A stretch of 64,000 nucleotides of DNA, taken from Lysobacter niastensis. GTDB lineage: Bacteria > Pseudomonadota > Gammaproteobacteria > Xanthomonadales > Xanthomonadaceae. The stretch spans positions 310,001 to 374,000 of the forward strand of contig NZ_JADLZT010000006.1 of assembly GCF_015453285.1 (NCBI RefSeq), given 5' to 3'. Both the position numbers and the translations under genes were made by a program. Of the stretch, positions 1 to 64,000 are shown in pieces (within the stretch, counting starts at the first letter, position 1; each line of letters opens with the position of its first letter). A model generated the notes under the pieces. That model saw nothing but the letters and a program-made list of their open reading frames with translations. It ran no database searches and was not told the DNA's origin.

Positions 1-22
1 GATTGAGGGTCAACATGGGTGG

Positions 23-1717
23 TTATCCGGTAATGGCGGGCAGCTTCAAGCCGTGATCTTTCGCGCACTGCAATGCGAGGTCGTAACCCGCATCGGCATG
101 GCGCATAACACCGGTCGCGGGGTCGTTCCACAGCACGCGCTCGAGTCGCTTCGCTGCGGCTTCAGTTCCGTCGCAAACGATCACCACGCCGGAATGCTGG
201 GAGAAGCCCATGCCGACACCGCCGCCGTGGTGCAGGCTGACCCAGGTCGCGCCACCGGACGTGGCCAGCATGGCGTTGAGCAGCGGCCAATCAGACACGG
301 CGTCGGAGCCGTCGCGCATGGCTTCGGTTTCGCGGTTGGGGCTGGCGACCGAACCGCAATCCAAGTGGTCTCGACCGATGACGACCGGCGCCTTCAGTTC
401 GCCGGTGCGGACCATCTCGTTGAAGGCCAGCGCAGCTCGATGCCGCTGCCCGAGGCCCAACCAGCAGATTCGTGCCGGAAGCCCTTGGAAGGCAATGCGC
501 TCGCGTGCCTGATCCAGCCAGCGGTGCAAATGCGCATCGTCTGGAAACAGTTCCTTGACCTTGGCGTCGGTGCGGTAGATGTCTTCAGGATCGCCGGAAA
601 GGGCAACCCACCGAAACGGTCCTTTGCCCTCGCAGAACAACGGCCGGATGCAGGCAGGCACGAATCCAGGAAAGGAAAAGGCGTCGGCGACGCCCGTGTC
701 GAGTGCAACCTGGCGGATGTTGTTTCCATAGTCGATGGTCGGAACCCCCATGCGATGGAAGGCGAGCATGGCCCGCACGTGTGTCGCGCACGAATTCGCC
801 GCTTCGGTTCTGAGCCGCTTGCGCTGTTCGTCATCGCCCTGACGCGCCTGCTCCCATTCCTCGAAGGTCCATCCGGCCGGGAGATAGCCGTTGATCAGGT
901 CATGCGCCGAGGTCTGATCAGTGACGGCCGCGGGCACGGCCGCTCCCGCTTGAGCAAGTTCGACGAAACGCGGCATCAGTTCGGCGGCATTTCCGAGCAG
1001 CCCCACGGACACCGGTGTGGACGAGTTCTGCACTATTGTCAGAGCTTCTTCGATGGTGCGCGCCTTGTAGTCGATGTAACGCGTGCGAAGGCGGAAGTCG
1101 ATTCGCGACTCCTGGCACTCGATCACGATGCAGCTCGCACCGGCCAGGACGGCGGCCAGCGGCTGTGCGCCGCCCATGCCGCCGAGGCCGGCCGTAAGAA
1201 CCCACTTGCCCGACCAGTCGCCGCTGTAATGCTGGCGCCCGAGTTCAACGAAGGTCTCGTAGGTGCCCTGCACGATCCCTTGCGAACCGATGTAGATCCA
1301 CGAGCCGGCCGTCATCTGGCCGTACATCATCAATCCCTTGCGATCGAGTTCGTTGAAGTGATCCCAGGTTGCCCAGTGCGGGACCAGGTTGGAATTGGCG
1401 AGCAGCACGCGGGGCGCGTCCGCGTGGGTGCGAAATACGCCTACCGGCTTACCAGATTGGATGAGCAGCGTATCGTCTTCGGCGAGGTCGCGCAGCGTGT
1501 CGAGAATGCGGTCGAAGCTAGGCCAATCGCGCGCCGCACGGCCAATACCGCCGTACACGACCAGATCTCCAGGACGCTCGGCGACGTCCGGGTCCAGGTT
1601 GTTCTGCAGCATGCGGTAAGCGGCTTCGGCCAGCCAGTTCTTGCAGTGCAGGGCGGTTCCGCGTGGAGCGCGTACGATGCGCTCGCTCGAACTTGATGGC
1701 GTAACGTGGGTGTCCAT
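23..1717 (-). CDS. hutU: Urocanate hydratase
   Basis: Converts urocanate to imidazolone propionate, the second step of histidine degradation in the cytoplasm. It has 564 residues, the usual family length, and is recognisable along its whole length: the [16 protein letters not shown]-terminal block, the glycine-rich [12 protein letters not shown] segment of the NAD-binding domain, and the C-terminal [15 protein letters not shown] block that carries the conserved cysteine. It starts 9 bp after the stop of the hutC gene, so the two are probably co-transcribed. The rest of the hut pathway should lie to the left of the window. Identification is secure. Confidence 0.97.
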
Positions 1718-1726
1718 GATGACTCG

Positions 1727-2449
1727 TCAGGAGGTGGTGTCGCCGACCTGGAATGAACCGACGAAGCGGTACTTCCCGGCCGGATGGGTGAGGCGGACAT
1801 AACTGGCTACGTGGCCGCGCGACCAGGTGCGCCGGCTGAGGGTCAGCAGCGCGGCACCCAGTTCGACCTCGAGCACACGGGCCAGGCGCTTGTCGGCTGC
1901 TTCGGCCTCGATGACATGCTCGGTGCGCTGAAGCGGGGCCGTACGCATCAAGTACTGGTGTGGAATCTCCACATGAAAATCGATGTCGAGGTAGTCTGGC
2001 GCGCATGCCGGATTGACGAAGCGATCCTCCAGCTGCAGCGGCTGGCCATCGGCTCTATGCAGCAATCGCGAGTGGAACAGCTCGGTCGCGGCCGGCAGCC
2101 CGAATTGACTCGCCGTCGTGGCACGTGCCGCCACGCGTTCGCAGATCAACACGTCGACCGTGTGGGATTGGCCGCGGGCGACAATCTCGTCGCGGATGCT
2201 GCGCACCTCGAACATGGCCGATTCGGCTTTGGGCCCCGCCACGAACGTACCGACGCCTTGCACTCGCGTGACCACGCCAGCGTCCGTCAACTCGCGCAAG
2301 GCGCGATTGACGGTCATGCGAGAAACCCCGAACTTGGTGACGAGGTCGTTCTCGCTGGGAATGCGGCTCAAGGGCGGCCAATCGCCATTGGTAACGTGGC
2401 GCAGAATGTAGTGCTTGAGCTTCAGGTACTGCGGCTTGGGTCCTTCCAT
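1727..2449 (-). CDS. hutC: HutC, GntR-family histidine-utilisation repressor
   Basis: A 240-residue regulator with an N-terminal GntR winged helix (about residues 5-70, including SENDLVTKFGVSRMTVNRALRELTDAGVVTRVQGVGTFVA, shown here only as landmarks around residues 28-67) and a C-terminal UTRA ligand domain (LQLEDRFVNP around residues 125-150, THPAGKYRFVG near the end). HutC proteins repress hut genes and release DNA on binding urocanate. It lies directly upstream of hutU, and a TGTCTATACA sequence resembling the HutC operator sits 16 bp before its ATG, which fits autoregulation. Confidence 0.93.
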   Translation of the reverse strand: MEGPKPQYLKLKHYILRHVTNGDWPPLSRIPSENDLVTKFGVSRMTVNRALRELTDAGVVTRVQGVGTFVAGPKAESAMFEVRSIRDEIVARGQSHTVDVLICERVAARATTASQFGLPAATELFHSRLLHRADGQPLQLEDRFVNPACAPDYLDIDFHVEIPHQYLMRTAPLQRTEHVIEAEAADKRLARVLEVELGAALLTLSRRTWSRGHVASYVRLTHPAGKYRFVGSFQVGDTTS

Positions 2450-2464
2450 GTGGTGATCATGGCA

Positions 2465-2476
2465 TGTCTATACAAC
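2465..2476. promoter_or_regulatory. Putative HutC operator (hutC side)
   Basis: TGTCTATACAAC lies just upstream of the hutC start codon. Its first ten bases differ by one from the palindrome TGTATATACA known for HutC in pseudomonads. Inferred autoregulatory site. Confidence 0.6.
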
Positions 2477-2582
2477 CGATGAAAAGACATCAATGTCACA
2501 TAGTTGAGCTGGCACCTTCGGTTTTGATGGCCGGCATGTCGACCGGGCGTTGACACCCTATTTGGGCACATGGTATTTGGTG

Positions 2583-2591
2583 GTATAGACA
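2583..2591. promoter_or_regulatory. Second HutC-like half site, inverted
   Basis: GTATAGACA is the exact reverse complement of the TGTCTATAC at 2465-2473. It lies 25 bp upstream of the CopL-like gene. It may be a second HutC contact for the hut promoter, or may bring the divergent gene under HutC. Confidence 0.45.
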
Positions 2592-2615
2592 ACTAGAACC
2601 TACTTTCAGCCCGTC

Positions 2616-2999
2616 ATGCCGTCGCTTCCGCTCCTCCTGCGTTGCCTGCTTATCGTGGCCCTGTGCTTCGATACGGGCGTGTCGCAATGGACCGCCAGCG
2701 CGATGGCGATGACGGAGATCCAGCAGGCGGCCAACCCGCTGCGGAGTGCCACCGCCTCGGTGCAGGACGATGAGGATTGCGAGAGTCCCGATTTGCAGGT
2801 TGAGGGGAGCGCAGCCCATCACGACTGTACTTGTGACGCGGGATCGACGTGCTGCGCCTGCGCATTCCCCGCCGCGACCATCACGCACGCGATAGCATTC
2901 GCTGCACGGCACGAGCTGTCCGACCAACCTGCGCCGCGATCCGTACTCCCGTCGCCGCTGCGCGACAGTGCACGTGTCTTCCGACCTCCGATCGGTTGA
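2616..2999 (+). CDS. CopL-like exported Cys-rich metal-binding protein
   Basis: A 127-residue protein with an N-terminal hydrophobic signal-like segment (LPLLLRCLLIVALCF), a central acidic/His stretch, and a cysteine cluster (CTCDAGSTCCAC, residues about 73-84). It ends in RPPIG, as does the CopL gene at 10692 (RPPIGQVS). The same build (signal, Cys cluster, RPPI tail) defines the CopL family of metal-binding regulatory proteins found before copAB in xanthomonads. Here it precedes a TonB receptor instead of copA. Role inferred: sensing or buffering copper or another metal in the periplasm. Confidence 0.65.
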   Translation: MPSLPLLLRCLLIVALCFDTGVSQWTASAMAMTEIQQAANPLRSATASVQDDEDCESPDLQVEGSAAHHDCTCDAGSTCCACAFPAATITHAIAFAARHELSDQPAPRSVLPSPLRDSARVFRPPIG

Positions 3000-3123
3000 T
3001 CTTGTCCTTGGCCACCACGTCGTGGCCCTCATGCCCTGAGCGAATCAGGCCGCGCACGGCGCGCCGGCTTTTGCCGCGGGCATCCAAAAACAAGATCTGA
3101 ACACCGTCTGGGGAACCCTTTTC

Positions 3124-5838
3124 ATGTCCTGTAAGCGCAACCACCTCGCGCTGGCGATCGGCGCGTTGTTGTCAGCAGCCGTCGCCAACACCGCAGTCGC
3201 ACAGTCCAACGAAGTCAACTCGCCGGAGGCGACCGATCTCGACACCGTCACGGTCACCGGTAGCCATATCAAGCGCGCCGCCATCTCCGGCGTCGGTCCG
3301 GTCACCGTGATCGACGCAGAAGCGATCAAAGAGTCCGGCGCCATCTCGGTCGACACCCTGTTGCAGCGCCTGCCGGCTTCGGCCGGCTTCGCCGGCAACC
3401 AGACCAACGCCTATTGGGCCGACAACGGCTACGGCACGTCGCAAGTGAATCTGCGCGGCCTGGGCGTGAACCGGACGCTGGTGCTGCTCAACGGTCGTCG
3501 CGTCGTTAACGGCGGCACCGGCGCCAACAGCTCTGTCGATCTCAACACCATCCCGGTCTCGGTCATCGAGCGCATTGAAGTGCTCAAGGACGGCGCATCG
3601 GCCATCTACGGCGCAGACGCCGTGGCCGGCGTCGTGAATGTCATCACCAAGAAGGGGCTGGCCGGCGCGGAAGCCGCGGTTCGCTATGGTCAGACGTCGC
3701 AGGGTGACGGCGAAGAAACCGCGGTGGATCTGGCATGGGGCATCACCGGCGACCAGGGTTCGCTGATGGCCGCGATCAACTACGCGGAGGGGGGCACGGT
3801 CAACATGGCCGACCGTGCTCCTTGCGGCTTGGGCGAGTCCGACGGGCAATTGGTATGCGTTGGCAGTTCTTCGACGATCGGCGGTCGCGCGGTGCTTGCC
3901 GACGGTCAACGCGTCAACTTCAATCAGGATCCCAACGGCAACGGCGATTTCTTCGAGACTTACTCGCCGGCGAAGCACAACTTCAACTCCAACCCGTACC
4001 TCAACGCGGTCAATCCGATCAAGCGTTTGAGTTTCGCCACCTTCGGTGATCTGTCGCTCACCGACGACGTACGCTTGTTCACCGAGTTGATGTACACGAA
4101 TCGTCAGTCCGATCAGATCGCGACACCGGGTTCCATTGGCCAGTACCGGCCGGTCCGCATCGCCGCCACGCACCCGACCAACCCAACCGGGCAGGATCTA
4201 CTGTTGCAGCGACGCAGGTTGTTGGAGGGCGGCGTTCGCGAGTTCTATCAGGACGTCGACACCTTCCGCGCGGTCGTCGGTCTGGAAGGCCGGTTCGGCG
4301 TGGGCTGGGATTGGTCGACGGCGGTGAACTGGGGACGCAACACCGGTGTCGACGGTTCCACCAACGTCGCCAACCTCGATCGCGTGGACCAGACGCTGAA
4401 TACCGCGATCTGCAGCAATGCGCCCGGCGCGGCAATTCCCTGTGCCGATTACCTGGGCTACGGCGATGTCACCCAGGAGGTGCTCGACTACATCATGTTC
4501 ACCACCGGCGATAACGGCGGCAACGAACAGAAGAGCTTCACCGCCAATCTCAGTGGCCAGTTGTTCGAGCTGCCTGCCGGCTGGGTGGGCATGGCCACCG
4601 GCGTCGAGATCCGCAAGGAAGAGGGCTGGCGCGATCCGGATCCGCTGACCGTGCTGGGCATTGCCAACACTAACCAGCAGGACCCGATCGCAGGCGAATA
4701 CACGGCCAAGGAAGCGTTTGTCGAGTTCGCGGTGCCGCTGTTGCAGGACAAGTTCCTGGCGCAATCGTTGACACTCAATACTGCGTTCCGCTATTCGGAC
4801 TACGACCTGTTTGGCGATGACTCCAACTACAAGGTGGGTCTGGATTGGCAGATCGTTCCGTCGCTCAAGCTCCGCGCCAACTATGCCACCGCATTCCGGA
4901 TTCCCAACGTGCCGGAGTTGTTCGGTGGCGTATCCGAAGGCAACCTGACCACCACGGATCCGTGCAGCGGTTGGAGCAGCCTTCCGCCGTCCTCTGTCGT
5001 CTTCCAGAACTGCCAGGCGTCTGGCGTACCGGTCGGCTACACGCAGCTTGGCAATACCGTACTGACCACGGTTGGTGGAAACGCCGATCTCCAACCGGAG
5101 GATGCTGAAACCTTCACCGTGGGCGCGGTCTGGACGCCAGATTTTGCTCAGGGCCTGACCCTTACCTTGGACTACTTCGACATCACCATCGACAACGCTA
5201 TCCAGCGTATCGATGGTTCGACCAAGCTTGCGGTCTGCTATGACACGCCAGGCCTGGCGCATCCGTTCTGCGGTAGTTCCAATTTCACTCGCAACCCGCT
5301 GACCGGAGAGATCGACTTCCTGTCGGCGCAGCCGGTCAATACCGCGAGCGAGGAGGCCTCTGGCGTCGATATCGGCGCGTTGTACCAGTTCGACCTGTGG
5401 GGCTTTAGCAATACCTTCACGTTCGATGCTTCGTACCTGAAGCACTACAACGTCAGGCCATTCCAGGGTGGTGAGGAGATCCAGTACGCCGGGAACATCA
5501 CCGGTGGGCGGGGCAGCTACACGCAGTGGCGCGCCTTCAGCACGTTGTCGATGGAGCGGGGCCCGTGGTCTGGGGTGTACAGCATTCAGTACATCGGCTC
5601 TGCCGACGACATCAACGCCTCCCCAGGCGACATCGGTGATCATGCCCCCAGCGTCACTTACCACAACTTCCAGATCGAGTACGCAGTCAGCAAGTCGTTC
5701 GACGTCGCGTTCGGCGTCGACAACCTGTTCGACAAGGATCCGCCCTTCATCCAGAGTTGGACGGACGCCAACACCGACACGATGACCTACGACCTGCTAG
5801 GCCGTCGCTGGTACGTCAGAGCCGGCTACCGCTGGTAA
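3124..5838 (+). CDS. TonB-dependent receptor
   Basis: A 904-residue outer-membrane receptor. A signal peptide ends near ANTAVAQ (residue 27). A TonB-box-like region follows (DTVTVTGSHIKR), then a plug domain (residues about 50-170; GLGVNRTLVLLNGRRV and IEVLKDGASAIYGADAVAGVVNV), a long beta-barrel, and the terminal aromatic strand WYVRAGYRW. It belongs to the large receptor type common in xanthomonads. The substrate cannot be read from sequence. The downstream PepSY proteins, one of them a reductase fusion, suggest a chelated metal. A strong hairpin separates it from the next gene. Confidence 0.93.
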   Translation: MSCKRNHLALAIGALLSAAVANTAVAQSNEVNSPEATDLDTVTVTGSHIKRAAISGVGPVTVIDAEAIKESGAISVDTLLQRLPASAGFAGNQTNAYWADNGYGTSQVNLRGLGVNRTLVLLNGRRVVNGGTGANSSVDLNTIPVSVIERIEVLKDGASAIYGADAVAGVVNVITKKGLAGAEAAVRYGQTSQGDGEETAVDLAWGITGDQGSLMAAINYAEGGTVNMADRAPCGLGESDGQLVCVGSSSTIGGRAVLADGQRVNFNQDPNGNGDFFETYSPAKHNFNSNPYLNAVNPIKRLSFATFGDLSLTDDVRLFTELMYTNRQSDQIATPGSIGQYRPVRIAATHPTNPTGQDLLLQRRRLLEGGVREFYQDVDTFRAVVGLEGRFGVGWDWSTAVNWGRNTGVDGSTNVANLDRVDQTLNTAICSNAPGAAIPCADYLGYGDVTQEVLDYIMFTTGDNGGNEQKSFTANLSGQLFELPAGWVGMATGVEIRKEEGWRDPDPLTVLGIANTNQQDPIAGEYTAKEAFVEFAVPLLQDKFLAQSLTLNTAFRYSDYDLFGDDSNYKVGLDWQIVPSLKLRANYATAFRIPNVPELFGGVSEGNLTTTDPCSGWSSLPPSSVVFQNCQASGVPVGYTQLGNTVLTTVGGNADLQPEDAETFTVGAVWTPDFAQGLTLTLDYFDITIDNAIQRIDGSTKLAVCYDTPGLAHPFCGSSNFTRNPLTGEIDFLSAQPVNTASEEASGVDIGALYQFDLWGFSNTFTFDASYLKHYNVRPFQGGEEIQYAGNITGGRGSYTQWRAFSTLSMERGPWSGVYSIQYIGSADDINASPGDIGDHAPSVTYHNFQIEYAVSKSFDVAFGVDNLFDKDPPFIQSWTDANTDTMTYDLLGRRWYVRAGYRW

Positions 5839-5844
5839 TCCCTT

Positions 5845-5885
5845 CCTGGTTCCGCCGGCTGACGCCGGCGGAACCAGGGTTTGCT
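5845..5885 (+). terminator. Perfect 15-bp hairpin after the TonB receptor
   Basis: Bases 5845-5859 pair perfectly with 5864-5878 around a TGAC loop, followed by GTTTGCT. It begins 6 bp after the receptor stop and ends 40 bp before the next ATG. This is a rho-independent-type terminator or an mRNA-stabilising hairpin that lowers expression of the PepSY genes. Confidence 0.75.
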
Positions 5886-5919
5886 ACACACTCGCCGAAG
5901 TAGTTCGATTGGTGCCTTC

Positions 5920-6612
5920 ATGAAACCTGCATTCTGGGCCCGCCGCGCCCACAAGTGGATCGCCCTCGTGGTGGGAGTCCAAGCCCTGCTGTGGATGCTC
6001 AGTGGCTTGTACATGACCTCGATCTCGATCGAGATCATTCACGGTGATCACCTGGCGCATGCCAGTTCAAAGCCACTGGTGCCTACCGCGTCCGTGATCG
6101 GCCCTGACGCCTTGTCAGCGCAATACCCCGGCATCACTACGTTTCGTCTGAAGCGATTCCTCGATCGCGAGGTATACGAAGTGCATCAACCGGAGCAGAT
6201 CACGCTGGTGGATGCGCGCTCTGGTGCACGGCTGAGCCCGCTGGACGAAGCGGCCGCGCGCCAACTTGCGACGTCGCTTTATCAGGGTGAGGCGCCCATA
6301 GCTTCGGTGAAACTGTTGCAGGAGGCGCCTCGGGAGGTCGCTTCGCGCCCGGTGCCGATGTGGGGCGTGACCTTTGCCGACAACAACGAAACCACACTCT
6401 ACCTCTCGCCGCAGACCGGCGAGCTCCTTGCCAAGAGGCATGACCTGTGGCGTTGGTTCGATTTCCTCTGGATGTTCCACATCATGGATTACGAGGAACG
6501 CGAGGACGTCAACAATACACTGCTACGGACCGCATCCTCGATCGGGTTGGTGTTTGCGCTGAGTGGTCTTTGGCTCTTGTTCTACAGCTTCAGCAGGAGG
6601 CGCGCCGCATGA
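5920..6612 (+). CDS. PepSY-domain membrane protein
   Basis: A 230-residue protein with an N-terminal membrane helix (HKWIALVVGVQALLWMLSGLYM, residues about 9-31), a periplasmic PepSY-like middle part ending in TTLYLSPQTGELLAKR and WRWFDFLWMFHIMDY, and a C-terminal helix (TASSIGLVFALSGLWLLFYSF). The paired His residues (RAHKW, MFHIMDY) resemble the haem-ligand layout of PepSY-TM reductases. I chose the ATG at 5920 because the hydrophobic start follows at once. Its stop overlaps the next ATG by 4 bp. Its neighbour has the same helix-PepSY-helix layout, so the pair probably arose by duplication. Confidence 0.85.
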   Translation: MKPAFWARRAHKWIALVVGVQALLWMLSGLYMTSISIEIIHGDHLAHASSKPLVPTASVIGPDALSAQYPGITTFRLKRFLDREVYEVHQPEQITLVDARSGARLSPLDEAAARQLATSLYQGEAPIASVKLLQEAPREVASRPVPMWGVTFADNNETTLYLSPQTGELLAKRHDLWRWFDFLWMFHIMDYEEREDVNNTLLRTASSIGLVFALSGLWLLFYSFSRRRAA

Positions 6613-8444
6613 CCCCCTGGTTTCGGAAACTGCACAAGTGGGTAGGGCTGATCATCGCCCTACAGTTCGTACTGTGGATGAGCAGTGGCCTGGTGATGAG
6701 CCTGCTCGATCAGGGCACCGTTGAAGGTCATCACCATCGAGCCAGTCATGATCACGAAGCTGCGTCGTGGCCCGGCGGCATGCTGGCGACGTCGCGCGTT
6801 CTGGCCATCGCCGACCGACCGGTTCAGATGATAGAGGCCTCGTGGCTGCAGGACCGCCCGGTCTATCGACTGACACACAAGTCCACGATTTGGCTTGTCG
6901 ATGCGAAGGATGGCAGGCCGGTAAAGGTCGATGCTGCCACCGCGGGGGCCATCGCCGCCGCCGACTACGTTGGAGAAGGGCGTACGGGCACCGCGGAGTG
7001 GCTGGAGACCGCCACGCTCGAGGCCCGTGGGCACGAGGGCCCGATGTGGCGCGTACCGTTCAACGACGAGGACGGCACCACACTCTACGTGTCCGCTTGG
7101 GACGGACGCATCCTGGAACGTCGCAACGACACCTGGCGTTTGTTCGACATCTTCTGGATGTTGCACATCATGGATTACACCGGGCGGCAGGACTTCAACA
7201 ATCCGCTCGTGATCATGTCAGCCGCTGGTGGGCTGTGGATCGCGCTTTCTGGTTTCTGGTTGCTGGTCACGAGCTTCCGCCTGAGCGAGTTCGTTCCGGC
7301 GCGCTGGCGACGAGTTCGCGAGGTGACCGTGCTCGATGCGAGCGGTGCCAAATTGCGGTCAGTCGAATCGCATAGCGGGGATACGGTGTATCTCGCCATG
7401 GCAAGGCAAGGCCTGCAACTGCCTTCCAACTGCGGCGGCGGCCAAAGCTGCGGCTTGTGCGAAGTGCGGGTGCGCGGCGTGGCGCCTGCGCCGACGACGG
7501 CCGATCGCGAGCACATCGCGGACAGTCGTTTGCGAATGGGCTACCGGCTGGCTTGCAATCTGCCGGTGGAGCACGCAGCGGAGGTGGAAGTGGCTGCCGG
7601 CTCCAACTTGTGGACCGAGCGCGTCGCGAAAGTGGAGCGGGTGACCGCGGTGACGCCATTTCTACGCGAGATAGTGCTGGCTCCTGATACCCCTGTGGGC
7701 GCGGACTTCCAACCGGGCGCGTACCTCCAGGTGCATGTGCCCGACTACACGTTCCAACGCCACGACCTCCAGCACCCGGATCACCATCGCGCAGATTGGG
7801 CCGGTTTGAATCTGCCCGACACCCTGGCGAACAAGGAGCCGGTGCGACGTTCCTATTCACTGGCCCTGCCCGTGGAGAAGGCCGCGGGCAGGGTGACCTT
7901 GCTCACGCGATTCAGTCCGGGGCGTCAGGACAAGAAACGGCAACCGGTGGGCAAGGGCTCGACCTACCTGTACTCGCTCAAGCCCGGCGATACGCTTCGG
8001 TTCAGTGGGCCGTTTGGAGACTTTGCGCTCAAGCCAGGCGCGCGAGAGAAGGTATTCATTGGTGGTGGTGCGGGTATGGCACCGTTGCGCGCGATGATTC
8101 ACGCGCGACTCGATGGCGGTGCGTCGGAGCGCATCCATTTCTGGTACGGCGCACGCAACCTCCGCGATGCGCCGTATGTGGAGGAAATGGCCGAACTCGC
8201 GCGGCGCTACCCCAACTTCACTTGGCACCTGGTCCTCTCCGAAGAGGCCGAGCACGCTGCCGGACTGGTCAAGGGACTGGTGCACGAAGCCGCACACGCA
8301 CATCTGCTGCAGGACCATCCGGACCTGCAGGCCTGTGAGTTCTACCTGTGCGGTCCTCCGGCGATGCTGTCCGCGTCCCGACAGTTGCTGCGCAAATTGG
8401 GCATAGCGGAAGGAATGGTCGCGTTTGACGACTTCAAGGTCTGA
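6609..8444 (+). CDS. PepSY membrane protein fused to an NqrF-like 2Fe-2S/FAD/NAD(P)H reductase
   Basis: A 611-residue fusion. Residues about 1-235 repeat the layout of the preceding PepSY protein (HKWVGLIIALQFVLWMSSG; WMLHIMDYTG). Residues about 240-335 form a plant-type 2Fe-2S ferredoxin domain (LPSNCGGGQSCGLCEVRVRG, near residue 272). Residues about 340-611 form a ferredoxin-NADP reductase module with the FAD motif RRSYSLALP (about 413), the nucleotide motif GGGAGMAPLRAM (about 484) and the C-terminal CGPPAML. Electrons would pass from NAD(P)H through FAD and 2Fe-2S across the membrane, plausibly to reduce a metal chelate taken up by the upstream receptor. The substrate is an inference. Confidence 0.9.
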   Translation: MTPWFRKLHKWVGLIIALQFVLWMSSGLVMSLLDQGTVEGHHHRASHDHEAASWPGGMLATSRVLAIADRPVQMIEASWLQDRPVYRLTHKSTIWLVDAKDGRPVKVDAATAGAIAAADYVGEGRTGTAEWLETATLEARGHEGPMWRVPFNDEDGTTLYVSAWDGRILERRNDTWRLFDIFWMLHIMDYTGRQDFNNPLVIMSAAGGLWIALSGFWLLVTSFRLSEFVPARWRRVREVTVLDASGAKLRSVESHSGDTVYLAMARQGLQLPSNCGGGQSCGLCEVRVRGVAPAPTTADREHIADSRLRMGYRLACNLPVEHAAEVEVAAGSNLWTERVAKVERVTAVTPFLREIVLAPDTPVGADFQPGAYLQVHVPDYTFQRHDLQHPDHHRADWAGLNLPDTLANKEPVRRSYSLALPVEKAAGRVTLLTRFSPGRQDKKRQPVGKGSTYLYSLKPGDTLRFSGPFGDFALKPGAREKVFIGGGAGMAPLRAMIHARLDGGASERIHFWYGARNLRDAPYVEEMAELARRYPNFTWHLVLSEEAEHAAGLVKGLVHEAAHAHLLQDHPDLQACEFYLCGPPAMLSASRQLLRKLGIAEGMVAFDDFKV

Positions 8445-8457
8445 GCAGGCCGGTCGT

Positions 8458-8487
8458 CGAGGAGGTGTCGGTAACGGCGCCTCCTCG
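8458..8487. terminator. Hairpin between convergent genes
   Basis: CGAGGAGG (8458-8465) pairs with CCTCCTCG (8480-8487) across a 14-base loop, exactly between two convergent stop codons. It lacks a good T tract on either side. Probable shared terminator. Confidence 0.5.
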
Positions 8488-8489
8488 GA

Positions 8490-9461
8490 TCATCCGTCGC
8501 GCAAGCTCCTGCCCTTGTTGTCAACTGAATGTATTGCCTGCTTCCCTGCGCCAGGGGGCACGACTTTGAAGATCGTCGAGTAGCGAATCTGCCAATCGCG
8601 CCGGCTACGGTTGATCGGTTCCAGCCCCCAACGAATCCATGGCCAGCCGCCCTTGTGGGGGCCGGCAGAATAGATCGCATCCAGGTCATGTGTGATTGGC
8701 TTGAGATTAAGCCGCCTGATGACCTTGCACTTGACGTTCAAGTCGACTCCGTCCACCACCAGATAACCGCCCGGCTTCACCAGGCCCACAATCCCAGTTA
8801 GGCAAGCGGCTGCCTGCGCGTCGTCCATGGGGCCGAGAAAATTGTTGGCGAGCACGACATCATGAGTGCCAAGATTGGCGACTGCTGAGCTGTCGCAAAT
8901 GTCGCCAACCACCCACTTGCATCCAGCCCTAATCCAGTCATGCACGATGAATTCGTCTCCACGCGGAGCAAAGAGGCGGGGAATGACGTCTTCGGAAAGG
9001 TCCGCCAGCTCAGATTCGTCATGGGGCATTTTTACAGCGGGTGCGCTGGCTCGGTATAGGGCGGCCTGCGCGCTGGCTATCGCCTCGGGGGAAATGTCCA
9101 CGCCGACCCCGGTAACGATCAAGCTGGGTATGGAAGAGCGCAGGGCCCAAAGCAGAGAGTACAACTCCGCGCCAGAGCTGCACCCGATGGACGCGACGCT
9201 GATTGGGGTTAGGGGGGATGCCTCCTTGACCAGCGAGACCAATTGATTGAGTTGGGGCTGATTGCGGAGAAACCGGGTGTAGTGACTCTGCACCCGGTCC
9301 TGGTAACGGACGTAGTGTCTATAGATGAACGTTCCAAACCATCGATAGGCGGTCGACGCAAGCCGCTCGGGAGGGGAGGTCTCCCACACGGGGCGTGCGA
9401 AGTGAGCTACTCCGCGCAGCAGGAAGCGGACGGTTGAGATTGGCAACGAATGACTTCCCAC
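8490..9461 (-). CDS. Class I SAM-dependent methyltransferase-like protein
   Basis: A 323-residue protein read from a GTG start with GGAG 9 bases upstream. Residues about 85-110 (ISVASIGCSSGAELYSLLWAL) form the glycine-rich SAM-binding motif I, in the CheR-like version IGCSSGAE. VTGVGVDISPEAIASAQ is motif II, and a later DVVLANNFLGPM stretch is in the position of motif IV. The substrate is not evident. Residues 1-80 are basic and aromatic-rich. It is divergent from another methyltransferase-family gene at 9702, with a shared 240-bp region between them. Function beyond methyl transfer is unknown. Confidence 0.75.
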   Translation of the reverse strand: MGSHSLPISTVRFLLRGVAHFARPVWETSPPERLASTAYRWFGTFIYRHYVRYQDRVQSHYTRFLRNQPQLNQLVSLVKEASPLTPISVASIGCSSGAELYSLLWALRSSIPSLIVTGVGVDISPEAIASAQAALYRASAPAVKMPHDESELADLSEDVIPRLFAPRGDEFIVHDWIRAGCKWVVGDICDSSAVANLGTHDVVLANNFLGPMDDAQAAACLTGIVGLVKPGGYLVVDGVDLNVKCKVIRRLNLKPITHDLDAIYSAGPHKGGWPWIRWGLEPINRSRRDWQIRYSTIFKVVPPGAGKQAIHSVDNKGRSLRDG

Positions 9462-9701
9462 GCTCGCGCTCCGATGTGTTACCCGCCGACAACGTATCTA
9501 AGTTTTCGAGAAGGTCTTGTTGAGGGTTTGAATGGAGTCTTGACCCAACTCCATAGTCACTCCTGCGAGGCGAGCAGATGCAGGTCTGTTCGTACGGTCG
9601 AACACGCAACGGCGCTATCACCCTACTAGGTGACCGCAGGAGACGGCCGGTCGTCGACCACCGGCGCGTTCCATCCAGAAAAGCTAGGAGAGGCGCTTCC
9701 T

Positions 9702-10517
9702 ATGGAGCTGGCGAAGATGGCGGCTTTGGTGGTGAAGCCGATGGTTCCGGCCAGCGTGTGGCAGTGGTGGCGTGCGGACCGTCACTTCTTCAACGCACAC
9801 GGCTGGCAAAACCTCCACCTTGGAAAGTTCTCCTCCTTCGCTGAGGCGAACGAGTTCGCGCGCAAGCGGGGGGTCCAAAGTGAGTATCGCTTGGACCACG
9901 TCGAGTGGGCGAAGATCCAGACCACCATCAAGGCGCACGATTATCCGATCCTGTATTGGCTGGGACAGCTGCTCGACAGGAACTCTGTCGTGTGCGATTT
10001 CGGGGGCAGTGTGGGTGTCTGCTACTACGCGTACCAAGAGCGCCTACAGTTTCCTGACGGGCTGTCCTGGGTAGTCTGCGAGTTGCCCGAGCCCGCGGAG
10101 CTGGGGGCTCAGCTTGCGATCCAGCGGCAGGCGTGCGGGTTGAGCTTTACGACAGATCGGACCGCAATGGATGGCTGCCAGATACTGCTCGCGGCGGGTG
10201 TGCTGCCGTTCCTTGAGCCACGTTTGGCCAGCTTGCTAGACGGCTTGACGCATCGGCCGCGTCACATCCTGATAAATCGCCTTCCGCTTTGCAGCCGCAT
10301 TCCGGCGTTCGTGACGCTGCAGAACACCGGACATTCGGTAACGCCTATGCGGATAGACAACTATTCGGAGTTCATCGCTCAGATGGAGCAATGTGGATAC
10401 GAACTGATCGATTCTTGGAAATGCTTCGAGAATTCGCTGCTCGTTCCTCAGCACCCAGAGTGCGAAGTTCGTCATTTTCACGGCTTTTACTTGAGGTATC
10501 GGGAAGCGGTTCACTAA
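9702..10517 (+). CDS. TIGR04325-family putative methyltransferase
   Basis: A 271-residue protein. The start at 9702 is preferred because AGGAGAGG lies 8-15 bases before it; an in-frame GTG at 9630 is possible but has no such site. The SAM motif I is altered to VVCDFGGSVGVCYYAY, and motifs typical of the family follow: WVVCELPEPAELG, ILLAAGVLPFLE and HILINRLPL. Members of this family usually lie in surface-polysaccharide or natural-product gene clusters. None is visible here, so its substrate is unknown. Confidence 0.8.
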   Translation: MELAKMAALVVKPMVPASVWQWWRADRHFFNAHGWQNLHLGKFSSFAEANEFARKRGVQSEYRLDHVEWAKIQTTIKAHDYPILYWLGQLLDRNSVVCDFGGSVGVCYYAYQERLQFPDGLSWVVCELPEPAELGAQLAIQRQACGLSFTTDRTAMDGCQILLAAGVLPFLEPRLASLLDGLTHRPRHILINRLPLCSRIPAFVTLQNTGHSVTPMRIDNYSEFIAQMEQCGYELIDSWKCFENSLLVPQHPECEVRHFHGFYLRYREAVH

Positions 10518-10691
10518 GCAGGAACGTAGCGCAACGGTAGGGGGTGACGCGTACGGCCTGACTGCCCCGTTGGAGGCCCAGGCCCAGGCCCAAGCCCGGG
10601 CGCGGGCGCTTAATAGCTCCAAAACTCTGGAGGTCGTGCAGAGTTCATATTTCCTATACCCGTTCCGGCAGGGGCGCGGTAAAGTAACGAT

Positions 10692-11117
10692 ATGTCGCTC
10701 TGGCCCATTCTGCTGCGTGTGCTACTCAGCCTGTCGCTCATCCTGAACGGGGTGGCGACGGCGACTGCTGCTACACACATCCATGCGGGCCCAGCGGATA
10801 TGGCATCGATTGCCGTCGCTCCGGCGAAAGCGTCCCAGGCAGACGGTCAGATGCCGTGCCATCAGCACCAGGCCGAGTCGGCAGCGGCAAATGACCACCC
10901 GCCGGCTCCTGTCGAGTCCGGTAAGTCGTCCCCCGATTGCTGCAAATCCAAAACTTGCGCCTGTGCCTGCATGCACCTGGCGCAGGTAATGCTGCCCGGC
11001 GCGAACCTGGCTGCCCCAGTGCTCAATCACTGCGGGAGTGTTCGTCGATTGACGCTGGCCCATCCGGCACCAGCGCTACCCCATCTGATTCGACCTCCGA
11101 TCGGCCAAGTGTCCTAA
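10692..11117 (+). CDS. copL: CopL, copper-resistance leader/regulatory protein
   Basis: A 141-residue exported protein. The signal peptide is LLRVLLSLSLILNGVATATAA. It is rich in His and Cys (HIHAG, PCHQHQ, CCKSKTCACACMHLA at about residues 87-101) and ends with HLIRPPIGQVS. In Xanthomonas, copL immediately precedes copAB and is needed for their copper-inducible expression. Here it is 113 bp upstream of copA in the same orientation. A shorter relative with the same ending lies at 2616. Confidence 0.85.
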   Translation: MSLWPILLRVLLSLSLILNGVATATAATHIHAGPADMASIAVAPAKASQADGQMPCHQHQAESAAANDHPPAPVESGKSSPDCCKSKTCACACMHLAQVMLPGANLAAPVLNHCGSVRRLTLAHPAPALPHLIRPPIGQVS

Positions 11118-11230
11118 GGGCGCCTCGTCGTCCGTCGCCGTGCATCCGCGTGCTCAGGTCACGCGCATTGCTGGCTTGGTTCAGCTAGTGCATCGCTGAA
11201 CTTCTTTGACGCTTTCACGGAGTTGTTGTT

Positions 11231-13123
11231 ATGTCTTCCGATTCTTTCGGCCGCAACGCCGACGGGCTGCTCAAGCCGTCGCGGCGCCGCTTTGTGCAGG
11301 GTCTCGCTGTGGGCGGCGCGGTAGCCGGCCTAGGTCTGTGGCCTAAGTCCATCTGGGCATTGAGTGGCCCCGGCAACGGCAACGTGCTGTCGGGTACCGA
11401 GTTCGATCTAGTAATCGGCGAGACGCCGATGAACTTCACCGGGCGCACCCGCACGGCGATCACAGTCAATGGTTCGATTCCAGCACCCTTGCTGCGCTGG
11501 CGCGAGGGCACCACCGTGAACTTGCGCGTGTCGAATGCGCTGCCCAAAGGCTCGATCCACGGCCGCGAAACGTCCATCCATTGGCACGGCATCCTGCTGC
11601 CGGCCAACATGGATGGCGTGCCGGGTCTGAGCTTCAACGGCATCCAGCCCGGCGAGACCTACCACTATCGATTCACGGTGCAGCAGGGCGGCACTTACTG
11701 GTACCACAGCCATTCGGCGTTCCAGGAGCAGGCGGGCCTCTACGGACCACTGGTGATCGATCCGATCGATCCCGAACCGTTCTCGTTTGATCGCGACTAT
11801 GTGGTGATGCTGACGGATTGGACCGACCTCGATCCGACCGCGCTGTTCCAGCGTCTGAAGAAGATGTCTGGGTACGACAACTACTCCAAGCGAACCGTTG
11901 GAGACTTCTTCAACGATGTGCAGCGGAAGGGCTTGGCTGCCACCGTCGACGACCGCAAGATGTGGGGCGAGATGCGGATGACGCCGACCGATCTGTCGGA
12001 TGTCAATGCGAACACCTATACGTACTTGATGAACGGTACGACCTCGCTCGGCAATTGGACAGGGTTGTTCCGTTCGGGCGAGAAGATTCGCCTGCGCTTC
12101 ATCAACGGGTCGGCGATGACGCATTTCGATGTGCGCATCCCTGGGTTGAAGATGACCGTAGTCGCGGCCGATGGCCAATACGTGCATCCGGTCACCGTCG
12201 ACGAGTTCCGCATCGCCACGGCCGAGACGTTCGACGTGATCGTCGAACCGTCTGGGCAGGACGCATTCACCATCTTTGCCCAGGACATGGGCCGCACCGG
12301 CTATGTCAGCGGCACTCTGGCAGTCCGCGAAGGCCTGCGAGCACCGGTGCCGTCGGTGGATCCGCGTCCGATCCTTACCATGGCTGACATGGGCCATGGT
12401 GGAATGGGGCACGGCGGCGGGCACGACATGTCCGGCATGAAGGGCATGGAAGGCGGCTGTGGCGCAAGCATGGGCATGGCCGGCATGGACCACAGCACAC
12501 ATGCAGGCCAGTCTCCCTCGAAACAACAGGCGCCTGCCGACCCACACGCCGGTCACAACATGGCGGCGATGCCCGGCATGGACCACGGTGCTGGCGGCAT
12601 GCAGCAGCACCCGGTGAGCGAGACCGGCAATGCCCTGGTCGACATGCAGACCATGGCGCCGCTGCCCAAGTTGGACGACCCCGGCATTGGCCTACGCGAC
12701 AACGGGCGCAAGGTGCTGACCTACGCGATGCTCAAGAGCACCTTCAACGATCCGGACGGTCGCGACCCGGGCCGCGACATCGAGTTGCATCTTACGGGCC
12801 ACATGGAGCGCTTCGCCTGGGGCTTTAACGGCCAGAAGTTCTCCGAAGTGGAGCCGCTGCGACTCAACTACGGCGAGCGCCTGCGCATCGTGTTGGTCAA
12901 CGACACGATGATGACGCACCCGATCCACCTGCACGGCATGTGGAGCGACCTGGAGGACGAGCAAGGCAACTTCCTCGTGCGCAAGCACACCATCGATATG
13001 CCACCCGGAAGCAAGCGCGCTTACCGCGTGCGAGCCGACGCGCTTGGAAGCTGGGCCTACCACTGCCACCTGCTGTACCACATGGAAGCCGGGATGATGC
13101 GCGAAGTGAGGGTCGAAGAATGA
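11231..13123 (+). CDS. copA: CopA, periplasmic multicopper oxidase
   Basis: A 630-residue multicopper oxidase exported by the Tat pathway (SRRRFVQGLAVGGAVAGLGLW near residue 20). All four copper-binding boxes are present: HWHG (about 117), WYHSH (about 157), HPIHLHG (about 563) and HCHLLYHMEAGM (about 611, containing the type 1 copper ligands). Residues about 383-462 form a Met/His-rich insert with repeated MGH, MSGM and MDH motifs that should bind many Cu(I) ions. It would oxidise Cu(I) and sequester copper in the periplasm. The stop overlaps the copB start by 4 bp. Confidence 0.97.
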   Translation: MSSDSFGRNADGLLKPSRRRFVQGLAVGGAVAGLGLWPKSIWALSGPGNGNVLSGTEFDLVIGETPMNFTGRTRTAITVNGSIPAPLLRWREGTTVNLRVSNALPKGSIHGRETSIHWHGILLPANMDGVPGLSFNGIQPGETYHYRFTVQQGGTYWYHSHSAFQEQAGLYGPLVIDPIDPEPFSFDRDYVVMLTDWTDLDPTALFQRLKKMSGYDNYSKRTVGDFFNDVQRKGLAATVDDRKMWGEMRMTPTDLSDVNANTYTYLMNGTTSLGNWTGLFRSGEKIRLRFINGSAMTHFDVRIPGLKMTVVAADGQYVHPVTVDEFRIATAETFDVIVEPSGQDAFTIFAQDMGRTGYVSGTLAVREGLRAPVPSVDPRPILTMADMGHGGMGHGGGHDMSGMKGMEGGCGASMGMAGMDHSTHAGQSPSKQQAPADPHAGHNMAAMPGMDHGAGGMQQHPVSETGNALVDMQTMAPLPKLDDPGIGLRDNGRKVLTYAMLKSTFNDPDGRDPGRDIELHLTGHMERFAWGFNGQKFSEVEPLRLNYGERLRIVLVNDTMMTHPIHLHGMWSDLEDEQGNFLVRKHTIDMPPGSKRAYRVRADALGSWAYHCHLLYHMEAGMMREVRVEE

Positions 13124-14229
13124 AGACGCGTATACCCGCGCTGGTGCCGCTTGCCGCAGGACTGATGCTGGCCTTCAATGTGCCCGCACAGGATCACTCG
13201 CAGCATCAAGTGCCGGCACCGGCGACTCAGGATCACTCCCAACATCAGATGCCTGCACCCGCGGCGCAGGATCATTCGCAGCATCAACAACCCCAGCCCA
13301 AGACGACTCCACAAACTAAGGCGAAACCTGCGGCGAAGAAAACACAGCCGGCTGCGGGAGAGGCGGTGGACCACGCCGCGATGGGGCACGGCACACCGGA
13401 GCAGAGACCCGCGGAAGCCGTCGATCACGCGGCCATGGGGCATGGCGTCTCCAAAGAGACGCCGCAGCCCATGGACCACGCCGCCATGGGCCATGACATG
13501 CCGCATCCGGCCGATCAGCCTGTTACGCCGATACCCGTCTTGACCGACGCTGACCGTGCGGCTGCGGTGCCACCGCCCCATGGTCATCCGCCCCACGACA
13601 ACTCACTCCAGAGTTTCGTGCTCTTCAACCGCCTCGAGGGATTCGATGCCGATGAAGGCACTGGCTTCGAATGGGAAGGGCAGGTGTGGATCGGTACCGA
13701 CCTCAACAGGCTTTGGCTGCGCACTGAAGGGGAGCGTGCAGGCGGGCATACCGAAGCGGCCGACCTGGAAGTACTGTACGGACGCGCTATCGCCCGCTGG
13801 TGGGATGTCGTCGCCGGTGTGCGTCATGACTTCAAGCCCGGTGCTTCGCAGGACTTTGCAGCGATCGGCATCATGGGTGTCGCGCCGTACAAGTTCGAGG
13901 TGGAAGCCACGGCATACATCGGCCAGTCCGGGCAGACCGCGGCGCGGCTCGAAGCCGAGTACGAGACGTTGCTGACTAACCGCCTGACCTTGCAGCCGTT
14001 GGTCGAACTCAACTTCTATGGGCAGAACGACGAGCAGCGGGGCATCGGCTCGGGCTTGAGCACCGCCGAAGCCGGTCTGCGCCTGCGCTACGAGATCACT
14101 CGGCAGTTCGCGCCCTATGTGGGCGTTGTTCGAGAGTGGTCGTTCGGCCGTACCGCCGACTTCCGTCGCGACGACGGCGAAGACATCAACGACACCCGCT
14201 TCGTGGCGGGCGTGCGCATCTGGTTCTGA
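13120..14229 (+). CDS. copB: CopB, outer-membrane copper-resistance protein
   Basis: A 369-residue protein. The signal peptide is LVPLAAGLMLAFNVPAQ. The long N-terminal metal-binding region has two sets of repeats: three QDHSQHQ units and three DHAAMGH units. The C-terminal half (from about residue 160) is the conserved CopB beta-barrel (SFVLFNRLEGFDADEG, WEGQVWIGTDLNRLWLR, FVAGVRIWF end). Its ATG overlaps the copA stop (ATGA), which fixes the start. It acts with CopA in copper tolerance. The repeat arrays make length variation between strains likely. Confidence 0.96.
   Translation: MKTRIPALVPLAAGLMLAFNVPAQDHSQHQVPAPATQDHSQHQMPAPAAQDHSQHQQPQPKTTPQTKAKPAAKKTQPAAGEAVDHAAMGHGTPEQRPAEAVDHAAMGHGVSKETPQPMDHAAMGHDMPHPADQPVTPIPVLTDADRAAAVPPPHGHPPHDNSLQSFVLFNRLEGFDADEGTGFEWEGQVWIGTDLNRLWLRTEGERAGGHTEAADLEVLYGRAIARWWDVVAGVRHDFKPGASQDFAAIGIMGVAPYKFEVEATAYIGQSGQTAARLEAEYETLLTNRLTLQPLVELNFYGQNDEQRGIGSGLSTAEAGLRLRYEITRQFAPYVGVVREWSFGRTADFRRDDGEDINDTRFVAGVRIWF
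13189..13305 (+). repeat. Three 39-bp tandem repeats in copB
   Basis: Three 13-codon units begin QDHSQHQ, at 13189, 13228 and 13267. The first two share the rest of the unit (VPAPAT, MPAPAA) and the third diverges (QPQPKT). They encode His-rich metal-binding peptide. Confidence 0.85.
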
Positions 14230-14242
14230 CAAGGGGAGTTCC

Positions 14243-15148
14243 ATGCCATTCGTAACCCGCAAGACGCTGTTGATTCTCTCCACCCCAATCGTCACCACAC
14301 TGGTACTGATCGCCGGCATCGTCTGGTCCGGCGCATACAACATCGGTGCTGACGATCCGCATTGGCGTCCGACCCACGCACTGCTGGAGACCGTGCGGCA
14401 TCGTTCGATCGACGTCCGTGCCAGCAGGCTCCAGGTGCCAGCGGACCTGGACGATCCTGCGCGCATCCGTCAGGGGGCTGGCAACTACGACGCCATGTGT
14501 ACGGGCTGTCACCTCACTCCGGGCATGGGCGAAACTGAAATGAGCAAGGGCCTGTATCCCGCGCCACCTGATCTGACGAAGGAGAGGGTCGATGCCGCCC
14601 ATGCATTCTGGGTGATCAAGCACGGCATCAAGGCCTCGGCCATGCCGGCTTGGGGCAAGAGCATGGACGACGCGTACATCTGGAACATGGCCGCGTTCCT
14701 CCAGCAGTTGCCCAAGCTCAATGCAGAGCAGTACCAGACACTGGTGGCGAGTAGCGGCGGGCACTCACACGGTGGCGGCGAGACCAAGCCGCACGACCAT
14801 GCTGAAGGTGAAGCGGATTATCACGGCGCCATGGAGGGTATGCCGATGAATAACGAAGCCAAGCCGCATAGCCACGCGCCGGGTACGCCGTCGCATGACG
14901 ACACGCCCCAAGCCGAGTCGCAAGCCAAAGAAAGCAAGCCGCATGCGCATCCACCTGGCACGCCGCCGCACGACGATGCGCGTAAGCCGGCTGTCGCCGC
15001 AACGGAAAGCAAGCCGCACACACACGCTCCCGGCACCCCGCCGCACAATGACGCCACACCAGTCAAATCAGCGACCTCGGAAAAGACGTCTCCCGAACCA
15101 GTTCCTGCGGAGCAGGACGCGCACGACCACCACGACCATCAGCATTGA
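14243..15148 (+). CDS. c-type cytochrome with a His-rich repeated tail
   Basis: A 301-residue protein with AAGGGGAG 5 bases before the ATG. An N-terminal membrane anchor (LLILSTPIVTTLVLIAGIVW) is followed by one cytochrome c domain (residues about 70-165) with the haem site CTGCH and a distal AMPAWG methionine. Residues about 170-301 are a low-complexity tail with three units of the form KPHxHxPGTPxHDD and a final HDHHDHQH. It is co-directional with copAB and only 13 bp after copB. Suggested role: an electron carrier or copper-binding partner for CopA in the periplasm. The exact partner is not shown by the sequence. Confidence 0.88.
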   Translation: MPFVTRKTLLILSTPIVTTLVLIAGIVWSGAYNIGADDPHWRPTHALLETVRHRSIDVRASRLQVPADLDDPARIRQGAGNYDAMCTGCHLTPGMGETEMSKGLYPAPPDLTKERVDAAHAFWVIKHGIKASAMPAWGKSMDDAYIWNMAAFLQQLPKLNAEQYQTLVASSGGHSHGGGETKPHDHAEGEADYHGAMEGMPMNNEAKPHSHAPGTPSHDDTPQAESQAKESKPHAHPPGTPPHDDARKPAVAATESKPHTHAPGTPPHNDATPVKSATSEKTSPEPVPAEQDAHDHHDHQH

Positions 15149-15167
15149 CTCCCAAGGACTCCAGAAC

Positions 15168-15695
15168 ATGAAGCCCATCCATTGTTCAGCCGTTCTGCTT
15201 GCTGGGTTGATTGCGTTGCCCTCGCTCGCGGCAGCGCATGACCCAAAGCTCCACGCAACGACCACGCCCGCCGTGATTGAAGCCGCGGCACAGCCTGCCG
15301 TCGCAGTGGTCGAGCAGTTCTCCAAGGCCTTGCAGGCGGCGGACTTCAAGCGCGTCGGCGAACTGCTCGCCGAGGACGTGCTGATTCTCGAAAGCGGCGG
15401 TGCCGAGCGTTCGCGCGAGGAGTACCTCGGCCATCACGCCATCTCCGATGCCATGTTCCTGAAAGGCGCGCACGTCCAGGTCAAGCAGCGCGTCGCGCGT
15501 GTCGAGGGGGCGCTCGCCTGGGTTGGAACCGAGAGCGAGTTGCACGCCACGAAGGACGGAAAGGCACTGACCGTGCTCAGTACTGAAACCATGGTCCTGA
15601 AGCAGATCGGCACCGAGTGGCGAATCGTACACATTCATTGGTCCTCGCGTACCGCGAATGCAGCCAAGCCTGAGACAGCTAACGCGGACAACTGA
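15168..15695 (+). CDS. Exported NTF2-like (SnoaL/DUF4440-type) protein
   Basis: A 175-residue protein with a clear signal peptide (VLLAGLIALPSLAAAH). The mature part has the NTF2-like pattern: AVVEQFSKALQAADFKRVGELLAEDVLILESGG, followed by a strand-rich region ending WRIVHIHWSSR. Such folds bind small ligands or act as enzymes, and no function is fixed. It lies 19 bp after the cytochrome gene and 4 bp before the next, so it belongs to the copper operon. Confidence 0.8.
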   Translation: MKPIHCSAVLLAGLIALPSLAAAHDPKLHATTTPAVIEAAAQPAVAVVEQFSKALQAADFKRVGELLAEDVLILESGGAERSREEYLGHHAISDAMFLKGAHVQVKQRVARVEGALAWVGTESELHATKDGKALTVLSTETMVLKQIGTEWRIVHIHWSSRTANAAKPETANADN

Positions 15696-15699
15696 TGCC

Positions 15700-16251
15700 A
15701 TGAAGAACCGGATCCTATTCGCCCTGACGCTTGCGCCGGCCATCGCCTTGTCCGCCTGCGCGCGGGCACCGGAGCCATCCGAACAGCCACGCGCTGACGT
15801 ATCGCAAGCGTCCAAGACGGTCCCCGCAATGCGGGCCGAAGCGCCCGCAGCCGTTATCGCGGCTGCGGAGCTTCCTCTCGCAGTGGTCCACAAGAGCCCA
15901 ACCTGCGGCTGCTGTGGTTTGTGGGTGGAGCACCTGCAGAAAGCCGGTTTCCGCGTGGAGGTGCGCAACGCAGATGACCTCAATCCGGTGAAAGAGCGCG
16001 CAGGTGTGCCTTACGGCAAGGGGTCCTGCCATACCGCGGAGATCGGCGGTTACTTCGTCGAAGGTCATGTGCCCGTTGAAGACATCAAGCGACTGTTAGC
16101 CGAGAAGCCCGATGCAAAGGGGCTGGTACTGCCCGGCATGCCGCTGGGGTCGCCGGGCATGGAGGTTCCGTCAGGCGAAGTGCAACCCTACACGGTGGAA
16201 CTGGTGCAACGCGATGGCACCACAGTCGCGTATGCGGAGCACGACCGATAA
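15700..16251 (+). CDS. DUF411 metal-binding lipoprotein
   Basis: A 183-residue protein. The lipobox-like LSAC lies at about residue 20. The mature part carries the DUF411 signature KSPTCGCCGLWVEHLQKAGF (about residues 66-85) and PYGKGSCHTAEIGGYFVEGHVP, followed by the LPGMPLGSPGME motif. DUF411 proteins occur in copper-resistance loci and the CxCC motif probably binds copper. The start at 15700 begins the signal peptide directly and lies 4 bp after the previous stop. Part of the copL-copA operon. Confidence 0.9.
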   Translation: MKNRILFALTLAPAIALSACARAPEPSEQPRADVSQASKTVPAMRAEAPAAVIAAAELPLAVVHKSPTCGCCGLWVEHLQKAGFRVEVRNADDLNPVKERAGVPYGKGSCHTAEIGGYFVEGHVPVEDIKRLLAEKPDAKGLVLPGMPLGSPGMEVPSGEVQPYTVELVQRDGTTVAYAEHDR

Positions 16252-16264
16252 TCACGGCAGGGGC

Positions 16265-16296
16265 TTGACTCTGGACCAGAGTCCAGACTGCAGACT
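16265..16296 (+). promoter_or_regulatory. MerR-type promoter with dyad operator
   Basis: TTGACT (16265-16270) is followed 20 bp later by CAGACT (16291-16296). The over-long spacer holds the dyad CTGGAC-CAGA-GTCCAG (16271-16286). A 19-20-bp spacer with a central dyad is the hallmark of promoters activated by MerR-family proteins. It lies 36 bp upstream of the merR-like gene, so it is probably autoregulatory. Confidence 0.75.
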
Positions 16297-16331
16297 GATC
16301 TCGAAGCGCTGTAGCGCCATGGATACGAGTC

Positions 16332-16730
16332 ATGAAAATCGGGGAACTGGCCCAGCGGGCCCAAGTCAATATTGATACGGTGCGTTATTACGAACGCCAG
16401 GGGTTGCTGCCTGCGCCGCAACGCCTGGCATCGGGTTATCGCCTCTATGGTCAGGATGACCTGGCACGCCTGCACTTCGTGCGCCGTGCAAAAGCGCTCG
16501 GCTTCACTCTGCTCGAAATCGGTGAATTGCTGGCGCTATCGAGCCACCGAGAGGACGACATGGCAGGAATGAAGGCCGCTGCGATTCTGAAGCTCACTGA
16601 CGTCGAAACCAAGCTCGCCGAACTCACCCGGATCCGCGATGGTCTTAAGACCCTGGTGGATTCTTGTCCAGGGCATGGTGCGCTGGAGCAGTGCCCGATT
16701 CTCAATGCACTCGCTGAGGACGACCAATAG
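16332..16730 (+). CDS. MerR-family heavy-metal-responsive regulator
   Basis: A 132-residue activator. Residues 1-70 form the MerR winged helix (MKIGELAQRAQVNIDTVRYYERQGLLP, GYRLYG). A dimerisation helix follows, and the C-terminal metal loop reads CPGHGALEQCPIL, with Cys residues about 9 positions apart as in metal-sensing members. It has no CueR-type CxGDxxPDC loop, so whether it senses Cu, Zn, Cd or Pb is open. Its own promoter region contains a MerR-type operator. It follows the copper operon but is set apart by 80 bp. Confidence 0.9.
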   Translation: MKIGELAQRAQVNIDTVRYYERQGLLPAPQRLASGYRLYGQDDLARLHFVRRAKALGFTLLEIGELLALSSHREDDMAGMKAAAILKLTDVETKLAELTRIRDGLKTLVDSCPGHGALEQCPILNALAEDDQ

Positions 16731-16845
16731 CGTCTGCATCAATCCTCGCCTCCTGAACTAATCACCGCTGCTCGTCACCCATAGCCGGCACAGGACTATT
16801 TTCTGTCGCTAAGCTCTACGCTCGAACTGACCAACGGAGTCTTCC

Positions 16846-17139
16846 ATGAAACAAGCTGCTTCGCTCCTTCTGCTCTCGCTGACTTTCGCCGCCGGAACCG
16901 CCTTTGCAGCCAATCCGGAGAAGGCAACAGAGCCGACCGGAGCCACAATGGACCACAGCACACACACCGGGCACCACGCGACGCCGGACGCGTTTGCCAA
17001 GCTCGATACGAACAAAGATGGGGCGCTCTCAAAGCAGGAACTGGCCAAGCATCCGATGGCTGCACACGCCAGTATGGTGGACGCCAACAAGGATGGCAGT
17101 CTGAGCAAGAGCGAGTTTGCGGCTCTTGAAGGTATGTAA
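16846..17139 (+). CDS. Small exported EF-hand protein
   Basis: A 97-residue protein with a signal peptide (ASLLLLSLTFAAGTAFA) and a His-rich stretch (MDHSTHTGHHA) resembling the CopA insert. Two EF-hand loops follow, DTNKDGALSKQE and DANKDGSLSKSE (residues about 51-62 and 77-88). Predicted periplasmic divalent-metal binder. It follows merR in the same direction; a role in copper or calcium handling is inferred only. Confidence 0.85.
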   Translation: MKQAASLLLLSLTFAAGTAFAANPEKATEPTGATMDHSTHTGHHATPDAFAKLDTNKDGALSKQELAKHPMAAHASMVDANKDGSLSKSEFAALEGM

Positions 17140-17240
17140 GCGAAGATCCGGATGGCGGCGAAGTCACGCCGCCACTTCCGTTCCGGGCGCCGGAAGCTGC
17201 CCGCATTCGGTGGTCCCCTGAAACAAGACTACCTGTAACA

Positions 17241-17561
17241 ATGGAACTTGAAGTTCGACCTGTCCTTCATCTTCTCCTGCACGTCGCGGTACCGCTGACG
17301 GTCGCGCGGATCTGGTATCGCGAACGCTGGTTCCGTGCCTGGCTGTGGATGCTGGCAGGCTGGTTGATAGATATAGACCACGTGCTGGCTGATCCCGTCT
17401 ACGCGCCAGGGCGCTGCAGCATCGGATTCCATCCACTGCACACGGCGCCCGCGATCCTCGCCTATGGGCTGCTGTGCCTACCCCGGCGCACCCGACTCCT
17501 GGGATTGGGTCTGCTGATCCACATCGGCCTGGACGCCATCGACTGCCTGATGATGCGGTGA
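17241..17561 (+). CDS. DUF6122-family membrane protein
   Basis: A 106-residue polytopic membrane protein with about three hydrophobic segments and the conserved charged and His motifs of the family: HLLLHVAVP, GWLIDIDHVLADP, RCSIGFHPLHTAPA and HIGLDAIDC. The repeated Asp/His positions suggest a metal-dependent membrane enzyme, but none is established. It is the last plus-strand gene of the copper cluster and converges on the acetate kinase gene. Confidence 0.75.
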   Translation: MELEVRPVLHLLLHVAVPLTVARIWYRERWFRAWLWMLAGWLIDIDHVLADPVYAPGRCSIGFHPLHTAPAILAYGLLCLPRRTRLLGLGLLIHIGLDAIDCLMMR

Positions 17562-17639
17562 GGAACAAAGCATCCCTGGTGTTCACCTGAAGGCAGCTGA
17601 CGTCGATCGCGACGGCGCGGTGATCAGGCCACCGACTTG

Positions 17640-17795
17640 TCAAACGCGCTGCACCATGCCTTCGCGGATCGCCACCTCCAAACTGGCGACTGCGGCTGGC
17701 TCTCCGGCTTCGATACGCAGCACGATCGGGCCCGTCCTGGCCGGTGACGTGATGCAGTTGAAGCGGTAGCCGATCGGGCGACTGACCGCCGTGTC
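17640..17795 (-). other. 51-codon open frame in phase after acetate kinase
   Basis: Directly after the acetate kinase stop codon the same frame stays open for 51 codons with protein-like composition (it includes RFNCITSPARTGPIVLRIEA) and then stops at 17640. It has no good start of its own. It may be a gene remnant, a readthrough extension or chance. I do not recognise the sequence. Confidence 0.25.
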
Positions 17796-18905
17796 CTATT
17801 GAGCAGTGATCAGAGCCACAACTGACTGCGCCATGGCCAACTCCTCATCTACCGCGAGTGTGAAGATGCGCACGGGCGATGTGGCGACCGATACCTCCTC
17901 AAGCGAACTCTCGTTGCGATCGAGATCGAGGGTCAAGCCCATCCAGCTCAACAGTCCCGCGACCTGCGCCCTGATCCTCGGGGCATGCTTTCCGATCCCA
18001 CCTGAGAACGCCAGGGCTTCGATTCCGCCGAGGGCCGCGGCCATTGCCGCAACGCCTTGGGCAACCGCAGTGACGTAGACGTCGACGGCTTGCCGTGCGT
18101 GGGGGGATTTCGACGAAAGCAGGGCGCGCATATCGCCGGACTCCCCGGAGATTCCGCGCAGGCCACTCTCTCGCCACAACAGGCGGTCGAGGGCGTCAGG
18201 TGTCACGCCCAGGGCGCGTTGGAGATGCAGAATGACGCCTGGGTCAAGCGAGCCAGGTCGTGTGGACATGGGGATTCCGCCGAGCGGCGTCATTCCCATC
18301 GTCGTGGTCACGCAGAGCCCATCACGGACCGCGCACAGGCTGCTTCCGCCCCCAAGGTGGGCCAGGACCACGCGGCCTTGGGCGCTTTGGGGAGCCAGGC
18401 TGCGCAGCCGCTGCATGGCCGAGTCGAACGCCAATCCGTGAAAGCCGTAACGTCGGACGCCCCGTGCGTACAGTTCGCGTGGCAACGGAAGGATCCTGTT
18501 CGCTTCGGCCATCGCCAAGTGCCACGAGGTGTCGAAGACCGCGTAATGCCTGGCTTGGGGCCAGCGCTTCAGCGCCGCGCGCGCCAATGCCAGCGCGGGC
18601 GGTTGGTGCAATGGGGCCAAGGGCACCAACGACTCGAGCTCATCGAACACCGACGGGGTCAGCTCAACCGGCATTGCGTGGTCGTTACCGTGGACGATAC
18701 GGTGCGCGACCACATTCGGCTGGGCAAGTAACGGCAAGCCCGCTACGGCGTGGTCCAGAACTCCGCTCGGTTCGTGATCGGAAGTGCCGTGGATGGAGTC
18801 GGCTGTAAGGCGTCCGGTCTCTACCGGGCCATCCAGGCCTATGCGATAGCTTGCCGCCTTCAGCGTCGCCGATCCGACATTCAAGGCGAGGAGCGATTGC
18901 GTCAT
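17796..18905 (-). CDS. ackA: Acetate kinase (divergent)
   Basis: A 369-residue enzyme making ATP and acetate from acetyl phosphate. The ASKHA-fold motifs are present in altered form: LNVGSATLKAAS (usually NAGSSSLK), HRIVHGND, FDTSWH, RRYGFHGLAFDS, HLGGGSSLCAV, TTMGMTPLGGIPMSTRPGSLDPG and FSGGIGKHAPRIR. The start at 18905 overlaps the upstream kinase stop (ATGA) and puts the phosphate-binding loop at the N-terminus as usual. It is the last gene of the ten-gene operon, downstream of a phosphoketolase-like enzyme that would supply acetyl phosphate. Confidence 0.9.
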   Translation of the reverse strand: MTQSLLALNVGSATLKAASYRIGLDGPVETGRLTADSIHGTSDHEPSGVLDHAVAGLPLLAQPNVVAHRIVHGNDHAMPVELTPSVFDELESLVPLAPLHQPPALALARAALKRWPQARHYAVFDTSWHLAMAEANRILPLPRELYARGVRRYGFHGLAFDSAMQRLRSLAPQSAQGRVVLAHLGGGSSLCAVRDGLCVTTTMGMTPLGGIPMSTRPGSLDPGVILHLQRALGVTPDALDRLLWRESGLRGISGESGDMRALLSSKSPHARQAVDVYVTAVAQGVAAMAAALGGIEALAFSGGIGKHAPRIRAQVAGLLSWMGLTLDLDRNESSLEEVSVATSPVRIFTLAVDEELAMAQSVVALITAQ

Positions 18906-20494
18906 AGGTGCCCCGATCGCGCAACCGCGAATATCAGCCGAAGCGACAGCAGCAGCGCCATGGCGTAGGCGACGAGGGCCAGAACCGGAACGTCGCCCCA
19001 TACGCGCGGTCCGGCGCTATGCAGCATCAGGATCGATCCGGCGATGTAGAGCCCGAGCGTCACCAGCGCAAGCGACAGCCTATTTCCCGTGCGGCCAAGG
19101 TGCAGCTCAAGCTCCTCCAGGCCGCGATGGTGCATCGACAGGCCCGGACGGCCATCCTCCTGTTGCGCCTGGCGAAGCAGTTCCTCCGCGAGGGCGGGGA
19201 GGCTGCTTGCCGCGCGCGCGATGCGCCAGGTCAACGGGCGTCTTCCGGCTCCGGCCGACTGCGCAACGGCGCTGGACAGGGCGTCACGTCGCTGCCCGAT
19301 CTCGGCGAGCAGATCAAAGCCGGGGTCCAAAGCTCGGATGGTGTTCTCCGCAAGGAACAACGTCCGCATCAGTACCAGCAGGTGGGGCGGCAGTCGGAAG
19401 CGCTCGCCGCGACCAAGGCGAGCGATGCGCCAGACGGTCTCTGCCAAGGACCACTGCGAAAGCGGCAGGGACCTAAGTTCGTCGAGGATCTCGCTGATAG
19501 CGCGGGTGTATTCCCGGCGGTCGATGGGGGGCTCCAGGTAGCCGAGCGCCAAAGCGGACTCGAGCGCGTCACGTGCATCGCCATAGGAGATCGCCTCAAC
19601 CAATCGCGCCAGGGCCAGTCTTGCGTCGGGATCGAGATATCCGATCGTCCCGAAGTCATGGAAGCACAGGCGCCCGTCGTCCATCGAGAACAGGTTGCCG
19701 GGATGCGGATCGCCGTGGAATACGCCAGCGTTGAACAGCTGGTGCAGATAGGAATCAAGCAGAAGGCGCGCAAGCGCTGGGCCGCGCTCCGTTCCGAAAG
19801 CACTGGCGATGGGGGTGCCCTGACTCAGTTCCTGCACAAGAGTCGAGGCGCAGGCGTACGGCTCGACGACCCGGGGCATCGTTGCGCCGCCGACACCCAT
19901 GATCGCCGGCAGCAGCCGTCGCATGTTGCGAGCTTCGTGCTCAAGGTCGATCTCTGCCATTAGTTGGGCGCCCAGCTCGGCGATCAGGTCCAACGGTCGC
20001 TGTCGACGCAGACCGGGCCAAACGGCCTGCAGGGCCCCGGCCAGTAGGCGCAGCAGCCGAAGGTCGGCCTTGACCTGCTCCTCCACGCCAGGCCGACGTA
20101 CTTTGACAACGACGGCAGTTCCGTCGCGAAGCCATGCCCGATGCACCTGGGCGACCGACGCCGCCGCGAACGGCTCAGGTTCAAAGCGGGAAAACAGCGC
20201 CAACACTGGGTGCCCCAAACCGTGCTCGATCGTGGCGACCGCCAGCTCTGAGGGGAAGGGTGGCACTCGATTGTGCAGCCGTTCCAGGGCGTCGCGGTAG
20301 CCGGCCGGCAGGACATCACGGCGCAGACTCAGGCCTTGGCCGAGTTTGACGAAGGTGGTGCCCAGTCCCTCAAGCGTGGCCCGCAGGCGATCGGGCAATT
20401 GCTGGGGCGACTTTCTGTGATGAAGAAGCCAGCTCCAGGCAAATGCGGTGGTTGCCCCTATGATTTGGAGGCTTCTTGAACCAGTGCGTGTCAT
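18902..20494 (-). CDS. ABC1/UbiB-family atypical kinase
   Basis: A 530-residue protein. It has the KxGQ motif (FVKLGQGLSLRRDVLP, about residues 48-63), an Ala-rich loop (AAASVAQVHRA), a VKVRRPG Lys region and a catalytic loop FHGDPHPGNLF with the metal-binding CFHDFGTIG. The C-terminus has two membrane helices (LVTLGLYIAGSILML; LVALVAYAMALLLSL). UbiB proteins support ubiquinone synthesis, but other ABC1 kinases act elsewhere. Its place between phosphoketolase and acetate kinase points to a dedicated paralogue and not the housekeeping ubiB. The stop overlaps ackA by 4 bp. Confidence 0.9.
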   Translation of the reverse strand: MTRTGSRSLQIIGATTAFAWSWLLHHRKSPQQLPDRLRATLEGLGTTFVKLGQGLSLRRDVLPAGYRDALERLHNRVPPFPSELAVATIEHGLGHPVLALFSRFEPEPFAAASVAQVHRAWLRDGTAVVVKVRRPGVEEQVKADLRLLRLLAGALQAVWPGLRRQRPLDLIAELGAQLMAEIDLEHEARNMRRLLPAIMGVGGATMPRVVEPYACASTLVQELSQGTPIASAFGTERGPALARLLLDSYLHQLFNAGVFHGDPHPGNLFSMDDGRLCFHDFGTIGYLDPDARLALARLVEAISYGDARDALESALALGYLEPPIDRREYTRAISEILDELRSLPLSQWSLAETVWRIARLGRGERFRLPPHLLVLMRTLFLAENTIRALDPGFDLLAEIGQRRDALSSAVAQSAGAGRRPLTWRIARAASSLPALAEELLRQAQQEDGRPGLSMHHRGLEELELHLGRTGNRLSLALVTLGLYIAGSILMLHSAGPRVWGDVPVLALVAYAMALLLSLRLIFAVARSGHL

Positions 20495-20513
20495 GGGCCT
20501 CCTTATTGCCTTG

Positions 20514-20795
20514 CTAGGAGATGGCCAGCCAGATCGCCAGAAGGGTCAGCAATGCCCAGCAGGACCAATACAGGGCGCGATACCAGGAGGGGGCGGCGAT
20601 GCCTTGGGCGATCTCGGTGCGATGTTTTCCGTACATCGCCAGCCCATGCATGAGGCCGCCTCCGAGAACCAGGATCGCCGCATACTGCGCAAGTGCGTCG
20701 CTGGTCAGCGATCCCAGACCGGCGCCCAATAGAAATATGCCGACGCTTCCCAGCAATTCCGCACGCTTCAGGTCGGTGGAGTTTGTGGTCTTCAT
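20514..20795 (-). CDS. Small two- to three-helix membrane protein
   Basis: A 93-residue protein. A short polar N-terminus is followed by hydrophobic segments LLGSVGIFLLGAGLGSL, AAILVLGGGLMHGLAMYG and ALYWSCWALLTLLAIWLAIS. It lies 3 bp after the phosphoketolase-like gene and 19 bp before the ABC1 kinase, so it is surely co-transcribed. I do not recognise the family. It could anchor or regulate the ABC1 kinase, but this is only a guess from position. Confidence 0.7.
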   Translation of the reverse strand: MKTTNSTDLKRAELLGSVGIFLLGAGLGSLTSDALAQYAAILVLGGGLMHGLAMYGKHRTEIAQGIAAPSWYRALYWSCWALLTLLAIWLAIS

Positions 20796-20798
20796 GGC

Positions 20799-23243
20799 TT
20801 ATCGAAGACAGGCAGGGTTCCCGCGGCCTTCGACCGCTGCCAGTTCCTCGGGTGAAAGCAGGCCTACAGCCGACACGGCGAGCACGCGGGCAACGGCAGC
20901 AACAGCATGCGCCCATGTCGTCCGGTTCGCGAAGAGCATTCCGTGGATGTCAAAGGTGCCGCCGCGGTTGATGAACCCCAGTGCCTCGGTGGTGCGCGGA
21001 CCTGTGTCGATCCTACGCAAGGCGCCGAGGAAGGGCTCGGGGCGGGTATGGGTGACGAGGACACGAGGCACCTCCGAGGGGAAGAATGCGGCGATCGCTG
21101 CGTCCGTCAGCACGCGGGTGGCTTCGAGATCGTCGCGTGGCGCACGCAGTCGGGCGGGTTCAGACAGATAGATCAGCGTACTTTCGATATCTCGCTCCGC
21201 CAGGCGCTGGCGCGCTCGCTTGCACAATTCGAGCTGATAGGCGCCCGTGGCCGCCAAAATGACCTGCGCGGTCGCGGAACTGCCCTCTAGCAACAGGACT
21301 CCATGCTCGGCCAGTCGGGTCGCTTGCGACCAGGTGAGAACGCTGGTGACCTCGCGTTTCGGGACCACCAGCGCCGTGATGCGGCCGCGGCGGGCGTAGG
21401 CGCATTCGAGTGCCGCCGCCGCCGCATTCGCGTCGGGAGGGAAGGCCAGCGAGACCGCGTCCGCCATTTCACCCAAGAGAGCTTCGGCCAGAGTCGGATC
21501 CTGATGGGAGATCTCGTTCTTCGAGTTCTCCCAAACATGCGAGGTCAACACCACCGGCACGCCGAGCCAGTCGGGCGGGCGCCCGGCGCGCACCAGTTGT
21601 CGCGAGAAAGTGATCTCCTGGCGCAGCGCGCCCAGCATCTTCGGCGCGAATGCCTCGTAGGTCACAACCAGGTTGATGCCGCCCTTGTTGGCGAGCGCCG
21701 CGCACACCACCGCCTCCTCGTTGAGTGCGGTGATCACGCTCCCCGTGGGGGACTCGGCTACTCCCGGCTCGGCTTCATACACCCGGTGTTTCAGTAGATC
21801 CAGCGTGCGATCGAGGCGATTACTGCGAAGCTCGTCGGGGTTACCCACCCGCGGTCGAAGCGCCGGGTTGGCCGCCACGATGCCGCTGAAGTGGCGATCG
21901 ATGGCATCCATCGGCGAGACCGGCCCACCTACGGTCTCGGGGGCGAATGCAGGGATGACAGGCGCTGCAACCCGGCGATTGGCCAGAGGATGATCGCGCT
22001 CTCGGGGCCGCAGTTGCGCCGAATGGGTCGACAGAACCTCCACTGCGTCGCGCAAGGCGTTCTCGACCACGAATAGACGCGTTGCGGCGTTGTTGAATTC
22101 TGCGCGCGCCGCCGCGTCCAGCGACGGATTTCCAGCCAGCGGGAGATTGTGCGCGCGGTTGGTGCCGGCGCCGGGAAAGCCGTATCCCTTGATGGTGCGT
22201 GCGATGCCGTAATGGAGCGGGTTGTGGGCGGTGGTCGACGCAGTAGTGGCGTCGGCGTGGTGCGACTCCATGAGCCAGATGCCCCAGGCAATGCTCGCCG
22301 GATCGCGTCCGTCCAGGCCGATCGGCCTGAATCCGTTGAGACGCAAATGCCGGTACAGCCAGGATTCGCCGCCTTCCTGTTCGACCTGAGTGCGTTGCTC
22401 GATGCGCCGGCCGTTGAGAATCATGATCGGCGACACCAGTCCGGAATCCTGCGGTCGCCACCATCGCGGCGCCCAGTCGCTGCCGCGTTGCTCCTCGAAG
22501 GCACCATCGCTGAGGAATGCCACTAGCCGCTCGCCGGATAGTGGCGCGTGAACATACTGGAGCTCCGCAAATCCCAGATAGCCTCCTTCGAGCATGCCGC
22601 CAGCGGTGTGCGCGTTGACATGCGAGCCCAGTGGCGTAGCGGGTAACCCGTCGGGTCCTATCGCAAAACCGTAGAAATCCGCTGCCAGGCGGGACAACCC
22701 CTCGTCGTGCAGCCCATAGCGCTGGGCGTGGGCCGGCGTCATGTTGTCCACGATCACATTGACGGCGTCGATCGCGGCGACGCAATGCCCTTGGCCCATC
22801 ATCCAGCTGCGGGTATGTCCGTCCAGCGCATTCAAGGCCAGATAAGCGACGTACGCTGGCACCATATTGAGGGAGCCCCCGGTGTGTCCTTCGGGCTGCT
22901 GTTTGAAGTCCGCGGCTTCAAGTGGGGCACCATCGAGCCTCACACGCCGGGCGTAGGTCATATGGGGGACCAGCCACATGCCTGCGCTCGCTATCCGGTC
23001 GGCGGCTTTCAGTCGCTGGTAGCCCGTGGCCGCATCCGGCAGCCTCCCGTTACGGATCAGCGAGGACACCATCTGACTTACCCGGACTTGTGTCAGGGCG
23101 TCATGAGCAATGACGCCGTACCCGGCAGCCCACTGCGCAAACCCGGAATTTCCCGAACGCAAGCGCGAGGCTTCGCGATCGATACGCTCGTAGTCGGCCG
23201 GTGCCAGTTCGTGCAGCGTGCAGCAGTCAAGGGCTTCGTCCAC
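20799..23243 (-). CDS. Phosphoketolase-like thiamine-diphosphate enzyme
   Basis: 814 residues from a GTG start at 23243, chosen because GAGGAGG lies about 5 bases upstream; an ATG at 23267 is the alternative. It has phosphoketolase (XFP) architecture: EGHTGGSLNMVPAYVAYLALNAL near the N-terminus, a ThDP-binding loop SDGAFEEQ...MILNGRRI (about residues 237-267), a pyrimidine domain (VITALNEEAVVCAAL) and an XFP C-terminal domain. Classical enzymes cleave xylulose-5-P or fructose-6-P to acetyl phosphate. This one is divergent (no GPGHG), and some relatives carry other database names. Acetate kinase in the same operon supports acetyl phosphate as product. Confidence 0.82.
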   Translation of the reverse strand: MDEALDCCTLHELAPADYERIDREASRLRSGNSGFAQWAAGYGVIAHDALTQVRVSQMVSSLIRNGRLPDAATGYQRLKAADRIASAGMWLVPHMTYARRVRLDGAPLEAADFKQQPEGHTGGSLNMVPAYVAYLALNALDGHTRSWMMGQGHCVAAIDAVNVIVDNMTPAHAQRYGLHDEGLSRLAADFYGFAIGPDGLPATPLGSHVNAHTAGGMLEGGYLGFAELQYVHAPLSGERLVAFLSDGAFEEQRGSDWAPRWWRPQDSGLVSPIMILNGRRIEQRTQVEQEGGESWLYRHLRLNGFRPIGLDGRDPASIAWGIWLMESHHADATTASTTAHNPLHYGIARTIKGYGFPGAGTNRAHNLPLAGNPSLDAAARAEFNNAATRLFVVENALRDAVEVLSTHSAQLRPRERDHPLANRRVAAPVIPAFAPETVGGPVSPMDAIDRHFSGIVAANPALRPRVGNPDELRSNRLDRTLDLLKHRVYEAEPGVAESPTGSVITALNEEAVVCAALANKGGINLVVTYEAFAPKMLGALRQEITFSRQLVRAGRPPDWLGVPVVLTSHVWENSKNEISHQDPTLAEALLGEMADAVSLAFPPDANAAAAALECAYARRGRITALVVPKREVTSVLTWSQATRLAEHGVLLLEGSSATAQVILAATGAYQLELCKRARQRLAERDIESTLIYLSEPARLRAPRDDLEATRVLTDAAIAAFFPSEVPRVLVTHTRPEPFLGALRRIDTGPRTTEALGFINRGGTFDIHGMLFANRTTWAHAVAAVARVLAVSAVGLLSPEELAAVEGRGNPACLR

Positions 23244-24150
23244 TGTCCCTCCTCGGGGCGCTGGCACCGAACAGGTCGGCGCATGCCTCAGTCAGTAATC
23301 CGGCGATCTCGATGGCATTGGATGGGTGGGGAATGGAATTGGTGCTGACCACCTGCGATGCTCCGGCGTTGCGCAGCTGCTCATAGGCATCGCCGGAAAA
23401 CACGGCGTGGATAGCGATGCAAACGCTGGGAGGCAGGCCCAGAGCTTTCAGATGCCCCAGTGTTTCCAGCAGGGTATGCCCAGAAGACACGATGTCATCG
23501 ACCAGCACGGGGTTACAGCCTTTGAGAGCAGCGGCATCGGGCAGACTGACGCTGACCTCGCGGTCGCCGTGACGCTGCTTCTGCAGAACCTGCCAAGGCA
23601 AGCCCCCCTTACCGGCGATGTCGGACACCCACTGCTCGCTTTCGCTATCCGGGCCGATCAGGACGGGGTTCGGAACATGCTCGACTATCCACCGTGCCAC
23701 CGCCGACGCCGCAGCAGCACGGGCGGCTGGAATACGGAACAGGGTCGACAGCTCCGGGGTGCGGTGTAGATGCGGGTCAAGCGTGACCAGCCAGTCGAAG
23801 CTTTCCTCCAGGAATCGCGCATACAGGGGCGCGCTGACAGCCTCTCCTGGATGGAAGCGTGTGTCCTGACGCATGTAGGCAAGGTACGGTGCGACCAGGC
23901 CCACCGACCGCGCGCCGAACTCGCGCGCCGTCGCGGACGCGAAGCGCAGTGCGATCGAGACTTCATCGGGATTGCGCAATGTCGCGATCACCGCCACGTC
24001 TGCGCCAGAGAGTGACTCGTCGACGGCCACGAGCGATTCGCCGTCCGGAAATCGACGCCAGTCCAGCCGGCCGAGCCTGGCCTCGAGCGTGGACGCCATC
24101 GCCTCGGCCATCGGGCGCTGCTGGGGAAAGGGCAACAGAACGCGGCTCAT
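23227..24150 (-). CDS. Ribose-phosphate pyrophosphokinase-family protein
   Basis: 307 residues, typical of PRPP synthetase. Visible motifs: RFPDGESLVAVDE, RQDTRFHPGEAVSAPLYARFLEE (the ATP-binding loop region), LDPHLHR, IGPDSESEQWVSDIA and the PRPP loop VLVDDIVSSGHTLLETL (about residues 215-231). It overlaps the upstream phosphorylase by 4 bp and the downstream gene by 17 bp. A second PRPP synthetase next to a nucleoside/AMP phosphorylase suggests interconversion of PRPP, ribose-5-P and nucleotide ribose in salvage, not the housekeeping role. Confidence 0.92.
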   Translation of the reverse strand: MSRVLLPFPQQRPMAEAMASTLEARLGRLDWRRFPDGESLVAVDESLSGADVAVIATLRNPDEVSIALRFASATAREFGARSVGLVAPYLAYMRQDTRFHPGEAVSAPLYARFLEESFDWLVTLDPHLHRTPELSTLFRIPAARAAAASAVARWIVEHVPNPVLIGPDSESEQWVSDIAGKGGLPWQVLQKQRHGDREVSVSLPDAAALKGCNPVLVDDIVSSGHTLLETLGHLKALGLPPSVCIAIHAVFSGDAYEQLRNAGASQVVSTNSIPHPSNAIEIAGLLTEACADLFGASAPRRDSGRSP

Positions 24151-25658
24151 GGTTCCTCCCCGACTCGGAAGACCTCCGTCTGCGTGCTTGCATAGCTGAG
24201 CGCGTACTCCAGTTCGCCCGGCGTTTGTGCGTGCACCTCGAACAAGGGCTCGCCGACACGAACGCGGTCCCCGAGGCGCAGGCGGCAGTCGATGCCGGCG
24301 CTCGGGCTGGCCGGCGCTCCTGCAAGTTTGGCGATCTTTGCCAAGCGGCGGTTGTCGATATCGAGGATAGAGCCGCCTCGCGTTGCCGCGATCGATCGCA
24401 CGTGTGGCGCCGCTTGCGGTTCCCGGAACCCGCCCTGGGCCTCGCAGATGGATAGGAACTTGCTTAATGCGGCTCCGCTTCGCAGGAGATCTTCAGCCCG
24501 TTGCCGTCCCGGGTACGAAGGCGTCCCTGGCACCAGATCGAGTAGAGCGGCGGCCAGAACGACCGCGCGCTCACGCAGGTCCGCCGGAGCATCTCCTGTA
24601 CCGCGTAGTACCGCCAGCACGTCCCGGGCTTCCAGCGCGGGTCCGATGCCATACCCGACGGGCTGACGGCCGTCGGTCCGCATCAGGCCTAGCGACAGTC
24701 CGGCCGCTTCAGCCGTGGCGCGCAACAGCGTCTCCAGGCGTTCGGCCGCCGCGGTCGAGCGCACCTTGGCAGTTGGCCCGACTGGCAGGTCGATGAGGAC
24801 ATGGGAGGAGCCGGCGGCGATCTTCTTTGACAGGACGCTAGCCACAAGCTGCCCATCGCTGTCGAAATCCAGCGGACGCTCCACGCGAATCAAAACGTCA
24901 TCGGCTGGGCTGAGACGCACGGCTCCGCCCCACACGATGCAGCCACCCTCGCGCTCAACGACGCGGCGCATCGAGGCCGTGTCCAAGGCGACCGGGGCCA
25001 TGACTTCCATGGTGTCGGCAGTACCGGCGGGGGAGGTGATCGCGCGCGACGACGTCTTTGGGATGCGATAGCCGGCGGCCGCGATAATCGCAACCACAAT
25101 CGGCGTGGTCCGGTTGCCAGGAAGCCCTCCGACGCAGTGCTTGTCGAGCACCGGACCCGCACCCCAGTCCAGGCGCTGCCCCACCGCGACCATGGCACGC
25201 GTCAGAGCGATGGTTTCGGCGCGGTCCAACCGCTCGCCTGCGCACGCTGTCACGAATGCGGCGAGTTCGATGTCCGCCAGCCGGTTGTTCAGCGTGTCCT
25301 GCATGAGGGCGAGGAAGTCTGGCTCCTGGAGCCGCTGGCCGAACACTTTGGCGCGCAGCGCGGGCGCGGAGGCTGCCGGTTCTGGGTGCTCGAACGTCGC
25401 CCATGCCTCTGATCCAGGCGCCAACGCCGACCAGGCCGCTTCGGAGAGCGCCGCCGCGTCCAGCGCCAGCCAATCGTCGGTCACGACGTTGAGGGTGGCA
25501 ACGAGCTCGCGACTGCCGCAGCGCATCAGTACCCGCGTCAGCGCCGAGAATCCCTCCGAGCGGCACACGGGGCAATCGCGGTGCATGTACACCACGGGTT
25601 GCTGATAGGTGTCGATGCCCGCACGAAGCAAACGCAGGCGGTTGTGGTCATCGTTCAT
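24147..25658 (-). CDS. Type 2 thymidine phosphorylase / AMP phosphorylase family
   Basis: 503 residues, longer than ordinary DeoA (about 440) and matching the type 2 family shared with archaeal AMP phosphorylase. An N-terminal extension domain (residues 1-90, with YMHRDCPVCRSEGF) is followed by the phosphorylase core: LDWGAGPVLDKHCVGGLPGNRTTPIV (about residue 180) and KTSSRAITSPAGTADTMEVMAPV (phosphate and sugar site), plus the C-terminal barrel-sandwich domain. It would release ribose-1-phosphate or ribose-1,5-bisphosphate from nucleosides or nucleotides. The start at 25658 overlaps the upstream stop (ATGA). Confidence 0.9.
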   Translation of the reverse strand: MNDDHNRLRLLRAGIDTYQQPVVYMHRDCPVCRSEGFSALTRVLMRCGSRELVATLNVVTDDWLALDAAALSEAAWSALAPGSEAWATFEHPEPAASAPALRAKVFGQRLQEPDFLALMQDTLNNRLADIELAAFVTACAGERLDRAETIALTRAMVAVGQRLDWGAGPVLDKHCVGGLPGNRTTPIVVAIIAAAGYRIPKTSSRAITSPAGTADTMEVMAPVALDTASMRRVVEREGGCIVWGGAVRLSPADDVLIRVERPLDFDSDGQLVASVLSKKIAAGSSHVLIDLPVGPTAKVRSTAAAERLETLLRATAEAAGLSLGLMRTDGRQPVGYGIGPALEARDVLAVLRGTGDAPADLRERAVVLAAALLDLVPGTPSYPGRQRAEDLLRSGAALSKFLSICEAQGGFREPQAAPHVRSIAATRGGSILDIDNRRLAKIAKLAGAPASPSAGIDCRLRLGDRVRVGEPLFEVHAQTPGELEYALSYASTQTEVFRVGEEP

Positions 25659-27037
25659 TGCGGAGCGTCCAGCGCAATGCGCTCGAGATGTTCCGGTGCG
25701 CGTGCATGCCACCCCAGTTCGCGCTCCACCCGGCCCCGCAATGCATCGGCGGCATCCGGCTCGCCGTGCGTGATATAGGTCATGCGCGGGTGTCGCTTGG
25801 CGCCCCGCATCCAATCCAGCAATTCGTTGGCGTCGGCATGGCCGGAGAAGCTTCCCAACTGCACGACCTCGGCTCTGATTGGCACTTCGCGGCCAAACAT
25901 CCGCAGCCGCTCGGCGCCGCCGACCAGCGCGGCACCGCGGGTTCCGCCCGCTTGGTAGCCGGACAACAAGATGGCGTTGCGTGGATCCGGCCCGAAAGCC
26001 TCCAGATGATGGAGGACACGGCCGCCGGTCAGCATGCCGCTCGCCGAGAGGATGATCATGGGGCCGCGACGCTGATTGAGCGCCTTCGATTCATCAACGG
26101 TACGCACCATCGAAGCCAGTTCGTACATCGCGCGACATTCCTCCAGGGTCACGTGGTGCTCATCATGGAACCGGTGGTAGATGTCGGTGGCGTCGATCGC
26201 CATCGGACTGTTGAGATAGACGGGTAGCGGCGGTATCTCCCCGCGTTGACGTAGACGCGCGATGTGCAGCATCAGGCCTTGGGCGCGACCGACGGCGAAC
26301 GCAGGAATGACGATGACACCGCCTCGCGCTGCCACCCGGCGGATGACAGGCGCGAGTTCCGCCTCTGCATCGACGCGCGCGTGCGTCCGGTTTCCATAGG
26401 TCGACTCGCAGACCAGGACATCCGCCTGCTGGAGCGGAACCGGCGGATTCAGTAGCGGGTCGTGAACGCGCCCGAGGTCTCCGCTGAAATGCACCAGCGT
26501 GTCTTCCAGCTCCAGGCTGATCTGGGCAGCGCCCAGCAGGTGGCCCGCCGGAACGAAGCGCGCCGCCACGCCTGGGGCTACCTCGAAGTCCTGATTGAAC
26601 GGCCTGGGATCGAAGTGACCCAACGCGGCCTCGGCATCTTCACCCGTGTACAACGCGGTCGGGTTTTCATGCTTGGAGTAGCCCGTCTTGCGGGCGTACT
26701 TGGCTTCCTCTTCCAGTAGGTGCCCACTGTCCGGGAGGAGCAGGGCGCACAGCTCGGCGGTCGCTGGCGTGCACAGAACCCGGCCGCGAAATCCGTTGCG
26801 TACCAAGGCCGGCAGGTAACCCGAGTGATCGAGGTGAGCATGGGTCAACAGCACCGTATCGATCGTGTGGGGCGGCACCGGAAACTCCGCGCGATTGCGC
26901 TCGCGCAACTGCTTGTAGCCCTGAAACAAGCCGCAATCGATCAGGAGTCGCTTCCCGTCGGCTTCGACCAGATAGCGCGACCCCGTGACGGTCGCGGCGG
27001 CGCCGAGGAACTGCAGGGTAGACGGTGACGTTGCCAC
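25655..27037 (-). CDS. Metallo-beta-lactamase/beta-CASP RNase-like protein
   Basis: 460 residues. The GTG at 27037 is preferred because GGGAGAG lies 7-13 bases upstream; an ATG at 27115 is possible. The N-terminal MBL domain has THAHLDHSGYLP (HxHxDH, about residue 52). A beta-CASP insert follows (SMVRTVDESKALNQRRGPMIILSASGML is its core), then the RNA-specificity domain (VVQLGSFSGHADANELLDWM). Relatives are CPSF-type RNases. In this operon it could generate nucleotides for the phosphorylase gene next to it, which is an inference from context. Confidence 0.9.
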   Translation of the reverse strand: MATSPSTLQFLGAAATVTGSRYLVEADGKRLLIDCGLFQGYKQLRERNRAEFPVPPHTIDTVLLTHAHLDHSGYLPALVRNGFRGRVLCTPATAELCALLLPDSGHLLEEEAKYARKTGYSKHENPTALYTGEDAEAALGHFDPRPFNQDFEVAPGVAARFVPAGHLLGAAQISLELEDTLVHFSGDLGRVHDPLLNPPVPLQQADVLVCESTYGNRTHARVDAEAELAPVIRRVAARGGVIVIPAFAVGRAQGLMLHIARLRQRGEIPPLPVYLNSPMAIDATDIYHRFHDEHHVTLEECRAMYELASMVRTVDESKALNQRRGPMIILSASGMLTGGRVLHHLEAFGPDPRNAILLSGYQAGGTRGAALVGGAERLRMFGREVPIRAEVVQLGSFSGHADANELLDWMRGAKRHPRMTYITHGEPDAADALRGRVERELGWHARAPEHLERIALDAPQ

Positions 27038-27115
27038 GGATGCTCTCCCAGATTTCAGTTCAGGTTGTCGTAGCAGAATGCGAGGTGCCCCCGGTTCCGG
27101 ACAGGGGAGCGGCAC

Positions 27116-29548
27116 TTATGGTGCAACTCCCTCCGCCGACCGAGTGGAGCCTGGCTCGCCGGGAGCGACAGAGGCTGCCTCGTCCATCCGCAAACGTCGC
27201 AGCAACAGGGCATTGACCGCGACGATCACCGAGCTTCCCGACATGGAAAGTGCAGCGATCTCGGGCGACAGAACGAATGGATACAACACGCCAGCGGCCA
27301 GCGGGAAGGCGACCACGTTGTAGCCCACCGCCCACCACAAGTTCTGGTGCATTTTTCGCAGTGTTCCGCGAGCGATCGTGATGGCTTGAACCACGTCGTA
27401 AGGATCGCTGCGCATCAGCACGATGTCGGCGCTGTCGATCGCTACATCGGTTCCCGCCCCAATTGCAAAACCCACGTCCGCCTGGGTCAGCGCAGGAGCG
27501 TCATTGACGCCGTCACCGACCATGCCGACACGTCGGCCTTGGGCCTGGAGCTTTCTCACTTCATCGGCTTTGCCACCAGGCAGGACGTCGGCCAACACGA
27601 TGTCGATACCCAGTTCCATCGCCACGCGCTCAGCGGTCGGTCGGTTGTCTCCGGTGATCATCGCGACCTTGACGGAGCGTTGGTGCAGGGCCTTGATGGT
27701 CGCCAACGACGAGGGACGGATCGCGTCAGCGATCGCGAAAAGGCCGACCAATCCGCGTTCCTGACCAACATAGACTACGGTGCGTCCTGCACCCTGCAGC
27801 CGTTCGGCCGCATCCGCCATCTGTGTCAAGTCCACACCGGACTGGGTCATCAGAATTCGATTCCCCAACACGACCCGTTGTCCGCCAACCGTTCCGGTGG
27901 CCCCCTGTCCGTCGATGTTGGTGAACCCTTCAGCACGCACAGGCGCGGGACCGGTCCGCGCAAGAATCGCGACTGCCAGTGGGTGCTCGGAATGCGCTTC
28001 CACGGCAGCGGCCAGTGCGAACAGTTCCTCTTTCGTGCGGCCGGGCGCAACGACGAGATCGACTACCTCAGGCCGCCCCACCGTGAGAGTTCCGGTTTTA
28101 TCGAAGATCACGACATCGAGCCTTGCACTTTGTTCGATGGCTTCCGCGTGCTTGAACAGAATCCCGTGCTTCGCGCCCATGCCCGTGCCAATCATGATGG
28201 CCATGGGCGTCGCCAGACCCAGAGCATCGGGGCAGGCAATCACGAAGACAGTGATCGTGAGCGTAAGCGCGAACAGCAGCGACTGACCGATCCACCAGAA
28301 CCAGGCGGCAAACGTCAGCAGGCCGATGGCGATGGCTGCCAGTACCAGCCACTGCGATGCGCGGTCGGCCAGTAGCTGTGCCGGGGCTTTGGAGTTCTGC
28401 GCCTCCTGGACCAGCTTGATGATCTGAGCCAAGGCGGTCTCGGACCCCACCTTGGTGGCTCGATAAGCAAAGGCGCCGCTTTTGTTGATGGCTCCACCCA
28501 CGACCAGGCTGCCAGGATCCTTGCGTATGGGCATCGACTCGCCGGTCAACATCGACTCGTCGACTTGCGAGCTGCCCTCCATGACCTGTCCGTCCACCGG
28601 AATCTTGGAGCCAGGGCGAACCACGACGATGTCATCGACGACGACATCGGCCGTGGATACCTCGACTTCGACATTGTCGCGTCGCACGACGGCGCGTGGT
28701 GGAGAGAGCCTCAGCAATGCTCGTAAAGCATCGGACGCCCCGGCTCGCGCCCGCATCTCCAGCCAGTGCCCCAGCAGGATGAAGGTCAGCAACACGGCGG
28801 AGGCTTCGTAGAAGTTGGGGCCCTCGAACAAGAACGTGGTGCCGATGCTGAAGCTGTACCCGGTGCCTACACTCAGCAGAACAAGCACCGCCATGTCGAA
28901 CACGCCGTGGCGCAGCGAACGGATTGCGGCGGTGAAGAACGGCCAGCCGGGATAGAGAACTGCGCCGGATCCGAGCAGGAACAGCCAGATGTTGGTATCC
29001 AGCCCGAATGGGACAGGAGGCGGCGCCATCAGCCCCATCGGCGACCAGAGAAACACCGGGATGGCAAAGATCAGTGCGACGACGAAGCGGCGTTGCATGT
29101 CGCGAGCGGCGGCATGGAGGTCGCCGCCGTGATGCATGCCTTCGTGTGCATCGTGGGCCATATGGGCTTTGTGGGCAGGCGCTGTCGCGGCGGCCATGCC
29201 AGGCACTGCAGGCTCCGGTGCGCGATCGATGTGTGCGGCAGGAGCCCTTGCGTCTGGCAGATGGCCGAAGTGGGGCGCATGCGCCATGGGCTCGTGCTTG
29301 GCGGGCCCATCGATTGCGGAATCGCCGCAGGAAAACCCTTCTGCGCGTATCGCATGGGCTATCTGCCCCGGCGTCAGCCTCGCCGGGTCGTAGTCCACTT
29401 TCAGGGTGCCGGCCGAGAAATTGGCGCTCGCCGCAAGAACGCCTGGGAGTGCCGCCACGCTGCGCTCGATCGTGGCGGCACACCCGACGGTGCACATCTT
29501 GCCAACCGGCCAGACGCGCGTCCGCAGCCCTGCATTGATCCCGTTCAA
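27116..29548 (-). CDS. Copper-type P1B ATPase with unusual CPD motif
   Basis: 810 residues from a TTG start that overlaps the upstream stop and has GGAG 8 bases before. Residues 1-70 form an HMA-like domain whose metal loop reads MCTVGC in place of the usual MxCxxC. Residues about 85-150 are His/Met-rich. P-type motifs: [16 protein letters not shown] (about 482), HSEHPLA and [11 protein letters not shown]. The transmembrane metal site reads [12 protein letters not shown] (Cys439-Pro-Asp), not CPC or CPH. Predicted metal exporter of the CopA/CopB group; metal specificity is uncertain because of the CPD. Confidence 0.9.
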
Positions 29549-30207
29549 AGTGCGGCTCCGGCATTATCGGCTGGCCGACGGCGGTGCGGGACGAAGCGCG
29601 GCACCTCGGTCATGTACCGGGCGTAAGCATCGCCGAACCTCCTGAGGCTTTCACGCTCCTCCGTAATGGAAAGGCGCGCATAAACCCACACCAGGATCGG
29701 GTACATGGCCAGAGTCGGCAGGGTTGGCCATTGCAGCAGGAAGCCCGTCATGATCAGGAAAAAACCGACGTACTGAGGGTGACGGATCCGTGCATAAATC
29801 CCTTCGCGGGCGACCCGGTCTTCGCGCTGGGCTTGGTACAGGACCGGCCACGCTTCTGCCAGCACCCAGAAGCCCCAGGCAATGAGCACAAAACTGGCGA
29901 TATGGAACGGGCCGAAGTGCGGATTCACTTTCCAGCCGAACATCATCTCGAACAGGTGGCCGGCGTCATGGCTGAGCCAGTTGACTTCGGGGAACTTGGA
30001 TGAGAGCCATCCGGACAAGAGGAAAAGTGTCAACGGGAAGCCGTACATCTCGGCGAAGAGGGCGACAATGAACGCCGAAAACAGACCGAGGTTGCGCCAG
30101 TCACGCCCATTGAGCGGCTTGTAGAAGCTCCATGCGAAGAAGATGAAGAAGGCCGCGTTGATGATGGCCAGGCCCCAAAGGCCGTAGCCGGGAATGGTCG
30201 GGCTCAT
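29545..30207 (-). CDS. Isoprenylcysteine methyltransferase-like (PEMT/ICMT) membrane protein
   Basis: 220 residues with four or five membrane helices ([62 protein letters not shown]). The C-terminal SAM-binding signature of the family is present: [27 protein letters not shown] and [18 protein letters not shown]. The start at 30207 is supported by GGAGGGG 6 bases upstream and by a 4-bp overlap with the preceding gene. Homologues are often next to copper or zinc P-type ATPases in metal islands; the substrate is unknown. Confidence 0.88.
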
Positions 30208-30530
30208 GGTTCCCCTCCATGTCGATGGGGGCTTTCTGCAGTGTTTTCGACGCGTCCTGATCCGAGAGCGTCGGTTCCTTTTGGCTTGGGCGGACTTTGA
30301 TGAGAGCCATGACCGCCATGGCCATGCCCAAAGAGATGGATCAACGGGCACGCGGCCAGCAGCAGCCAAGGCAGATAGGGAATGCCCAATGCGACGTGGG
30401 CACGGTGTTCGGTCAGCAGGTAGTACGCGCCGATCGCGAGCAGGAGCCAGAAACCAAGGCGCACCTGCCACGGACGTTCGGGCCGGGGACCATCGACGTA
30501 GATCCGCCCCTCTGAAGTTTTGCCTCGCAT
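30204..30530 (-). CDS. DUF2933 membrane protein
   Basis: 108 residues. One or two helices (VRLGFWLLLAIGAYYLLTEH; LPWLLLAACPLIHLFGHGHGGHG) end in a His-rich cytoplasmic or periplasmic segment, the DUF2933 signature. Small proteins of this family occur next to heavy-metal P-type ATPases. An AAGGAG 9 bases before the ATG fixes the start, and the stop overlaps the following gene (ATGA). It is the first intact gene of the ten-gene operon. Confidence 0.88.
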   Translation of the reverse strand: MRGKTSEGRIYVDGPRPERPWQVRLGFWLLLAIGAYYLLTEHRAHVALGIPYLPWLLLAACPLIHLFGHGHGGHGSHQSPPKPKGTDALGSGRVENTAESPHRHGGEP

Positions 30531-30648
30531 GACGGTGTCTCCTTTACGGATGACCAAGTAGCGGCAAAGCGTTTGCACCTGTGGCGACCAAGAAGCCGCG
30601 CTAAGCGCTGCGTCGCGAACCACACGGTGTCACGGTCAACCAGGCGAC

Positions 30649-30968
30649 TCAGATCAGCAACAGAGCAGCCGGATGAGCGGTGGGTCGGTGCCAAGCGGCG
30701 AGGCGAGGGAACTCGGGCGGGGGGGCGTGCTGGCCTGGCAGCAGAACGATGGTGCCAGCGAGCGTCCGGTCAGGCGGGAGAGCCGGGATCGAGGGGACAC
30801 GCGCGACATCATTGCTCTGGTCCCCGAAGGCGCAATGCGCCGCGCACATTGGGTCTCCTCCAGCATGCGTCCCTCCGCGGTGATGGCAGTCCGCCTCTGC
30901 AGCAGCAGCCCGACGATCGCGAGGATCGCGAAGCGATCACGCAATGAATGGCGTCGGAAGCGCTTCAT
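30649..30968 (-). pseudogene. Frameshifted copy of the small Cys/His copper protein at 38938
   Basis: Two overlapping frames together match the layout of the intact protein at 38938. The first frame from 30968 gives a basic start and membrane segment (MKRFRRHSLRD, FAILAIVGLLLQ). The second frame gives EADCHHRGGTHAGGDP, MCAAHCAFGDQSNDVARVP and a Pro-rich end, lining up with the GCEG, CQQHC, DDVANLDLKVP landmarks of the intact copy. The frames switch near 30890-30905. The second part alone (66 residues from 30849) has a strong GGAGGAG site, so it could still be translated. Probable pseudogene; alignment judged by eye. Confidence 0.6.
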
Positions 30969-31005
30969 GGCACTGGAAAAGTACTCCGCTGACCCCGTCG
31001 CGTTC

Positions 31006-31019
31006 TTGATTTGGATCAA
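31006..31019. promoter_or_regulatory. FNR/ANR box (perfect)
   Basis: TTGATTTGGATCAA fits the consensus TTGAT-N4-ATCAA exactly. It lies between the divergent ATP-grasp gene (65 bp upstream of its start) and the decayed copper gene that heads the ten-gene operon, so it could drive both under low oxygen. Confidence 0.8.
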
Positions 31020-31083
31020 ATGAGCGGCGTGGGGAGGGCGGAGTTTCGGGGTAGAGTGATATTTCCCTCCAATCCCGCCAGCC

Positions 31084-32394
31084 ATGAACGCGGATACGTC
31101 GGCTTTCCGGCCAGTGCCATGCGAATCCCTTTGCGCGGCGACGTCGTCGATGGACGCCCTGAACAGGGAGTGTTTCTGCATCGCCATCGAGCCTGGCGTG
31201 ATGCGGAATGTTGTCGCCGCGGCCATTGGCGAACATGGCCTGCCTTCGGCGTTGGCCGAGTCGCACGCGCACCTGTTCTCCGCCCTTCCGGTATACCTGC
31301 GCCGGCGCCATCTTAGGCAGGTGGAACACGTGATTTCCGCCATCGAGCAGGTCGTTGCGCTGCCCGGCTATCAGCGGGCCGCATTGCAGTGGGCCCCGGA
31401 CATCGCGCAATTCGACCCCGGCTCGCCTGGCGGCCTGTTGGGGTTCGATTTCCATCTGACCAACGACGGCCCACGTCTGATCGAAATCAACACCAACCCG
31501 GGTGGTATTTTGCTGAATGCCCTGCTCGGGCAAGCGCAACGCGTATGCATGCCGGATGTAGTCCAGTCGCCCACCAACGTGGCAACGGCGGAGGAGCGGG
31601 TCCTGCAGGTGATGCTGGAGGAATGGCGGTGCCAGCGCGGTTCCGCGCCGCTCAACCTGGTCGCGATCGTCGATGAGGAGCCGGAGCAGCAGTACCTGTA
31701 TCCGGAGTTCTTGTTGTTCCGCCAGCTTTTCCGGGCGCACGGAATTGATGCCGTCATTTGCGATTCGCAGGACTTGGTCCGGGAGCCAGGGCGTGTGTCG
31801 CTCGGTGGCCGGCCGGTGGACATGATCTACAACCGGTTGACCGACTTCTCGTTGTCAGAACCGCGCCATGGCGTCGTACGGGCCGCGTATCTGGCGGGCG
31901 ACCTGGTGCTGACTCCACACCCGAGGGCACACGCCATCTATGCCGACAAACGGAATTTCACCTTGCTCGGCGACCGGGCGTTCCTCGCCCAGGCGGGTGC
32001 AGGCGACGCGGAGATCGATGTCCTGTCTGGCGCCATTCCAGAAACGGTAGTGGTGACACCAAGCAACCGCGACACCCTGTGGGAACGCCGGCGAGAGTTG
32101 TTCTTCAAGCCTGCGGCGGGATTCGGCGGAAAGGCGAGCTATCGCGGCGACAAGCTGACACGCCGGATCTGGAACGACCTTGCCACCGGAACCTGCATTG
32201 CACAGCGGGTTATCCCGCCAAGCATTCGTCATGTCGGCATCAACGAACCGCTGAAGTCCGATATTCGCTGCTATGCCTACCGGGGGCAGCCGATCCTCTA
32301 TGCGGCGCGCCTCTATCAGGGGCAAACAACCAACTTCCGCACACCCGGCGGCGGATTCGCTCCGGTGCTGACTTCATCGGCCCCTGACAGCTGA
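31084..32394 (+). CDS. ATP-grasp-like protein
   Basis: A 436-residue cytoplasmic protein. LIEINTNPGGILLNAL (about residues 136-151) resembles the Mg-binding E..N..PGG loop of ATP-grasp enzymes. Residues about 340-360 (LFFKPAAGFGGKASYRGDKL) look like the ATP-binding Lys and flexible loop. SDIRCYAYRG and YAARLYQGQTTNFRTPGGGFAPV follow. Because the E..N motif precedes the Lys loop, the arrangement looks circularly permuted. ATP-grasp ligases join a carboxylate to an amine or thiol; the substrate here is unknown. A perfect FNR box lies upstream and a DUF5676 gene downstream. Confidence 0.72.
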   Translation: MNADTSAFRPVPCESLCAATSSMDALNRECFCIAIEPGVMRNVVAAAIGEHGLPSALAESHAHLFSALPVYLRRRHLRQVEHVISAIEQVVALPGYQRAALQWAPDIAQFDPGSPGGLLGFDFHLTNDGPRLIEINTNPGGILLNALLGQAQRVCMPDVVQSPTNVATAEERVLQVMLEEWRCQRGSAPLNLVAIVDEEPEQQYLYPEFLLFRQLFRAHGIDAVICDSQDLVREPGRVSLGGRPVDMIYNRLTDFSLSEPRHGVVRAAYLAGDLVLTPHPRAHAIYADKRNFTLLGDRAFLAQAGAGDAEIDVLSGAIPETVVVTPSNRDTLWERRRELFFKPAAGFGGKASYRGDKLTRRIWNDLATGTCIAQRVIPPSIRHVGINEPLKSDIRCYAYRGQPILYAARLYQGQTTNFRTPGGGFAPVLTSSAPDS

Positions 32395-32431
32395 CTCGGC
32401 TTGGAGGGGGGGCGTCCGGGCTGGCCATGTT

Positions 32432-32445
32432 TTGATCCAGATCAA
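32432..32445. promoter_or_regulatory. FNR/ANR box (perfect) before the DUF5676 gene
   Basis: TTGATCCAGATCAA matches TTGAT-N4-ATCAA exactly. Its centre is about 63 bp upstream of the DUF5676 start. An AT-rich stretch (CAAAATATGG, 32467-32476) could serve as the -10 region. Confidence 0.8.
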
Positions 32446-32501
32446 GGCGTGTCAACACCAACGCGGCAAAATATGGCTGGCATTCTGCGGAGGGTTCGGT
32501 C

Positions 32502-32774
32502 ATGCCACTTTCGCCTTTTCGCACCGGTGCGGCTTTCGCATTGACGATCGCTGTCCTTTACCTTGCTTGCGTCCTGCTGGTCATGGTGGCGCCTGGCGTG
32601 GTGTTGGGAATCTTCTCGACTTGGGTGCACGGCCTCAACCTCGAGCCCCTTACGATCAATCCACCACCGCTGAATCCCGCACGCGCAGCGCTCGGGCTTG
32701 TGTTGATCTCTGGCTACGCATTCATAGCCGGCACGGTATATGGCGTAGTGCGGCGGTGGTTGACACCCGCCTGA
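32502..32774 (+). CDS. DUF5676 small membrane protein
   Basis: 90 residues with two membrane helices (GAAFALTIAVLYLACVLLVMV; AALGLVLISGYAFIAGTVYGVV) joined by a loop containing FSTWVHGLNLEPL, the conserved part of DUF5676. Such proteins often sit by copper or heavy-metal efflux genes. It is monocistronic here, preceded by a perfect FNR box, and faces the cusA stop. Function unknown. Confidence 0.82.
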   Translation: MPLSPFRTGAAFALTIAVLYLACVLLVMVAPGVVLGIFSTWVHGLNLEPLTINPPPLNPARAALGLVLISGYAFIAGTVYGVVRRWLTPA

Positions 32775-32910
32775 TAGGATTCTCCAGCACGCCTCGATAG
32801 CGTCGCTCCACCGCATGTAGATTCTGCCCGGCTTGCGGCGTTGTCGCTGGCAGCGGATGGCGCTGCCAGCTCCGGCCTAGTGGTTGAAGTGAGCGAACCA
32901 GACGCGCCGC

Positions 32911-35900
32911 TCACGTCGCGCGGTCTGGCGAGGCAGTAGACGAAGTTCGGGGCAACATGCGACCGAGCAAAAGACGGTACGCGGCCGGGATGACGAGCAT
33001 GGACAGCAACGGCGCGGTCACCATGCCGCCAAGCATCGGTGCGGCAATGCGCTGCATGATCTCAGACCCGGCGCCTGCACCGATGAACAGCGGGAACAGT
33101 CCGCCGAGGATAACAGCCACTGTCATGGCTTTCGGCCGCACACGCAGCACGGCACCCTCGCGGATCGCCGCTTCAAGCGTGGCGATGGTCGCGGGCTCGC
33201 CCATGGCTAGACGCCGCTCCCACGCCTGGCGCAAGTACAGCAGCATGATCACGCCAAACTCGGCGGCGACGCCGCCGAGCGCGATGAGGCCGATCATCGT
33301 CGCGATCGACACCGCATGCCCCAGCATCCAGATCAGCCACAGCCCGCCGACCAGCGCCAGCGGCAGGCTCAGCAGGATGATGGCGACCTCACCGAAGCGG
33401 CGGAACACGAGCCAGATCAGCACGAAGATGATCACAAGGGCAGCCGGCACCACCCACTGCAAGCGCGCCACCGCACGTTGCAGGTACTCGTACTGACCCG
33501 ACCAGGCGATGCCGTAACCCGACGGCAAGCGCACCTGCGCGGCGACGGCACTTCTCAGGTCGGCGACGACCGAGCCCAAGTCACGGCCGGCGACGTCAAC
33601 GTAGACGTAGCCCACCAGGCGGCCATTGTCGGACTTGAGCATCGGCGGTCCAGGGCTGAGCGACACGTCGGCCACTTGCCCCAGGGACAGCTGCACACCA
33701 CCAGGCGCAATCAAGGGTAATTGCTCCAGCGCCGCCAATGAGTCACGTTGCCCACGCGGGTAGCGCAACACGATTGGATACCGCTCGCGGCCCTCGATCG
33801 TTTCACCGATCGGATCGCCGCCGATGACGGTGGCAATCAATCGTTGCAGTTCTGCTTGGCTCAGGCCATAGCGTGCGGCGGCATCCTGGCGAATGCGCAC
33901 ATCAACATAGCGGCCACCAGTCACGCGTTCGGCCAAGGCCGAACTCACGCCGGGCACGCCCTTGGCCACGCGCTCGACTTCACTGCTGAGTCTGTCGATG
34001 ACGCCGATGTCCGGCCCTGATACCTTGATGCCGACGGGGCTCTTGATTCCGGTGGCGAGCATGTCGATGCGGTTGCGGATCGGCGGGACCCACAGATTCG
34101 TCAGGCCTGGCACCTTAACCGCGGCGTCGAGTTCGGCGCGCAGCTTGTCCGGCGTCATGCCAGGCCGCCATTGGTCGCGCGGCTTGAACGTCACCGTGGT
34201 TTCGAACATCTCGATCGGTGCCGGATCTGTTGCCGTGTCGGCGCGACCGGCCTTGCCGAATACGTGCTCGACTTCTGGCACGGTCTTGATCATCCGGTCG
34301 GACAGCTGCAGCAACTGGCGCGCCTTGTCTGCCGACAGGCCGGGCAGGGCTGTGGGCATGTACAGCAGCGTGCCTTCATCCAGCGGAGGCATGAACTCGC
34401 TGCCGATGCGGTTGTACGGGATCAGCGTCAGCACCAGTAGCACGCCGCTCAAGCCCAAGGTCAGCCGCGGGTGTCGCAGCACCCAGTCCAGCACGGGGCG
34501 ATAACCGGCGATCAGCACGCGATTGATCGGGTTCTCCTGCTCCGGACGAATGCGACCGCGGATCAGGTATCCCATCAGTACCGGGATCAGCGTCACCGAC
34601 AGGCCAGCGGCGGCAGCCATCGCATAGGTCTTGGTGTATGCCAGTGGCGCGAACAACCGGCCTTCCTGCGCCTGCAGCGCGAACACCGGAATAAACGACA
34701 GCGTGATGACCAGCAGGCTTGCGAACAGCGCCGGCCCGACTTCGGCCGCGGACTCCGCCATCAACTGCCAGCGTGCCTCACCTTCTGGTTCATGGCCGTG
34801 CTCCTCGCGCCAGTGCTCCAGGTGCTTGTGTGCGTTCTCGATCATTACGACGGCCGCATCGACCATCGCGCCGATCGCGATGGCGATTCCGCCCAGCGAC
34901 AGCAGGTTGGCGGTGATGCCCTGGTAGCGCATGACGATGAACGCCGCCAGCACACCCAGTGGCAGCGTGATCACCGCCACCAGGGCCGAGCGCAGGTGCC
35001 ACAGGAACAGCGCGCAAACCAACGCCACGACCAGAAACTCCTCGCCGAGCTTGTGGGTGAGGTTGCGCACGGCCTCATGGATCAACTCGGAACGATCGTA
35101 GACAGGCACGATCTCGACGCCTTTCGGCAGGCTGGATTGCAACTGCTTCAGCCTTGCCTTCACGTTCTCTATCGCGGTCAGCGCGTCCTTACCCGTGCGC
35201 AGCACGATCACGCCACCGGCAACTTCACCTTCGCCATCCAGCTCTGCGATACCGCGGCGGAAGGTGGGACCACGGGTGACCATGGCGACCTCGCCGAGCA
35301 GCACTGGGACACCGTCCACGGTGCTACCGATCGGTATCTGCTCGAACGCGGCCTGGCTACGCAGGTAGCCCTCGCTGCGCACCATCAGCTCGGCTTCGCC
35401 CTGTTCGATGACCGATCCGCTGGTAGCGCCATTGGCCGCATCGACAGCCTCGATCAGCTGCGCAACGGTGAGGCCACGGGCTGCGAGTGCGTGTGGATCA
35501 GGAACGATTTGCCAGGCGCGCACCGCACCGCCGACGCTAGCGACTTCGGCCACATCGGGGATGGTCTTGAGCTCGTAACGCAGGAACCAGTCCTGCAGCG
35601 CCCGCAACTGGCCGAGATCGTGCTGGCCGGTGCGGTCGACCAGTGCGTACTGGTAAATCCAGCCCAAGCCGGTCGCATCCGGGCCCAGCGCGGGACTCAC
35701 GCCCTGAGGCAGACGATCACGCACCTGGCTCAGGTACTCCAGCACACGTGAACGTGCCCAGTAGAGGTCAGTGGCGTCGTCAAAGAGGATGTAAACGAAG
35801 GAGTCGCCGAAGAACGAGAAGCCTCTCACCGCCTTGACGCCTGGCACCGAAAGCATCGTCGTGGCCAGTGGATAGGTGACCTGGTCCTCGACGATGCGCG

Positions 35901-36072
35901 GCGTCTGCCCTGGCCACTGTGTGCGGATGATCACCTGTGTGTCTGACAGGTCCGGCAGCGCGTCCAGCGGCGTATGGCGCACCGACCACAAACCGGCAAC
36001 GGCGAGTAGCGCCGCCGCCATCAGCACCAGCATGCGGTTGGCGATGCAGGCGTGAATCAGGCGGGCGATCAT
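32911..36072 (-). CDS. cusA: CusA-type copper/silver RND efflux transporter
   Basis: A 1053-residue inner-membrane proton antiporter of the HME-RND family, the pump of a CusCBA complex. Full length, with the usual RND motifs (TPLDALPDLSDTQVI at the start, GAMVDAAVVMIENAHKHLE in TM4, IGLIALGGVAAEFGVIMLLYL near the end). The three methionines that relay Cu(I)/Ag(I) in E. coli CusA (573, 623, 672) are matched at 572 (LLYMP), 622 (IEMFETT) and 671 (NRIDMLATGIKSP), so copper/silver is favoured over zinc or cobalt. Its ATG overlaps the cusB stop. Confidence 0.96.
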   Translation of the reverse strand: MIARLIHACIANRMLVLMAAALLAVAGLWSVRHTPLDALPDLSDTQVIIRTQWPGQTPRIVEDQVTYPLATTMLSVPGVKAVRGFSFFGDSFVYILFDDATDLYWARSRVLEYLSQVRDRLPQGVSPALGPDATGLGWIYQYALVDRTGQHDLGQLRALQDWFLRYELKTIPDVAEVASVGGAVRAWQIVPDPHALAARGLTVAQLIEAVDAANGATSGSVIEQGEAELMVRSEGYLRSQAAFEQIPIGSTVDGVPVLLGEVAMVTRGPTFRRGIAELDGEGEVAGGVIVLRTGKDALTAIENVKARLKQLQSSLPKGVEIVPVYDRSELIHEAVRNLTHKLGEEFLVVALVCALFLWHLRSALVAVITLPLGVLAAFIVMRYQGITANLLSLGGIAIAIGAMVDAAVVMIENAHKHLEHWREEHGHEPEGEARWQLMAESAAEVGPALFASLLVITLSFIPVFALQAQEGRLFAPLAYTKTYAMAAAAGLSVTLIPVLMGYLIRGRIRPEQENPINRVLIAGYRPVLDWVLRHPRLTLGLSGVLLVLTLIPYNRIGSEFMPPLDEGTLLYMPTALPGLSADKARQLLQLSDRMIKTVPEVEHVFGKAGRADTATDPAPIEMFETTVTFKPRDQWRPGMTPDKLRAELDAAVKVPGLTNLWVPPIRNRIDMLATGIKSPVGIKVSGPDIGVIDRLSSEVERVAKGVPGVSSALAERVTGGRYVDVRIRQDAAARYGLSQAELQRLIATVIGGDPIGETIEGRERYPIVLRYPRGQRDSLAALEQLPLIAPGGVQLSLGQVADVSLSPGPPMLKSDNGRLVGYVYVDVAGRDLGSVVADLRSAVAAQVRLPSGYGIAWSGQYEYLQRAVARLQWVVPAALVIIFVLIWLVFRRFGEVAIILLSLPLALVGGLWLIWMLGHAVSIATMIGLIALGGVAAEFGVIMLLYLRQAWERRLAMGEPATIATLEAAIREGAVLRVRPKAMTVAVILGGLFPLFIGAGAGSEIMQRIAAPMLGGMVTAPLLSMLVIPAAYRLLLGRMLPRTSSTASPDRAT

Positions 36073-37562
36073 GGCCGGACCTCCTGGCCGCCACCCAGCT
36101 TCACGTCACTAACGTTGCAATCAGGATCCGCGCCAGGTGCGAATTTGGGCACCAGTTGCATGTCCATGAAGGGCGACTTGCCGGGCTTGTCGAAGTGCTG
36201 GTCCGGCTTCATAGGGTCGTACCAGTACTGCACGGGGCACAAGCGCGGTTTGGAACCTGCAGTAGGCTTCGCCGGCGTCGATGCCTGGCTGGGTTTCGAC
36301 GCGCCGTCCGGCGACGAAGCTTGCTTGGGTGGTGCCGGCAGCACGCCTTCGGGCGGACCTAGACGCTCCAGAGCGCCCGACAGGCTGGCCTCGGAGTCGA
36401 TCAGGAATTGGCCGGACACCACCACGCGTTCGCCACCCTTGAGTCCTGCAAGGACCTCAGTGCGGCCGTCGCTGCTGCGGCCCATACGTACGCGCACCGG
36501 ACGGAAGCCACCGTCGGCGTCCTGCACGATCACGCGACTGTCTGCACCGGTCGCGATCAGTGCCTCGGTAGGTACCAGCGTCACCGCCGTACCTGCCTGA
36601 GGTTGGAGCGTCACTTCGGCGAACATACCGGGCGCCAGCACGCCGTCGGGATTACGCAGCACGATGCGCGCCCGCTGCGTGCGGCTGGCCACATCGATCT
36701 GCGGCAACAGCGCTTCAACTTCGCCGGCGAACGTCTGGTCCGGCACGGCGCTGACGACGGCTTCCACCGGTGTACCGGTGCGCAGGGACATGGCACTGGC
36801 TTGCGGAATCGCCGCTTCCAGCCATAGCGTTTCGGTGCCATTGATGCGGAACAATGGCGTGCCCGGCACCACCGCTTGGCCTTCGCGCGCGAGTACTTCG
36901 GTGACGATGCCGTGGCTGGGCGCGCTCAGCGTCACGCTTCCGTCCCGTGCCATGCCATCGGGAACGCCCAGCACGCGCAGACGCTGTTGGGCGGCCGACT
37001 GCAGTTCACGCGCAGAGGTCGACTGGGCCTGCCGTAACACCTGCGCCTCGGCCAACGCGCTGCTCCAGCTCGGCGCCAGCAGTGAAGCCAGCGGCTGACC
37101 GCGGTGTACTGTCGTGTAAGGAGCCTTCACCTGCACCCGGCTCACGACCCCTTCAACGCGGGAGCTGACCAGGGATTCCTGGCGTAGATCCCAGGTCAGC
37201 GTGCCCGGCACGCGCACCGTGGACGTTAGATGTCCGACTTCGACTTGTGCAGTGCGTATGCCCACGTTCTGCTGCAGCTCCGACGAGATTCGCATGCCGC
37301 CGCTGGCGACCTCATCGGCGTACTTCGGCAGCAGTTGCATGTCCATGAAAGGCGACTTGCCGGGCTTGTCGAAGTGCTGTTCCGGCGCCATCGGGTCGTA
37401 CCAGTACAGGACTGGGCGTTCGGTGCCCGGCGCTGACGAAGCCGCTCTCTCCATGTCATGGCCGGCATGGCGCTGTGCCCACCAGTAACCGCCGCCGAGG
37501 CCGATAGCCAGCAACACTAGGGCGGCACCCACCATCGTCAAACGGGTCATCGTAGGAGTCAT
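36069..37562 (-). CDS. cusB: CusB-type periplasmic adaptor with two heavy-metal-binding domains
   Basis: A 497-residue membrane-fusion protein linking CusA to CusC. An N-terminal anchor (MVGAALVLLAIGLGGGYWWAQ) is followed by a heavy-metal-binding domain (YWYDPMAPEQHFDKPGKSPF, about residues 54-90), the hairpin/lipoyl and barrel domains, and a second nearly identical metal-binding domain at the extreme C-terminus (YWYDPMKPDQHFDKPGKSPF, about residues 443-475). The usual CusB has at most one such domain at the N-terminus. Overlaps at both ends (ATGA) fix the start at 37562. Its two extra Met-rich sites may load copper to CusA. Confidence 0.95.
   Translation of the reverse strand: MTPTMTRLTMVGAALVLLAIGLGGGYWWAQRHAGHDMERAASSAPGTERPVLYWYDPMAPEQHFDKPGKSPFMDMQLLPKYADEVASGGMRISSELQQNVGIRTAQVEVGHLTSTVRVPGTLTWDLRQESLVSSRVEGVVSRVQVKAPYTTVHRGQPLASLLAPSWSSALAEAQVLRQAQSTSARELQSAAQQRLRVLGVPDGMARDGSVTLSAPSHGIVTEVLAREGQAVVPGTPLFRINGTETLWLEAAIPQASAMSLRTGTPVEAVVSAVPDQTFAGEVEALLPQIDVASRTQRARIVLRNPDGVLAPGMFAEVTLQPQAGTAVTLVPTEALIATGADSRVIVQDADGGFRPVRVRMGRSSDGRTEVLAGLKGGERVVVSGQFLIDSEASLSGALERLGPPEGVLPAPPKQASSPDGASKPSQASTPAKPTAGSKPRLCPVQYWYDPMKPDQHFDKPGKSPFMDMQLVPKFAPGADPDCNVSDVKLGGGQEVRP
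36153..36230 (-). repeat. 78-bp direct repeat in cusB (C-terminal copy)
   Basis: This copy encodes the C-terminal metal-binding domain of CusB. It differs at 6 of 78 positions from the copy at 37332-37409, indicating recent duplication or gene conversion. Confidence 0.85.
37332..37409 (-). repeat. 78-bp direct repeat in cusB (N-terminal copy)
   Basis: Partner of the repeat at 36153-36230, in the same orientation; it encodes the N-terminal heavy-metal-binding domain. Confidence 0.85.
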
Positions 37563-38866
37563 GGCGCGGTCTCCTTCTCGGGCAGCAGATAGGCCAGGGC
37601 CGCCCAGGCGCGGCCGAGTTCGCCCAGACGGCGGGCGTGTTCGATGTGCAGTTCGATTTCGTCGCGGCGTGCTTCCAGCCACGGCTGCAGGTCGCCGCCC
37701 CCGGAGTAGGCGGCGAGCGCTGCCTTCGCTCGATCCCTGGCCAGCGGGAGCGTTTCGCTTTCCTGACGGGTGACCTGGCGCTGCAATCCCTGCCATTCGG
37801 CCAACGCCCGGCGCACGACTTCGATCTGGGCGCGCCGGGCGTCTTCGTGCTCGGCGGCCACGGCATCGCGCTCGGCGCGGCGTGCCGCCACGCCCCGGTC
37901 CTGCCGATTGCGCGGAAACAGCGGCAGGTCGATGGCGACCTCGACCATCAGCATGTCGCTGCGCGACATGCCATCCGGCGCCCGGTCGCGCTGCCCGTAG
38001 GTCACATCCAGGCTCCAGTCCGGCCGCTTCTCGGCAATGGCCGCGTCGACTTCCGCCTCGGCCAAAGCCTCGCGCGAGAGCCACGGCAACAGCGGTCCCT
38101 GGCGGTCGATGGAAGTCATCAACGCGGCCGGCGCATAGGGTAGTTCTGTCAATGTCCGCGGCGCGCCCTCGGCAAGCAGGTCCGTGGGCTCAGTCCCCAG
38201 CCATCGCGCTAGACCGGCACGAGCCGCCTCCAGTGCGGCTTCGGCGGCATCGATCCGGTTCTCCAGTTCGAGGGTCGCCGCCTGCGTAGCCAAGGTGTCG
38301 GTCACTGTGCCGCTACCCCCTGCCAGCCGCGCCTTGGCGGTGCGGACGGCAACGCTGGCTGGCTCCCGCAGGGCCTGCAGTGCAGCGACCTCGCGCTGCG
38401 CGGCCCACAGGGCGATCCATGCGGCGGCGGCGCCTTGCCGAACCGCCAACTGTTCGGCCGTCGACAGGGCTTCGACTTGCTCGATGCCGCGATCGGCTAC
38501 GGCCTGGCGCGCTCGACGCTTGGCGCGAGCCGGGAATTCCTGCATCACGCCGATCTGCTTCATGGTCATGTCGTCGACGCGGAAGTCGAATGCATCGGCG
38601 CCGGTGACCGGCCAGTTGGCGATGCCAGCCGTCAGTCGTGGGTCGGGCAGGGCGGCGGCACGTACCGCTTCCTCGCGCGCCGCGAGGGTTTGCGATCGAC
38701 GTGCCTCAAGGGCCGGAGCGCGCTCGACGGCGAGGCGAACAGCGTCATCAAAGGACTGTCCGACTGGCGCGGACCAGGCGCAGACGGGGGCGAGGCCGAG
38801 GGCAAGCACTAGTGTCGCCAAACGGCCCAGCGTGCGCCAAGGGCGCAGTAGGTAATCGTGAAACAT
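37559..38866 (-). CDS. cusC: CusC-type outer-membrane efflux channel (TolC family)
   Basis: 435 residues from the ATG at 38866, which has GGAGG 5 bases upstream. A signal peptide ends at about LAPVCAWSA. The long alpha-helical repeats of the TolC/OEP family follow (SFDDAVRLAVERAPALEARRSQ, then a second half starting DRQGPLLPWLSREALAEAEVDAA, with VAIDLPLFPRNRQDRGVAAR). It forms the outer-membrane exit of the copper efflux complex. It is first in the three-gene cusCBA operon, behind a small copper protein. Confidence 0.93.
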   Translation of the reverse strand: MFHDYLLRPWRTLGRLATLVLALGLAPVCAWSAPVGQSFDDAVRLAVERAPALEARRSQTLAAREEAVRAAALPDPRLTAGIANWPVTGADAFDFRVDDMTMKQIGVMQEFPARAKRRARQAVADRGIEQVEALSTAEQLAVRQGAAAAWIALWAAQREVAALQALREPASVAVRTAKARLAGGSGTVTDTLATQAATLELENRIDAAEAALEAARAGLARWLGTEPTDLLAEGAPRTLTELPYAPAALMTSIDRQGPLLPWLSREALAEAEVDAAIAEKRPDWSLDVTYGQRDRAPDGMSRSDMLMVEVAIDLPLFPRNRQDRGVAARRAERDAVAAEHEDARRAQIEVVRRALAEWQGLQRQVTRQESETLPLARDRAKAALAAYSGGGDLQPWLEARRDEIELHIEHARRLGELGRAWAALAYLLPEKETAP

Positions 38867-38937
38867 GAGACCTCCAAGCACGCAACGACGAGCGCGCCGC
38901 CGGGATCGGCGGCGCGAAGTTTGGGTCACGGCGGGGT

Positions 38938-39333
38938 CTAGATCTGCAGGCTACAGAATCGCTGCGCGGGGGGCGGGTCGGACCGGCAGGTCGGAACGTT
39001 CTTGTAGTGCTGGGCTTGCACCGGCAGCAGCAACGCTTCCGCTACGGCTAAGTGCAGCGGTGGCAAGGCCTGTGGCGATACCTGGGGGACCTTGAGGTCG
39101 AGATTGGCAACGTCATCGCGAAGGCAATGCTGTTGGCATAGTGCCGGCGCGTCAGGGTCGGGCATCTGCATCCCCTCACAGCCGGTCATCACTATTGGTG
39201 TCGTTTCTAACCTAACCAAGTCGGGACATGTGTAACCGGCCAAGGCTGCCTGCTGGAACAACAAAGCCAACAACGCAAGCGCGGCTAACCGCAAGCGCCA
39301 CCGCTGCCCTCTGAGCGTCGCGAATGCCTTCAC
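38938..39333 (-). CDS. Small exported Cys/His protein of copper efflux operon
   Basis: A 131-residue protein. A basic N-terminus and hydrophobic segment (LRLAALALLALLFQQAALAGY) form a signal peptide. The mature part has cysteines in TCPD, TGCEGM, LCQQHC and TCRSDPPPAQRFCSLQI. Proteins of this kind are found before heavy-metal efflux operons and are thought to bind copper in the periplasm. It ends 71 bp before cusC. A near-perfect FNR box lies about 104 bp upstream. A frameshifted relative lies at 30649-30968. Confidence 0.75.
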   Translation of the reverse strand: MKAFATLRGQRWRLRLAALALLALLFQQAALAGYTCPDLVRLETTPIVMTGCEGMQMPDPDAPALCQQHCLRDDVANLDLKVPQVSPQALPPLHLAVAEALLLPVQAQHYKNVPTCRSDPPPAQRFCSLQI

Positions 39334-39436
39334 CGAGATACCACCTCATCGCAGAGTCGCCTCTGGCGTAAGCAATGGAAGTGGGCAGGGGGGGAGCGCA
39401 TTACCAAAGAGTCTAGTGGTGTTTCCTGCGTCAGGT

Positions 39437-39450
39437 TTGACCCAAATCAA
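39437..39450. promoter_or_regulatory. FNR/ANR-like box upstream of the cus operon
   Basis: TTGACCCAAATCAA matches TTGAT-N4-ATCAA at nine of ten fixed positions. It lies about 104 bp upstream of the small copper protein that precedes cusCBA. Weaker than the two perfect sites. Confidence 0.6.
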
Positions 39451-39568
39451 GAGCGCGGGGGCGGTGCGGTAGGGCGATACTAACGCGGCCACTATAAGGA
39501 CGACGCGAGATCGCGCTGTCATCGGTCACGTCGTCGCCCCGCTGGCGCAGGCCAGGCGCCGGCTTCGC

Positions 39569-40462
39569 TCAATCGAGATGGAGGCTTGCTCCCAGATGCG
39601 CATAGACCGCCGCCACCCGCCGCAGATGCCGCGCCTGCGGATGGGTGAGCAGCCACAGGTCGGTCTGCGCGTCGTCGAGGGCTTCGCCGAGCTGGAGCAG
39701 GCCGCTCATTTCGCGGGCGAGGAACAGTGGCAGCACGCCGACGCCGAGCCCAAGCTGCACCAGGTGCGCGACGGTGAGGATGCTGGAGACGCGATAGGCC
39801 GGCTGCACCCGTGGGAACGCTTTGCGCCGCCACAGCACCGACGGATGCTCGGGCAGCGCGTCGTCGGGCGCGACCCACGCCGGTGCGGCGCGTTCGAGGT
39901 CGTCCGGCGTGTGCAGCCCGGACGAGGCCGCGGCGAACAGGGCGACCCGGATCGGTCCGAGCCTGCGCCCGACCAGGTGCGTGGGCGGGTGCTTGGTTGC
40001 GCGCACCGCGATATCGGCGTCGCGACGGGTCAGGCTGGCCAGTTCGTTGCCGGTGTGCAGTTCGAACTCGAGCAAGTGGTGCGCTTCGCGCAGGCGCGCC
40101 AGCGACGGCGCCACCAGGCCGTGCAAGATGGTGTCGGTGGTGGTGATACGGACCGTGCCGGAGACGCTGCCCGGCTGCTGCCGCACAGCGGCGCGCGAGG
40201 CTTCGAGGGCGGCTTCGACGTGTTCGGCCTGTTCGGCCAACAGGCTGGCCAGCTCATTCGGCTCGTAGCCGTTGCGGCCGCGCATGAACAACGCTGCGCC
40301 GAGACCGCGCTCGATCCGCTGCAGGCTGCGGAACACCGTCGAGGCGTTGAGGCCGAGGCGTTCGCCGGCGCTGGCAAGCGTGCCGGTGCGAACCAGCGCG
40401 AGGACGACCTCGAGGTCGGCGGCGCTGAGGCTGTATTGCGACAGCGCAATGCGACTTTGCAT
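39569..40462 (-). CDS. LysR-family transcriptional regulator
   Basis: 297 residues from the ATG at 40462. The N-terminal helix-turn-helix is at residues about 10-65 (VRTGTLASAGERLGLNASTVFRSLQRIERGLG) and the C-terminal effector domain starts near VSGTVRITTTDTILHG. It is divergent from doxX, with 67 bp between the starts, so it probably controls the doxX-GST-decarboxylase-phzF operon. The inducer is not visible from sequence. Confidence 0.92.
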   Translation of the reverse strand: MQSRIALSQYSLSAADLEVVLALVRTGTLASAGERLGLNASTVFRSLQRIERGLGAALFMRGRNGYEPNELASLLAEQAEHVEAALEASRAAVRQQPGSVSGTVRITTTDTILHGLVAPSLARLREAHHLLEFELHTGNELASLTRRDADIAVRATKHPPTHLVGRRLGPIRVALFAAASSGLHTPDDLERAAPAWVAPDDALPEHPSVLWRRKAFPRVQPAYRVSSILTVAHLVQLGLGVGVLPLFLAREMSGLLQLGEALDDAQTDLWLLTHPQARHLRRVAAVYAHLGASLHLD

Positions 40463-40529
40463 GGAGGCATATTCCAGTTGCGGCGTTGCAATCCTAGATT
40501 GGTCCCACCAGCCCCACAAGGTCGCCGCC

Positions 40530-40964
40530 ATGAACCCGTCCTCGCCAGCCCATCCGCTCTCGTCCGGCGCTTCGCCATGGGCCGCCGCCGTCCTGCGCGT
40601 CGCTCTTGGCGCCATGTACTTAGCGCACGCTCTGTTGAAACTGCTCGTATTCACCTTGCCTGGCACCGCGCTCTTCTTTGAGGGCGTCGGCCTACCGGGG
40701 CCCCTGGCGTACGCGGTATTCGCCGCCGAGTTGGCCGGCGGCATCGCCCTGGTGCTCGGCCTATACGCGCGTCAAGCGGCCTTGGCTCTGGTGCCGGTCC
40801 TGCTCGGGGCGGTCTGGGTGCATTGGCCCAATGGCTGGGTCTTCAGCGCCGACGGCGGCGGTTGGGAATACCCGCTGTTCCTGGCAGTGGCGTCGTTGGT
40901 CCTATGGCTGCTAGGCGACGGGGTTCTAGCCCTGCGCGTGGCCGCGCCCAGGCACCCACGCTGA
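40530..40964 (+). CDS. DoxX-family membrane protein
   Basis: 144 residues with four membrane helices (AAVLRVALGAMYLAHALLKLL; GPLAYAVFAAELAGGIALVLGLY; AALALVPVLLGAVWVHW; PLFLAVASLVLWLLGDG), the DoxX/SURF4-like pattern. The ATG at 40530 is the first of the divergent operon. DoxX relatives are linked to thiol or oxidative-stress handling in some bacteria; no role is proven here. Confidence 0.88.
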   Translation: MNPSSPAHPLSSGASPWAAAVLRVALGAMYLAHALLKLLVFTLPGTALFFEGVGLPGPLAYAVFAAELAGGIALVLGLYARQAALALVPVLLGAVWVHWPNGWVFSADGGGWEYPLFLAVASLVLWLLGDGVLALRVAAPRHPR

Positions 40965-40974
40965 GGCCGCCGCC

Positions 40975-41661
40975 ATGTCTCGTCACATCCTGGTCAGTCA
41001 CGTCCTATGCCCCTACGTGCAACGCGCCGCGATCGTGCTGGACGAAAAGTGCATCGACTTCGAGCGCCGCGACATCGACCTGTCGGCCAAGCCGGACTGG
41101 TTCCTGGCGTTATCGCCGACCGGCAAGACCCCGTTGCTGCTGGTCAATGGCACGCCGATCTTCGAATCCTCGGTGATCTGCGAATATCTGGACGACACGC
41201 AGGCCCCGCGACTGCACCCGGATGATCCGCTGCAGCGTGCCCGCCACCGCGCCTGGATGGAGTTCGCGTCGTCGCTGTTGTCCGCGATCGCGGCGCTGTA
41301 CTCGGCCGCCGACGAAGCGGCGTTGGCTCGCGCCGCGCAGGCCGTGCGCCGACAACTCGAACAGATCGAACGCGCGCTCGGCGACCGCCCGTATTTCGCC
41401 GGCGAACGCTTCTCGATCGTCGATGCGGCGTTCGCTCCGGCACTGCGCTACTTCGAGGTCATTGACGAAGGCGACCGGTTCGCCTTCTTTCTCGATCTGC
41501 CGAAGCTCGCCTCTTGGCGCGCACGGCTCGCCGAACGGCGGTCGGTGCGGCGCGCCGTATCGCCCGATTACCGCGAGCACTTGCGGGCATTCGTGCTGAA
41601 GCGGGGTGGCGCGCTGGGCGCGCGCCTGGCGGACTCCGTCCGCGACCTTGCCATTCCCTGA
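40975..41661 (+). CDS. Glutathione S-transferase family protein
   Basis: 228 residues. The N-terminal thioredoxin-like domain has SHVLCPYVQRAAIVLDEK and LSPTGKTPLLLVNGTPIFESSVICEYLDD (glutathione-binding E-S pair). The C-terminal helical domain has YFAGERFSIVDAAFAPALRYF. CPYVQ puts a Cys at the catalytic place, as in omega/glutaredoxin-like enzymes. It is 10 bp after doxX, in the same operon. Confidence 0.9.
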   Translation: MSRHILVSHVLCPYVQRAAIVLDEKCIDFERRDIDLSAKPDWFLALSPTGKTPLLLVNGTPIFESSVICEYLDDTQAPRLHPDDPLQRARHRAWMEFASSLLSAIAALYSAADEAALARAAQAVRRQLEQIERALGDRPYFAGERFSIVDAAFAPALRYFEVIDEGDRFAFFLDLPKLASWRARLAERRSVRRAVSPDYREHLRAFVLKRGGALGARLADSVRDLAIP

Positions 41662-41704
41662 AAACCAATCACGCGGCTCCGCGTACCACAGAGGCCACCC
41701 CACC

Positions 41705-43039
41705 ATGTCTTCGATTCATCACTACCGCGACGCGCTGGACCATGCGAGACGCATCGCCGACGAGTTCCTGGCCACGTTGGCGGAGCGGCCGGTTACGCCG
41801 GTGCACGTGCCGGCGGCACCGCCATTGCCGGAGGGAGCCGGCCTCGAGGCCGCGATGGCCTGGCTGGTCGAGCGCGTGCAGCCGTTTCTCTCTGCTTCCC
41901 CCGGGCCACGTTACCTCGGCTTCGTCACCGGCGGCGCCACGCCGGAAGCGCTGGCCGCCGACTGGATCGCCAGCGCATGGGACCAGAACGTGTCGAACGA
42001 AGTCGGTTCGATCGCCGCCGCTCTCGAAGCGACGACCGTCGCGGCATATGCAGACATCTTCGGCCTCGATCCAGCCATGCGCGGCCAGTTCGTCAGCGGC
42101 GCGACCTCGGCCAACCTCGTCGGCCTCGCGACGGCGCGACACTGGGCCCAGCACAACCAAGGTGCGCTACCGCACGTGTTCGCCGGTGCGGCCCATTCAA
42201 GCATCCTCAAAGCGATGGCGATCAGCGGCATCGGTCGCGAGCGCCATATGCCGGTATCGACGCTGCCCGGGCGCACTTCGGTCGACCCGGCCGCGCTGCG
42301 CGAGGCGTTGGCCTCACACAAAGGTCCGGCTGTGGTGGTGGCCAGTGCGGGTGAGGTCAATACCGGCGACTTCGACGACCTGCAGGCGCTGGCCGCCATC
42401 TGCGCCGACGCTGGAGCGTGGTTGCACGTCGATGGAGCCTTCGGCCTGTTCGCCGCGTTCGACGATGTGCAGCGGCACAAGGTCACCGGCGTGGAACGCG
42501 CCGATTCGGTGACGGTGGACCTGCACAAATGGCTCAACGTGCCTTACGACAGCGCGATAGCCTACACCCGTCACCCGGACCTGCAGCGCGAGGTGTTCGC
42601 AGCGACGTCGGCCTATCTCGGCGATGACCCCGATCCGCTGCATTACACGCCGGAGAACTCACGCCGCTTTCGCGCACTCGCGGCGTGGATGGTGCTGGCC
42701 GTGCGTGGACGCGAGGGAATCGGCCGCTGGGTCGCTGCCAACTGCGCGCAGGCCCGCGCGCTCGCCACGGGACTCGGGCTCCTGGGCCTGGACGTCCTGC
42801 ACGAAGTCGACCTCAACATCGTCGCCTTCGCGCCGCGCGCCGACGGCGCCGCTGCGCGCGATGCGTTGCTGGCGCGGATCAACGCCAGCGGCGAGGTATT
42901 CATGACACCGACCGTGCTGAAGGGGCGTCCCGGCATACGCGCCGCATTCTCCAACTGGTCGACGAGCGACGCCGACGTCGATCGCATCCTCGCCGCCGTG
43001 GGGCGCGGCGTCACCGCTTTGCGGGAGGTACGGTCGTGA
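41705..43039 (+). CDS. PLP-dependent decarboxylase/aminotransferase (group II decarboxylase family)
   Basis: 444 residues. The PLP lysine is in TVDLHKWLNVPYDSA (about residue 276), the cofactor aspartate in WLHVDGAFGLFAAFD (about 240), and the family block SNEVGSIAAALEATTVA lies near 100. This is the aromatic-L-amino-acid/glutamate decarboxylase fold type. The substrate is not predicted. The start at 41705 is the first ATG before SIHHYRDALDHARRIADEFL. Its stop overlaps the phzF start. Confidence 0.9.
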   Translation: MSSIHHYRDALDHARRIADEFLATLAERPVTPVHVPAAPPLPEGAGLEAAMAWLVERVQPFLSASPGPRYLGFVTGGATPEALAADWIASAWDQNVSNEVGSIAAALEATTVAAYADIFGLDPAMRGQFVSGATSANLVGLATARHWAQHNQGALPHVFAGAAHSSILKAMAISGIGRERHMPVSTLPGRTSVDPAALREALASHKGPAVVVASAGEVNTGDFDDLQALAAICADAGAWLHVDGAFGLFAAFDDVQRHKVTGVERADSVTVDLHKWLNVPYDSAIAYTRHPDLQREVFAATSAYLGDDPDPLHYTPENSRRFRALAAWMVLAVRGREGIGRWVAANCAQARALATGLGLLGLDVLHEVDLNIVAFAPRADGAAARDALLARINASGEVFMTPTVLKGRPGIRAAFSNWSTSDADVDRILAAVGRGVTALREVRS

Positions 43040-43935
43040 GCACGATGGAAGTCCATATCGTCAATGCATTCACGGCCGACGGCCGCGGCGGCAACCCGGC
43101 CGGCGTGGTGCTGGACGCCGACCGCCTCGATGCCGCCGCGCGCCTGGCCGTCGCCGGCCGTGTCGGCCTGTCGGAAACCGCGTTCGTGTCCCGCTCCGAA
43201 CACGAGACGGTGCGCCTGGAATTTTTTACTCCGACGCGGCAGATCGCCCACTGCGGCCATGCCACCATCGCCACGTTCGCGCTGCTGCGCGAGCTTGGAC
43301 GAGTCGGCGAGGGCGTACTGTCGAAGGAAACCATCGACGGCCGGCGCGAAGTGATCGTCGAGGGCGACACCGTCTGGATGGAGCAGCGTTCCCCGCGATA
43401 CGAGCCGATCGATGGCGCGTCGGCTCTCGGTCGGAGCATCGCCGCGTCGCTGGGGATCAGCGGCGAGCTTCGCGCCGACGTCGTGGACACCGGCAATCGC
43501 TTCGCCGTCGTCGAGGTCGATGGCGCCCGGGCTCTGTCCGCGTTGCGCCCCGACTTTCGGCAGATCGGGCGGATCAGCGAGGAACTCGACCTGATCGGCT
43601 ATTACGTGTTCTCGCGCCGCGACGCGGGCGAAGGGCGCGTGGCGACCACGCGCATGTTCGCGCCCCGCTACGGAATTGAAGAGGAGCCCGCGACCGGCAT
43701 GGCCGCCGGGCCGCTAGCCTGCCTGCTGTTTCGTGAGCCAGAGGCGTCCACGGAAAGGGCTACGGAGTGGACGATCGAGCAGGGCCGCTTCATGAGCCCA
43801 CCGTCGCCGAGCGCCCTGCGCGTGCGCCTGGAACTCGCCGACGATCGAATCACCCGGTTGTTCGCCGGCGGCTGCGCCCGTGTCGAGCGTCGGATGCTGC
43901 TCGAGGAGGCGGTGGTATCTCCAGGCGCTACCTGA
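43036..43935 (+). CDS. PhzF-family isomerase-like protein
   Basis: 299 residues from a GTG that overlaps the previous stop (GTGA) with GGGAGG 8 bases upstream. It has PhzF signatures: VNAFTADGRGGNPAGVVLDAD, LSETAFV (catalytic Glu region), FTPTRQIAHCGHATIATFALL and EEEPATGMAAGPLACLL. PhzF enzymes are cofactor-free isomerases related to diaminopimelate epimerase. With a decarboxylase, a GST and DoxX this suggests an operon modifying a small amino-acid-derived compound. No phenazine genes are present, so phenazine synthesis is not implied. Confidence 0.9.
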   Translation: MSTMEVHIVNAFTADGRGGNPAGVVLDADRLDAAARLAVAGRVGLSETAFVSRSEHETVRLEFFTPTRQIAHCGHATIATFALLRELGRVGEGVLSKETIDGRREVIVEGDTVWMEQRSPRYEPIDGASALGRSIAASLGISGELRADVVDTGNRFAVVEVDGARALSALRPDFRQIGRISEELDLIGYYVFSRRDAGEGRVATTRMFAPRYGIEEEPATGMAAGPLACLLFREPEASTERATEWTIEQGRFMSPPSPSALRVRLELADDRITRLFAGGCARVERRMLLEEAVVSPGAT

Positions 43936-44444
43936 TCCGCCGCAGCGAGGGCGCGGTCGGCCTGCACGTGGCGAACGGCATCCAGCCGGCCACGAGGTGC
44001 TGGCGGATCCACGCGCCTTCGTTGAGTTCTCGGGATCTGGTCACACGCGGGCTGCAGCGAGTTTCTTCAAGCGGCGGAAGAAGCGGAGTCGCGGCGGTTG
44101 CGCATGCGGGGCATCAGCCGAAGACCGATAGGGTAGGGACCGGCCTTGCGTGTCGCTGCATCGACTCGATCGGGCTGCGGACCGGATGTCGGGCAACCTT
44201 CGTCGCCCACAAGTTGTCGCCAGCGTTACCGGCGATAACCGGGCCTTATCGGCAGTAGAGCCAGGCAGAACCCTTCGTCAGAAAGTCTCGGTCAAGGTCG
44301 CTTATGCGCGCCGGACACCGCACCGGGACCGGGCAACGAAGTAGGCACCCGATAGGCAGACTTCAACCAAGTAGTCTGCAGGCCCCTTGCCGAGAGCTGC
44401 CTCAAACTGCGTTGGTAGAAGAGGTTGCTGGCGAATGAACTTGA
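43936..44444. other. 509-bp gap, no gene seen
   Basis: Between phzF and the small gene at 44445. Frames here are short or have shadow-like composition. No tRNA, hairpin array or mobile-element end was recognised. Confidence 0.4.
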
Positions 44445-44741
44445 ATGACCATGCTGACTTCCCAACTGATCGAACCGTTGCTGAGCCCGGGCACGTACCC
44501 GCGCGCGGTGGCCGACGCGGTGCGCGCGACCTCGCCGCTGGCGGTGCAGATCGCCAACCGCTGGATGCTGGGCTGGCCCAAGACGGTGAAGGCGCTGCTG
44601 GCAGCGGGGACCTATTTGCCGGCGCTGAAGGCGCAGGAGAAGCAGGAGCGCGACGTGCTGAGCAGCAGCCAGGTGACGCACCTGGCGCGGCACGAGCTAA
44701 TGGAGGAGTACGGACTTCGGGCAGGGCCGCCTGCTCCTTGA
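44445..44741 (+). CDS. Conserved-looking hypothetical protein, 98 aa
   Basis: 98 residues starting at either of two near-adjacent ATGs (44445 or 44451). The sequence is mostly helical and amphipathic, with SQLIEPLLSPGTYPRAVADAV, ANRWMLGWPKTVKALLAAGTYLPAL and LARHELMEEYGL. It has no signal peptide and no known motif. Protein-like codon use and composition support a real gene. The function is unknown; a phasin-like helical protein is one idea, with little behind it. Confidence 0.6.
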   Translation: MTMLTSQLIEPLLSPGTYPRAVADAVRATSPLAVQIANRWMLGWPKTVKALLAAGTYLPALKAQEKQERDVLSSSQVTHLARHELMEEYGLRAGPPAP

Positions 44742-44902
44742 TGGAAGGGCAGCATTGCAGACACGACGACCGGGACAAGCGCTATAGAGTCTTAACCCAA
44801 CCGTGCTGTGGAGCTGAAGGCGAAATTGGGGTCCGGTAGTTGAGAACGTCGACCACAGACAACTGTCCCTCTATCGACGTGCCCGCCTGGGTGAACTGGG
44901 TT

Positions 44903-45427
44903 CTACTCGACTGATAGCGTTTTCGGTGACCAGCCGGCGAGCCGCCACGTATTGAACGGCAGTTCGTTACCGTCATACCAAGCTTGATCGGGATGCCCCA
45001 AATCCAAGGCGCGAATGCGGAATGCCCACATGTTCGCCACCTCTTCGGTCGTGTACCGTGAGCCAGATGGCGTGCTGGGCACTTGCGAAAGAGGGCTCGC
45101 ATAACCCCAAGTCCTGGCGCCAGCGATCTCGTCCAATTCGTCCTCGTCCAGCTCGACCTCGCAGAAGAGCGGTCCATGTGCTTGTTCCAACAAGTTTAGT
45201 ACCAGCTCATACAGGTCGCTAAAGTCATCGATACCGCTTGCGAAGAGATCTCTATGCTCGGCGATAAGCGCCGCGTACTCCTCGTGGGCGCAATGATGGC
45301 CCATCTCGAAGAGCGAGATCAACATGCCGAGGTTGATCTCTCCCTTGGTCGTTAGTCGAGAGCTAGCCGCCGAGAAGAGAACTTCGACGGGGGCTTTGTA
45401 GTGCGCTTGTTCGTAGTCACGGCTCAT
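44903..45427 (-). CDS. Hypothetical acidic protein, 174 aa
   Basis: 174 residues from the ATG at 45427 (AGGA about 8 bases upstream). The protein is soluble and acidic with clear helical and aromatic content (LGMLISLFEMGHHCAHEEYAAL, DDFSDLYELVLNLLEQAHGPLFCEVELDEDELDE). No family is recognised. It lies inside the lower-GC block that contains the integrase, so it is a likely cargo gene. Confidence 0.65.
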   Translation of the reverse strand: MSRDYEQAHYKAPVEVLFSAASSRLTTKGEINLGMLISLFEMGHHCAHEEYAALIAEHRDLFASGIDDFSDLYELVLNLLEQAHGPLFCEVELDEDELDEIAGARTWGYASPLSQVPSTPSGSRYTTEEVANMWAFRIRALDLGHPDQAWYDGNELPFNTWRLAGWSPKTLSVE

Positions 45428-45744
45428 AACTGTTCCTGTTGCTCGATTGTTCGTTGCATGGCGGAGACGCCCCGGCTTCGAGCTCGTTTGAGCTGAGCCC
45501 TTGGCAAGCTGCGTCAAGTAGCGGACCTAGTGCTCAGACCTGTGCTTGAGTCTGCACAATGGTTTGTCTCGTCCTCGAATAGGTCGGCGAGACGGGAGGT
45601 CAAGTCAGTCTTGGGCGCAGATGGTCGTACGAGCAAGCTGCACTCCTGTTCGCGCCTTCCCTTGGTTATCTATAAAGGTGTCCGAATCGCGGCCAGTTGA
45701 ACCTCGAATGCCTTGGAGGACTGAGTCTCATAGCGGACACCTGG
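45428..45744. other. 317-bp gap within the integrated element
   Basis: Lower-GC sequence between two minus-strand element genes. No frame, hairpin or repeat was convincing. Confidence 0.4.
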
Positions 45745-46218
45745 TCACCCCTTGTCCAAATTGGTGGCGGTAGATGTCCGCATTGCGGCCACATTGGCCC
45801 TAATGGCGCCTTGTCTTTTTGACGTCTGCCAAAGATTGCTGGCCGAGTGCTCCGCCTTGATCTCTAACCCTTTGCCTTCGCAATGGTCTACCGGCAACCA
45901 GGTCACTGCATATAGAGCGCAGCGGTGCCGCCCACCGTGTCTCGAAACAAGCAGCCAGCCCGCGTCGAGGAGCCGCTTACGGGCCTTGCTGAGGGTGCCA
46001 TTGCTTCGCCAACCTCGGAGTTTGAGTTGCGAGAACACGCAACTTAGGTCGCCGTTGTTATACCCGTTGAACTTCCCGGCAATCTCCACCAAGAGCTTGA
46101 GAGACCACCCGTCGAGCTGCCCAAACTCGCTCGAACGAAAGACATAGTGAGGAATCCCCAGGAACGTTCCTTTGCTCCTTCCGGTAGATTTCCGTCGTCG
46201 GGTGCTTTCATTTGCCAT
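45745..46218 (-). CDS. Winged-helix DNA-binding-like protein of integrated element
   Basis: 157 residues from the ATG at 46218. A basic N-terminus (STRRRKSTGRSKGTFLGIPHYV) leads to a probable winged-helix region: LDGWSLKLLVEIAGKFNGYNNGDLS, WRSNGTLSKARKRLLDAGWLLVSRHGGRHRCALYAVTW. This pattern is typical of small replication-initiator-like or regulatory proteins of integrative elements. Its start overlaps the AlpA-like gene stop by 11 bp. Confidence 0.65.
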   Translation of the reverse strand: MANESTRRRKSTGRSKGTFLGIPHYVFRSSEFGQLDGWSLKLLVEIAGKFNGYNNGDLSCVFSQLKLRGWRSNGTLSKARKRLLDAGWLLVSRHGGRHRCALYAVTWLPVDHCEGKGLEIKAEHSASNLWQTSKRQGAIRANVAAMRTSTATNLDKG

Positions 46219-46435
46219 TTTCTTCCAGCGGCAAGCCGGCAGTCTTAGCCTTTGATATGGCGCCACGACTTGATAGCCCAGAGAAACTATCCAGATAGAC
46301 GAAACGCTTTCGGCCGATCGTGAACGTTTCAAGGGCCCCATCCTTCGCGAGTTCGTACGCAAAAGTCTTGCCAATCCCGACTTTGGCGCACTCCTTAACG
46401 AAAGGGCGAAATTCTCGATACGTGCAGTTCGCCAC
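46208..46435 (-). CDS. AlpA/excisionase-like helix-turn-helix protein
   Basis: 75 residues. FVKECAKVGIGKTFAYELAKDGALETFTIGRKRFVYLDSF has the MerR-like/AlpA excisionase layout: a helix-turn-helix followed by a short wing ending in the RKRF-VYL strand. Such proteins control excision or activate element genes next to tyrosine recombinases. It precedes the winged-helix gene and overlaps it by 11 bp. Confidence 0.75.
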   Translation of the reverse strand: MANCTYREFRPFVKECAKVGIGKTFAYELAKDGALETFTIGRKRFVYLDSFSGLSSRGAISKAKTAGLPLEENGK

Positions 46436-46526
46436 GTGTGCCTCCCGACCAGCAAGGGCCTTCCTTACTCGATCGAAACGCTACGCCTGCCGTTTGATCT
46501 TGTGCCCTAAAATAGGACATCGGCCT

Positions 46527-47189
46527 CTACTTGTCTGAGAGGCGTTTTAGTTCGTTGGCTGGTGAAAGGATCGTGTCGGCAATCGTTCCTTCGGTCGGCT
46601 TTTCAAAACCCCATAGCTCGATCTGGGTTGCCAGCTTGCGCGCAAGTGTTTGTGGGTGGTCTGGCAGATGCTTGCACTGAGCCCACATGGCTGCATGCAC
46701 TCGTCTGTGTGATTCTTCCCTATCACTGCGAGGGCTACGCTTGTTTTTAACGCGAACTAGACGAGAAATGTCTTTTGCCAGAAAGCGTGTGCACGCCGCT
46801 GTCACAAATGGGCCAACATCTGCCGTGAAGTGCCCAAACCTTTCTCCATCTTTGAATGAGCTGACAGTGAACTCAAAAGCAGCCCCGTAGTCGATGACTT
46901 CGAGCGCACCGGACGCACTCATCTCAAACCATCCACTGAGCTGATAGTAGGACCGCATCAGTTTGGTTTTCGTATGTTGCTCGCGAAAGCGCCTCCACGT
47001 CGCTAGCTCGTGCGTACCATCGCACTGGAGAGAATCAGACTCTAAGTTCTTTAGATCGTGGTGGTAGGCCCGGAGAACAAGCATCCAGCCGTACAGGTGC
47101 AGTTCCTCATGTTCGATCTGCTCCCGCAGCAACCCTGAGTCACCTAGCAGCTTTATGGCCTCGGACACGCTGTAGTACCTTCTGGACAT
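46527..47189 (-). CDS. Hypothetical protein of integrated element, 220 aa
   Basis: 220 residues, soluble. The N-terminus SRRYYSVSEAIKLLGDSGLLREQ looks like a small helix-turn-helix, and the C-terminus (HPQTLARKLATQIELWGFEKPTEGTIADTILSPANELKRL) resembles the terminal region of element regulators. The centre is unlike anything I recognise. Codon use is less GC-biased than in the flanking genes, in line with horizontal origin. Confidence 0.65.
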   Translation of the reverse strand: MSRRYYSVSEAIKLLGDSGLLREQIEHEELHLYGWMLVLRAYHHDLKNLESDSLQCDGTHELATWRRFREQHTKTKLMRSYYQLSGWFEMSASGALEVIDYGAAFEFTVSSFKDGERFGHFTADVGPFVTAACTRFLAKDISRLVRVKNKRSPRSDREESHRRVHAAMWAQCKHLPDHPQTLARKLATQIELWGFEKPTEGTIADTILSPANELKRLSDK

Positions 47190-47273
47190 GGCATGGCGCC
47201 TCTCGCCCTTCGTGGCCGTGGCGACCGAGAGGGCGTGCGCTCGGCGCGACGGGCATTCCTCGACAGTCGATCC

Positions 47274-48506
47274 TTAGCGTACCGGAGTGATTCCTAGCCG
47301 CGGCAGCTGGGCGACCGCACGCGCAACCTCGCTTGGCAAGTACTGCGCGTAATGCGTGCGTGTGACGCGACTGTCACTGTGACCAAGCGCTTTGGCGACG
47401 AGCTCAATATCCCTCGCGGCAAGCAGCAGCATCTTCCCGTAGGTAGCACGGGTAGTCTTAAACGTAACACCTTCAAGATCAGCAGCCTTTGCCGCAACTC
47501 GCATCGGCTTGTCTGCATCGGATTGTCCCCATGGGCGGCCGTTATCCTTGAGGAAGATCATTTCTTGCGGCGCGCGCCCCTTCGTCATTCGGATGAAGAA
47601 TTCTTCGCCTTCCGTTGTAAGCGGTTGCAACAACGTCTTGCCGGTCTTCGCCTGAAATATACGGATCGTCTTGTGCCGCAGGTCAAAGTCGCGCACCTGC
47701 ATGTGCCTTGCCTCACTGAGTCGTGCGCCGGTCATGAATGCTCCCATCAGCAGATTGCGTAGGTCCGCTGAGGCCACGTCGAGTAGACGCTTGACCTCGC
47801 CACGCTCAAGCATCCGAGGGGGAGGGCCGTCTCCAACCGCAAACGGCTTTACCTTGGCCCAGAACACAGGTTGCTCCGGAGGAAGGCGATCATTCACCCA
47901 GGCGTGATTGAGTGCCGCCTTGACACTAGAGAGGATTCGATTGGCGCTCGCTCTGCGCGCGCGGACTTGGACCGGGTCTGAGGGGTCGAACGGCATCGCC
48001 TTGCCCCGTTTTGTCGGGGGCTTCGTGGCAATATCTCGATGCCATCTTTGAAGGTCGTCTGTAGTCAGAGCGGACAAGAGACGTGTTCCAAATTTGCCCG
48101 CATGTCGCCCGTAGGTCAGGCGAGCTACTTTCTCTGAGCCCTTGCCGGTTAGATGGGTTCGGAAGTAGGTCTCCATGATGTTGTCGAGGGTCAGGCCGTC
48201 TCCATAGTGACGAGGGTGAACCACTCGAGCTCCGACCTGCATGGCAGTCGCAAGCTTCACGGCCTGGGAGTACGACAGGACCACTTCGCCATCGGCCGGC
48301 GCAAGATCGTCTGGGGTGGCGAGGCGCTGGCACCTATACAAACTGTTCTCGCGCTGCCGGACGAGCCAAGTTGTCGAGCGTGCACCGCGGTAATAGCCCA
48401 AGAACGTGCCGGGAACGATCTGCCGCCAGTACGGCTCCTTTCTGGCAGGAAGCTTCCGGCGCGCCTCACGGGTCTCGAGGCGATGATCCCTTGGCTGCCT
48501 AGCCAT
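47274..48506 (-). CDS. Tyrosine recombinase / integrase
   Basis: 410 residues of the phage-type integrase family. The N-terminal arm-binding region is followed by a SAM-like core-binding domain (about residues 105-200) and the catalytic domain. First Arg in FMTGARLSEARHMQVRDFD, second box altered to TTRATYGKMLLLAARD (usually HxLR), then LGHSDSRVTRTHYAQYL with the nucleophilic Tyr. The missing His of box II is unusual, although the Arg is kept. The gene reads away from the tRNA-Glu fragment at 48658, the usual position of an integrase next to an att site. Confidence 0.92.
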   Translation of the reverse strand: MARQPRDHRLETREARRKLPARKEPYWRQIVPGTFLGYYRGARSTTWLVRQRENSLYRCQRLATPDDLAPADGEVVLSYSQAVKLATAMQVGARVVHPRHYGDGLTLDNIMETYFRTHLTGKGSEKVARLTYGRHAGKFGTRLLSALTTDDLQRWHRDIATKPPTKRGKAMPFDPSDPVQVRARRASANRILSSVKAALNHAWVNDRLPPEQPVFWAKVKPFAVGDGPPPRMLERGEVKRLLDVASADLRNLLMGAFMTGARLSEARHMQVRDFDLRHKTIRIFQAKTGKTLLQPLTTEGEEFFIRMTKGRAPQEMIFLKDNGRPWGQSDADKPMRVAAKAADLEGVTFKTTRATYGKMLLLAARDIELVAKALGHSDSRVTRTHYAQYLPSEVARAVAQLPRLGITPVR

Positions 48507-48657
48507 GGCACCCTCTTGTCTCTGTTGGTTATCCGGAGTCTTCCGGAATTGACCGGCGCGAACGCCAGTGGTCCCGACCGTACAGAGGCGACAGTTAATT
48601 CAATGATTACGCGCTGTTAGGTGAGTTCGTCGCCGTTCGCAGGAGTTCGGAACGAAA

Positions 48658-48703
48658 CCCTTTCACGGTAGCGACCGGGGTTCGAATCCCCGTGGGGACG
48701 CCA
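48658..48703 (+). other. att site: 3' half of tRNA-Glu (UUC)
   Basis: 46 bases equal the tRNA-Glu 3' half: anticodon loop CTTTCAC (anticodon TTC at 48662-48664), T arm CGGGG-TTCGAAT-CCCCG, acceptor strand TGGGGAC, discriminator G and CCA. The 5' half is missing: bases 48655-48659 (AAACC) cannot fully pair with GGTAG. This is the att duplicate at the end of an element that lies to its left. An intact tRNA-Glu was not found in the window. Confidence 0.85.
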
Positions 48704-48714
48704 ATTAGATCAAG

Positions 48715-48750
48715 CACTTAGGGCTGCCGAGAGGCGGCCCTAAGTGTTTT
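48715..48750 (+). terminator. Rho-independent terminator after the tRNA-Glu fragment
   Basis: CACTTAGGGC (48715-48724) pairs perfectly with GCCCTAAGTG (48737-48746), with an inner GCC-GAGA-GGC stem, followed by TTTT. It is probably the original terminator of the tRNA-Glu transcript, which puts the native chromosome to the right. Confidence 0.85.
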
Positions 48751-48769
48751 GCGGTAACGGTGCGGTAAC
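48750..48769 (+). repeat. Two direct TGCGGTAAC repeats, 11 bp apart
   Basis: TGCGGTAAC occurs at 48750-48758 and 48761-48769, just after the terminator. This is the size and spacing of recombinase arm-type sites, but it may be unrelated sequence. Confidence 0.45.
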
Positions 48770-48882
48770 TTCCGGTGCAAGGGGTGTCGGTTTCGGCGGT
48801 CAGCGACTGTGCGAACACCAGAACCGCAGAAGTAGGGCGCAAATGTGCCCAAATGGCAGCTGACCGTCTGCCTGGGTGCCGA

Positions 48883-49398
48883 ATGGACATCGAAAAAATT
48901 CAACGCGCTCTCCAAGCGTTTGCCGATGAGCGGAACTGGGAGCAGTTCCACAACCCCAAGAACTTGGCTATGGCGTTGGCAGGCGAAGCGGGTGAACTCC
49001 TGGAAATTGTTCCAGTGGCCCCTGAGGAGGCCGCGTCGGTGAGTAGCAATGCAGACCTGCAAAGCAAGGTAGCCGAGGAACTAGCCGACATTTCTCTCTA
49101 TTTGCTGAGGCTCGCTGACAAGGCGGGTGTCGACCTCGACGCGGCAATCAGGCTAAAAATGGAAGGCAACGCGAGGAAGTATCCGGCCGATCGCGTCTAT
49201 GGTTCCAGACCCTCACGAGCCCGATTACCCCAGAGCGAGTTGCCCAGAGCGGTTGCTCTATGCCACCCGGAGATCTATTCGCCTGGGGATTCCCGAGGAA
49301 CCCGGACAACCTCGCAAACATCGCCAAGATGGAGCCCGGGGACATTTGCCTCTTCTACGTGCATAAACCTGATGGCACCACTATGGCTGGGCAGCTAG
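48883..49398 (+). CDS. MazG-like nucleotide pyrophosphohydrolase with altered C-terminus
   Basis: 171 residues from the ATG at 48883. Residues 1-105 are a MazG/RS21-C6-type all-alpha NTP pyrophosphohydrolase: NPKNLAMALAGEAGELLEI (ExxE) and EELADISLYLLRLAD (ExxD), with KMEGNARKYP near the normal end. From about residue 108 the frame runs out of phase through a second decayed gene, giving a tail (SRPSRARLPQ...) unlike the family. The enzyme core is probably active in clearing aberrant nucleotides. The tail suggests a deletion that removed its natural end. Confidence 0.75.
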   Translation: MDIEKIQRALQAFADERNWEQFHNPKNLAMALAGEAGELLEIVPVAPEEAASVSSNADLQSKVAEELADISLYLLRLADKAGVDLDAAIRLKMEGNARKYPADRVYGSRPSRARLPQSELPRAVALCHPEIYSPGDSRGTRTTSQTSPRWSPGTFASSTCINLMAPLWLGS

Positions 49399-50151
49399 GG
49401 TTAGACAGAAATTCCCCGAACAAGAACAGGCGAAGATTTCGACGGCGCTCTGGGATGACGGGACCTTTCTGCCTTACCTTCTGCATCGCCCAATCCAAAT
49501 CGCGGCTAGCACGGAGTCGCTTGGCGTCAGTCTCAATGAGACAAAGGAGAGCGACCGACGCTCTGGCCAAGTTCGGGAGCTTCGAAGCATGGGCCGTCGA
49601 CTTCATCCAGATGCACGCGGCATCGCCGCTATCGCCCGGCGAGGCGGTGGAGTACTTCGCGAGGGCTGCCCGCGCTGAGGCAGGCGGCTCGATGCCCGAG
49701 GTCAATTATCTCTTCCAGCCCAAGTCTCCGAAAGCGGGTGCAGCAACGCGCTCCCCATCAAGGAGGCGGCACTCGCGGCAAGCCAAGATTGTGGGCGACA
49801 TAGGTGAGCAGGCAGTCATTGACCATCTCAAGGCAACACTTCCCGTAGGTCGCCACGAATCAATCCGCTGGGTGGCGCAGATGGGCAGACGCCGGGGGGG
49901 GACATCGAGTACGTGTCAGATGCGGTGGAGACAATTTCAGTGGAGGTGAAGGCGACCACTTCACCAACCTTCCCTGCTTTGAGATCACGGATAACGAACT
50001 TCGCGCTGCCACGATGCTGGGCGATAAGTATCACCTCTATCTGGTATCGAATTGCATGAAGCCAGAGCTTCGGAAGCTGCAGATTGTTCGAAATCCTTCG
50101 AAGGAATACGAGGGGCGATTCGCGCCGATGGTTTACCGCGTGATGGGGTGA
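49200..50151 (+). pseudogene. Decayed DUF3883-domain gene
   Basis: Three forward frames each carry part of one protein. Frame 1 (from 49200): DLFAWGFPRNPDNLANIAKM. Frame 2 (about 49390-49540): KFPEQEQAKISTALWDDGTF. Back to frame 1: SFEAWAVDFIQMHAAS and GDIGEQAVIDHLKATLP. After a run of eight G (near 49895): GDIEYVSDAVETISVEVKATT. Finally FEITDNELRAATMLGDKYHL, ending at the TGA at 50149. The last parts match DUF3883, a nuclease-like domain of restriction and defence proteins. At least four frameshifts, so inactive unless sequencing errors are involved. Confidence 0.8.
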
Positions 50152-50283
50152 GTCACCCGGTACGAATTCAGGCTTTGTAGCTGGCGATGGCGCCCGGCCA
50201 ACGTGGAGCGCGGCCCAGCAAGTTGCAACCGTTGTCACATTCGCGCACGATGCCGGAACCAGGGGGCTGGGGGAAAGTGCGGC

Positions 50284-50580
50284 ATGGACACCATCGAAGT
50301 TGTGATGGATCGGGGGCTGTTTTCGCCCGACGTTATCGCGCGCACTGCGCATCGGTACACCGCGGACTACTTTGTCGAGGTGAGCACGGCGGACGACAGG
50401 ATCGTGGTGCGCTTGACGTCCAAAAGTGCTTCGGTCGACACCGCGCACCTTGCGAAGCGCTTTAGCAACGACGCCTTTGATGACCGCTTGCGCGCCTCGG
50501 TCGCCGCGCAGACCGGCGAGTTGCATACGGTGCTAGTGCGGGCCGCGCTAAGCGAGGCTCTCAAGGATCGCAAGGCGTGA
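50284..50580 (+). CDS. hxsD: HxsD, His-Xaa-Ser system protein
   Basis: 98 residues, the usual size of HxsD. The core is FSPDVIARTAHRYTADYFVEVS, VVRLTSKSASVD and a helical end VLVRAALSEAL. The ATG at 50284 has GGGGGAAAG about 9 bases upstream. It is always found with the HxsB and HxsC radical SAM proteins and is thought to aid peptide maturation, perhaps as a scaffold or recognition protein. Its stop overlaps hxsB (GTGA), so the cassette begins here. Confidence 0.88.
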   Translation: MDTIEVVMDRGLFSPDVIARTAHRYTADYFVEVSTADDRIVVRLTSKSASVDTAHLAKRFSNDAFDDRLRASVAAQTGELHTVLVRAALSEALKDRKA

Positions 50581-52070
50581 AGTTCCGCACCAACGACGCT
50601 TTTGCAGGCACGCCCGGCTATCGCCTGCTGCCGCTGCGCTTTCGCCGGCTGCCGTGGGACGCCGAACGAGTGTTCGTCAGTTCCACTGCCGGCGACTGGC
50701 TGATTCTGCGCCATGACGAGCTCGAACAGGTCATCGCCGGCACTCTCGACCCGAACACGCCATTGGGAGCAGACCTGCAGGCGCGGCACCTGATCGCCGC
50801 CGATCCATCGCGTACGACGTTAGCGCCACTGCTCTCGCAGGTCCGCAGCCGTAAGCAGTGCCTGCAGCACGGGCCGTCACTACATATCTTCGTCGTCTCA
50901 CTGCGCTGTCATCATTCTTGCGCCTACTGCCAAGTGTCGCGGGCAGAATCGACCCAGACCGCCTTCGATCTTAGCGATGCGAATGCCGCGCTGGCGGTCG
51001 AGCGCCTGTTCGAATGGCCGTCCCCGACCCTGACAGTCGAGTTCCAGGGCGGCGAACCGCTTCTGCATTTCGAGCAGGTGCGGGCGATCACTGAGCGGAT
51101 TCAGCAGCGCAACCGTCATGAAGGGCGGAACATGCGCTTCGTGCTCGCCTCAACGCTGCACGACCTCAATGACGACCAGCTCGCCTTCTTCCGTGAGCAC
51201 AGCTTCCAGCTGTCGACCTCGTTGGACGGCCCCGAGTGGCTGCACAACGCGAACCGGCCGCGACCCGGGCGAGACAGCTACGCGCGCACTGTGGCCGGCA
51301 TCGAGCGTGCTCGGAGCGCCTTGGGCGAGGACTCGGTGTCGGCCTTGACCACATTGACACAGCGCAGCCTGGGCGCGCCGCGTGAAATCGTCGACGAGTA
51401 CCGCCGGCTCGGCTTCCACTCGATCTTCCTGCGCCCGCTCAGTCCGTACGGTTTCGCGCGCAAGACCGGTCCGCGCATCGGCTACGCGCTAGCCCACTTC
51501 TTCGAGTTCTACCGGGAAGCGCTTGAGCAGATTCTCGCCGTGAATCGCAGCGGCTATGCGCTGGAAGAGGCCTACGCCAGCCTGATCTTGTCGCAGCTGC
51601 TCACGCCGTTCAGCCACGGCTACGTCGATCTGCGCTCGCCGACCGGAGCCGGCTTGGGCGCGGTGGTTTACGACTACGACGGCCAGGCGTACCCCTCAGA
51701 CGAGGCCCGGATGCTGGCGGCAATGGGCGACCGCACGTTTGCGCTAGGTCATGTCGCGCAATCAGTGCGCGAGTGGCTGGCCGCGCCAGCGATGCAGCGC
51801 GTGCTCGATGCCGGTGTCGCCGAAGCCTTGCCAGGCTGTGCAGACTGCGCCTTCGTGCCGCTGTGTGGCGCCGATCCAATCGACCACTACGCCCGCCAGG
51901 GCGACACGTGTGGGCACCGCCCGTCCTCGGACTTCTGCCGCAAACAGCTGGGCTTCTTCGATCTGCTGCTGGAGCGAATGGAACACGCGAATGCCCAGGA
52001 CCGAGCGGTGCTGGAGAGTTGGGCATTGCCGCAACGGCGCGATGCCCCGCCGCAAACGGAGGTCGCCTGA
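50577..52070 (+). CDS. hxsB: HxsB, radical SAM maturase of the His-Xaa-Ser system
   Basis: 497 residues from a GTG overlapping hxsD. The radical SAM cluster motif is CHHSCAYC (Cys111, Cys115, Cys118), followed by EFQGGEPLLHFE (the GGEP motif). A C-terminal SPASM-like Cys region follows: ALPGCADCAFVPLCGADPIDHYARQGDTCG and FCRK, able to bind auxiliary 4Fe-4S clusters. The first 100 residues form the precursor-recognition-like domain. Predicted to install a radical-derived modification in HxsA; the chemistry is unproven. Confidence 0.93.
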   Translation: MKFRTNDAFAGTPGYRLLPLRFRRLPWDAERVFVSSTAGDWLILRHDELEQVIAGTLDPNTPLGADLQARHLIAADPSRTTLAPLLSQVRSRKQCLQHGPSLHIFVVSLRCHHSCAYCQVSRAESTQTAFDLSDANAALAVERLFEWPSPTLTVEFQGGEPLLHFEQVRAITERIQQRNRHEGRNMRFVLASTLHDLNDDQLAFFREHSFQLSTSLDGPEWLHNANRPRPGRDSYARTVAGIERARSALGEDSVSALTTLTQRSLGAPREIVDEYRRLGFHSIFLRPLSPYGFARKTGPRIGYALAHFFEFYREALEQILAVNRSGYALEEAYASLILSQLLTPFSHGYVDLRSPTGAGLGAVVYDYDGQAYPSDEARMLAAMGDRTFALGHVAQSVREWLAAPAMQRVLDAGVAEALPGCADCAFVPLCGADPIDHYARQGDTCGHRPSSDFCRKQLGFFDLLLERMEHANAQDRAVLESWALPQRRDAPPQTEVA

Positions 52071-53260
52071 TGCTAGCGTTGGAGACCAAGGCGACCATAG
52101 ACGGCTGGAACCACCGCGGCCAATACAAGGTGGCCGGGTTGCAGGACTTCGCCGCCGCGCGGCTGCCGCTGGAGCGAATGGTGCTGGACTTGCGTCACGA
52201 CAGCGGTGTGCCGGTTAGCACTGCACTGACCCAATTGCCATGGGCCGGGTTCCTGGTCGATGCAAATGAGTCAGCGCCGACAGGGCGCAGCTGGCTCCAG
52301 CTCCACGGCGAAGCGCGCATCGTTCAGGCGGGCGACGTGATTGAGGTGCAACCCAGCGTGGGTAAGGTCGGCGTACGCTATCGCCGCGGAAGCAACGGCA
52401 ACGTCCTGTTCGCCACGGAGCGCTGCAACAGCTACTGCTTGATGTGTTCGCAGCCGCCGCGGCAGATCGAGGACGATTGGCGCGTAGCCCAGCTGTGCGA
52501 GTTGGCCGAGCTGATCGACCAGGACGAACGCTCACTGGCGATTAGTGGCGGAGAACCGACTCTGCTCGGCGCGGGCCTACCGCAGCTGATTCGGCATTGC
52601 GCGTCCACGCTCCCCCAGACCCACCTGCACGTGCTCTCGAACGGTCGCCGTCTCGGTGAAGGCGACTACGCCGCGGCGTTCCGCGATCTTCATCCGGAGC
52701 TGAGCTGGGGCGTGCCCTTGTACGGCGACGGCTTTGCCCTGCACGACTATGTCGTCCAGAGCGAGGGCGCCTTCGCCCAGACCGTGCGCGGGCTGTACGC
52801 CCTGGAGCGGGCCGAGCAACGCATCGAGATTCGGGTCGTGCTAGTGCGGCCGACCGTGGAACGCCTCTCGGCGCTGGCGCGTTTCCTCTACCGCAACCTG
52901 CCGTTTGTTGAGCACGTTGCGCTGATGGGCGTGGAGCCGATCGGTTTCGCAAAAGCCAATCACGAGGCGCTGTGGCTGGATCCGGCCGACATGGCCCCAG
53001 CGCTGACCGACGCGGTGGCCTTCCTCACTGGTCACGGCATGAGGGTGTCGCTGTACAACCTGCCGCTGTGCGTGCTGCCGCCCGAGCTATGGCCGTACGC
53101 GCAACGCAGTATCTCGGACTGGAAACAAGACTATCTGCCGGCGTGCAGCGCCTGCGCAGTCCGGTCCCGCTGCGGCGGGTTCTTCTCGTGGATCAACGAC
53201 CACTGGCGCAGTCGGGCGATCGCGCCGATCCCATCACTCGCGGAGACTTTCGATGAGTAA
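52070..53260 (+). CDS. hxsC: HxsC, second radical SAM protein of the His-Xaa-Ser system
   Basis: 396 residues. The start at 52070 shares one base with the hxsB stop (TGATG). The radical SAM motif is CNSYCLMC (Cys119, Cys123, Cys126), followed by LAISGGEPTLLG. C-terminal cysteines lie in CSACAVRSRCGGFF, fewer than in HxsB. The protein is distinct from HxsB, so two radical steps probably act on the same precursor. The stop overlaps hxsA by 8 bp, so translation of all four genes is coupled. Confidence 0.93.
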   Translation: MLALETKATIDGWNHRGQYKVAGLQDFAAARLPLERMVLDLRHDSGVPVSTALTQLPWAGFLVDANESAPTGRSWLQLHGEARIVQAGDVIEVQPSVGKVGVRYRRGSNGNVLFATERCNSYCLMCSQPPRQIEDDWRVAQLCELAELIDQDERSLAISGGEPTLLGAGLPQLIRHCASTLPQTHLHVLSNGRRLGEGDYAAAFRDLHPELSWGVPLYGDGFALHDYVVQSEGAFAQTVRGLYALERAEQRIEIRVVLVRPTVERLSALARFLYRNLPFVEHVALMGVEPIGFAKANHEALWLDPADMAPALTDAVAFLTGHGMRVSLYNLPLCVLPPELWPYAQRSISDWKQDYLPACSACAVRSRCGGFFSWINDHWRSRAIAPIPSLAETFDE

Positions 53261-53846
53261 GGTATTGACGATCGCGACGGCCGCGCTGGGCACCCTGCAG
53301 CCGGGTCACCACGAGCCCGGACACGCATGGCAGGCGCACCTGCTCACGCTTGCCCAAGACGATGCCCGCTTCGCGGTGACGTTGACGGCGCCGCTGAACC
53401 TGGACCTCCACAACATGTACGCGGGGCACAGCTCGCACAGGTCGCACAGCAGCCACAGCTCCCATCGTTCGCACTATTCGGGCAGTGGCGGCTACAGCGC
53501 CCCGGTCTACACGCCACCGCCACCTCCGCCGCCGCCACGGCCGACGACCTATGCCCCGGTGTCGAGCGGTTCTTCAGCGACCTCCGGAGATCCGTTCTCT
53601 CTTTCCGCCGCGACAGTAGGTAACAGCCAGCCGCCGCGCGCCAGCCAAGATCAGTTGCAGCTGATGATCATGCGCGTCCAGGCGGCATTGTTTGCACGTG
53701 GTTACGACCCTGGTGGCATTGACGGTACGCTTGGCCCCCAGACTCGAATGGCGCTCGAACTGTTCCAGAGCCGGCATGGCATGCCGGTGACGGGCACAAT
53801 GACAACGGAGACTCTTGATGCTCTTGGCATCGCTCTGTCGCCGTAG
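53253..53846 (+). CDS. hxsA: HxsA, His-Xaa-Ser repeat precursor with peptidoglycan-binding domain
   Basis: 197 residues. Residues 1-55 are a leader-like region. Residues 59-76 are six consecutive HxS triplets (HSS HRS HSS HSS HRS HYS), the presumed modification site. A proline run (about 88-96) and a Ser-rich linker follow. Residues about 133-193 form a PG_binding_1 domain (QLMIMRVQAALFARGYDPGG, IDGTLGPQTRMALELFQSRHG), which would tether the modified peptide to the cell wall. No obvious signal peptide, so the export route is open. The target and function of the product are unknown. Confidence 0.92.
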   Translation: MSKVLTIATAALGTLQPGHHEPGHAWQAHLLTLAQDDARFAVTLTAPLNLDLHNMYAGHSSHRSHSSHSSHRSHYSGSGGYSAPVYTPPPPPPPPRPTTYAPVSSGSSATSGDPFSLSAATVGNSQPPRASQDQLQLMIMRVQAALFARGYDPGGIDGTLGPQTRMALELFQSRHGMPVTGTMTTETLDALGIALSP

Positions 53847-53908
53847 CGGGGCGACAAGGCGGCACCTGCACCCTGGGCGCCTAAAGAGCGTAGTTCTGGT
53901 CATTTCAT

Positions 53909-53942
53909 CTAAGGCGAAGCCGCTTTCGGCGCGCCTTAGTTC
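53909..53942 (+). terminator. Hairpin after hxsA
   Basis: CTAAGGCG (53909-53916) pairs with CGCCTTAG (53932-53939), enclosing a GCCG-CTTT-CGGC stem. It lies 63 bp after hxsA and ends the cassette. The T tract is weak (TTCT). Confidence 0.65.
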
Positions 53943-53960
53943 TAGCATTAGGGGCCTCGC

Positions 53961-54461
53961 GTGAAGCGGAAACCACGGATTCCGTTAAAGCAAATTCGAA
54001 AGTATCAAGATATGTACAGCGCATACGCTGATTCAGAGTTTGACCACCTGCGTGGCGTGGCGCACCTGACTCCAGCACAGCTATATGAGATCTGCCGATG
54101 GAAGTCCAAGCGCCGACCGGAACTTGCACTTGGGAACTCCAAAGAACTGGTTAAGGAGATCACCGCATTTGCCTTCAGCGCGAAGTGCGAGGAATCAAGA
54201 ATTGGCGTGTTGACATTGCTTGATGGTGTCAGCTTTCCAACCGCTTCAGTCATCCTGCATTTCTGCGTGAGCAGGAGCTACCCAATCCTGGATTTTCGGG
54301 CCCTATGGAGTCTTGGGATCGAGAAGCCAGCAGCATATTCAGCGAGATTCTGGATCGAGTACGTGGAGTGTTGCCGAAACATGGCAAGGGACAACGGACT
54401 GTCCGTACGCAGCCTCGACAAAGCGCTCTGGCAGTACTCGCGCGAGCACAAAAATAAATAG
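53961..54461 (+). CDS. HhH-GPD-like hypothetical protein
   Basis: 166 residues, helical and basic. RIGVLTLLDGVSFPTASVILHFCVSRSYPILDFRALWSLG (about residues 84-120) resembles the helix-hairpin-helix and following helix of base-excision glycosylases, in which a GVxxxTAS loop contacts DNA and an Asp follows soon after. The full glycosylase fold is not obvious and the usual catalytic Lys is not seen. DNA binding is inferred. It follows the Hxs hairpin, so probably has its own promoter. Confidence 0.6.
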   Translation: MKRKPRIPLKQIRKYQDMYSAYADSEFDHLRGVAHLTPAQLYEICRWKSKRRPELALGNSKELVKEITAFAFSAKCEESRIGVLTLLDGVSFPTASVILHFCVSRSYPILDFRALWSLGIEKPAAYSARFWIEYVECCRNMARDNGLSVRSLDKALWQYSREHKNK

Positions 54462-54583
54462 TCGGGCGATGTTGGCCCCTGGACGGCATGGTCTGCTGAG
54501 GTGGCCCACCAGGAGCGACTGGGCCCGAGGTCGGCCGTTAGCGCTACCTTAGTAAGCCTGTCGTGCAGCTCGGTTCTGCCAAT

Positions 54584-55444
54584 TCATTCGAGCCGACGTA
54601 GCCCCTCGTCGCGGCTGGGCGAGCCAGGAGCACCACGTTGCTTGAAGTCGCGCTTGGCGCGAAACGCCTCCGAAAATGCGGCAGACAAGATTCCAGTTGG
54701 CATTGCGATTAGGCCAATTCCGGACAGCGCAGTGATGCCGGCGAACAAGCGACCCAATACGGTCACTGGCACAACGTCGCCGTAGCCCACCGTTGTCAAT
54801 GTACTGACCGACCACCAGAGCGCCCTGGGAATGCTGCCAAATGCTTCCGGTTGTACGTCGGCTTCTACAGAGTACAGCGCTGCGGCGGACAACAAAATCA
54901 CGGATCCCGCAAGGGATACAGAGAACAAGAGTTCATGTCGACGCTCAAAAACCGAGCGTAAAACCAATTGCATCGCGGCTGAATAACGGACTAGGCGCGA
55001 AAGTGCCAGCAGCCGAAAAAGTCGCAGTAGACGGACTAAGAAGGACTGAGTCCCCCAGCCCGCGAAGTAGGGAAGGATCGAAGCAAGGTCGAGCAAGGCA
55101 ATGGGAGTCAGTGCATACCGAATACGTCCCAACACACCTGAGTAGCGCGGATCGGCTCCCGCCGCCCAAAGGCGAAGTCCGTATTCCGTCGCAAAAAAAG
55201 TGATGAAAGCAAGCTCGAAAGCTGGCCCGATCGGGCCAAGCGAGCTGCTGATCGCAGGCTCCGTCGCGAGGATTGCAAGAACAATGGACAGAACAATAAC
55301 CACGGCGCTGAGCCTTTGAAACCAGGTCAACTGGTGGGCTTCGGCGCCGTTCAGCGCCTTGTGGACTCGCCGCCGAATGTCATCCTCGTCATTGCCCGCA
55401 TAGGTTATCGCGCCGACCTCGAGCTCACTATTCATGTCACTCAT
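54584..55444 (-). CDS. Voltage-gated-type potassium channel
   Basis: 286 residues. A six-helix ion channel: S1-S4 (LSAVVIVLSIVLAIL, AFELAFITFFATEYGLRLW, LTPIALLDLASILPYF), with an Arg-rich S4 (LVRLLRLFRLLALSRLVRY, about residues 133-151). Pore loop STLTTVGYGDVVP carries the K+ selectivity filter TVGYG. The C-terminal cytoplasmic part is short. Its ATG overlaps the DUF4236 stop, so the two are co-transcribed. Confidence 0.93.
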   Translation of the reverse strand: MSDMNSELEVGAITYAGNDEDDIRRRVHKALNGAEAHQLTWFQRLSAVVIVLSIVLAILATEPAISSSLGPIGPAFELAFITFFATEYGLRLWAAGADPRYSGVLGRIRYALTPIALLDLASILPYFAGWGTQSFLVRLLRLFRLLALSRLVRYSAAMQLVLRSVFERRHELLFSVSLAGSVILLSAAALYSVEADVQPEAFGSIPRALWWSVSTLTTVGYGDVVPVTVLGRLFAGITALSGIGLIAMPTGILSAAFSEAFRAKRDFKQRGAPGSPSRDEGLRRLE

Positions 55445-56688
55445 TGGTTGATCGCGTTGGATTGTGCCAACGAAACATTCATTACTTCCTCGGGCAAGAA
55501 CGGCGCAATGGCCTTAAAGATGCCCGTCTTGCTCATGGCCCTACGAAGATCGAAGCGGGCGATTGCATCAACGACGTCAATGTTCTCGAGAGCAGAGGGG
55601 GAGAACTCAATCTCAGTCCAATCTTGCCTCGTCGCAATCAACGATAAGAGATACTCGTCGGAAATTCGGCCGGTGGCTTTGTCGCTGCGCTGCGAGTATC
55701 CGGAAATGACCACCCGCTCAGCCTTGGGGAGTGCTGCGAAAATCTCGCCAACAATTCGAAACACGATGGCATGAATATGTCGCATGTACAGGCGTTGCAC
55801 TTGCATCGGCGACATATCCTTGACTGACAGCTTCATTCCCCGGGCCGGCACGCCCGCCACCTTGTCAGGCATGTCGCCGATTTCTGGGAGATCGATATCG
55901 ACAAAAACGTCCCGGCCACCCGCCTCAACTTCCGTCGAAATCAGAGTTTCCCGTGGCCAAGCGATGTCTTGCAGCGTAGCCTCAAGATGGAGCTCCATCG
56001 CTTTCGTGTCGATGTAGATCTGCTCCTCGATCAACACGCGGCGTGCATGCTCTTCCTGTCTATGGTCGGTCGCCGCCGACTCCCATTGGGCAACTAAGTC
56101 CTCATAATGCCGATTGGCCTGTTGATTCTCTGCATCGATGCGCTCCCGCGTCCGCTTGAAGAACTTCCCTAAGAAGCTCGGAATTTTGGGCTTGGGTGGG
56201 ACCGGGCGCGGCGATTCAAACTCGCGCCCAATGAAGGTAGGTCGATTATCTGGAGATGGGGTGTCGCGATGGAGTTCGCCCACTGCTTCGATCTGGGCAT
56301 TGATCTCATCGCATTTAGACTGAATCAGCTTGCGTATCGCGTCGCCATGCTGCCGCTTGGCGATGCGGACCAGGCTCTCGGCAAGCGGTTTTCCGGTCTG
56401 GTCCTGGAAAAATACCTCTCCATCGTCGCGGACTCCGACTGAAACCGGAAGCGAGATCATCTGAGTTGGTTGTGCCGCAGATTGGGAGTAGGGCGTACCG
56501 CCGCCAGTCGATAGCTTCTGCCGCATTGACAGTCCTGTTCCGGGAATGCCGACGTTTCCATAGACGCCACGCTTGCCGACACTGACAGAGGCGCCACGAG
56601 GGCCGAAACTCAAACTGGTGCCGCCTCCGCTCAGGTTCATGCGAATTCCGGGCGCAAGCTTGAACGACTTACGAAAACGAATCCCCAT
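55441..56688 (-). CDS. DUF4236-domain protein
   Basis: 415 residues from the ATG at 56688. The N-terminal DUF4236 domain is clear: MGIRFRKSFKLAPGIRMN and GGGTSLSFGPRGASVSVG, about residues 1-60. The rest is a helical, charged region with no known domain (residues about 100-300), then a strand-rich C-terminus (VFVDIDLPEIGDMP, VVISGYSQR). The frame stays open upstream into IS3 remnant sequence, so the annotated start must be taken inside. Function unknown. Confidence 0.85.
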   Translation of the reverse strand: MGIRFRKSFKLAPGIRMNLSGGGTSLSFGPRGASVSVGKRGVYGNVGIPGTGLSMRQKLSTGGGTPYSQSAAQPTQMISLPVSVGVRDDGEVFFQDQTGKPLAESLVRIAKRQHGDAIRKLIQSKCDEINAQIEAVGELHRDTPSPDNRPTFIGREFESPRPVPPKPKIPSFLGKFFKRTRERIDAENQQANRHYEDLVAQWESAATDHRQEEHARRVLIEEQIYIDTKAMELHLEATLQDIAWPRETLISTEVEAGGRDVFVDIDLPEIGDMPDKVAGVPARGMKLSVKDMSPMQVQRLYMRHIHAIVFRIVGEIFAALPKAERVVISGYSQRSDKATGRISDEYLLSLIATRQDWTEIEFSPSALENIDVVDAIARFDLRRAMSKTGIFKAIAPFLPEEVMNVSLAQSNAINQ

Positions 56689-56787
56689 TACGTCCCCCCA
56701 GACGTGCAGACCTTCTTGGGCCCACTTCGGAGAGTACCCCATTGATTGTGTGCTCCCAAGCCCAGTGTGGGATGGCAAATTGGGACT

Positions 56788-57080
56788 CTGCCGCGAGTAC
56801 AGGTCCATCACCGCCGCCAGGAACAGCCAGCCTTGGTGGGATGTAGGTGATGTCGGTGACCCGGACCCGTGTTCCGGCGCCGAAGACGTGAAGTCACGGT
56901 TGAGCACGTTGCCCACCACATCCACCACGCCCACCGGGGCCGCCGTGGTAGCGCGGCTAGCGCCCGTAGCCTACCTGAGCGCGCAGGCCCCGAGCTTTCA
57001 TCAGGCGCCGTACGGGGTGCCGGCTACAAGTCTCGCCGGCCTCGCGCAGGTCCAGGCGGGCTGGGTGGCTCACGCTGCAT
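56788..57080 (-). mobile_element. Remnant of an IS3-family transposase (OrfB)
   Basis: Reading minus strand, VRRLMKARGLRAQVGYGR (helix-turn-helix end of OrfB, about 57030-56970) is followed after a frame change by NVLNRDFTSSAPEHG and, after another shift, GWLFLAAVMDLYSR (about 56830-56790). This order and spacing match IS3-family OrfB before its second catalytic Asp. Both ends are lost, so it cannot transpose. Confidence 0.75.
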
Positions 57081-57130
57081 GCGAGCAAGGCGGGCAGAGG
57101 GCCAAGCGGTCGCATTGCGCGCACAAGCTT

Positions 57131-57655
57131 GGTTCGTTAGAGGGGAAGTGACCATCCGCCGTGGTCATACATCCGATAAACCCGGCTTATCGCCTGTACG
57201 GTGGCGCAGATCAGAGTCTGCAGAAGCCGGCATGGAGGTCACGCTGAGCGTCCGCTTCCGACCTAAAGACTCTGGGCACCTCGCGGACGCCCAAAATTTG
57301 GTTCGGTTCTGACGGAATTTCCTGTTTTGAGCAATCAGAATCGAACTCTCGTCAACGATTTCCCGGGCGCCGTCCAAGCCGAGCGAGTTTTTCAACACAA
57401 TCGACCCAAAGCGGCCGCTCGTGGCGACTCGCCCCGAGCCGTTGGTCCGGTTATCCGCCGCTTATTTGACCGGCTACCGTATCGTCCCTTTCCCGCAAAC
57501 GCTGAGGCGTTACCACTGAGGAGCGTCGGAACAGGCGGCTGGTCCTTGAAGCGCTGCTCAGACGGCGCGGCCTGGGTGGGGGATCATCCATTGCGGCGAC
57601 CTCCGCGCAGGACCATGATCACGGCCGTGGCCGTCAAGGCAGAGAGGTCCTCATC
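57131..57655. other. 525-bp stretch of element debris
   Basis: No intact gene is seen. It holds one copy of a 30-bp repeat (57385) also found before the IS1182 remnant. Other frames show composition typical of shadows. Confidence 0.5.
57385..57414 (+). repeat. 30-bp direct repeat, copy 1
   Basis: GAGTTTTTCAAC-led 30 bases that match 27 of 30 positions with 59070-59099, same orientation. In the second place it adjoins an IS1182 transposase start, so it is probably part of that IS's end. Confidence 0.8.
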
Positions 57656-57877
57656 GTGGAATGCATGTACGACGAAGAGATTTATAAAGAGTTCGTCATA
57701 CGCGCGATTGCCGAACTGCGTGCGCGTGGGTGGATGGTTACGGTCCATGTGCAGAAACCTTCGGGAGAGTGGCTACCGCCCGTTGCAGAGAGCGCTAGCT
57801 CGTACGAGACGCCCAGGCTTGCGTTGAGTGCGGGATTGGCACGAGGGCGCGAGATCGTGGACAACACGTTCCGCTAG
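57656..57877 (+). CDS. Small hypothetical protein, 73 aa
   Basis: 73 residues from a GTG with AGAGAGG 9 bases upstream. YDEEIYKEFVIRAIAELRARGWMVTVHVQKPSGEWLPP has a clean helix-then-strand pattern and a conserved-looking ending (SAGLARGREIVDNTF). I do not recognise the family. It is surrounded by element debris and has no operon partner. Confidence 0.6.
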   Translation: MECMYDEEIYKEFVIRAIAELRARGWMVTVHVQKPSGEWLPPVAESASSYETPRLALSAGLARGREIVDNTFR

Positions 57878-57906
57878 CGCCCGGCCATGGACGAGCACCC
57901 CAGTCG

Positions 57907-58083
57907 TTCGAGGTCGCCAGGACGCGCTACGCGGATGGCGGCGTGATCGCGCAGAGCCGCAAGGAAGGCTACGCCGCGCACGAAGAGTGCATGCAGAGCA
58001 TCCGGCGCCTGATAGGACGGTCGCGAGCGCCGCGACCATGGCGGCTCGTATCAATCGTCCGTACATCGACGTTCCTTCAGTGA
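57907..58083 (+). pseudogene. Possible DUF1508 (YegP-like) remnant
   Basis: An open stretch with no start reads FEVARTRYADGGVIAQSRKE, then GYAAHEECMQSIRRLIG. This resembles the VIA-S-GY-----C--I pattern of YegP-like (DUF1508) domains. The first strand is changed and the frame ends in unrelated sequence. Weak call. Confidence 0.35.
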
Positions 58084-58283
58084 GTCGGGCGAGCGAGGAG
58101 CCTAGGCCTTGCAGGGTTATTCGGACGCCGCCGGAATGTGCATGCAACGCCAATCCACCTGAATATTCAGTTTTGTTTGACACACAGACGCTGTCTATGT
58201 CTCCGCTTCTGGCGCGGCAGCTCGGAGCTTCCGTGGGCCGGGGCGGTGGGACAACGCCCCCGTCGCAGCAGGCCTGTCCGCCC

Positions 58284-58475
58284 ATGTCCGAGATTGCCGC
58301 GACCACCACCTTCCGCACCTGGATGTGCGTCGTCTGCGGGTTCGTCTACGACGAGGCCCAGGGGTTGCCGGAAGAGGGCATCGGCCCGGGCACGCGCTGG
58401 GAGGACGTGCCGGACACCTGGACGTGCCCGGATTGCGGAGCCACCAAAGACGATTTCGAGATGATGCCGCTCTGA
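58284..58475 (+). CDS. Rubredoxin
   Basis: 63 residues. MCVVCGFVYDEAQGLPEEG and WTCPDCGATKDDFEMM give the two CxxCG loops that bind one Fe(SCys)4 centre, with the standard 25- to 30-residue spacing. Residues 1-12 are a short extension. It carries single electrons in the cytoplasm, for example to alkane hydroxylases or oxygen-stress reductases. No partner is nearby. It lies between element remnants. Confidence 0.94.
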   Translation: MSEIAATTTFRTWMCVVCGFVYDEAQGLPEEGIGPGTRWEDVPDTWTCPDCGATKDDFEMMPL

Positions 58476-58584
58476 TGATGCTGCCCTGAAGCGCTGCTTC
58501 AGTTCTGGCCGCGATGGCGGTGCGAAAGCTGAGAGCGGATAGGCTGACCCCGGGGGCAGAGGCCCCACATTGCGGACGAACCAG

Positions 58585-59013
58585 CCCCCTTTGCCACCGA
58601 CCAGCCCTTCGGCTAGGCAGCGCTCCAATACCCTTCTCGAACACGAACCGCAGGGTGTCGTTGTCGCGGAACCGGCCATGCCGGTTCTTCGAGAACGTCG
58701 AGTGGTCCGGCACCGCGTCTTCCAGCCCCAGGCGGCAGAACCAGCGGCAAGCGAGGTTCAGATGCACCTCTTCACAAAGCCGATGCTCGGAGCGGATGCC
58801 GAAGCAGTAGCCGACGATCAGCATGCGAATCAGCAATGCCGGATCGACGGAAGGGCGGCCGGTGTGGCTGTAGTGCGGCGCGAGATGCCGGTGCAGCTCG
58901 CTCAGATCCAGGAACTGGTCGATGCCGCGGAGCAGATGGTTCGCTGGAACGTGCTCTTCCAGGTTGAAGGCGTAGAACAGCGGCGCTTGGCCGACTTCCT
59001 GACGTCCCATCAT
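58585..59013 (-). pseudogene. Truncated IS1182-family transposase
   Basis: From the ATG at 59013 the first 130 or so residues are a clear IS1182-type N-terminus: GRQEV, LEEHVPANHLLRGIDQFLDLS, HYSHTGRPSVDPALLIRMLIVGYCFGIRSE and PDHSTFSKNRHGRFRD. Near 58640 one extra G shifts the frame; the other frame continues VLERCLAEGLVGGKG, then ends. The catalytic C-terminal two thirds are missing, so it is inactive. Confidence 0.85.
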
Positions 59014-59069
59014 CACGTCGAGTTCCTTCCATGACGTCAGTGAATCAGCATCAGATGACCGATTCAACC

Positions 59070-59099
59070 GAGTTTTTCAACGGAATAGACCCAAAGCGG
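59070..59099 (+). repeat. 30-bp direct repeat, copy 2
   Basis: Partner of 57385-57414 (27 of 30 identical), 57 bp upstream of the transposase ATG on the minus strand. Probable IS1182 end sequence. Confidence 0.8.
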
Positions 59100-59147
59100 A
59101 CGCCTAGGCAGCCAAGACTTCATCAACGGGAGCGCGAGGCACGATCG

Positions 59148-60350
59148 CTAACGCGCGATCCGTTTCGCTGAGGTGCTACTCAGCACAGGAATCAGGATAA
59201 GCGTCAGCGCCGAGCATCCGGCACCTGTCCAGAACGTCCAGGCCGGACCATGCCGATCCCACAGCCAGCCAGCCAGGACGCTGGCTGCAAGCAGTGCCAG
59301 TCCAGACACCAGGTTGAATACGCCGAACGCTGTGCCTCGGTGCTCGGCCGGCGCCACGTCCGCGATCATGCTTGCAACGATGCCCTGGTTCAGGCCCATA
59401 TGCAGCCCCCACAGGGCGACGCCAACGAACAGCCCGGCTGGCGTGTGGGCCAGCGCCAGCGCAACATCGGCCGTGACCAGCATCGCCATGCCCGCAGCCA
59501 GCAACGCCGCCCGCGGCCGGTGGTCGGACAGATGGCCCGCCGGATATGCCGTCAACGCATAGACGGCGCTCATCACCACCAGAACCAACGGCACGTAGGT
59601 CACCGCCACGCCCACATCGGCGGCACGCAATACCAGGAACGCTTCGCTGAAGCGCGCCAGCGAGAGAAATGCGCCCAAGGCCGTCAAGCGCGCGAACGCC
59701 GGCCCGAGCCTCACAAGGCCGGCACGGGTGAGCGGCAGACGTGCCGGCTTGCGTTCGTGGTCGGGCTCCGGCAGCCGAATCAACAGCAAAACCGCCACGA
59801 TGCCCGGCACTACCGCCCACCACAGCACTGCGCGGATATCGTCGGCTAACAGCCACATCAATCCGATCGCGAGTAGCGGCCCGAGCACCGCGCCAACCGT
59901 GTCCATCGATTGACGCAGGCCGAACGCCGCGCCGCGCACTTCTGGTGGCGCCAAGTCACCCACTAAGGCGTCGCGTGGGGCGCCACGAATACCCTTGCCA
60001 AAGCGATCAAGCAGGCGCGCGGTCGTCACCGTTGCGACTGACTCGGCCAGCGGAAACAGCGGCTTTACCACAGTGGCCAGGCCGTAACCCAGCAGCACCA
60101 GCGGCTTGCGCCGGCCGATCGCGTCGCTGATGTAGCCAGAGAACACCTTGACGATGAGCACGAGCGCCTCGGCCGCACCTTCGATGAGGCCGATGACCAG
60201 CGCGCTCGCGCCCAGGCTGCCAGCCAGCAGGACGGGAAGCAGGCCGTGCACCATCTCCGAGCTCATGTCGGTAAACAGGCTGACAAAGCCCAGCGCCCAG
60301 ATGGTGCGCGGGATAGCCGGGCGCGCTTGCAGCGTCGAAGGTGCTGTCAT
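59148..60350 (-). CDS. Major facilitator superfamily transporter
   Basis: 400 residues from the ATG at 60350, which overlaps the stop of the DUF190 gene. Twelve hydrophobic helices and MFS loop motifs: DAIGRRKPLVLLGYG and RLLDRFGKGIRGAPRDALVGD in the first half, PAGHLSDHRPRAALL in the second half. The DRFGKGIRGAPRDALV sequence is characteristic of a subgroup of uncharacterised MFS exporters. The substrate is not known. Confidence 0.9.
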   Translation of the reverse strand: MTAPSTLQARPAIPRTIWALGFVSLFTDMSSEMVHGLLPVLLAGSLGASALVIGLIEGAAEALVLIVKVFSGYISDAIGRRKPLVLLGYGLATVVKPLFPLAESVATVTTARLLDRFGKGIRGAPRDALVGDLAPPEVRGAAFGLRQSMDTVGAVLGPLLAIGLMWLLADDIRAVLWWAVVPGIVAVLLLIRLPEPDHERKPARLPLTRAGLVRLGPAFARLTALGAFLSLARFSEAFLVLRAADVGVAVTYVPLVLVVMSAVYALTAYPAGHLSDHRPRAALLAAGMAMLVTADVALALAHTPAGLFVGVALWGLHMGLNQGIVASMIADVAPAEHRGTAFGVFNLVSGLALLAASVLAGWLWDRHGPAWTFWTGAGCSALTLILIPVLSSTSAKRIAR

Positions 60351-60667
60351 GTCCGGCCGGATACGCCGAACTCCGTCGGCAGGCGGGCATAGAACAGATT
60401 CAGTTCCTCGGCAGCGAGCAACTCGAGCAATAGCGCAGCCTGCTCCTCGCTGGCGATGAACTCGACCAGCACCGGCTCCTCGCCGGCCAGCTCGAAGAAA
60501 TGCTGTTCGTGGAGCTTGCCGTGCCGACCGTAGCCAGCCATGGCCTTGAACGCGGAGCCGCCGTGGATGCCCAGCTTCTGTGCGCGGTCGAGCAGCCACT
60601 CATACAGGGGCAGGCCATGATGCTTGCGGTTCTCATAGGTGTAGAGCCGCAGGTGGAGGCCGTTCAT
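60347..60667 (-). CDS. DUF190 (PII-like) protein
   Basis: 106 residues. LHLRLYTYENRKHHGLPLYEWLLDRAQKLGIHGGSAFKAMAGYG is the conserved DUF190 start, and ELAGEEPVLVEFIASEEQA the second part. DUF190 proteins have a PII-like fold and usually follow crcB, the fluoride channel. Here a crcB fragment precedes it (ATGA overlap), so it has lost its functional partner and now leads into the MFS gene. Confidence 0.88.
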   Translation of the reverse strand: MNGLHLRLYTYENRKHHGLPLYEWLLDRAQKLGIHGGSAFKAMAGYGRHGKLHEQHFFELAGEEPVLVEFIASEEQAALLLELLAAEELNLFYARLPTEFGVSGRT

Positions 60668-60813
60668 GCCGAACCTCCCACGAGTTTGAAGATCCCACGC
60701 TTCGCAGCTATGCCGGCCAAGGTGGCAAGCAGCGAGGCGCCGACATGGGTTGCGGTGTGCAGGCAGGCCCAACGCAGTTCGCCGCGCAGCAGTAGTGTTG
60801 CCACCATTGTCAT
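60664..60813 (-). pseudogene. C-terminal fragment of crcB (fluoride channel)
   Basis: 49 codons from an ATG at 60813: MTMVATLLLRGELRWACLHT and a helix ATHVGASLLATLAGIAAKRG, matching the last helix of CrcB. The first three helices and the NST/fluoride motifs are missing; the stop of the SLC13 gene lies just 9 bp upstream. Overlap with the DUF190 gene (ATGA) is the normal crcB layout. Confidence 0.7.
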
Positions 60814-60822
60814 GGCCGGAGC

Positions 60823-62589
60823 TCAAAATGGAAAATAATGCGGAATCAGAATGGTGGCCAAGCACCAGAAGATCAGATTCAGCGGAACACCAATCTTCAG
60901 GAAGTCGACGAAGCGATAGCCACCCGCCGTATAGACCATAGTATTAGTTTGGTAGCCCACCGGAGTGGCGAAACTGGTGGAAGCAGCGAAAGCCACCGCC
61001 ACCAACATCGGCTTCGCGTCAACGCCCAGCGCTTCAGCGCATGACAGGGCGACCGGAACCACCAATGCGGCCGCTGCATTGTTGCTCATGAGTTCCGTTA
61101 GGATGGCCGTGAATAAATACAGCGCGGCCAGGACGGCATGAGGACCTAGGTAGCTTAGTGCGTTGACATGCTGAGCCAACCAGTCGGCTCCGCCTGACGC
61201 CTGCATCGCCAGCCCGAGCGGCAACAAGCCCGCCAGCAGAATGACCACGCGCCAGTCGATGGCGGCATATGCCTCCTCAGTGGTCAGGCAGCGTGTAACA
61301 ATGAGGGCAACGCAACCTAGCAGTGCCGAAGTCACGATTGGTAGCCAACCAAATCCAGCAACGAGGATGACTGCGGCCAGAATTCCCAGTGCAATTGCCG
61401 CGCGTCGCCGGTCGACCTTGGGCTGCGCGCGTTGGCTCATTACCACCAAGCCAGGGTCGGCGCGCAGGATCTGCAACGCCGATAGTGGTGCATCCAGCAT
61501 CAGTATGTCGCCCGCCATAAGCGGAACCCGATCCAACGGTTGTCGGGAGATCCGCCCATGGCGCTGTGAGCGCTGCATGCCCTGCACACGACTGAGGTAA
61601 ACATGGCCGAAGCGGCCGCTAGAAAGGCTGTGCCCGATCCACGGGGAGCCGGGAGCGACCATTACCTCCACCAGGAGGCTTGGGGATCTGGCGTCGCTTG
61701 GGAGGTCGGGTGGAATCTCGATGTGCTCAAGCCTCAGGCGGCTGCGAAGGCGTTCGATCTCCGGCCACGTGGCGCGGAGAATCAAGTGATCACCAGACCG
61801 CACTGGTGTCATTTGAGGTTCGCGCACAGGTTCACTGTCTCGGATGATATCCAGCAGCTCTCCCCAATCGGTCGATGGTAATAGCTGTGCTCCGTGACGA
61901 CCTACCGCTGGCGACTGAGCGCCCACTCGGAGTTCGACCAGAAAGTGACCTCGATGTTCGTCGCCTTCATGCGCGGGTACGCCGAGATCAGGAAGCAGAA
62001 AATGGCGTGCCAGCATCAAGTAAGTAACGCCAACTACTGCAAACACCACGCCCAGTTGAGTGAACTCAAATAGGGAAAATCCCTGCGCGCCAGATTGCCT
62101 CGCCAGTGAATCCACTACCAGGTTCGTCGACGTTCCAACCAGCGTGCAGACGCCGCCAAACTGTGCAGCGAACGAAAGAGGTATCAGGAACTTTGACGGT
62201 GATTGACGGTGTGCAACGGCGGCAGTGGCCACGATAGGCAGAAACACGGCAACCGCCGCCGTGTTGTTGACGAAGGCCGAGATCGTGGCGACCAGCAGCA
62301 TCATCGTCAACGCGAGAAGCCAAGTCCAGCGGATACCCGCCAGTGCGTCGCCAATTCCTCGTAGCGCTCCGCTCTGTTTCAGTCCAGCGCTGAGCACGAA
62401 CATTGCTGCGACGGTGATGGTTGCCGGACTGCTGAACCCGGACAAAGCCTCGTTCGGACTCAAGACTCCAGTGCCAAGCAAACTGATTAGCACCAGGATG
62501 GCGACGACGTCGGGCTGAAGCTTTTCGCTGACGAAAAGGACGGTCGCTCCCACCAGGATGGCCAGCGTCAGCCAGAACTCAATGCCCAT
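60823..62589 (-). CDS. SLC13/DASS-type permease with TrkA-C domains
   Basis: 588 residues. N-terminal helices (FWLTLAILVGATVLFVSEKLQPDVVAILV) lead to the SLC13 block (TISAFVNNTAAVAVFLPIV and GTSTNLVVDSLA). Two RCK/TrkA-C-type domains sit in the middle (about residues 210-395; SGDHLILRATWPEIERLR, AGDILMLDAPLSALQIL). The second transport half ends with LTELMSNNAAAALVVPVALS and ATPVGYQTNTMVY. Relatives carry sulfate or dicarboxylates; the substrate is not certain. It ends 9 bp before the crcB fragment. Confidence 0.9.
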   Translation of the reverse strand: MGIEFWLTLAILVGATVLFVSEKLQPDVVAILVLISLLGTGVLSPNEALSGFSSPATITVAAMFVLSAGLKQSGALRGIGDALAGIRWTWLLALTMMLLVATISAFVNNTAAVAVFLPIVATAAVAHRQSPSKFLIPLSFAAQFGGVCTLVGTSTNLVVDSLARQSGAQGFSLFEFTQLGVVFAVVGVTYLMLARHFLLPDLGVPAHEGDEHRGHFLVELRVGAQSPAVGRHGAQLLPSTDWGELLDIIRDSEPVREPQMTPVRSGDHLILRATWPEIERLRSRLRLEHIEIPPDLPSDARSPSLLVEVMVAPGSPWIGHSLSSGRFGHVYLSRVQGMQRSQRHGRISRQPLDRVPLMAGDILMLDAPLSALQILRADPGLVVMSQRAQPKVDRRRAAIALGILAAVILVAGFGWLPIVTSALLGCVALIVTRCLTTEEAYAAIDWRVVILLAGLLPLGLAMQASGGADWLAQHVNALSYLGPHAVLAALYLFTAILTELMSNNAAAALVVPVALSCAEALGVDAKPMLVAVAFAASTSFATPVGYQTNTMVYTAGGYRFVDFLKIGVPLNLIFWCLATILIPHYFPF

Positions 62590-63099
62590 CAGCTCACTCC
62601 GTGTTCCGAGCCGAGCACGCGGGCACGAAGCAGGGAACTCCCCCATGCACGCACATTGCCAGTCGAGCCGCTACCGCCGGATCTGCAGCCCAACAAAACG
62701 ACCGTCGCGCCAACAAGCGGTTCTGCAGAGGAGTGTGAATGCTTCTCGGACACCGAGCAACTGCAAGAAGCGGGCACGGCCGATCGACACCTGTTTGGTG
62801 GCGGGCCGGGCCGGGCTGACGAGCGATTGAGCGATTTCCTGCTTGCCGCTACCGTCGGACTTGCTGACCCACAACGGACATGCCGGGAAACTACGCCCGC
62901 ATAATCGTCCAGCATTCTTGCAAAGTTGGCATATTTTGTGCGTATATCTCGTGCGTACCTGATGAGTGAGGTTTGTTTCCTGCGGTTGCACCGTTAGGGT
63001 GAGCTACTTGATGGTGGGAGCGGACATCACCTAATTGCGCAGCATCTTGTGCACTCGATGCTGGAGCTGCTGTCAACAATTCCGGAGGATGGCTAGTCC
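62590..63099. other. 510-bp gap before the trehalose synthase gene
   Basis: No convincing gene. GGAGG at 63083-63087 is the ribosome binding site for the downstream gene. The rest likely holds its promoter and the SLC13 promoter. Confidence 0.45.
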
Positions 63100-64000
63100 A
63101 TGTTCAGGACAATCCGCTTGCAACTGCGCTTCCTGCTTCCCCTGGCGGCGGCAATGGCGATGGCCGCATTTGTGGCGTTACCGCTCATGGATAGGGTGAC
63201 GCTGAAGTGGTTCAGCAGGGATATCACTGCGCGGGGCGTTCTGGTTGCAAACGCGCTATCGGATTCCGTCAGTTCCGCGCTTCTCTCCGGCCACGACGAG
63301 AGACTCCGTGGCCTGTTCAAGCGCACCTCCCAGGACGAGCGTCTGTTGGCGATCGGTCTATGCACCGCTGACGGCCGCCTTGCGCAGAGCACTGACGGCT
63401 ATCCTGAATCGCTTGGCTGTGATCTCGCGAGCGAGCTGGCTCGCAATGCGGAGCCTCGACTGGAGCTTGCGGGCGGGCCAGTGTTGGTCAGCGTGCACGC
63501 GATTGCGGCGTCCGGCAGTGAAACGCCAACATCACTGACAAGTGTCGGGCAGACGGCATCGACGATCATTGCTAGTGGCGACCAAGCTTCGGGACGCCTG
63601 GTCCTGGTCCACGATCTGAGCTTCATAGCGCGTCGAAGCCAGGACACTCGCCATTATCTGGTCGCGCTCATCTCAGGGCTTGGGCTGGTGATTGCGCTGA
63701 TTACGATGGTCATCGCGCAGCTCAGTTGGCGCGGTTGGGTGCAGGGGGCGCGCGCCTTGTTGCGCGGCGAAGTGATCAGTCCCTTGTCGCCGTCGCCGGA
63801 GTTGGCTCCGCTCGCGGACGAGTTGCGCGCGAGGCTGCGCGACCTAGAGGACGAGTACCGGCGCTCGCAGGGTCCGGAAGTAGCCTGGACGTCTGATCGT
63901 TTGCGCGCTTTGCTGCACACGCAGCTTCGGGGCGATCAGGTTGTCGTTGTTTCGAATCGAGAGCCGTACATCCACGACCGCGATGAGGATCGTATCGTCA
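63100..64000 (+). CDS. Trehalose-6-phosphate synthase with N-terminal membrane sensor-like region (partial)
   Basis: The first 300 residues are visible and the gene runs off the window. A membrane helix (FLLPLAAAMAMAAFVALPL, about residues 11-29), a periplasmic region of about 150 residues (SALLSGHDERLRGLF, LLAIGLCTADGRLAQS) and a second helix (LVALISGLGLVIALITMVIAQ, about 187-207) give a sensor-like layout. After a charged linker comes VVVVSNREPYIHDRDEDRIV, the start of an OtsA/GT20 domain, whose SNR motif begins the sugar-phosphate pocket. Would make trehalose-6-P from UDP-glucose. Confidence 0.85.
   Translation, partial: MFRTIRLQLRFLLPLAAAMAMAAFVALPLMDRVTLKWFSRDITARGVLVANALSDSVSSALLSGHDERLRGLFKRTSQDERLLAIGLCTADGRLAQSTDGYPESLGCDLASELARNAEPRLELAGGPVLVSVHAIAASGSETPTSLTSVGQTASTIIASGDQASGRLVLVHDLSFIARRSQDTRHYLVALISGLGLVIALITMVIAQLSWRGWVQGARALLRGEVISPLSPSPELAPLADELRARLRDLEDEYRRSQGPEVAWTSDRLRALLHTQLRGDQVVVVSNREPYIHDRDEDRIV

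Follow-up and report, generated by a model that had tools for sequence, protein, structure and literature searches.

The hxsDBCA genes of the window (the whole 64,000-nucleotide stretch of Lysobacter niastensis DNA that was analysed) are a further member of the named Hxs family, which is without a characterised product or role. The cassette was read, with a probability of about 40%, as a mobile peptide-maturation system making a ring from His to the Cβ of Ser in each triplet of its substrate. As synthesised, HxsA would consist of a leader, the HxS triplet array and a domain that binds the wall. HxsB would take a hydrogen off the Cβ of each array Ser, and the imidazole of the His two positions earlier would trap the resulting radical, closing a strained three-residue His-x-Ser ring. 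With every ring 2 H would be lost, which amounts to as many as 12 H in the window HxsA. HxsC, the second maturase, may share the work on alternate triplets or add a second modification, and HxsD may be a non-catalytic scaffold for the complex that is missing in some cassettes. Side by side, these small rings would turn the product into a stiff rod, which would leave the cell and in most hosts attach to peptidoglycan. The gene order, the intact motifs, the co-occurrence, the array grammar, the purifying selection and the mobility are read from sequence, and the reaction, the sharing of work between the enzymes, the part of HxsD, export, location and role are inferences.

Genome sequences gave the family its name, and the open full-text literature carrying the His-Xaa-Ser name, in the portions available, contains no characterisation or product report, as had been stated at the outset. 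Yet matches to HxsC came from 429 of the 72,556 plasmid records, Klebsiella accounting for 329, and the DNA of the Klebsiella cassette was matched in 153 of the 5,426 complete E. coli genomes, with at least 80% of the cassette length covered in 139.

Cassette layout, substrate array and co-occurrence

The original prediction had placed hxsD, hxsB, hxsC and hxsA at 50284-53846 in one direction, as a complete cassette with two radical enzymes. This was borne out by the DNA, from which overlaps of 4, 1 and 8 bp (hxsD-hxsB, hxsB-hxsC and hxsC-hxsA) were read. The gene order is the usual one, and the predicted motifs CHHSCAYC (HxsB 111-118) and CNSYCLMC (HxsC 119-126) were both found; disruption of the radical SAM cysteines was looked for, and the motifs are undamaged in both enzymes. 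HxsA, HxsB and HxsC passed their NCBIfam cut-offs (Table 1), and chance was excluded because the E-values ranged from 1.2e-48 (HxsA) to 4.2e-169 (HxsB). HxsD was named from its position together with a match below the cut-off, which does not exclude Hxs membership, since HxsD looks absent from some cassettes. The term "undescribed system" could not be kept, because all four genes already have curated NCBIfam models.

Table 1. Features of the cassette and its surroundings, in positions of the window
Feature	Position	Strand	Details
Phage-type integrase adjoining island segment	47274..48506	-	PF00589, 74.3 bits
Island segment with diverged second copy in same genome	48657..57201	.	blastn, two blocks; mosaic identity
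hxsD	50284..50580	+	ATG start, 98 aa; small accessory protein; TIGR03976, 40.6 bits (under cut-off 50)
hxsB	50577..52070	+	GTG start, 497 aa; radical SAM maturase, one auxiliary four-Cys site; TIGR03978, 563.2 bits (cut-off 370)
HxsB radical SAM motif	50907..50930	+	C111-x3-C115-x2-C118; kept in 96/96 homologues
HxsB proposed auxiliary cluster ligands	51837..51938	+	C421, C424, C430, C454; 98-100% kept in 96 homologues
hxsC	52070..53260	+	ATG start, 396 aa; second radical SAM maturase; TIGR03977, 375.9 bits (cut-off 267.9)
HxsC radical SAM motif	52424..52447	+	C119-x3-C123-x2-C126; kept in 100/100 homologues
HxsC proposed auxiliary cluster ligands	53069..53173	+	C334, C359, C362, C368; kept in 100/100 homologues
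hxsA	53253..53846	+	ATG start, 197 aa; proposed substrate protein; TIGR03979, 165.6 bits (cut-off 121.65)
Six tandem HxS triplets	53427..53480	+	HxsA residues 59-76
HxsA peptidoglycan-binding domain	53673..53825	+	residues 141-191; PF01471 (PG_binding_1), 51.7 bits

The six adjacent triplets and the peptidoglycan-binding domain (Pfam) were present in HxsA as predicted. The array reads HSS-HRS-HSS-HSS-HRS-HYS, with mixed Ser codons. Among 90 distinct HxsA (98 minus 8 repeats), 4-8 adjacent in-phase triplets were found in all 90 and exactly six in 61, the invariance of H and S being partly by construction because the arrays were detected as HxS runs. The X position was mostly S or R, the last triplet often carried Y, and all six Ser codons were in use.

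PG_binding_1 was matched by 46 of 54 representative HxsA, and three short forms (L109, L111 and L115; 84-99 aa) end at most about 16 residues past the array. Wall anchoring, as judged from these domains, is thus common and not universal; wall attachment of the product, as stated earlier, is plausible for the window HxsA and does not extend to the whole family. A crude export-signal rule, too weak to settle export, was passed by 65 of 98 HxsA, including the window copy and not the second copy in the same genome. TftA was considered as a functional relative and rejected: a single match among the 54 HxsA (Calothrix, L100; 39.9 of 500 bits) lay over the middle region of TftA, off its hydrolase domains, according to the domain layout in the available part of PMC10710843.

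Of 398 genomes, 15 had HxsB, and the same 15 had HxsC. HxsA over the cut-off was found in 13 genomes, a count that covers TIGR03979 only, so that other types of HxS array may occur without the enzymes. Twelve of these were among the 15, and the thirteenth HxsA, in a genome without HxsB and HxsC, has three in-frame stops. These counts support a shared fate of HxsA, HxsB and HxsC. The other cassettes, which had been proposed as a source of constant neighbours, showed no conserved fifth gene among the flanking proteins of 100 loci (blastp E 1e-8, 60% length, 45 largest clusters). The largest neighbour cluster covered 17 loci (Pseudomonas at 16), and the one spread most widely across genera looks like LysR regulators. 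A dedicated transporter or protease recurring next to the cassette was not seen in these 45 clusters; this was counted against the ring proposal, as was an export signal recognised in the window HxsA by a crude rule only. The loci were collected via HxsC, whose 100-of-100 presence follows from the search itself; the relatives were the best 80 of 576 and lean to near ones. Gene overlaps were found at 71 of 85 (D-B), 75 of 99 (B-C) and 84 of 98 (C-A) loci, counts biased upward because starts were picked near the preceding stop. The tree covered 95 of the 100 loci, the congener G010 lying outside it.

Maturases and candidate chemistries

Radical SAM links from a residue i to the Cβ of residue i+2 are described in the available part of PMC11002830: C4(Phe)-Cβ(Ser) by MscB, C2(His)-Cβ(Ala) by HaaB and C2(His)-Cβ(Arg) by YhhB. 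HxS would hence combine a first residue and a third residue that each have a precedent. Besides these cyclophane precedents, the co-occurrence of HxsB and HxsC, the array grammar, low dN/dS and the SkfB and SuiB folds were counted in favour of the ring. The predicted HxsC model (pLDDT 94.0) had these two peptide maturases as its top-ranked PDB folds, with TM-scores of only 0.38-0.47. BlsE and viperin-like enzymes followed closely, the epimerase EpeE ranked 47th, and the best PDB match by sequence was a viperin-like enzyme; this sequence match and the closeness of non-peptide enzymes by fold were counted against the ring. The same applied to the nearest relatives of HxsB. Its best non-self NCBIfam families were the quinohemoprotein-maturation, nif11-type and PapB maturases (77.6-80.9 bits), nearer than the cyclophane families AmcB (56.3 bits, cut-off 425), YhhB (50.5, 445), GrrM/OscB (50, 310) and FxsB (38.4, 370). 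On the other side, its matches below the cut-off to cyclophane, thioether and formylglycine maturase families were counted in favour of the ring.

A seven-Cys pattern characterises the full SPASM domain with two auxiliary clusters. Four auxiliary cysteines were found instead in the 96 HxsB sequences (99 surveyed, 3 outside 400-620 aa dropped), which was also counted against the ring, and four besides C177 in the 100 HxsC sequences, where C177 was kept in 72%. The HxsB N-terminus aligned with an RRE (PqqD-like) profile over 60 columns of 67, at an E-value of 0.039 and a probability of 1.3%. The HxsD model (pLDDT 92.4) is a beta-alpha-beta-beta-long-helix fold, for which the PDB gave no match with an E-value of 0.001 or lower. 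HxsD as an RRE was not supported: the predicted fold is not winged-helix, and hhalign against 30 PqqD sequences, run without a positive control, gave a probability of 0.2%.

Another radical modification without the His-Cβ(Ser) ring, such as epimerisation, Cα or ether links, or hydroxylation or methylation of His, with HxsB and HxsC possibly doing different ones, is the less probable but serious competitor. It is consistent with two maturases occurring together, with the sactipeptide maturase SkfB as the nearest HxsC fold and EpeE further down the ranking, and with thioether formers among the nearest families of HxsB; however, none of these reactions calls for a His and a Ser that always lie two residues apart. 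Oxidation of the array Ser to formylglycine, with the aldehydes then reacting with wall or surface amines, is improbable. The attack site would likewise be the Ser Cβ, HxsB scored 66.5 bits (E 2.1e-18) with the anaerobic sulfatase maturase family, and a PDB comparison by sequence matched it to anSME chains at E 8e-7 (ranks 3 and 4 of 4). However, the His two residues ahead of each Ser would be left unexplained, and anSME has two auxiliary clusters against the four conserved auxiliary cysteines of HxsB.

That the array is a His-rich metal-binding segment, with the radical enzymes acting elsewhere or only lightly, is very unlikely. Six nearby His could bind metals, and a His-dehydrobutyrine cross-link confers copper binding on noursin in the available part of PMC11002830; however, the spacing and the Ser are stricter than metals need, and HxsA over the cut-off occurred apart from the enzymes just once in 398 genomes, as the copy with in-frame stops. 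A mass change is not diagnostic among these chemistries, as the cross-link and formylglycine both give -2 Da and epimerisation gives none. The ring prediction is precise and falsifiable, and together with the mobility and the defence-island context it makes the question testable.

Island setting and defence neighbours

The second copy of the island segment lies about 101 kb away (L007 7865-15616, blastn). The segment holds a MazG-like gene, hxsDBCA, a 166-aa gene, an ion channel and DUF4236. Identity between the two copies was 86-97% in the island backbone and 72-85% in the cassettes, which are more diverged than the backbone they share, as if alleles had been exchanged. The dN/dS values between the two copies (B 0.063, C 0.098, A 0.149, D 0.302) indicate purifying selection on both cassettes. 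The 166-aa gene that follows hxsA on its 3' side occurred in these two copies alone; DUF4236 occurred next to hxs once more, on Rhizobium etli p42a, which was taken as coincidence. The congener region around its cassette has only the four hxs genes in common with the window. In 11 other genomes of the genus, the right flank of the window had no match and the left flank weak partial matches only, which shows variability of the region and nothing further. The window cassette looks like an island passenger.

Strong PADLOC matches (E 1e-50 or better) were found at no fewer than 5 of 17 hxs loci, a lower bound with 10 of 136 flank proteins picked by eye, and in 0 of 17 control regions of the same genomes, a zero that spans all 132 control proteins (best 5.4e-48); the level was set after both lists were known, so the p of 0.022 is only indicative, and the control positions were hand-picked with islands disregarded, which makes the comparison one of island placement rather than of function. 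Per region, no more than eight proteins, none longer than 700 aa, were taken, a simple gene caller was used for control regions and flank clustering, and 17 of 22 positive genomes were paired (G000, G054, G180, G208 and G262 left out). A second set of 36 loci, which has no matched control, showed the same kind of defence genes, and ThsA2, ThsB2 and ThsC2 of Thoeris lie directly 3' of hxs in a congener. Such neighbours could point to a role of the cassette, independent of its chemistry, in defence against phage or in keeping other elements out at the wall. This role is unlikely: islands collect unrelated cargo, no single defence system recurs throughout, the threshold was post hoc, and the controls match 9 PADLOC models at 1e-15. 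Moreover, lanthipeptide clusters also lie near defence genes (available part of PMC12715929), so the link need not be functional. The available part of PMC10250203 showed no hxs link to Pseudomonas defence hotspots. The widest reading, a tandem His-Ser cyclophane ladder on one protein that acts as a wall-displayed, mobile, allele-swapping barrier or weapon travelling with defence islands and conjugative plasmids, is a long shot.

Comparison with known systems

The window cassette resembles the Hxs system (TIGR03976-TIGR03979) in having all four genes in the usual order, with HxsA, HxsB and HxsC over the cut-off; it differs in its HxsD score and in the presence of two diverged cassettes in one genome on the same island backbone. 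SkfB and SuiB are the solved folds ranked first for HxsC, but the TM-scores are low, and HxsC has its own N-terminal part, four auxiliary cysteines and a viperin-like enzyme as its best PDB match by sequence. The anaerobic sulfatase-maturating enzyme is related to HxsB in sequence and acts on the Cβ of Ser or Cys, whereas HxsB has four conserved auxiliary cysteines rather than the ligands of two clusters, and the substrate motif differs. The three-residue cyclophane-forming enzymes of the triceptides (3-CyFE; MscB, HaaB, YhhB, OscB, XncB) join an aromatic residue i to the Cβ of i+2, His and Ser each being known in place in the available part of PMC11002830. HxsB exceeded the cut-off of no characterised cyclophane family and lay far below those values, so the likeness is one of how the system may work. 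The 3-CyFE substrate motif, aromatic-x-x3 with reactive residue types, was found as HxS in 90 of 90 arrays (by construction of the search). In contrast to the triceptides, the Hxs enzymes number two, and their proposed substrate is a longer protein whose 4-8 triplets adjoin one another and which usually also has a domain for wall binding. If the His-Ser ring is true, a chemistry familiar elsewhere from small peptides would occur here in repeats, on a protein and probably displayed at the surface.

Composition of the cassette and its HxS array

The original prediction of a complete four-gene cassette with overlaps of 4, 1 and 8 bp was borne out by reading of the DNA, and the two separate radical SAM cysteine motifs were both present and intact. 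The six adjacent HxS triplets expected in HxsA, the proposed substrate, occupied residues 59-76 (HSS-HRS-HSS-HSS-HRS-HYS), and the expected peptidoglycan-binding fusion was recovered by Pfam as PG_binding_1 at residues 141-191. In the window, the cassette is surrounded by genes for an integrase, a MazG-like protein, an ion channel, a DUF4236 protein and a transposase.

Features of the cassette and its surroundings in the window
Feature	Position	Evidence
Open frame	49260-49949	zero Pfam family matches
hxsD	50284-50580	NCBIfam 40.6 bits, below the cut-off of 50
hxsB	50577-52070	NCBIfam 563.2 bits, above cut-off; Pfam radical SAM domain
hxsC	52070-53260	NCBIfam 375.9 bits, above cut-off; Pfam radical SAM domain sub-threshold
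hxsA	53253-53846	NCBIfam 165.6 bits, above cut-off
Ion-channel gene	54584-55444	open frame
Transposase-type gene	58195-59016	PF05598; 3' of the duplicated segment
35-nt imperfect direct repeat	57384 and 59069	accompanies the PF05598 gene

The array was evaluated in 98 HxsA proteins, reduced to 90 distinct ones by removing repeats. Six adjacent triplets were found in 61 proteins, five in 13, seven in 13, eight in two and four in one. The middle residues of the 542 triplets were S (261), R (197), Y (53), A (22), V (3), G (2) and H, C, M and T (one each). Tyrosine was the middle residue of the final triplet in 53 of the 90 proteins, and the array was directly followed by G in 72 and S in 18. The middle residues read RSRSSY in 29 proteins and RSRSRS in 14. 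All six Ser codons were used for the triplet serine, and this variety points to selection at the protein level for the array. PG_binding_1 was matched by 46 of 54 representative HxsA proteins, and three short ones (L109, L111 and L115; 84-99 aa) ended at most about 16 residues past the array. Hence, the array appears to be the constant part of HxsA, to which a wall-binding domain is often added. The C-terminal part of a cyanobacterial HxsA (Calothrix, L100 11098-11823) matched the middle region of the cell-shape morphoprotein TftA.

The founding paper on Hxs is that of Haft and Basu from 2011. In other papers, HxsB is shown as an annotated cluster with the motif credited to these authors (PMC9062424), the four hxs genes are named in the gene list of a Pseudomonas aeruginosa genome (PMC8446631), and the name His-Xaa-Ser occurs (PMC6537148). 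No report of an Hxs product was found in the open full-text literature, and one may exist in subscription journals. Papers containing letter strings like hxsA without His-Xaa-Ser were judged unrelated by title.

Distribution and duplication of the cassette

HxsC (E 1e-40) and HxsB (E 1e-60) were found in the identical 15 of 398 genomes of the phylum, with HxsB above cut-off in 14 of them. The distribution was patchy, with 2 positives among 12 genomes of the genus and 10 among 149 of the family. HxsA was above cut-off in 13 of the 398 genomes, namely 12 of these 15 and G258, in which HxsB and HxsC were unmatched at the same E-values. The hxsA of G258 (contig 32, 29076-29639) carried three in-frame stops and is probably the remnant of a decaying cassette. 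G262, G298 and G409, which had both maturases and no HxsA above cut-off, may use another type of HxsA. The HxsA model at E 1e-6 matched 131 of the 398 genomes; among the matches listed, those under cut-off lay mainly on the model half holding the peptidoglycan-binding domain.

A second cassette of the same genome (L007) was located about 101 kb away. The segments around the two copies shared a 7.3-kb block at 85% overall identity and a 466-bp block at 93%, and about 0.78 kb (49118-49892), covering much of the 5' open frame in the table, was exclusive to the window copy. In 200-bp steps, backbone identity was 86-97% (48700-49099, 49900-50299 and 53700-57099) and that from hxsD into the later part of hxsA (50300-53699) was 72-85%, with a gradual left transition (92, 87, 85 and 74%). 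The dS values were 1.20 for hxsB, 1.09 for hxsC, 0.78 for hxsA and 0.46 for hxsD, whereas the two flanking genes measured gave 0.20 and 0.13; the corresponding hxs dN/dS values were 0.063, 0.098, 0.149 and 0.302. The most economical interpretation is an exchange of one cassette for a diverged allele inside a common island backbone, with both cassettes maintained as functional. The two cassettes were sisters with support 1.0 in a tree of 95 cassettes, from which a closely related donor is inferred. For the congener G010, the only match between the 20 kb around its cassette and the window was 50265-53830 (70% nucleotide identity), that is, the four hxs genes and almost nothing besides. The ion-channel gene beside the second cassette (L007 13014-13940) was broken into pieces in differing frames.

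Mobile and defence-rich surroundings

HxsC was found by tblastn (E 1e-20) in 429 of 72,556 plasmid records, including 329 from Klebsiella and 344 predicted to be conjugative; in 27, a single place covered 80% of the query (40 rows listed). Two of 50,697 phage records were matched (E 1e-15), one being a Leptospira phage, and a pattern scan of IMG/VR contigs gave 18 loci. The Klebsiella cassette DNA matched 354 plasmid records (310 across 80% of its length) and 153 of 5,426 E. coli genomes (139 across 80%), all chromosomal. In the one Klebsiella plasmid examined, the cassette had a mer operon on one side and transposase genes of the IS66 type on the other. No neighbour gene conserved across lineages was seen beside hxs. 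In Pseudomonas loci (e.g., L078, L088, L098 and L104), genes that we read as LysR-type and oxidoreductase-type recurred 5' of hxs and the 3' side was variable, a layout resembling that at a preferred insertion site. Close to the hxsBCA genes of Rhizobium etli p42a (L133) were genes for an integrase, a DUF4236 protein, a caspase-family protein and a TIR protein, a composition resembling that of the island in the window. A 5.4-kb contig labelled Paenibacillus dendritiformis (L038) carried a cassette placed among Lysobacteraceae in the tree, and is probably a contaminant in that assembly.

Defence genes were compared between hxs and control regions of 20 kb, paired within each of 17 genomes. The 136 hxs-flank proteins matched 108 PADLOC models and the 132 control proteins matched 9 (E 1e-15; mad2, mad3, mad8, RecD types, PDC-S53 and PDC-S68). 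Because one protein can match many models, ten flank proteins were checked singly. Nine, in five loci, matched at E 1e-50 or better: ThsA2, ThsB2 and ThsC2 (L152); ThsA1, ThsB1 and an AriA-like ATPase (L164); PDC-S65 (L162); a type IV restriction enzyme (L160); and an RT_II-A reverse transcriptase (L167). The tenth, from L161, had zero PADLOC matches, and none of the 132 control proteins reached E 1e-50. Strong matches thus occurred in at least 5 of 17 loci versus 0 of 17 controls (Fisher one-sided p 0.022, at an E 1e-50 level chosen after both lists had been seen). Pfam was less telling, with LysR regulators heading both lists; TIR, SIR2 and Thoeris domains occurred in the hxs list only (first 25 families of each). 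A second set of 139 proteins from 36 other loci, which had no matched control, matched 61 models, including LmuA, ThsB, type II and IIG restriction-modification genes and a phospholipase effector that we read as CBASS. These gene contents support placement of hxs in defence-rich, mobile regions. Class II lanthipeptide clusters likewise lie near defence genes (PMC12715929), so common island residence is enough to explain the proximity without a defence role.

Maturases and proposed chemistry

Auxiliary cysteines, counted when present in over 50% of the sequences and outside the CxxxCxxC motif, were C421, C424, C430 and C454 in HxsB (98-100% of 96) and C334, C359, C362 and C368 in HxsC (each 100% of 100), with C177 at 72%. 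We read the four strictly conserved cysteines of each enzyme as one predicted auxiliary cluster site. The HxsB spacing, C-x2-C-x5-C-x23-C, resembles the Aux II site of the formylglycine-forming sulfatase maturase anSME under the anSME numbering, with the Aux I ligands missing. Among 25 of 38 families listed, the best non-self scores of HxsB were quinohemoprotein maturation (80.9 bits), nif11-type (80.6), PapB (77.6), sulfatase maturase (66.5) and AmcB cyclophane (56.3), all far under the families' cut-offs. Four distinct PDB sequences were matched by HxsB at E 0.01: 5wgg (5.8e-10), ChlB (5.6e-8) and two anSME (8-9e-7). By sequence, the top matches of HxsC were viperin-like enzymes (E 2.2e-9), followed by BlsE and SkfB. 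By fold, its predicted model (pLDDT 94.0) ranked SkfB first and then SuiB (TM-scores 0.38-0.47), and BlsE and viperin-like enzymes came close after.

HxsD was predicted as a beta-alpha-beta-beta-long helix fold (pLDDT 92.4) with zero PDB matches at E 0.001 or better; weak matches (E 0.04-0.2) were mostly ferredoxin-like (pterin carbinolamine dehydratase, S6 permutant and Pcc1). Profile comparison did not support a PqqD-like identity. HxsD was undetected in 15 of 100 loci, some truncated by contig ends. Inspection of 11 of these by eye suggested that it is absent from five alphaproteobacterial loci (L058, L065, L075, L076 and L081); a small ORF at the hxsD position in L113, L122 and L123 may be a diverged HxsD.

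Certain radical SAM enzymes join an aromatic residue i to the Cbeta of i+2: MscB links Phe to Ser, HaaB links His to Ala and YhhB links His to Arg (PMC11002830). Hydrogen abstraction at the Ser Cbeta would be the step common to ring formation and formylglycine formation. Given these links and this shared step, one His-x-Ser ring per triplet is favoured, at a probability of roughly 0.4. Modification to formylglycine would share the abstraction step and is considered improbable; each product costs 2 H, so mass alone cannot decide between them. Other radical changes are unlikely, less so than formylglycine, and an unmodified, metal-binding array would be the most surprising outcome. HxsB and HxsC might divide the work between triplets, a guess that the frequent R/S alternation of the middle residue would fit. 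The His-x-Ser triplet combines a first residue known from HaaB and YhhB (His) with a third known from MscB (Ser).
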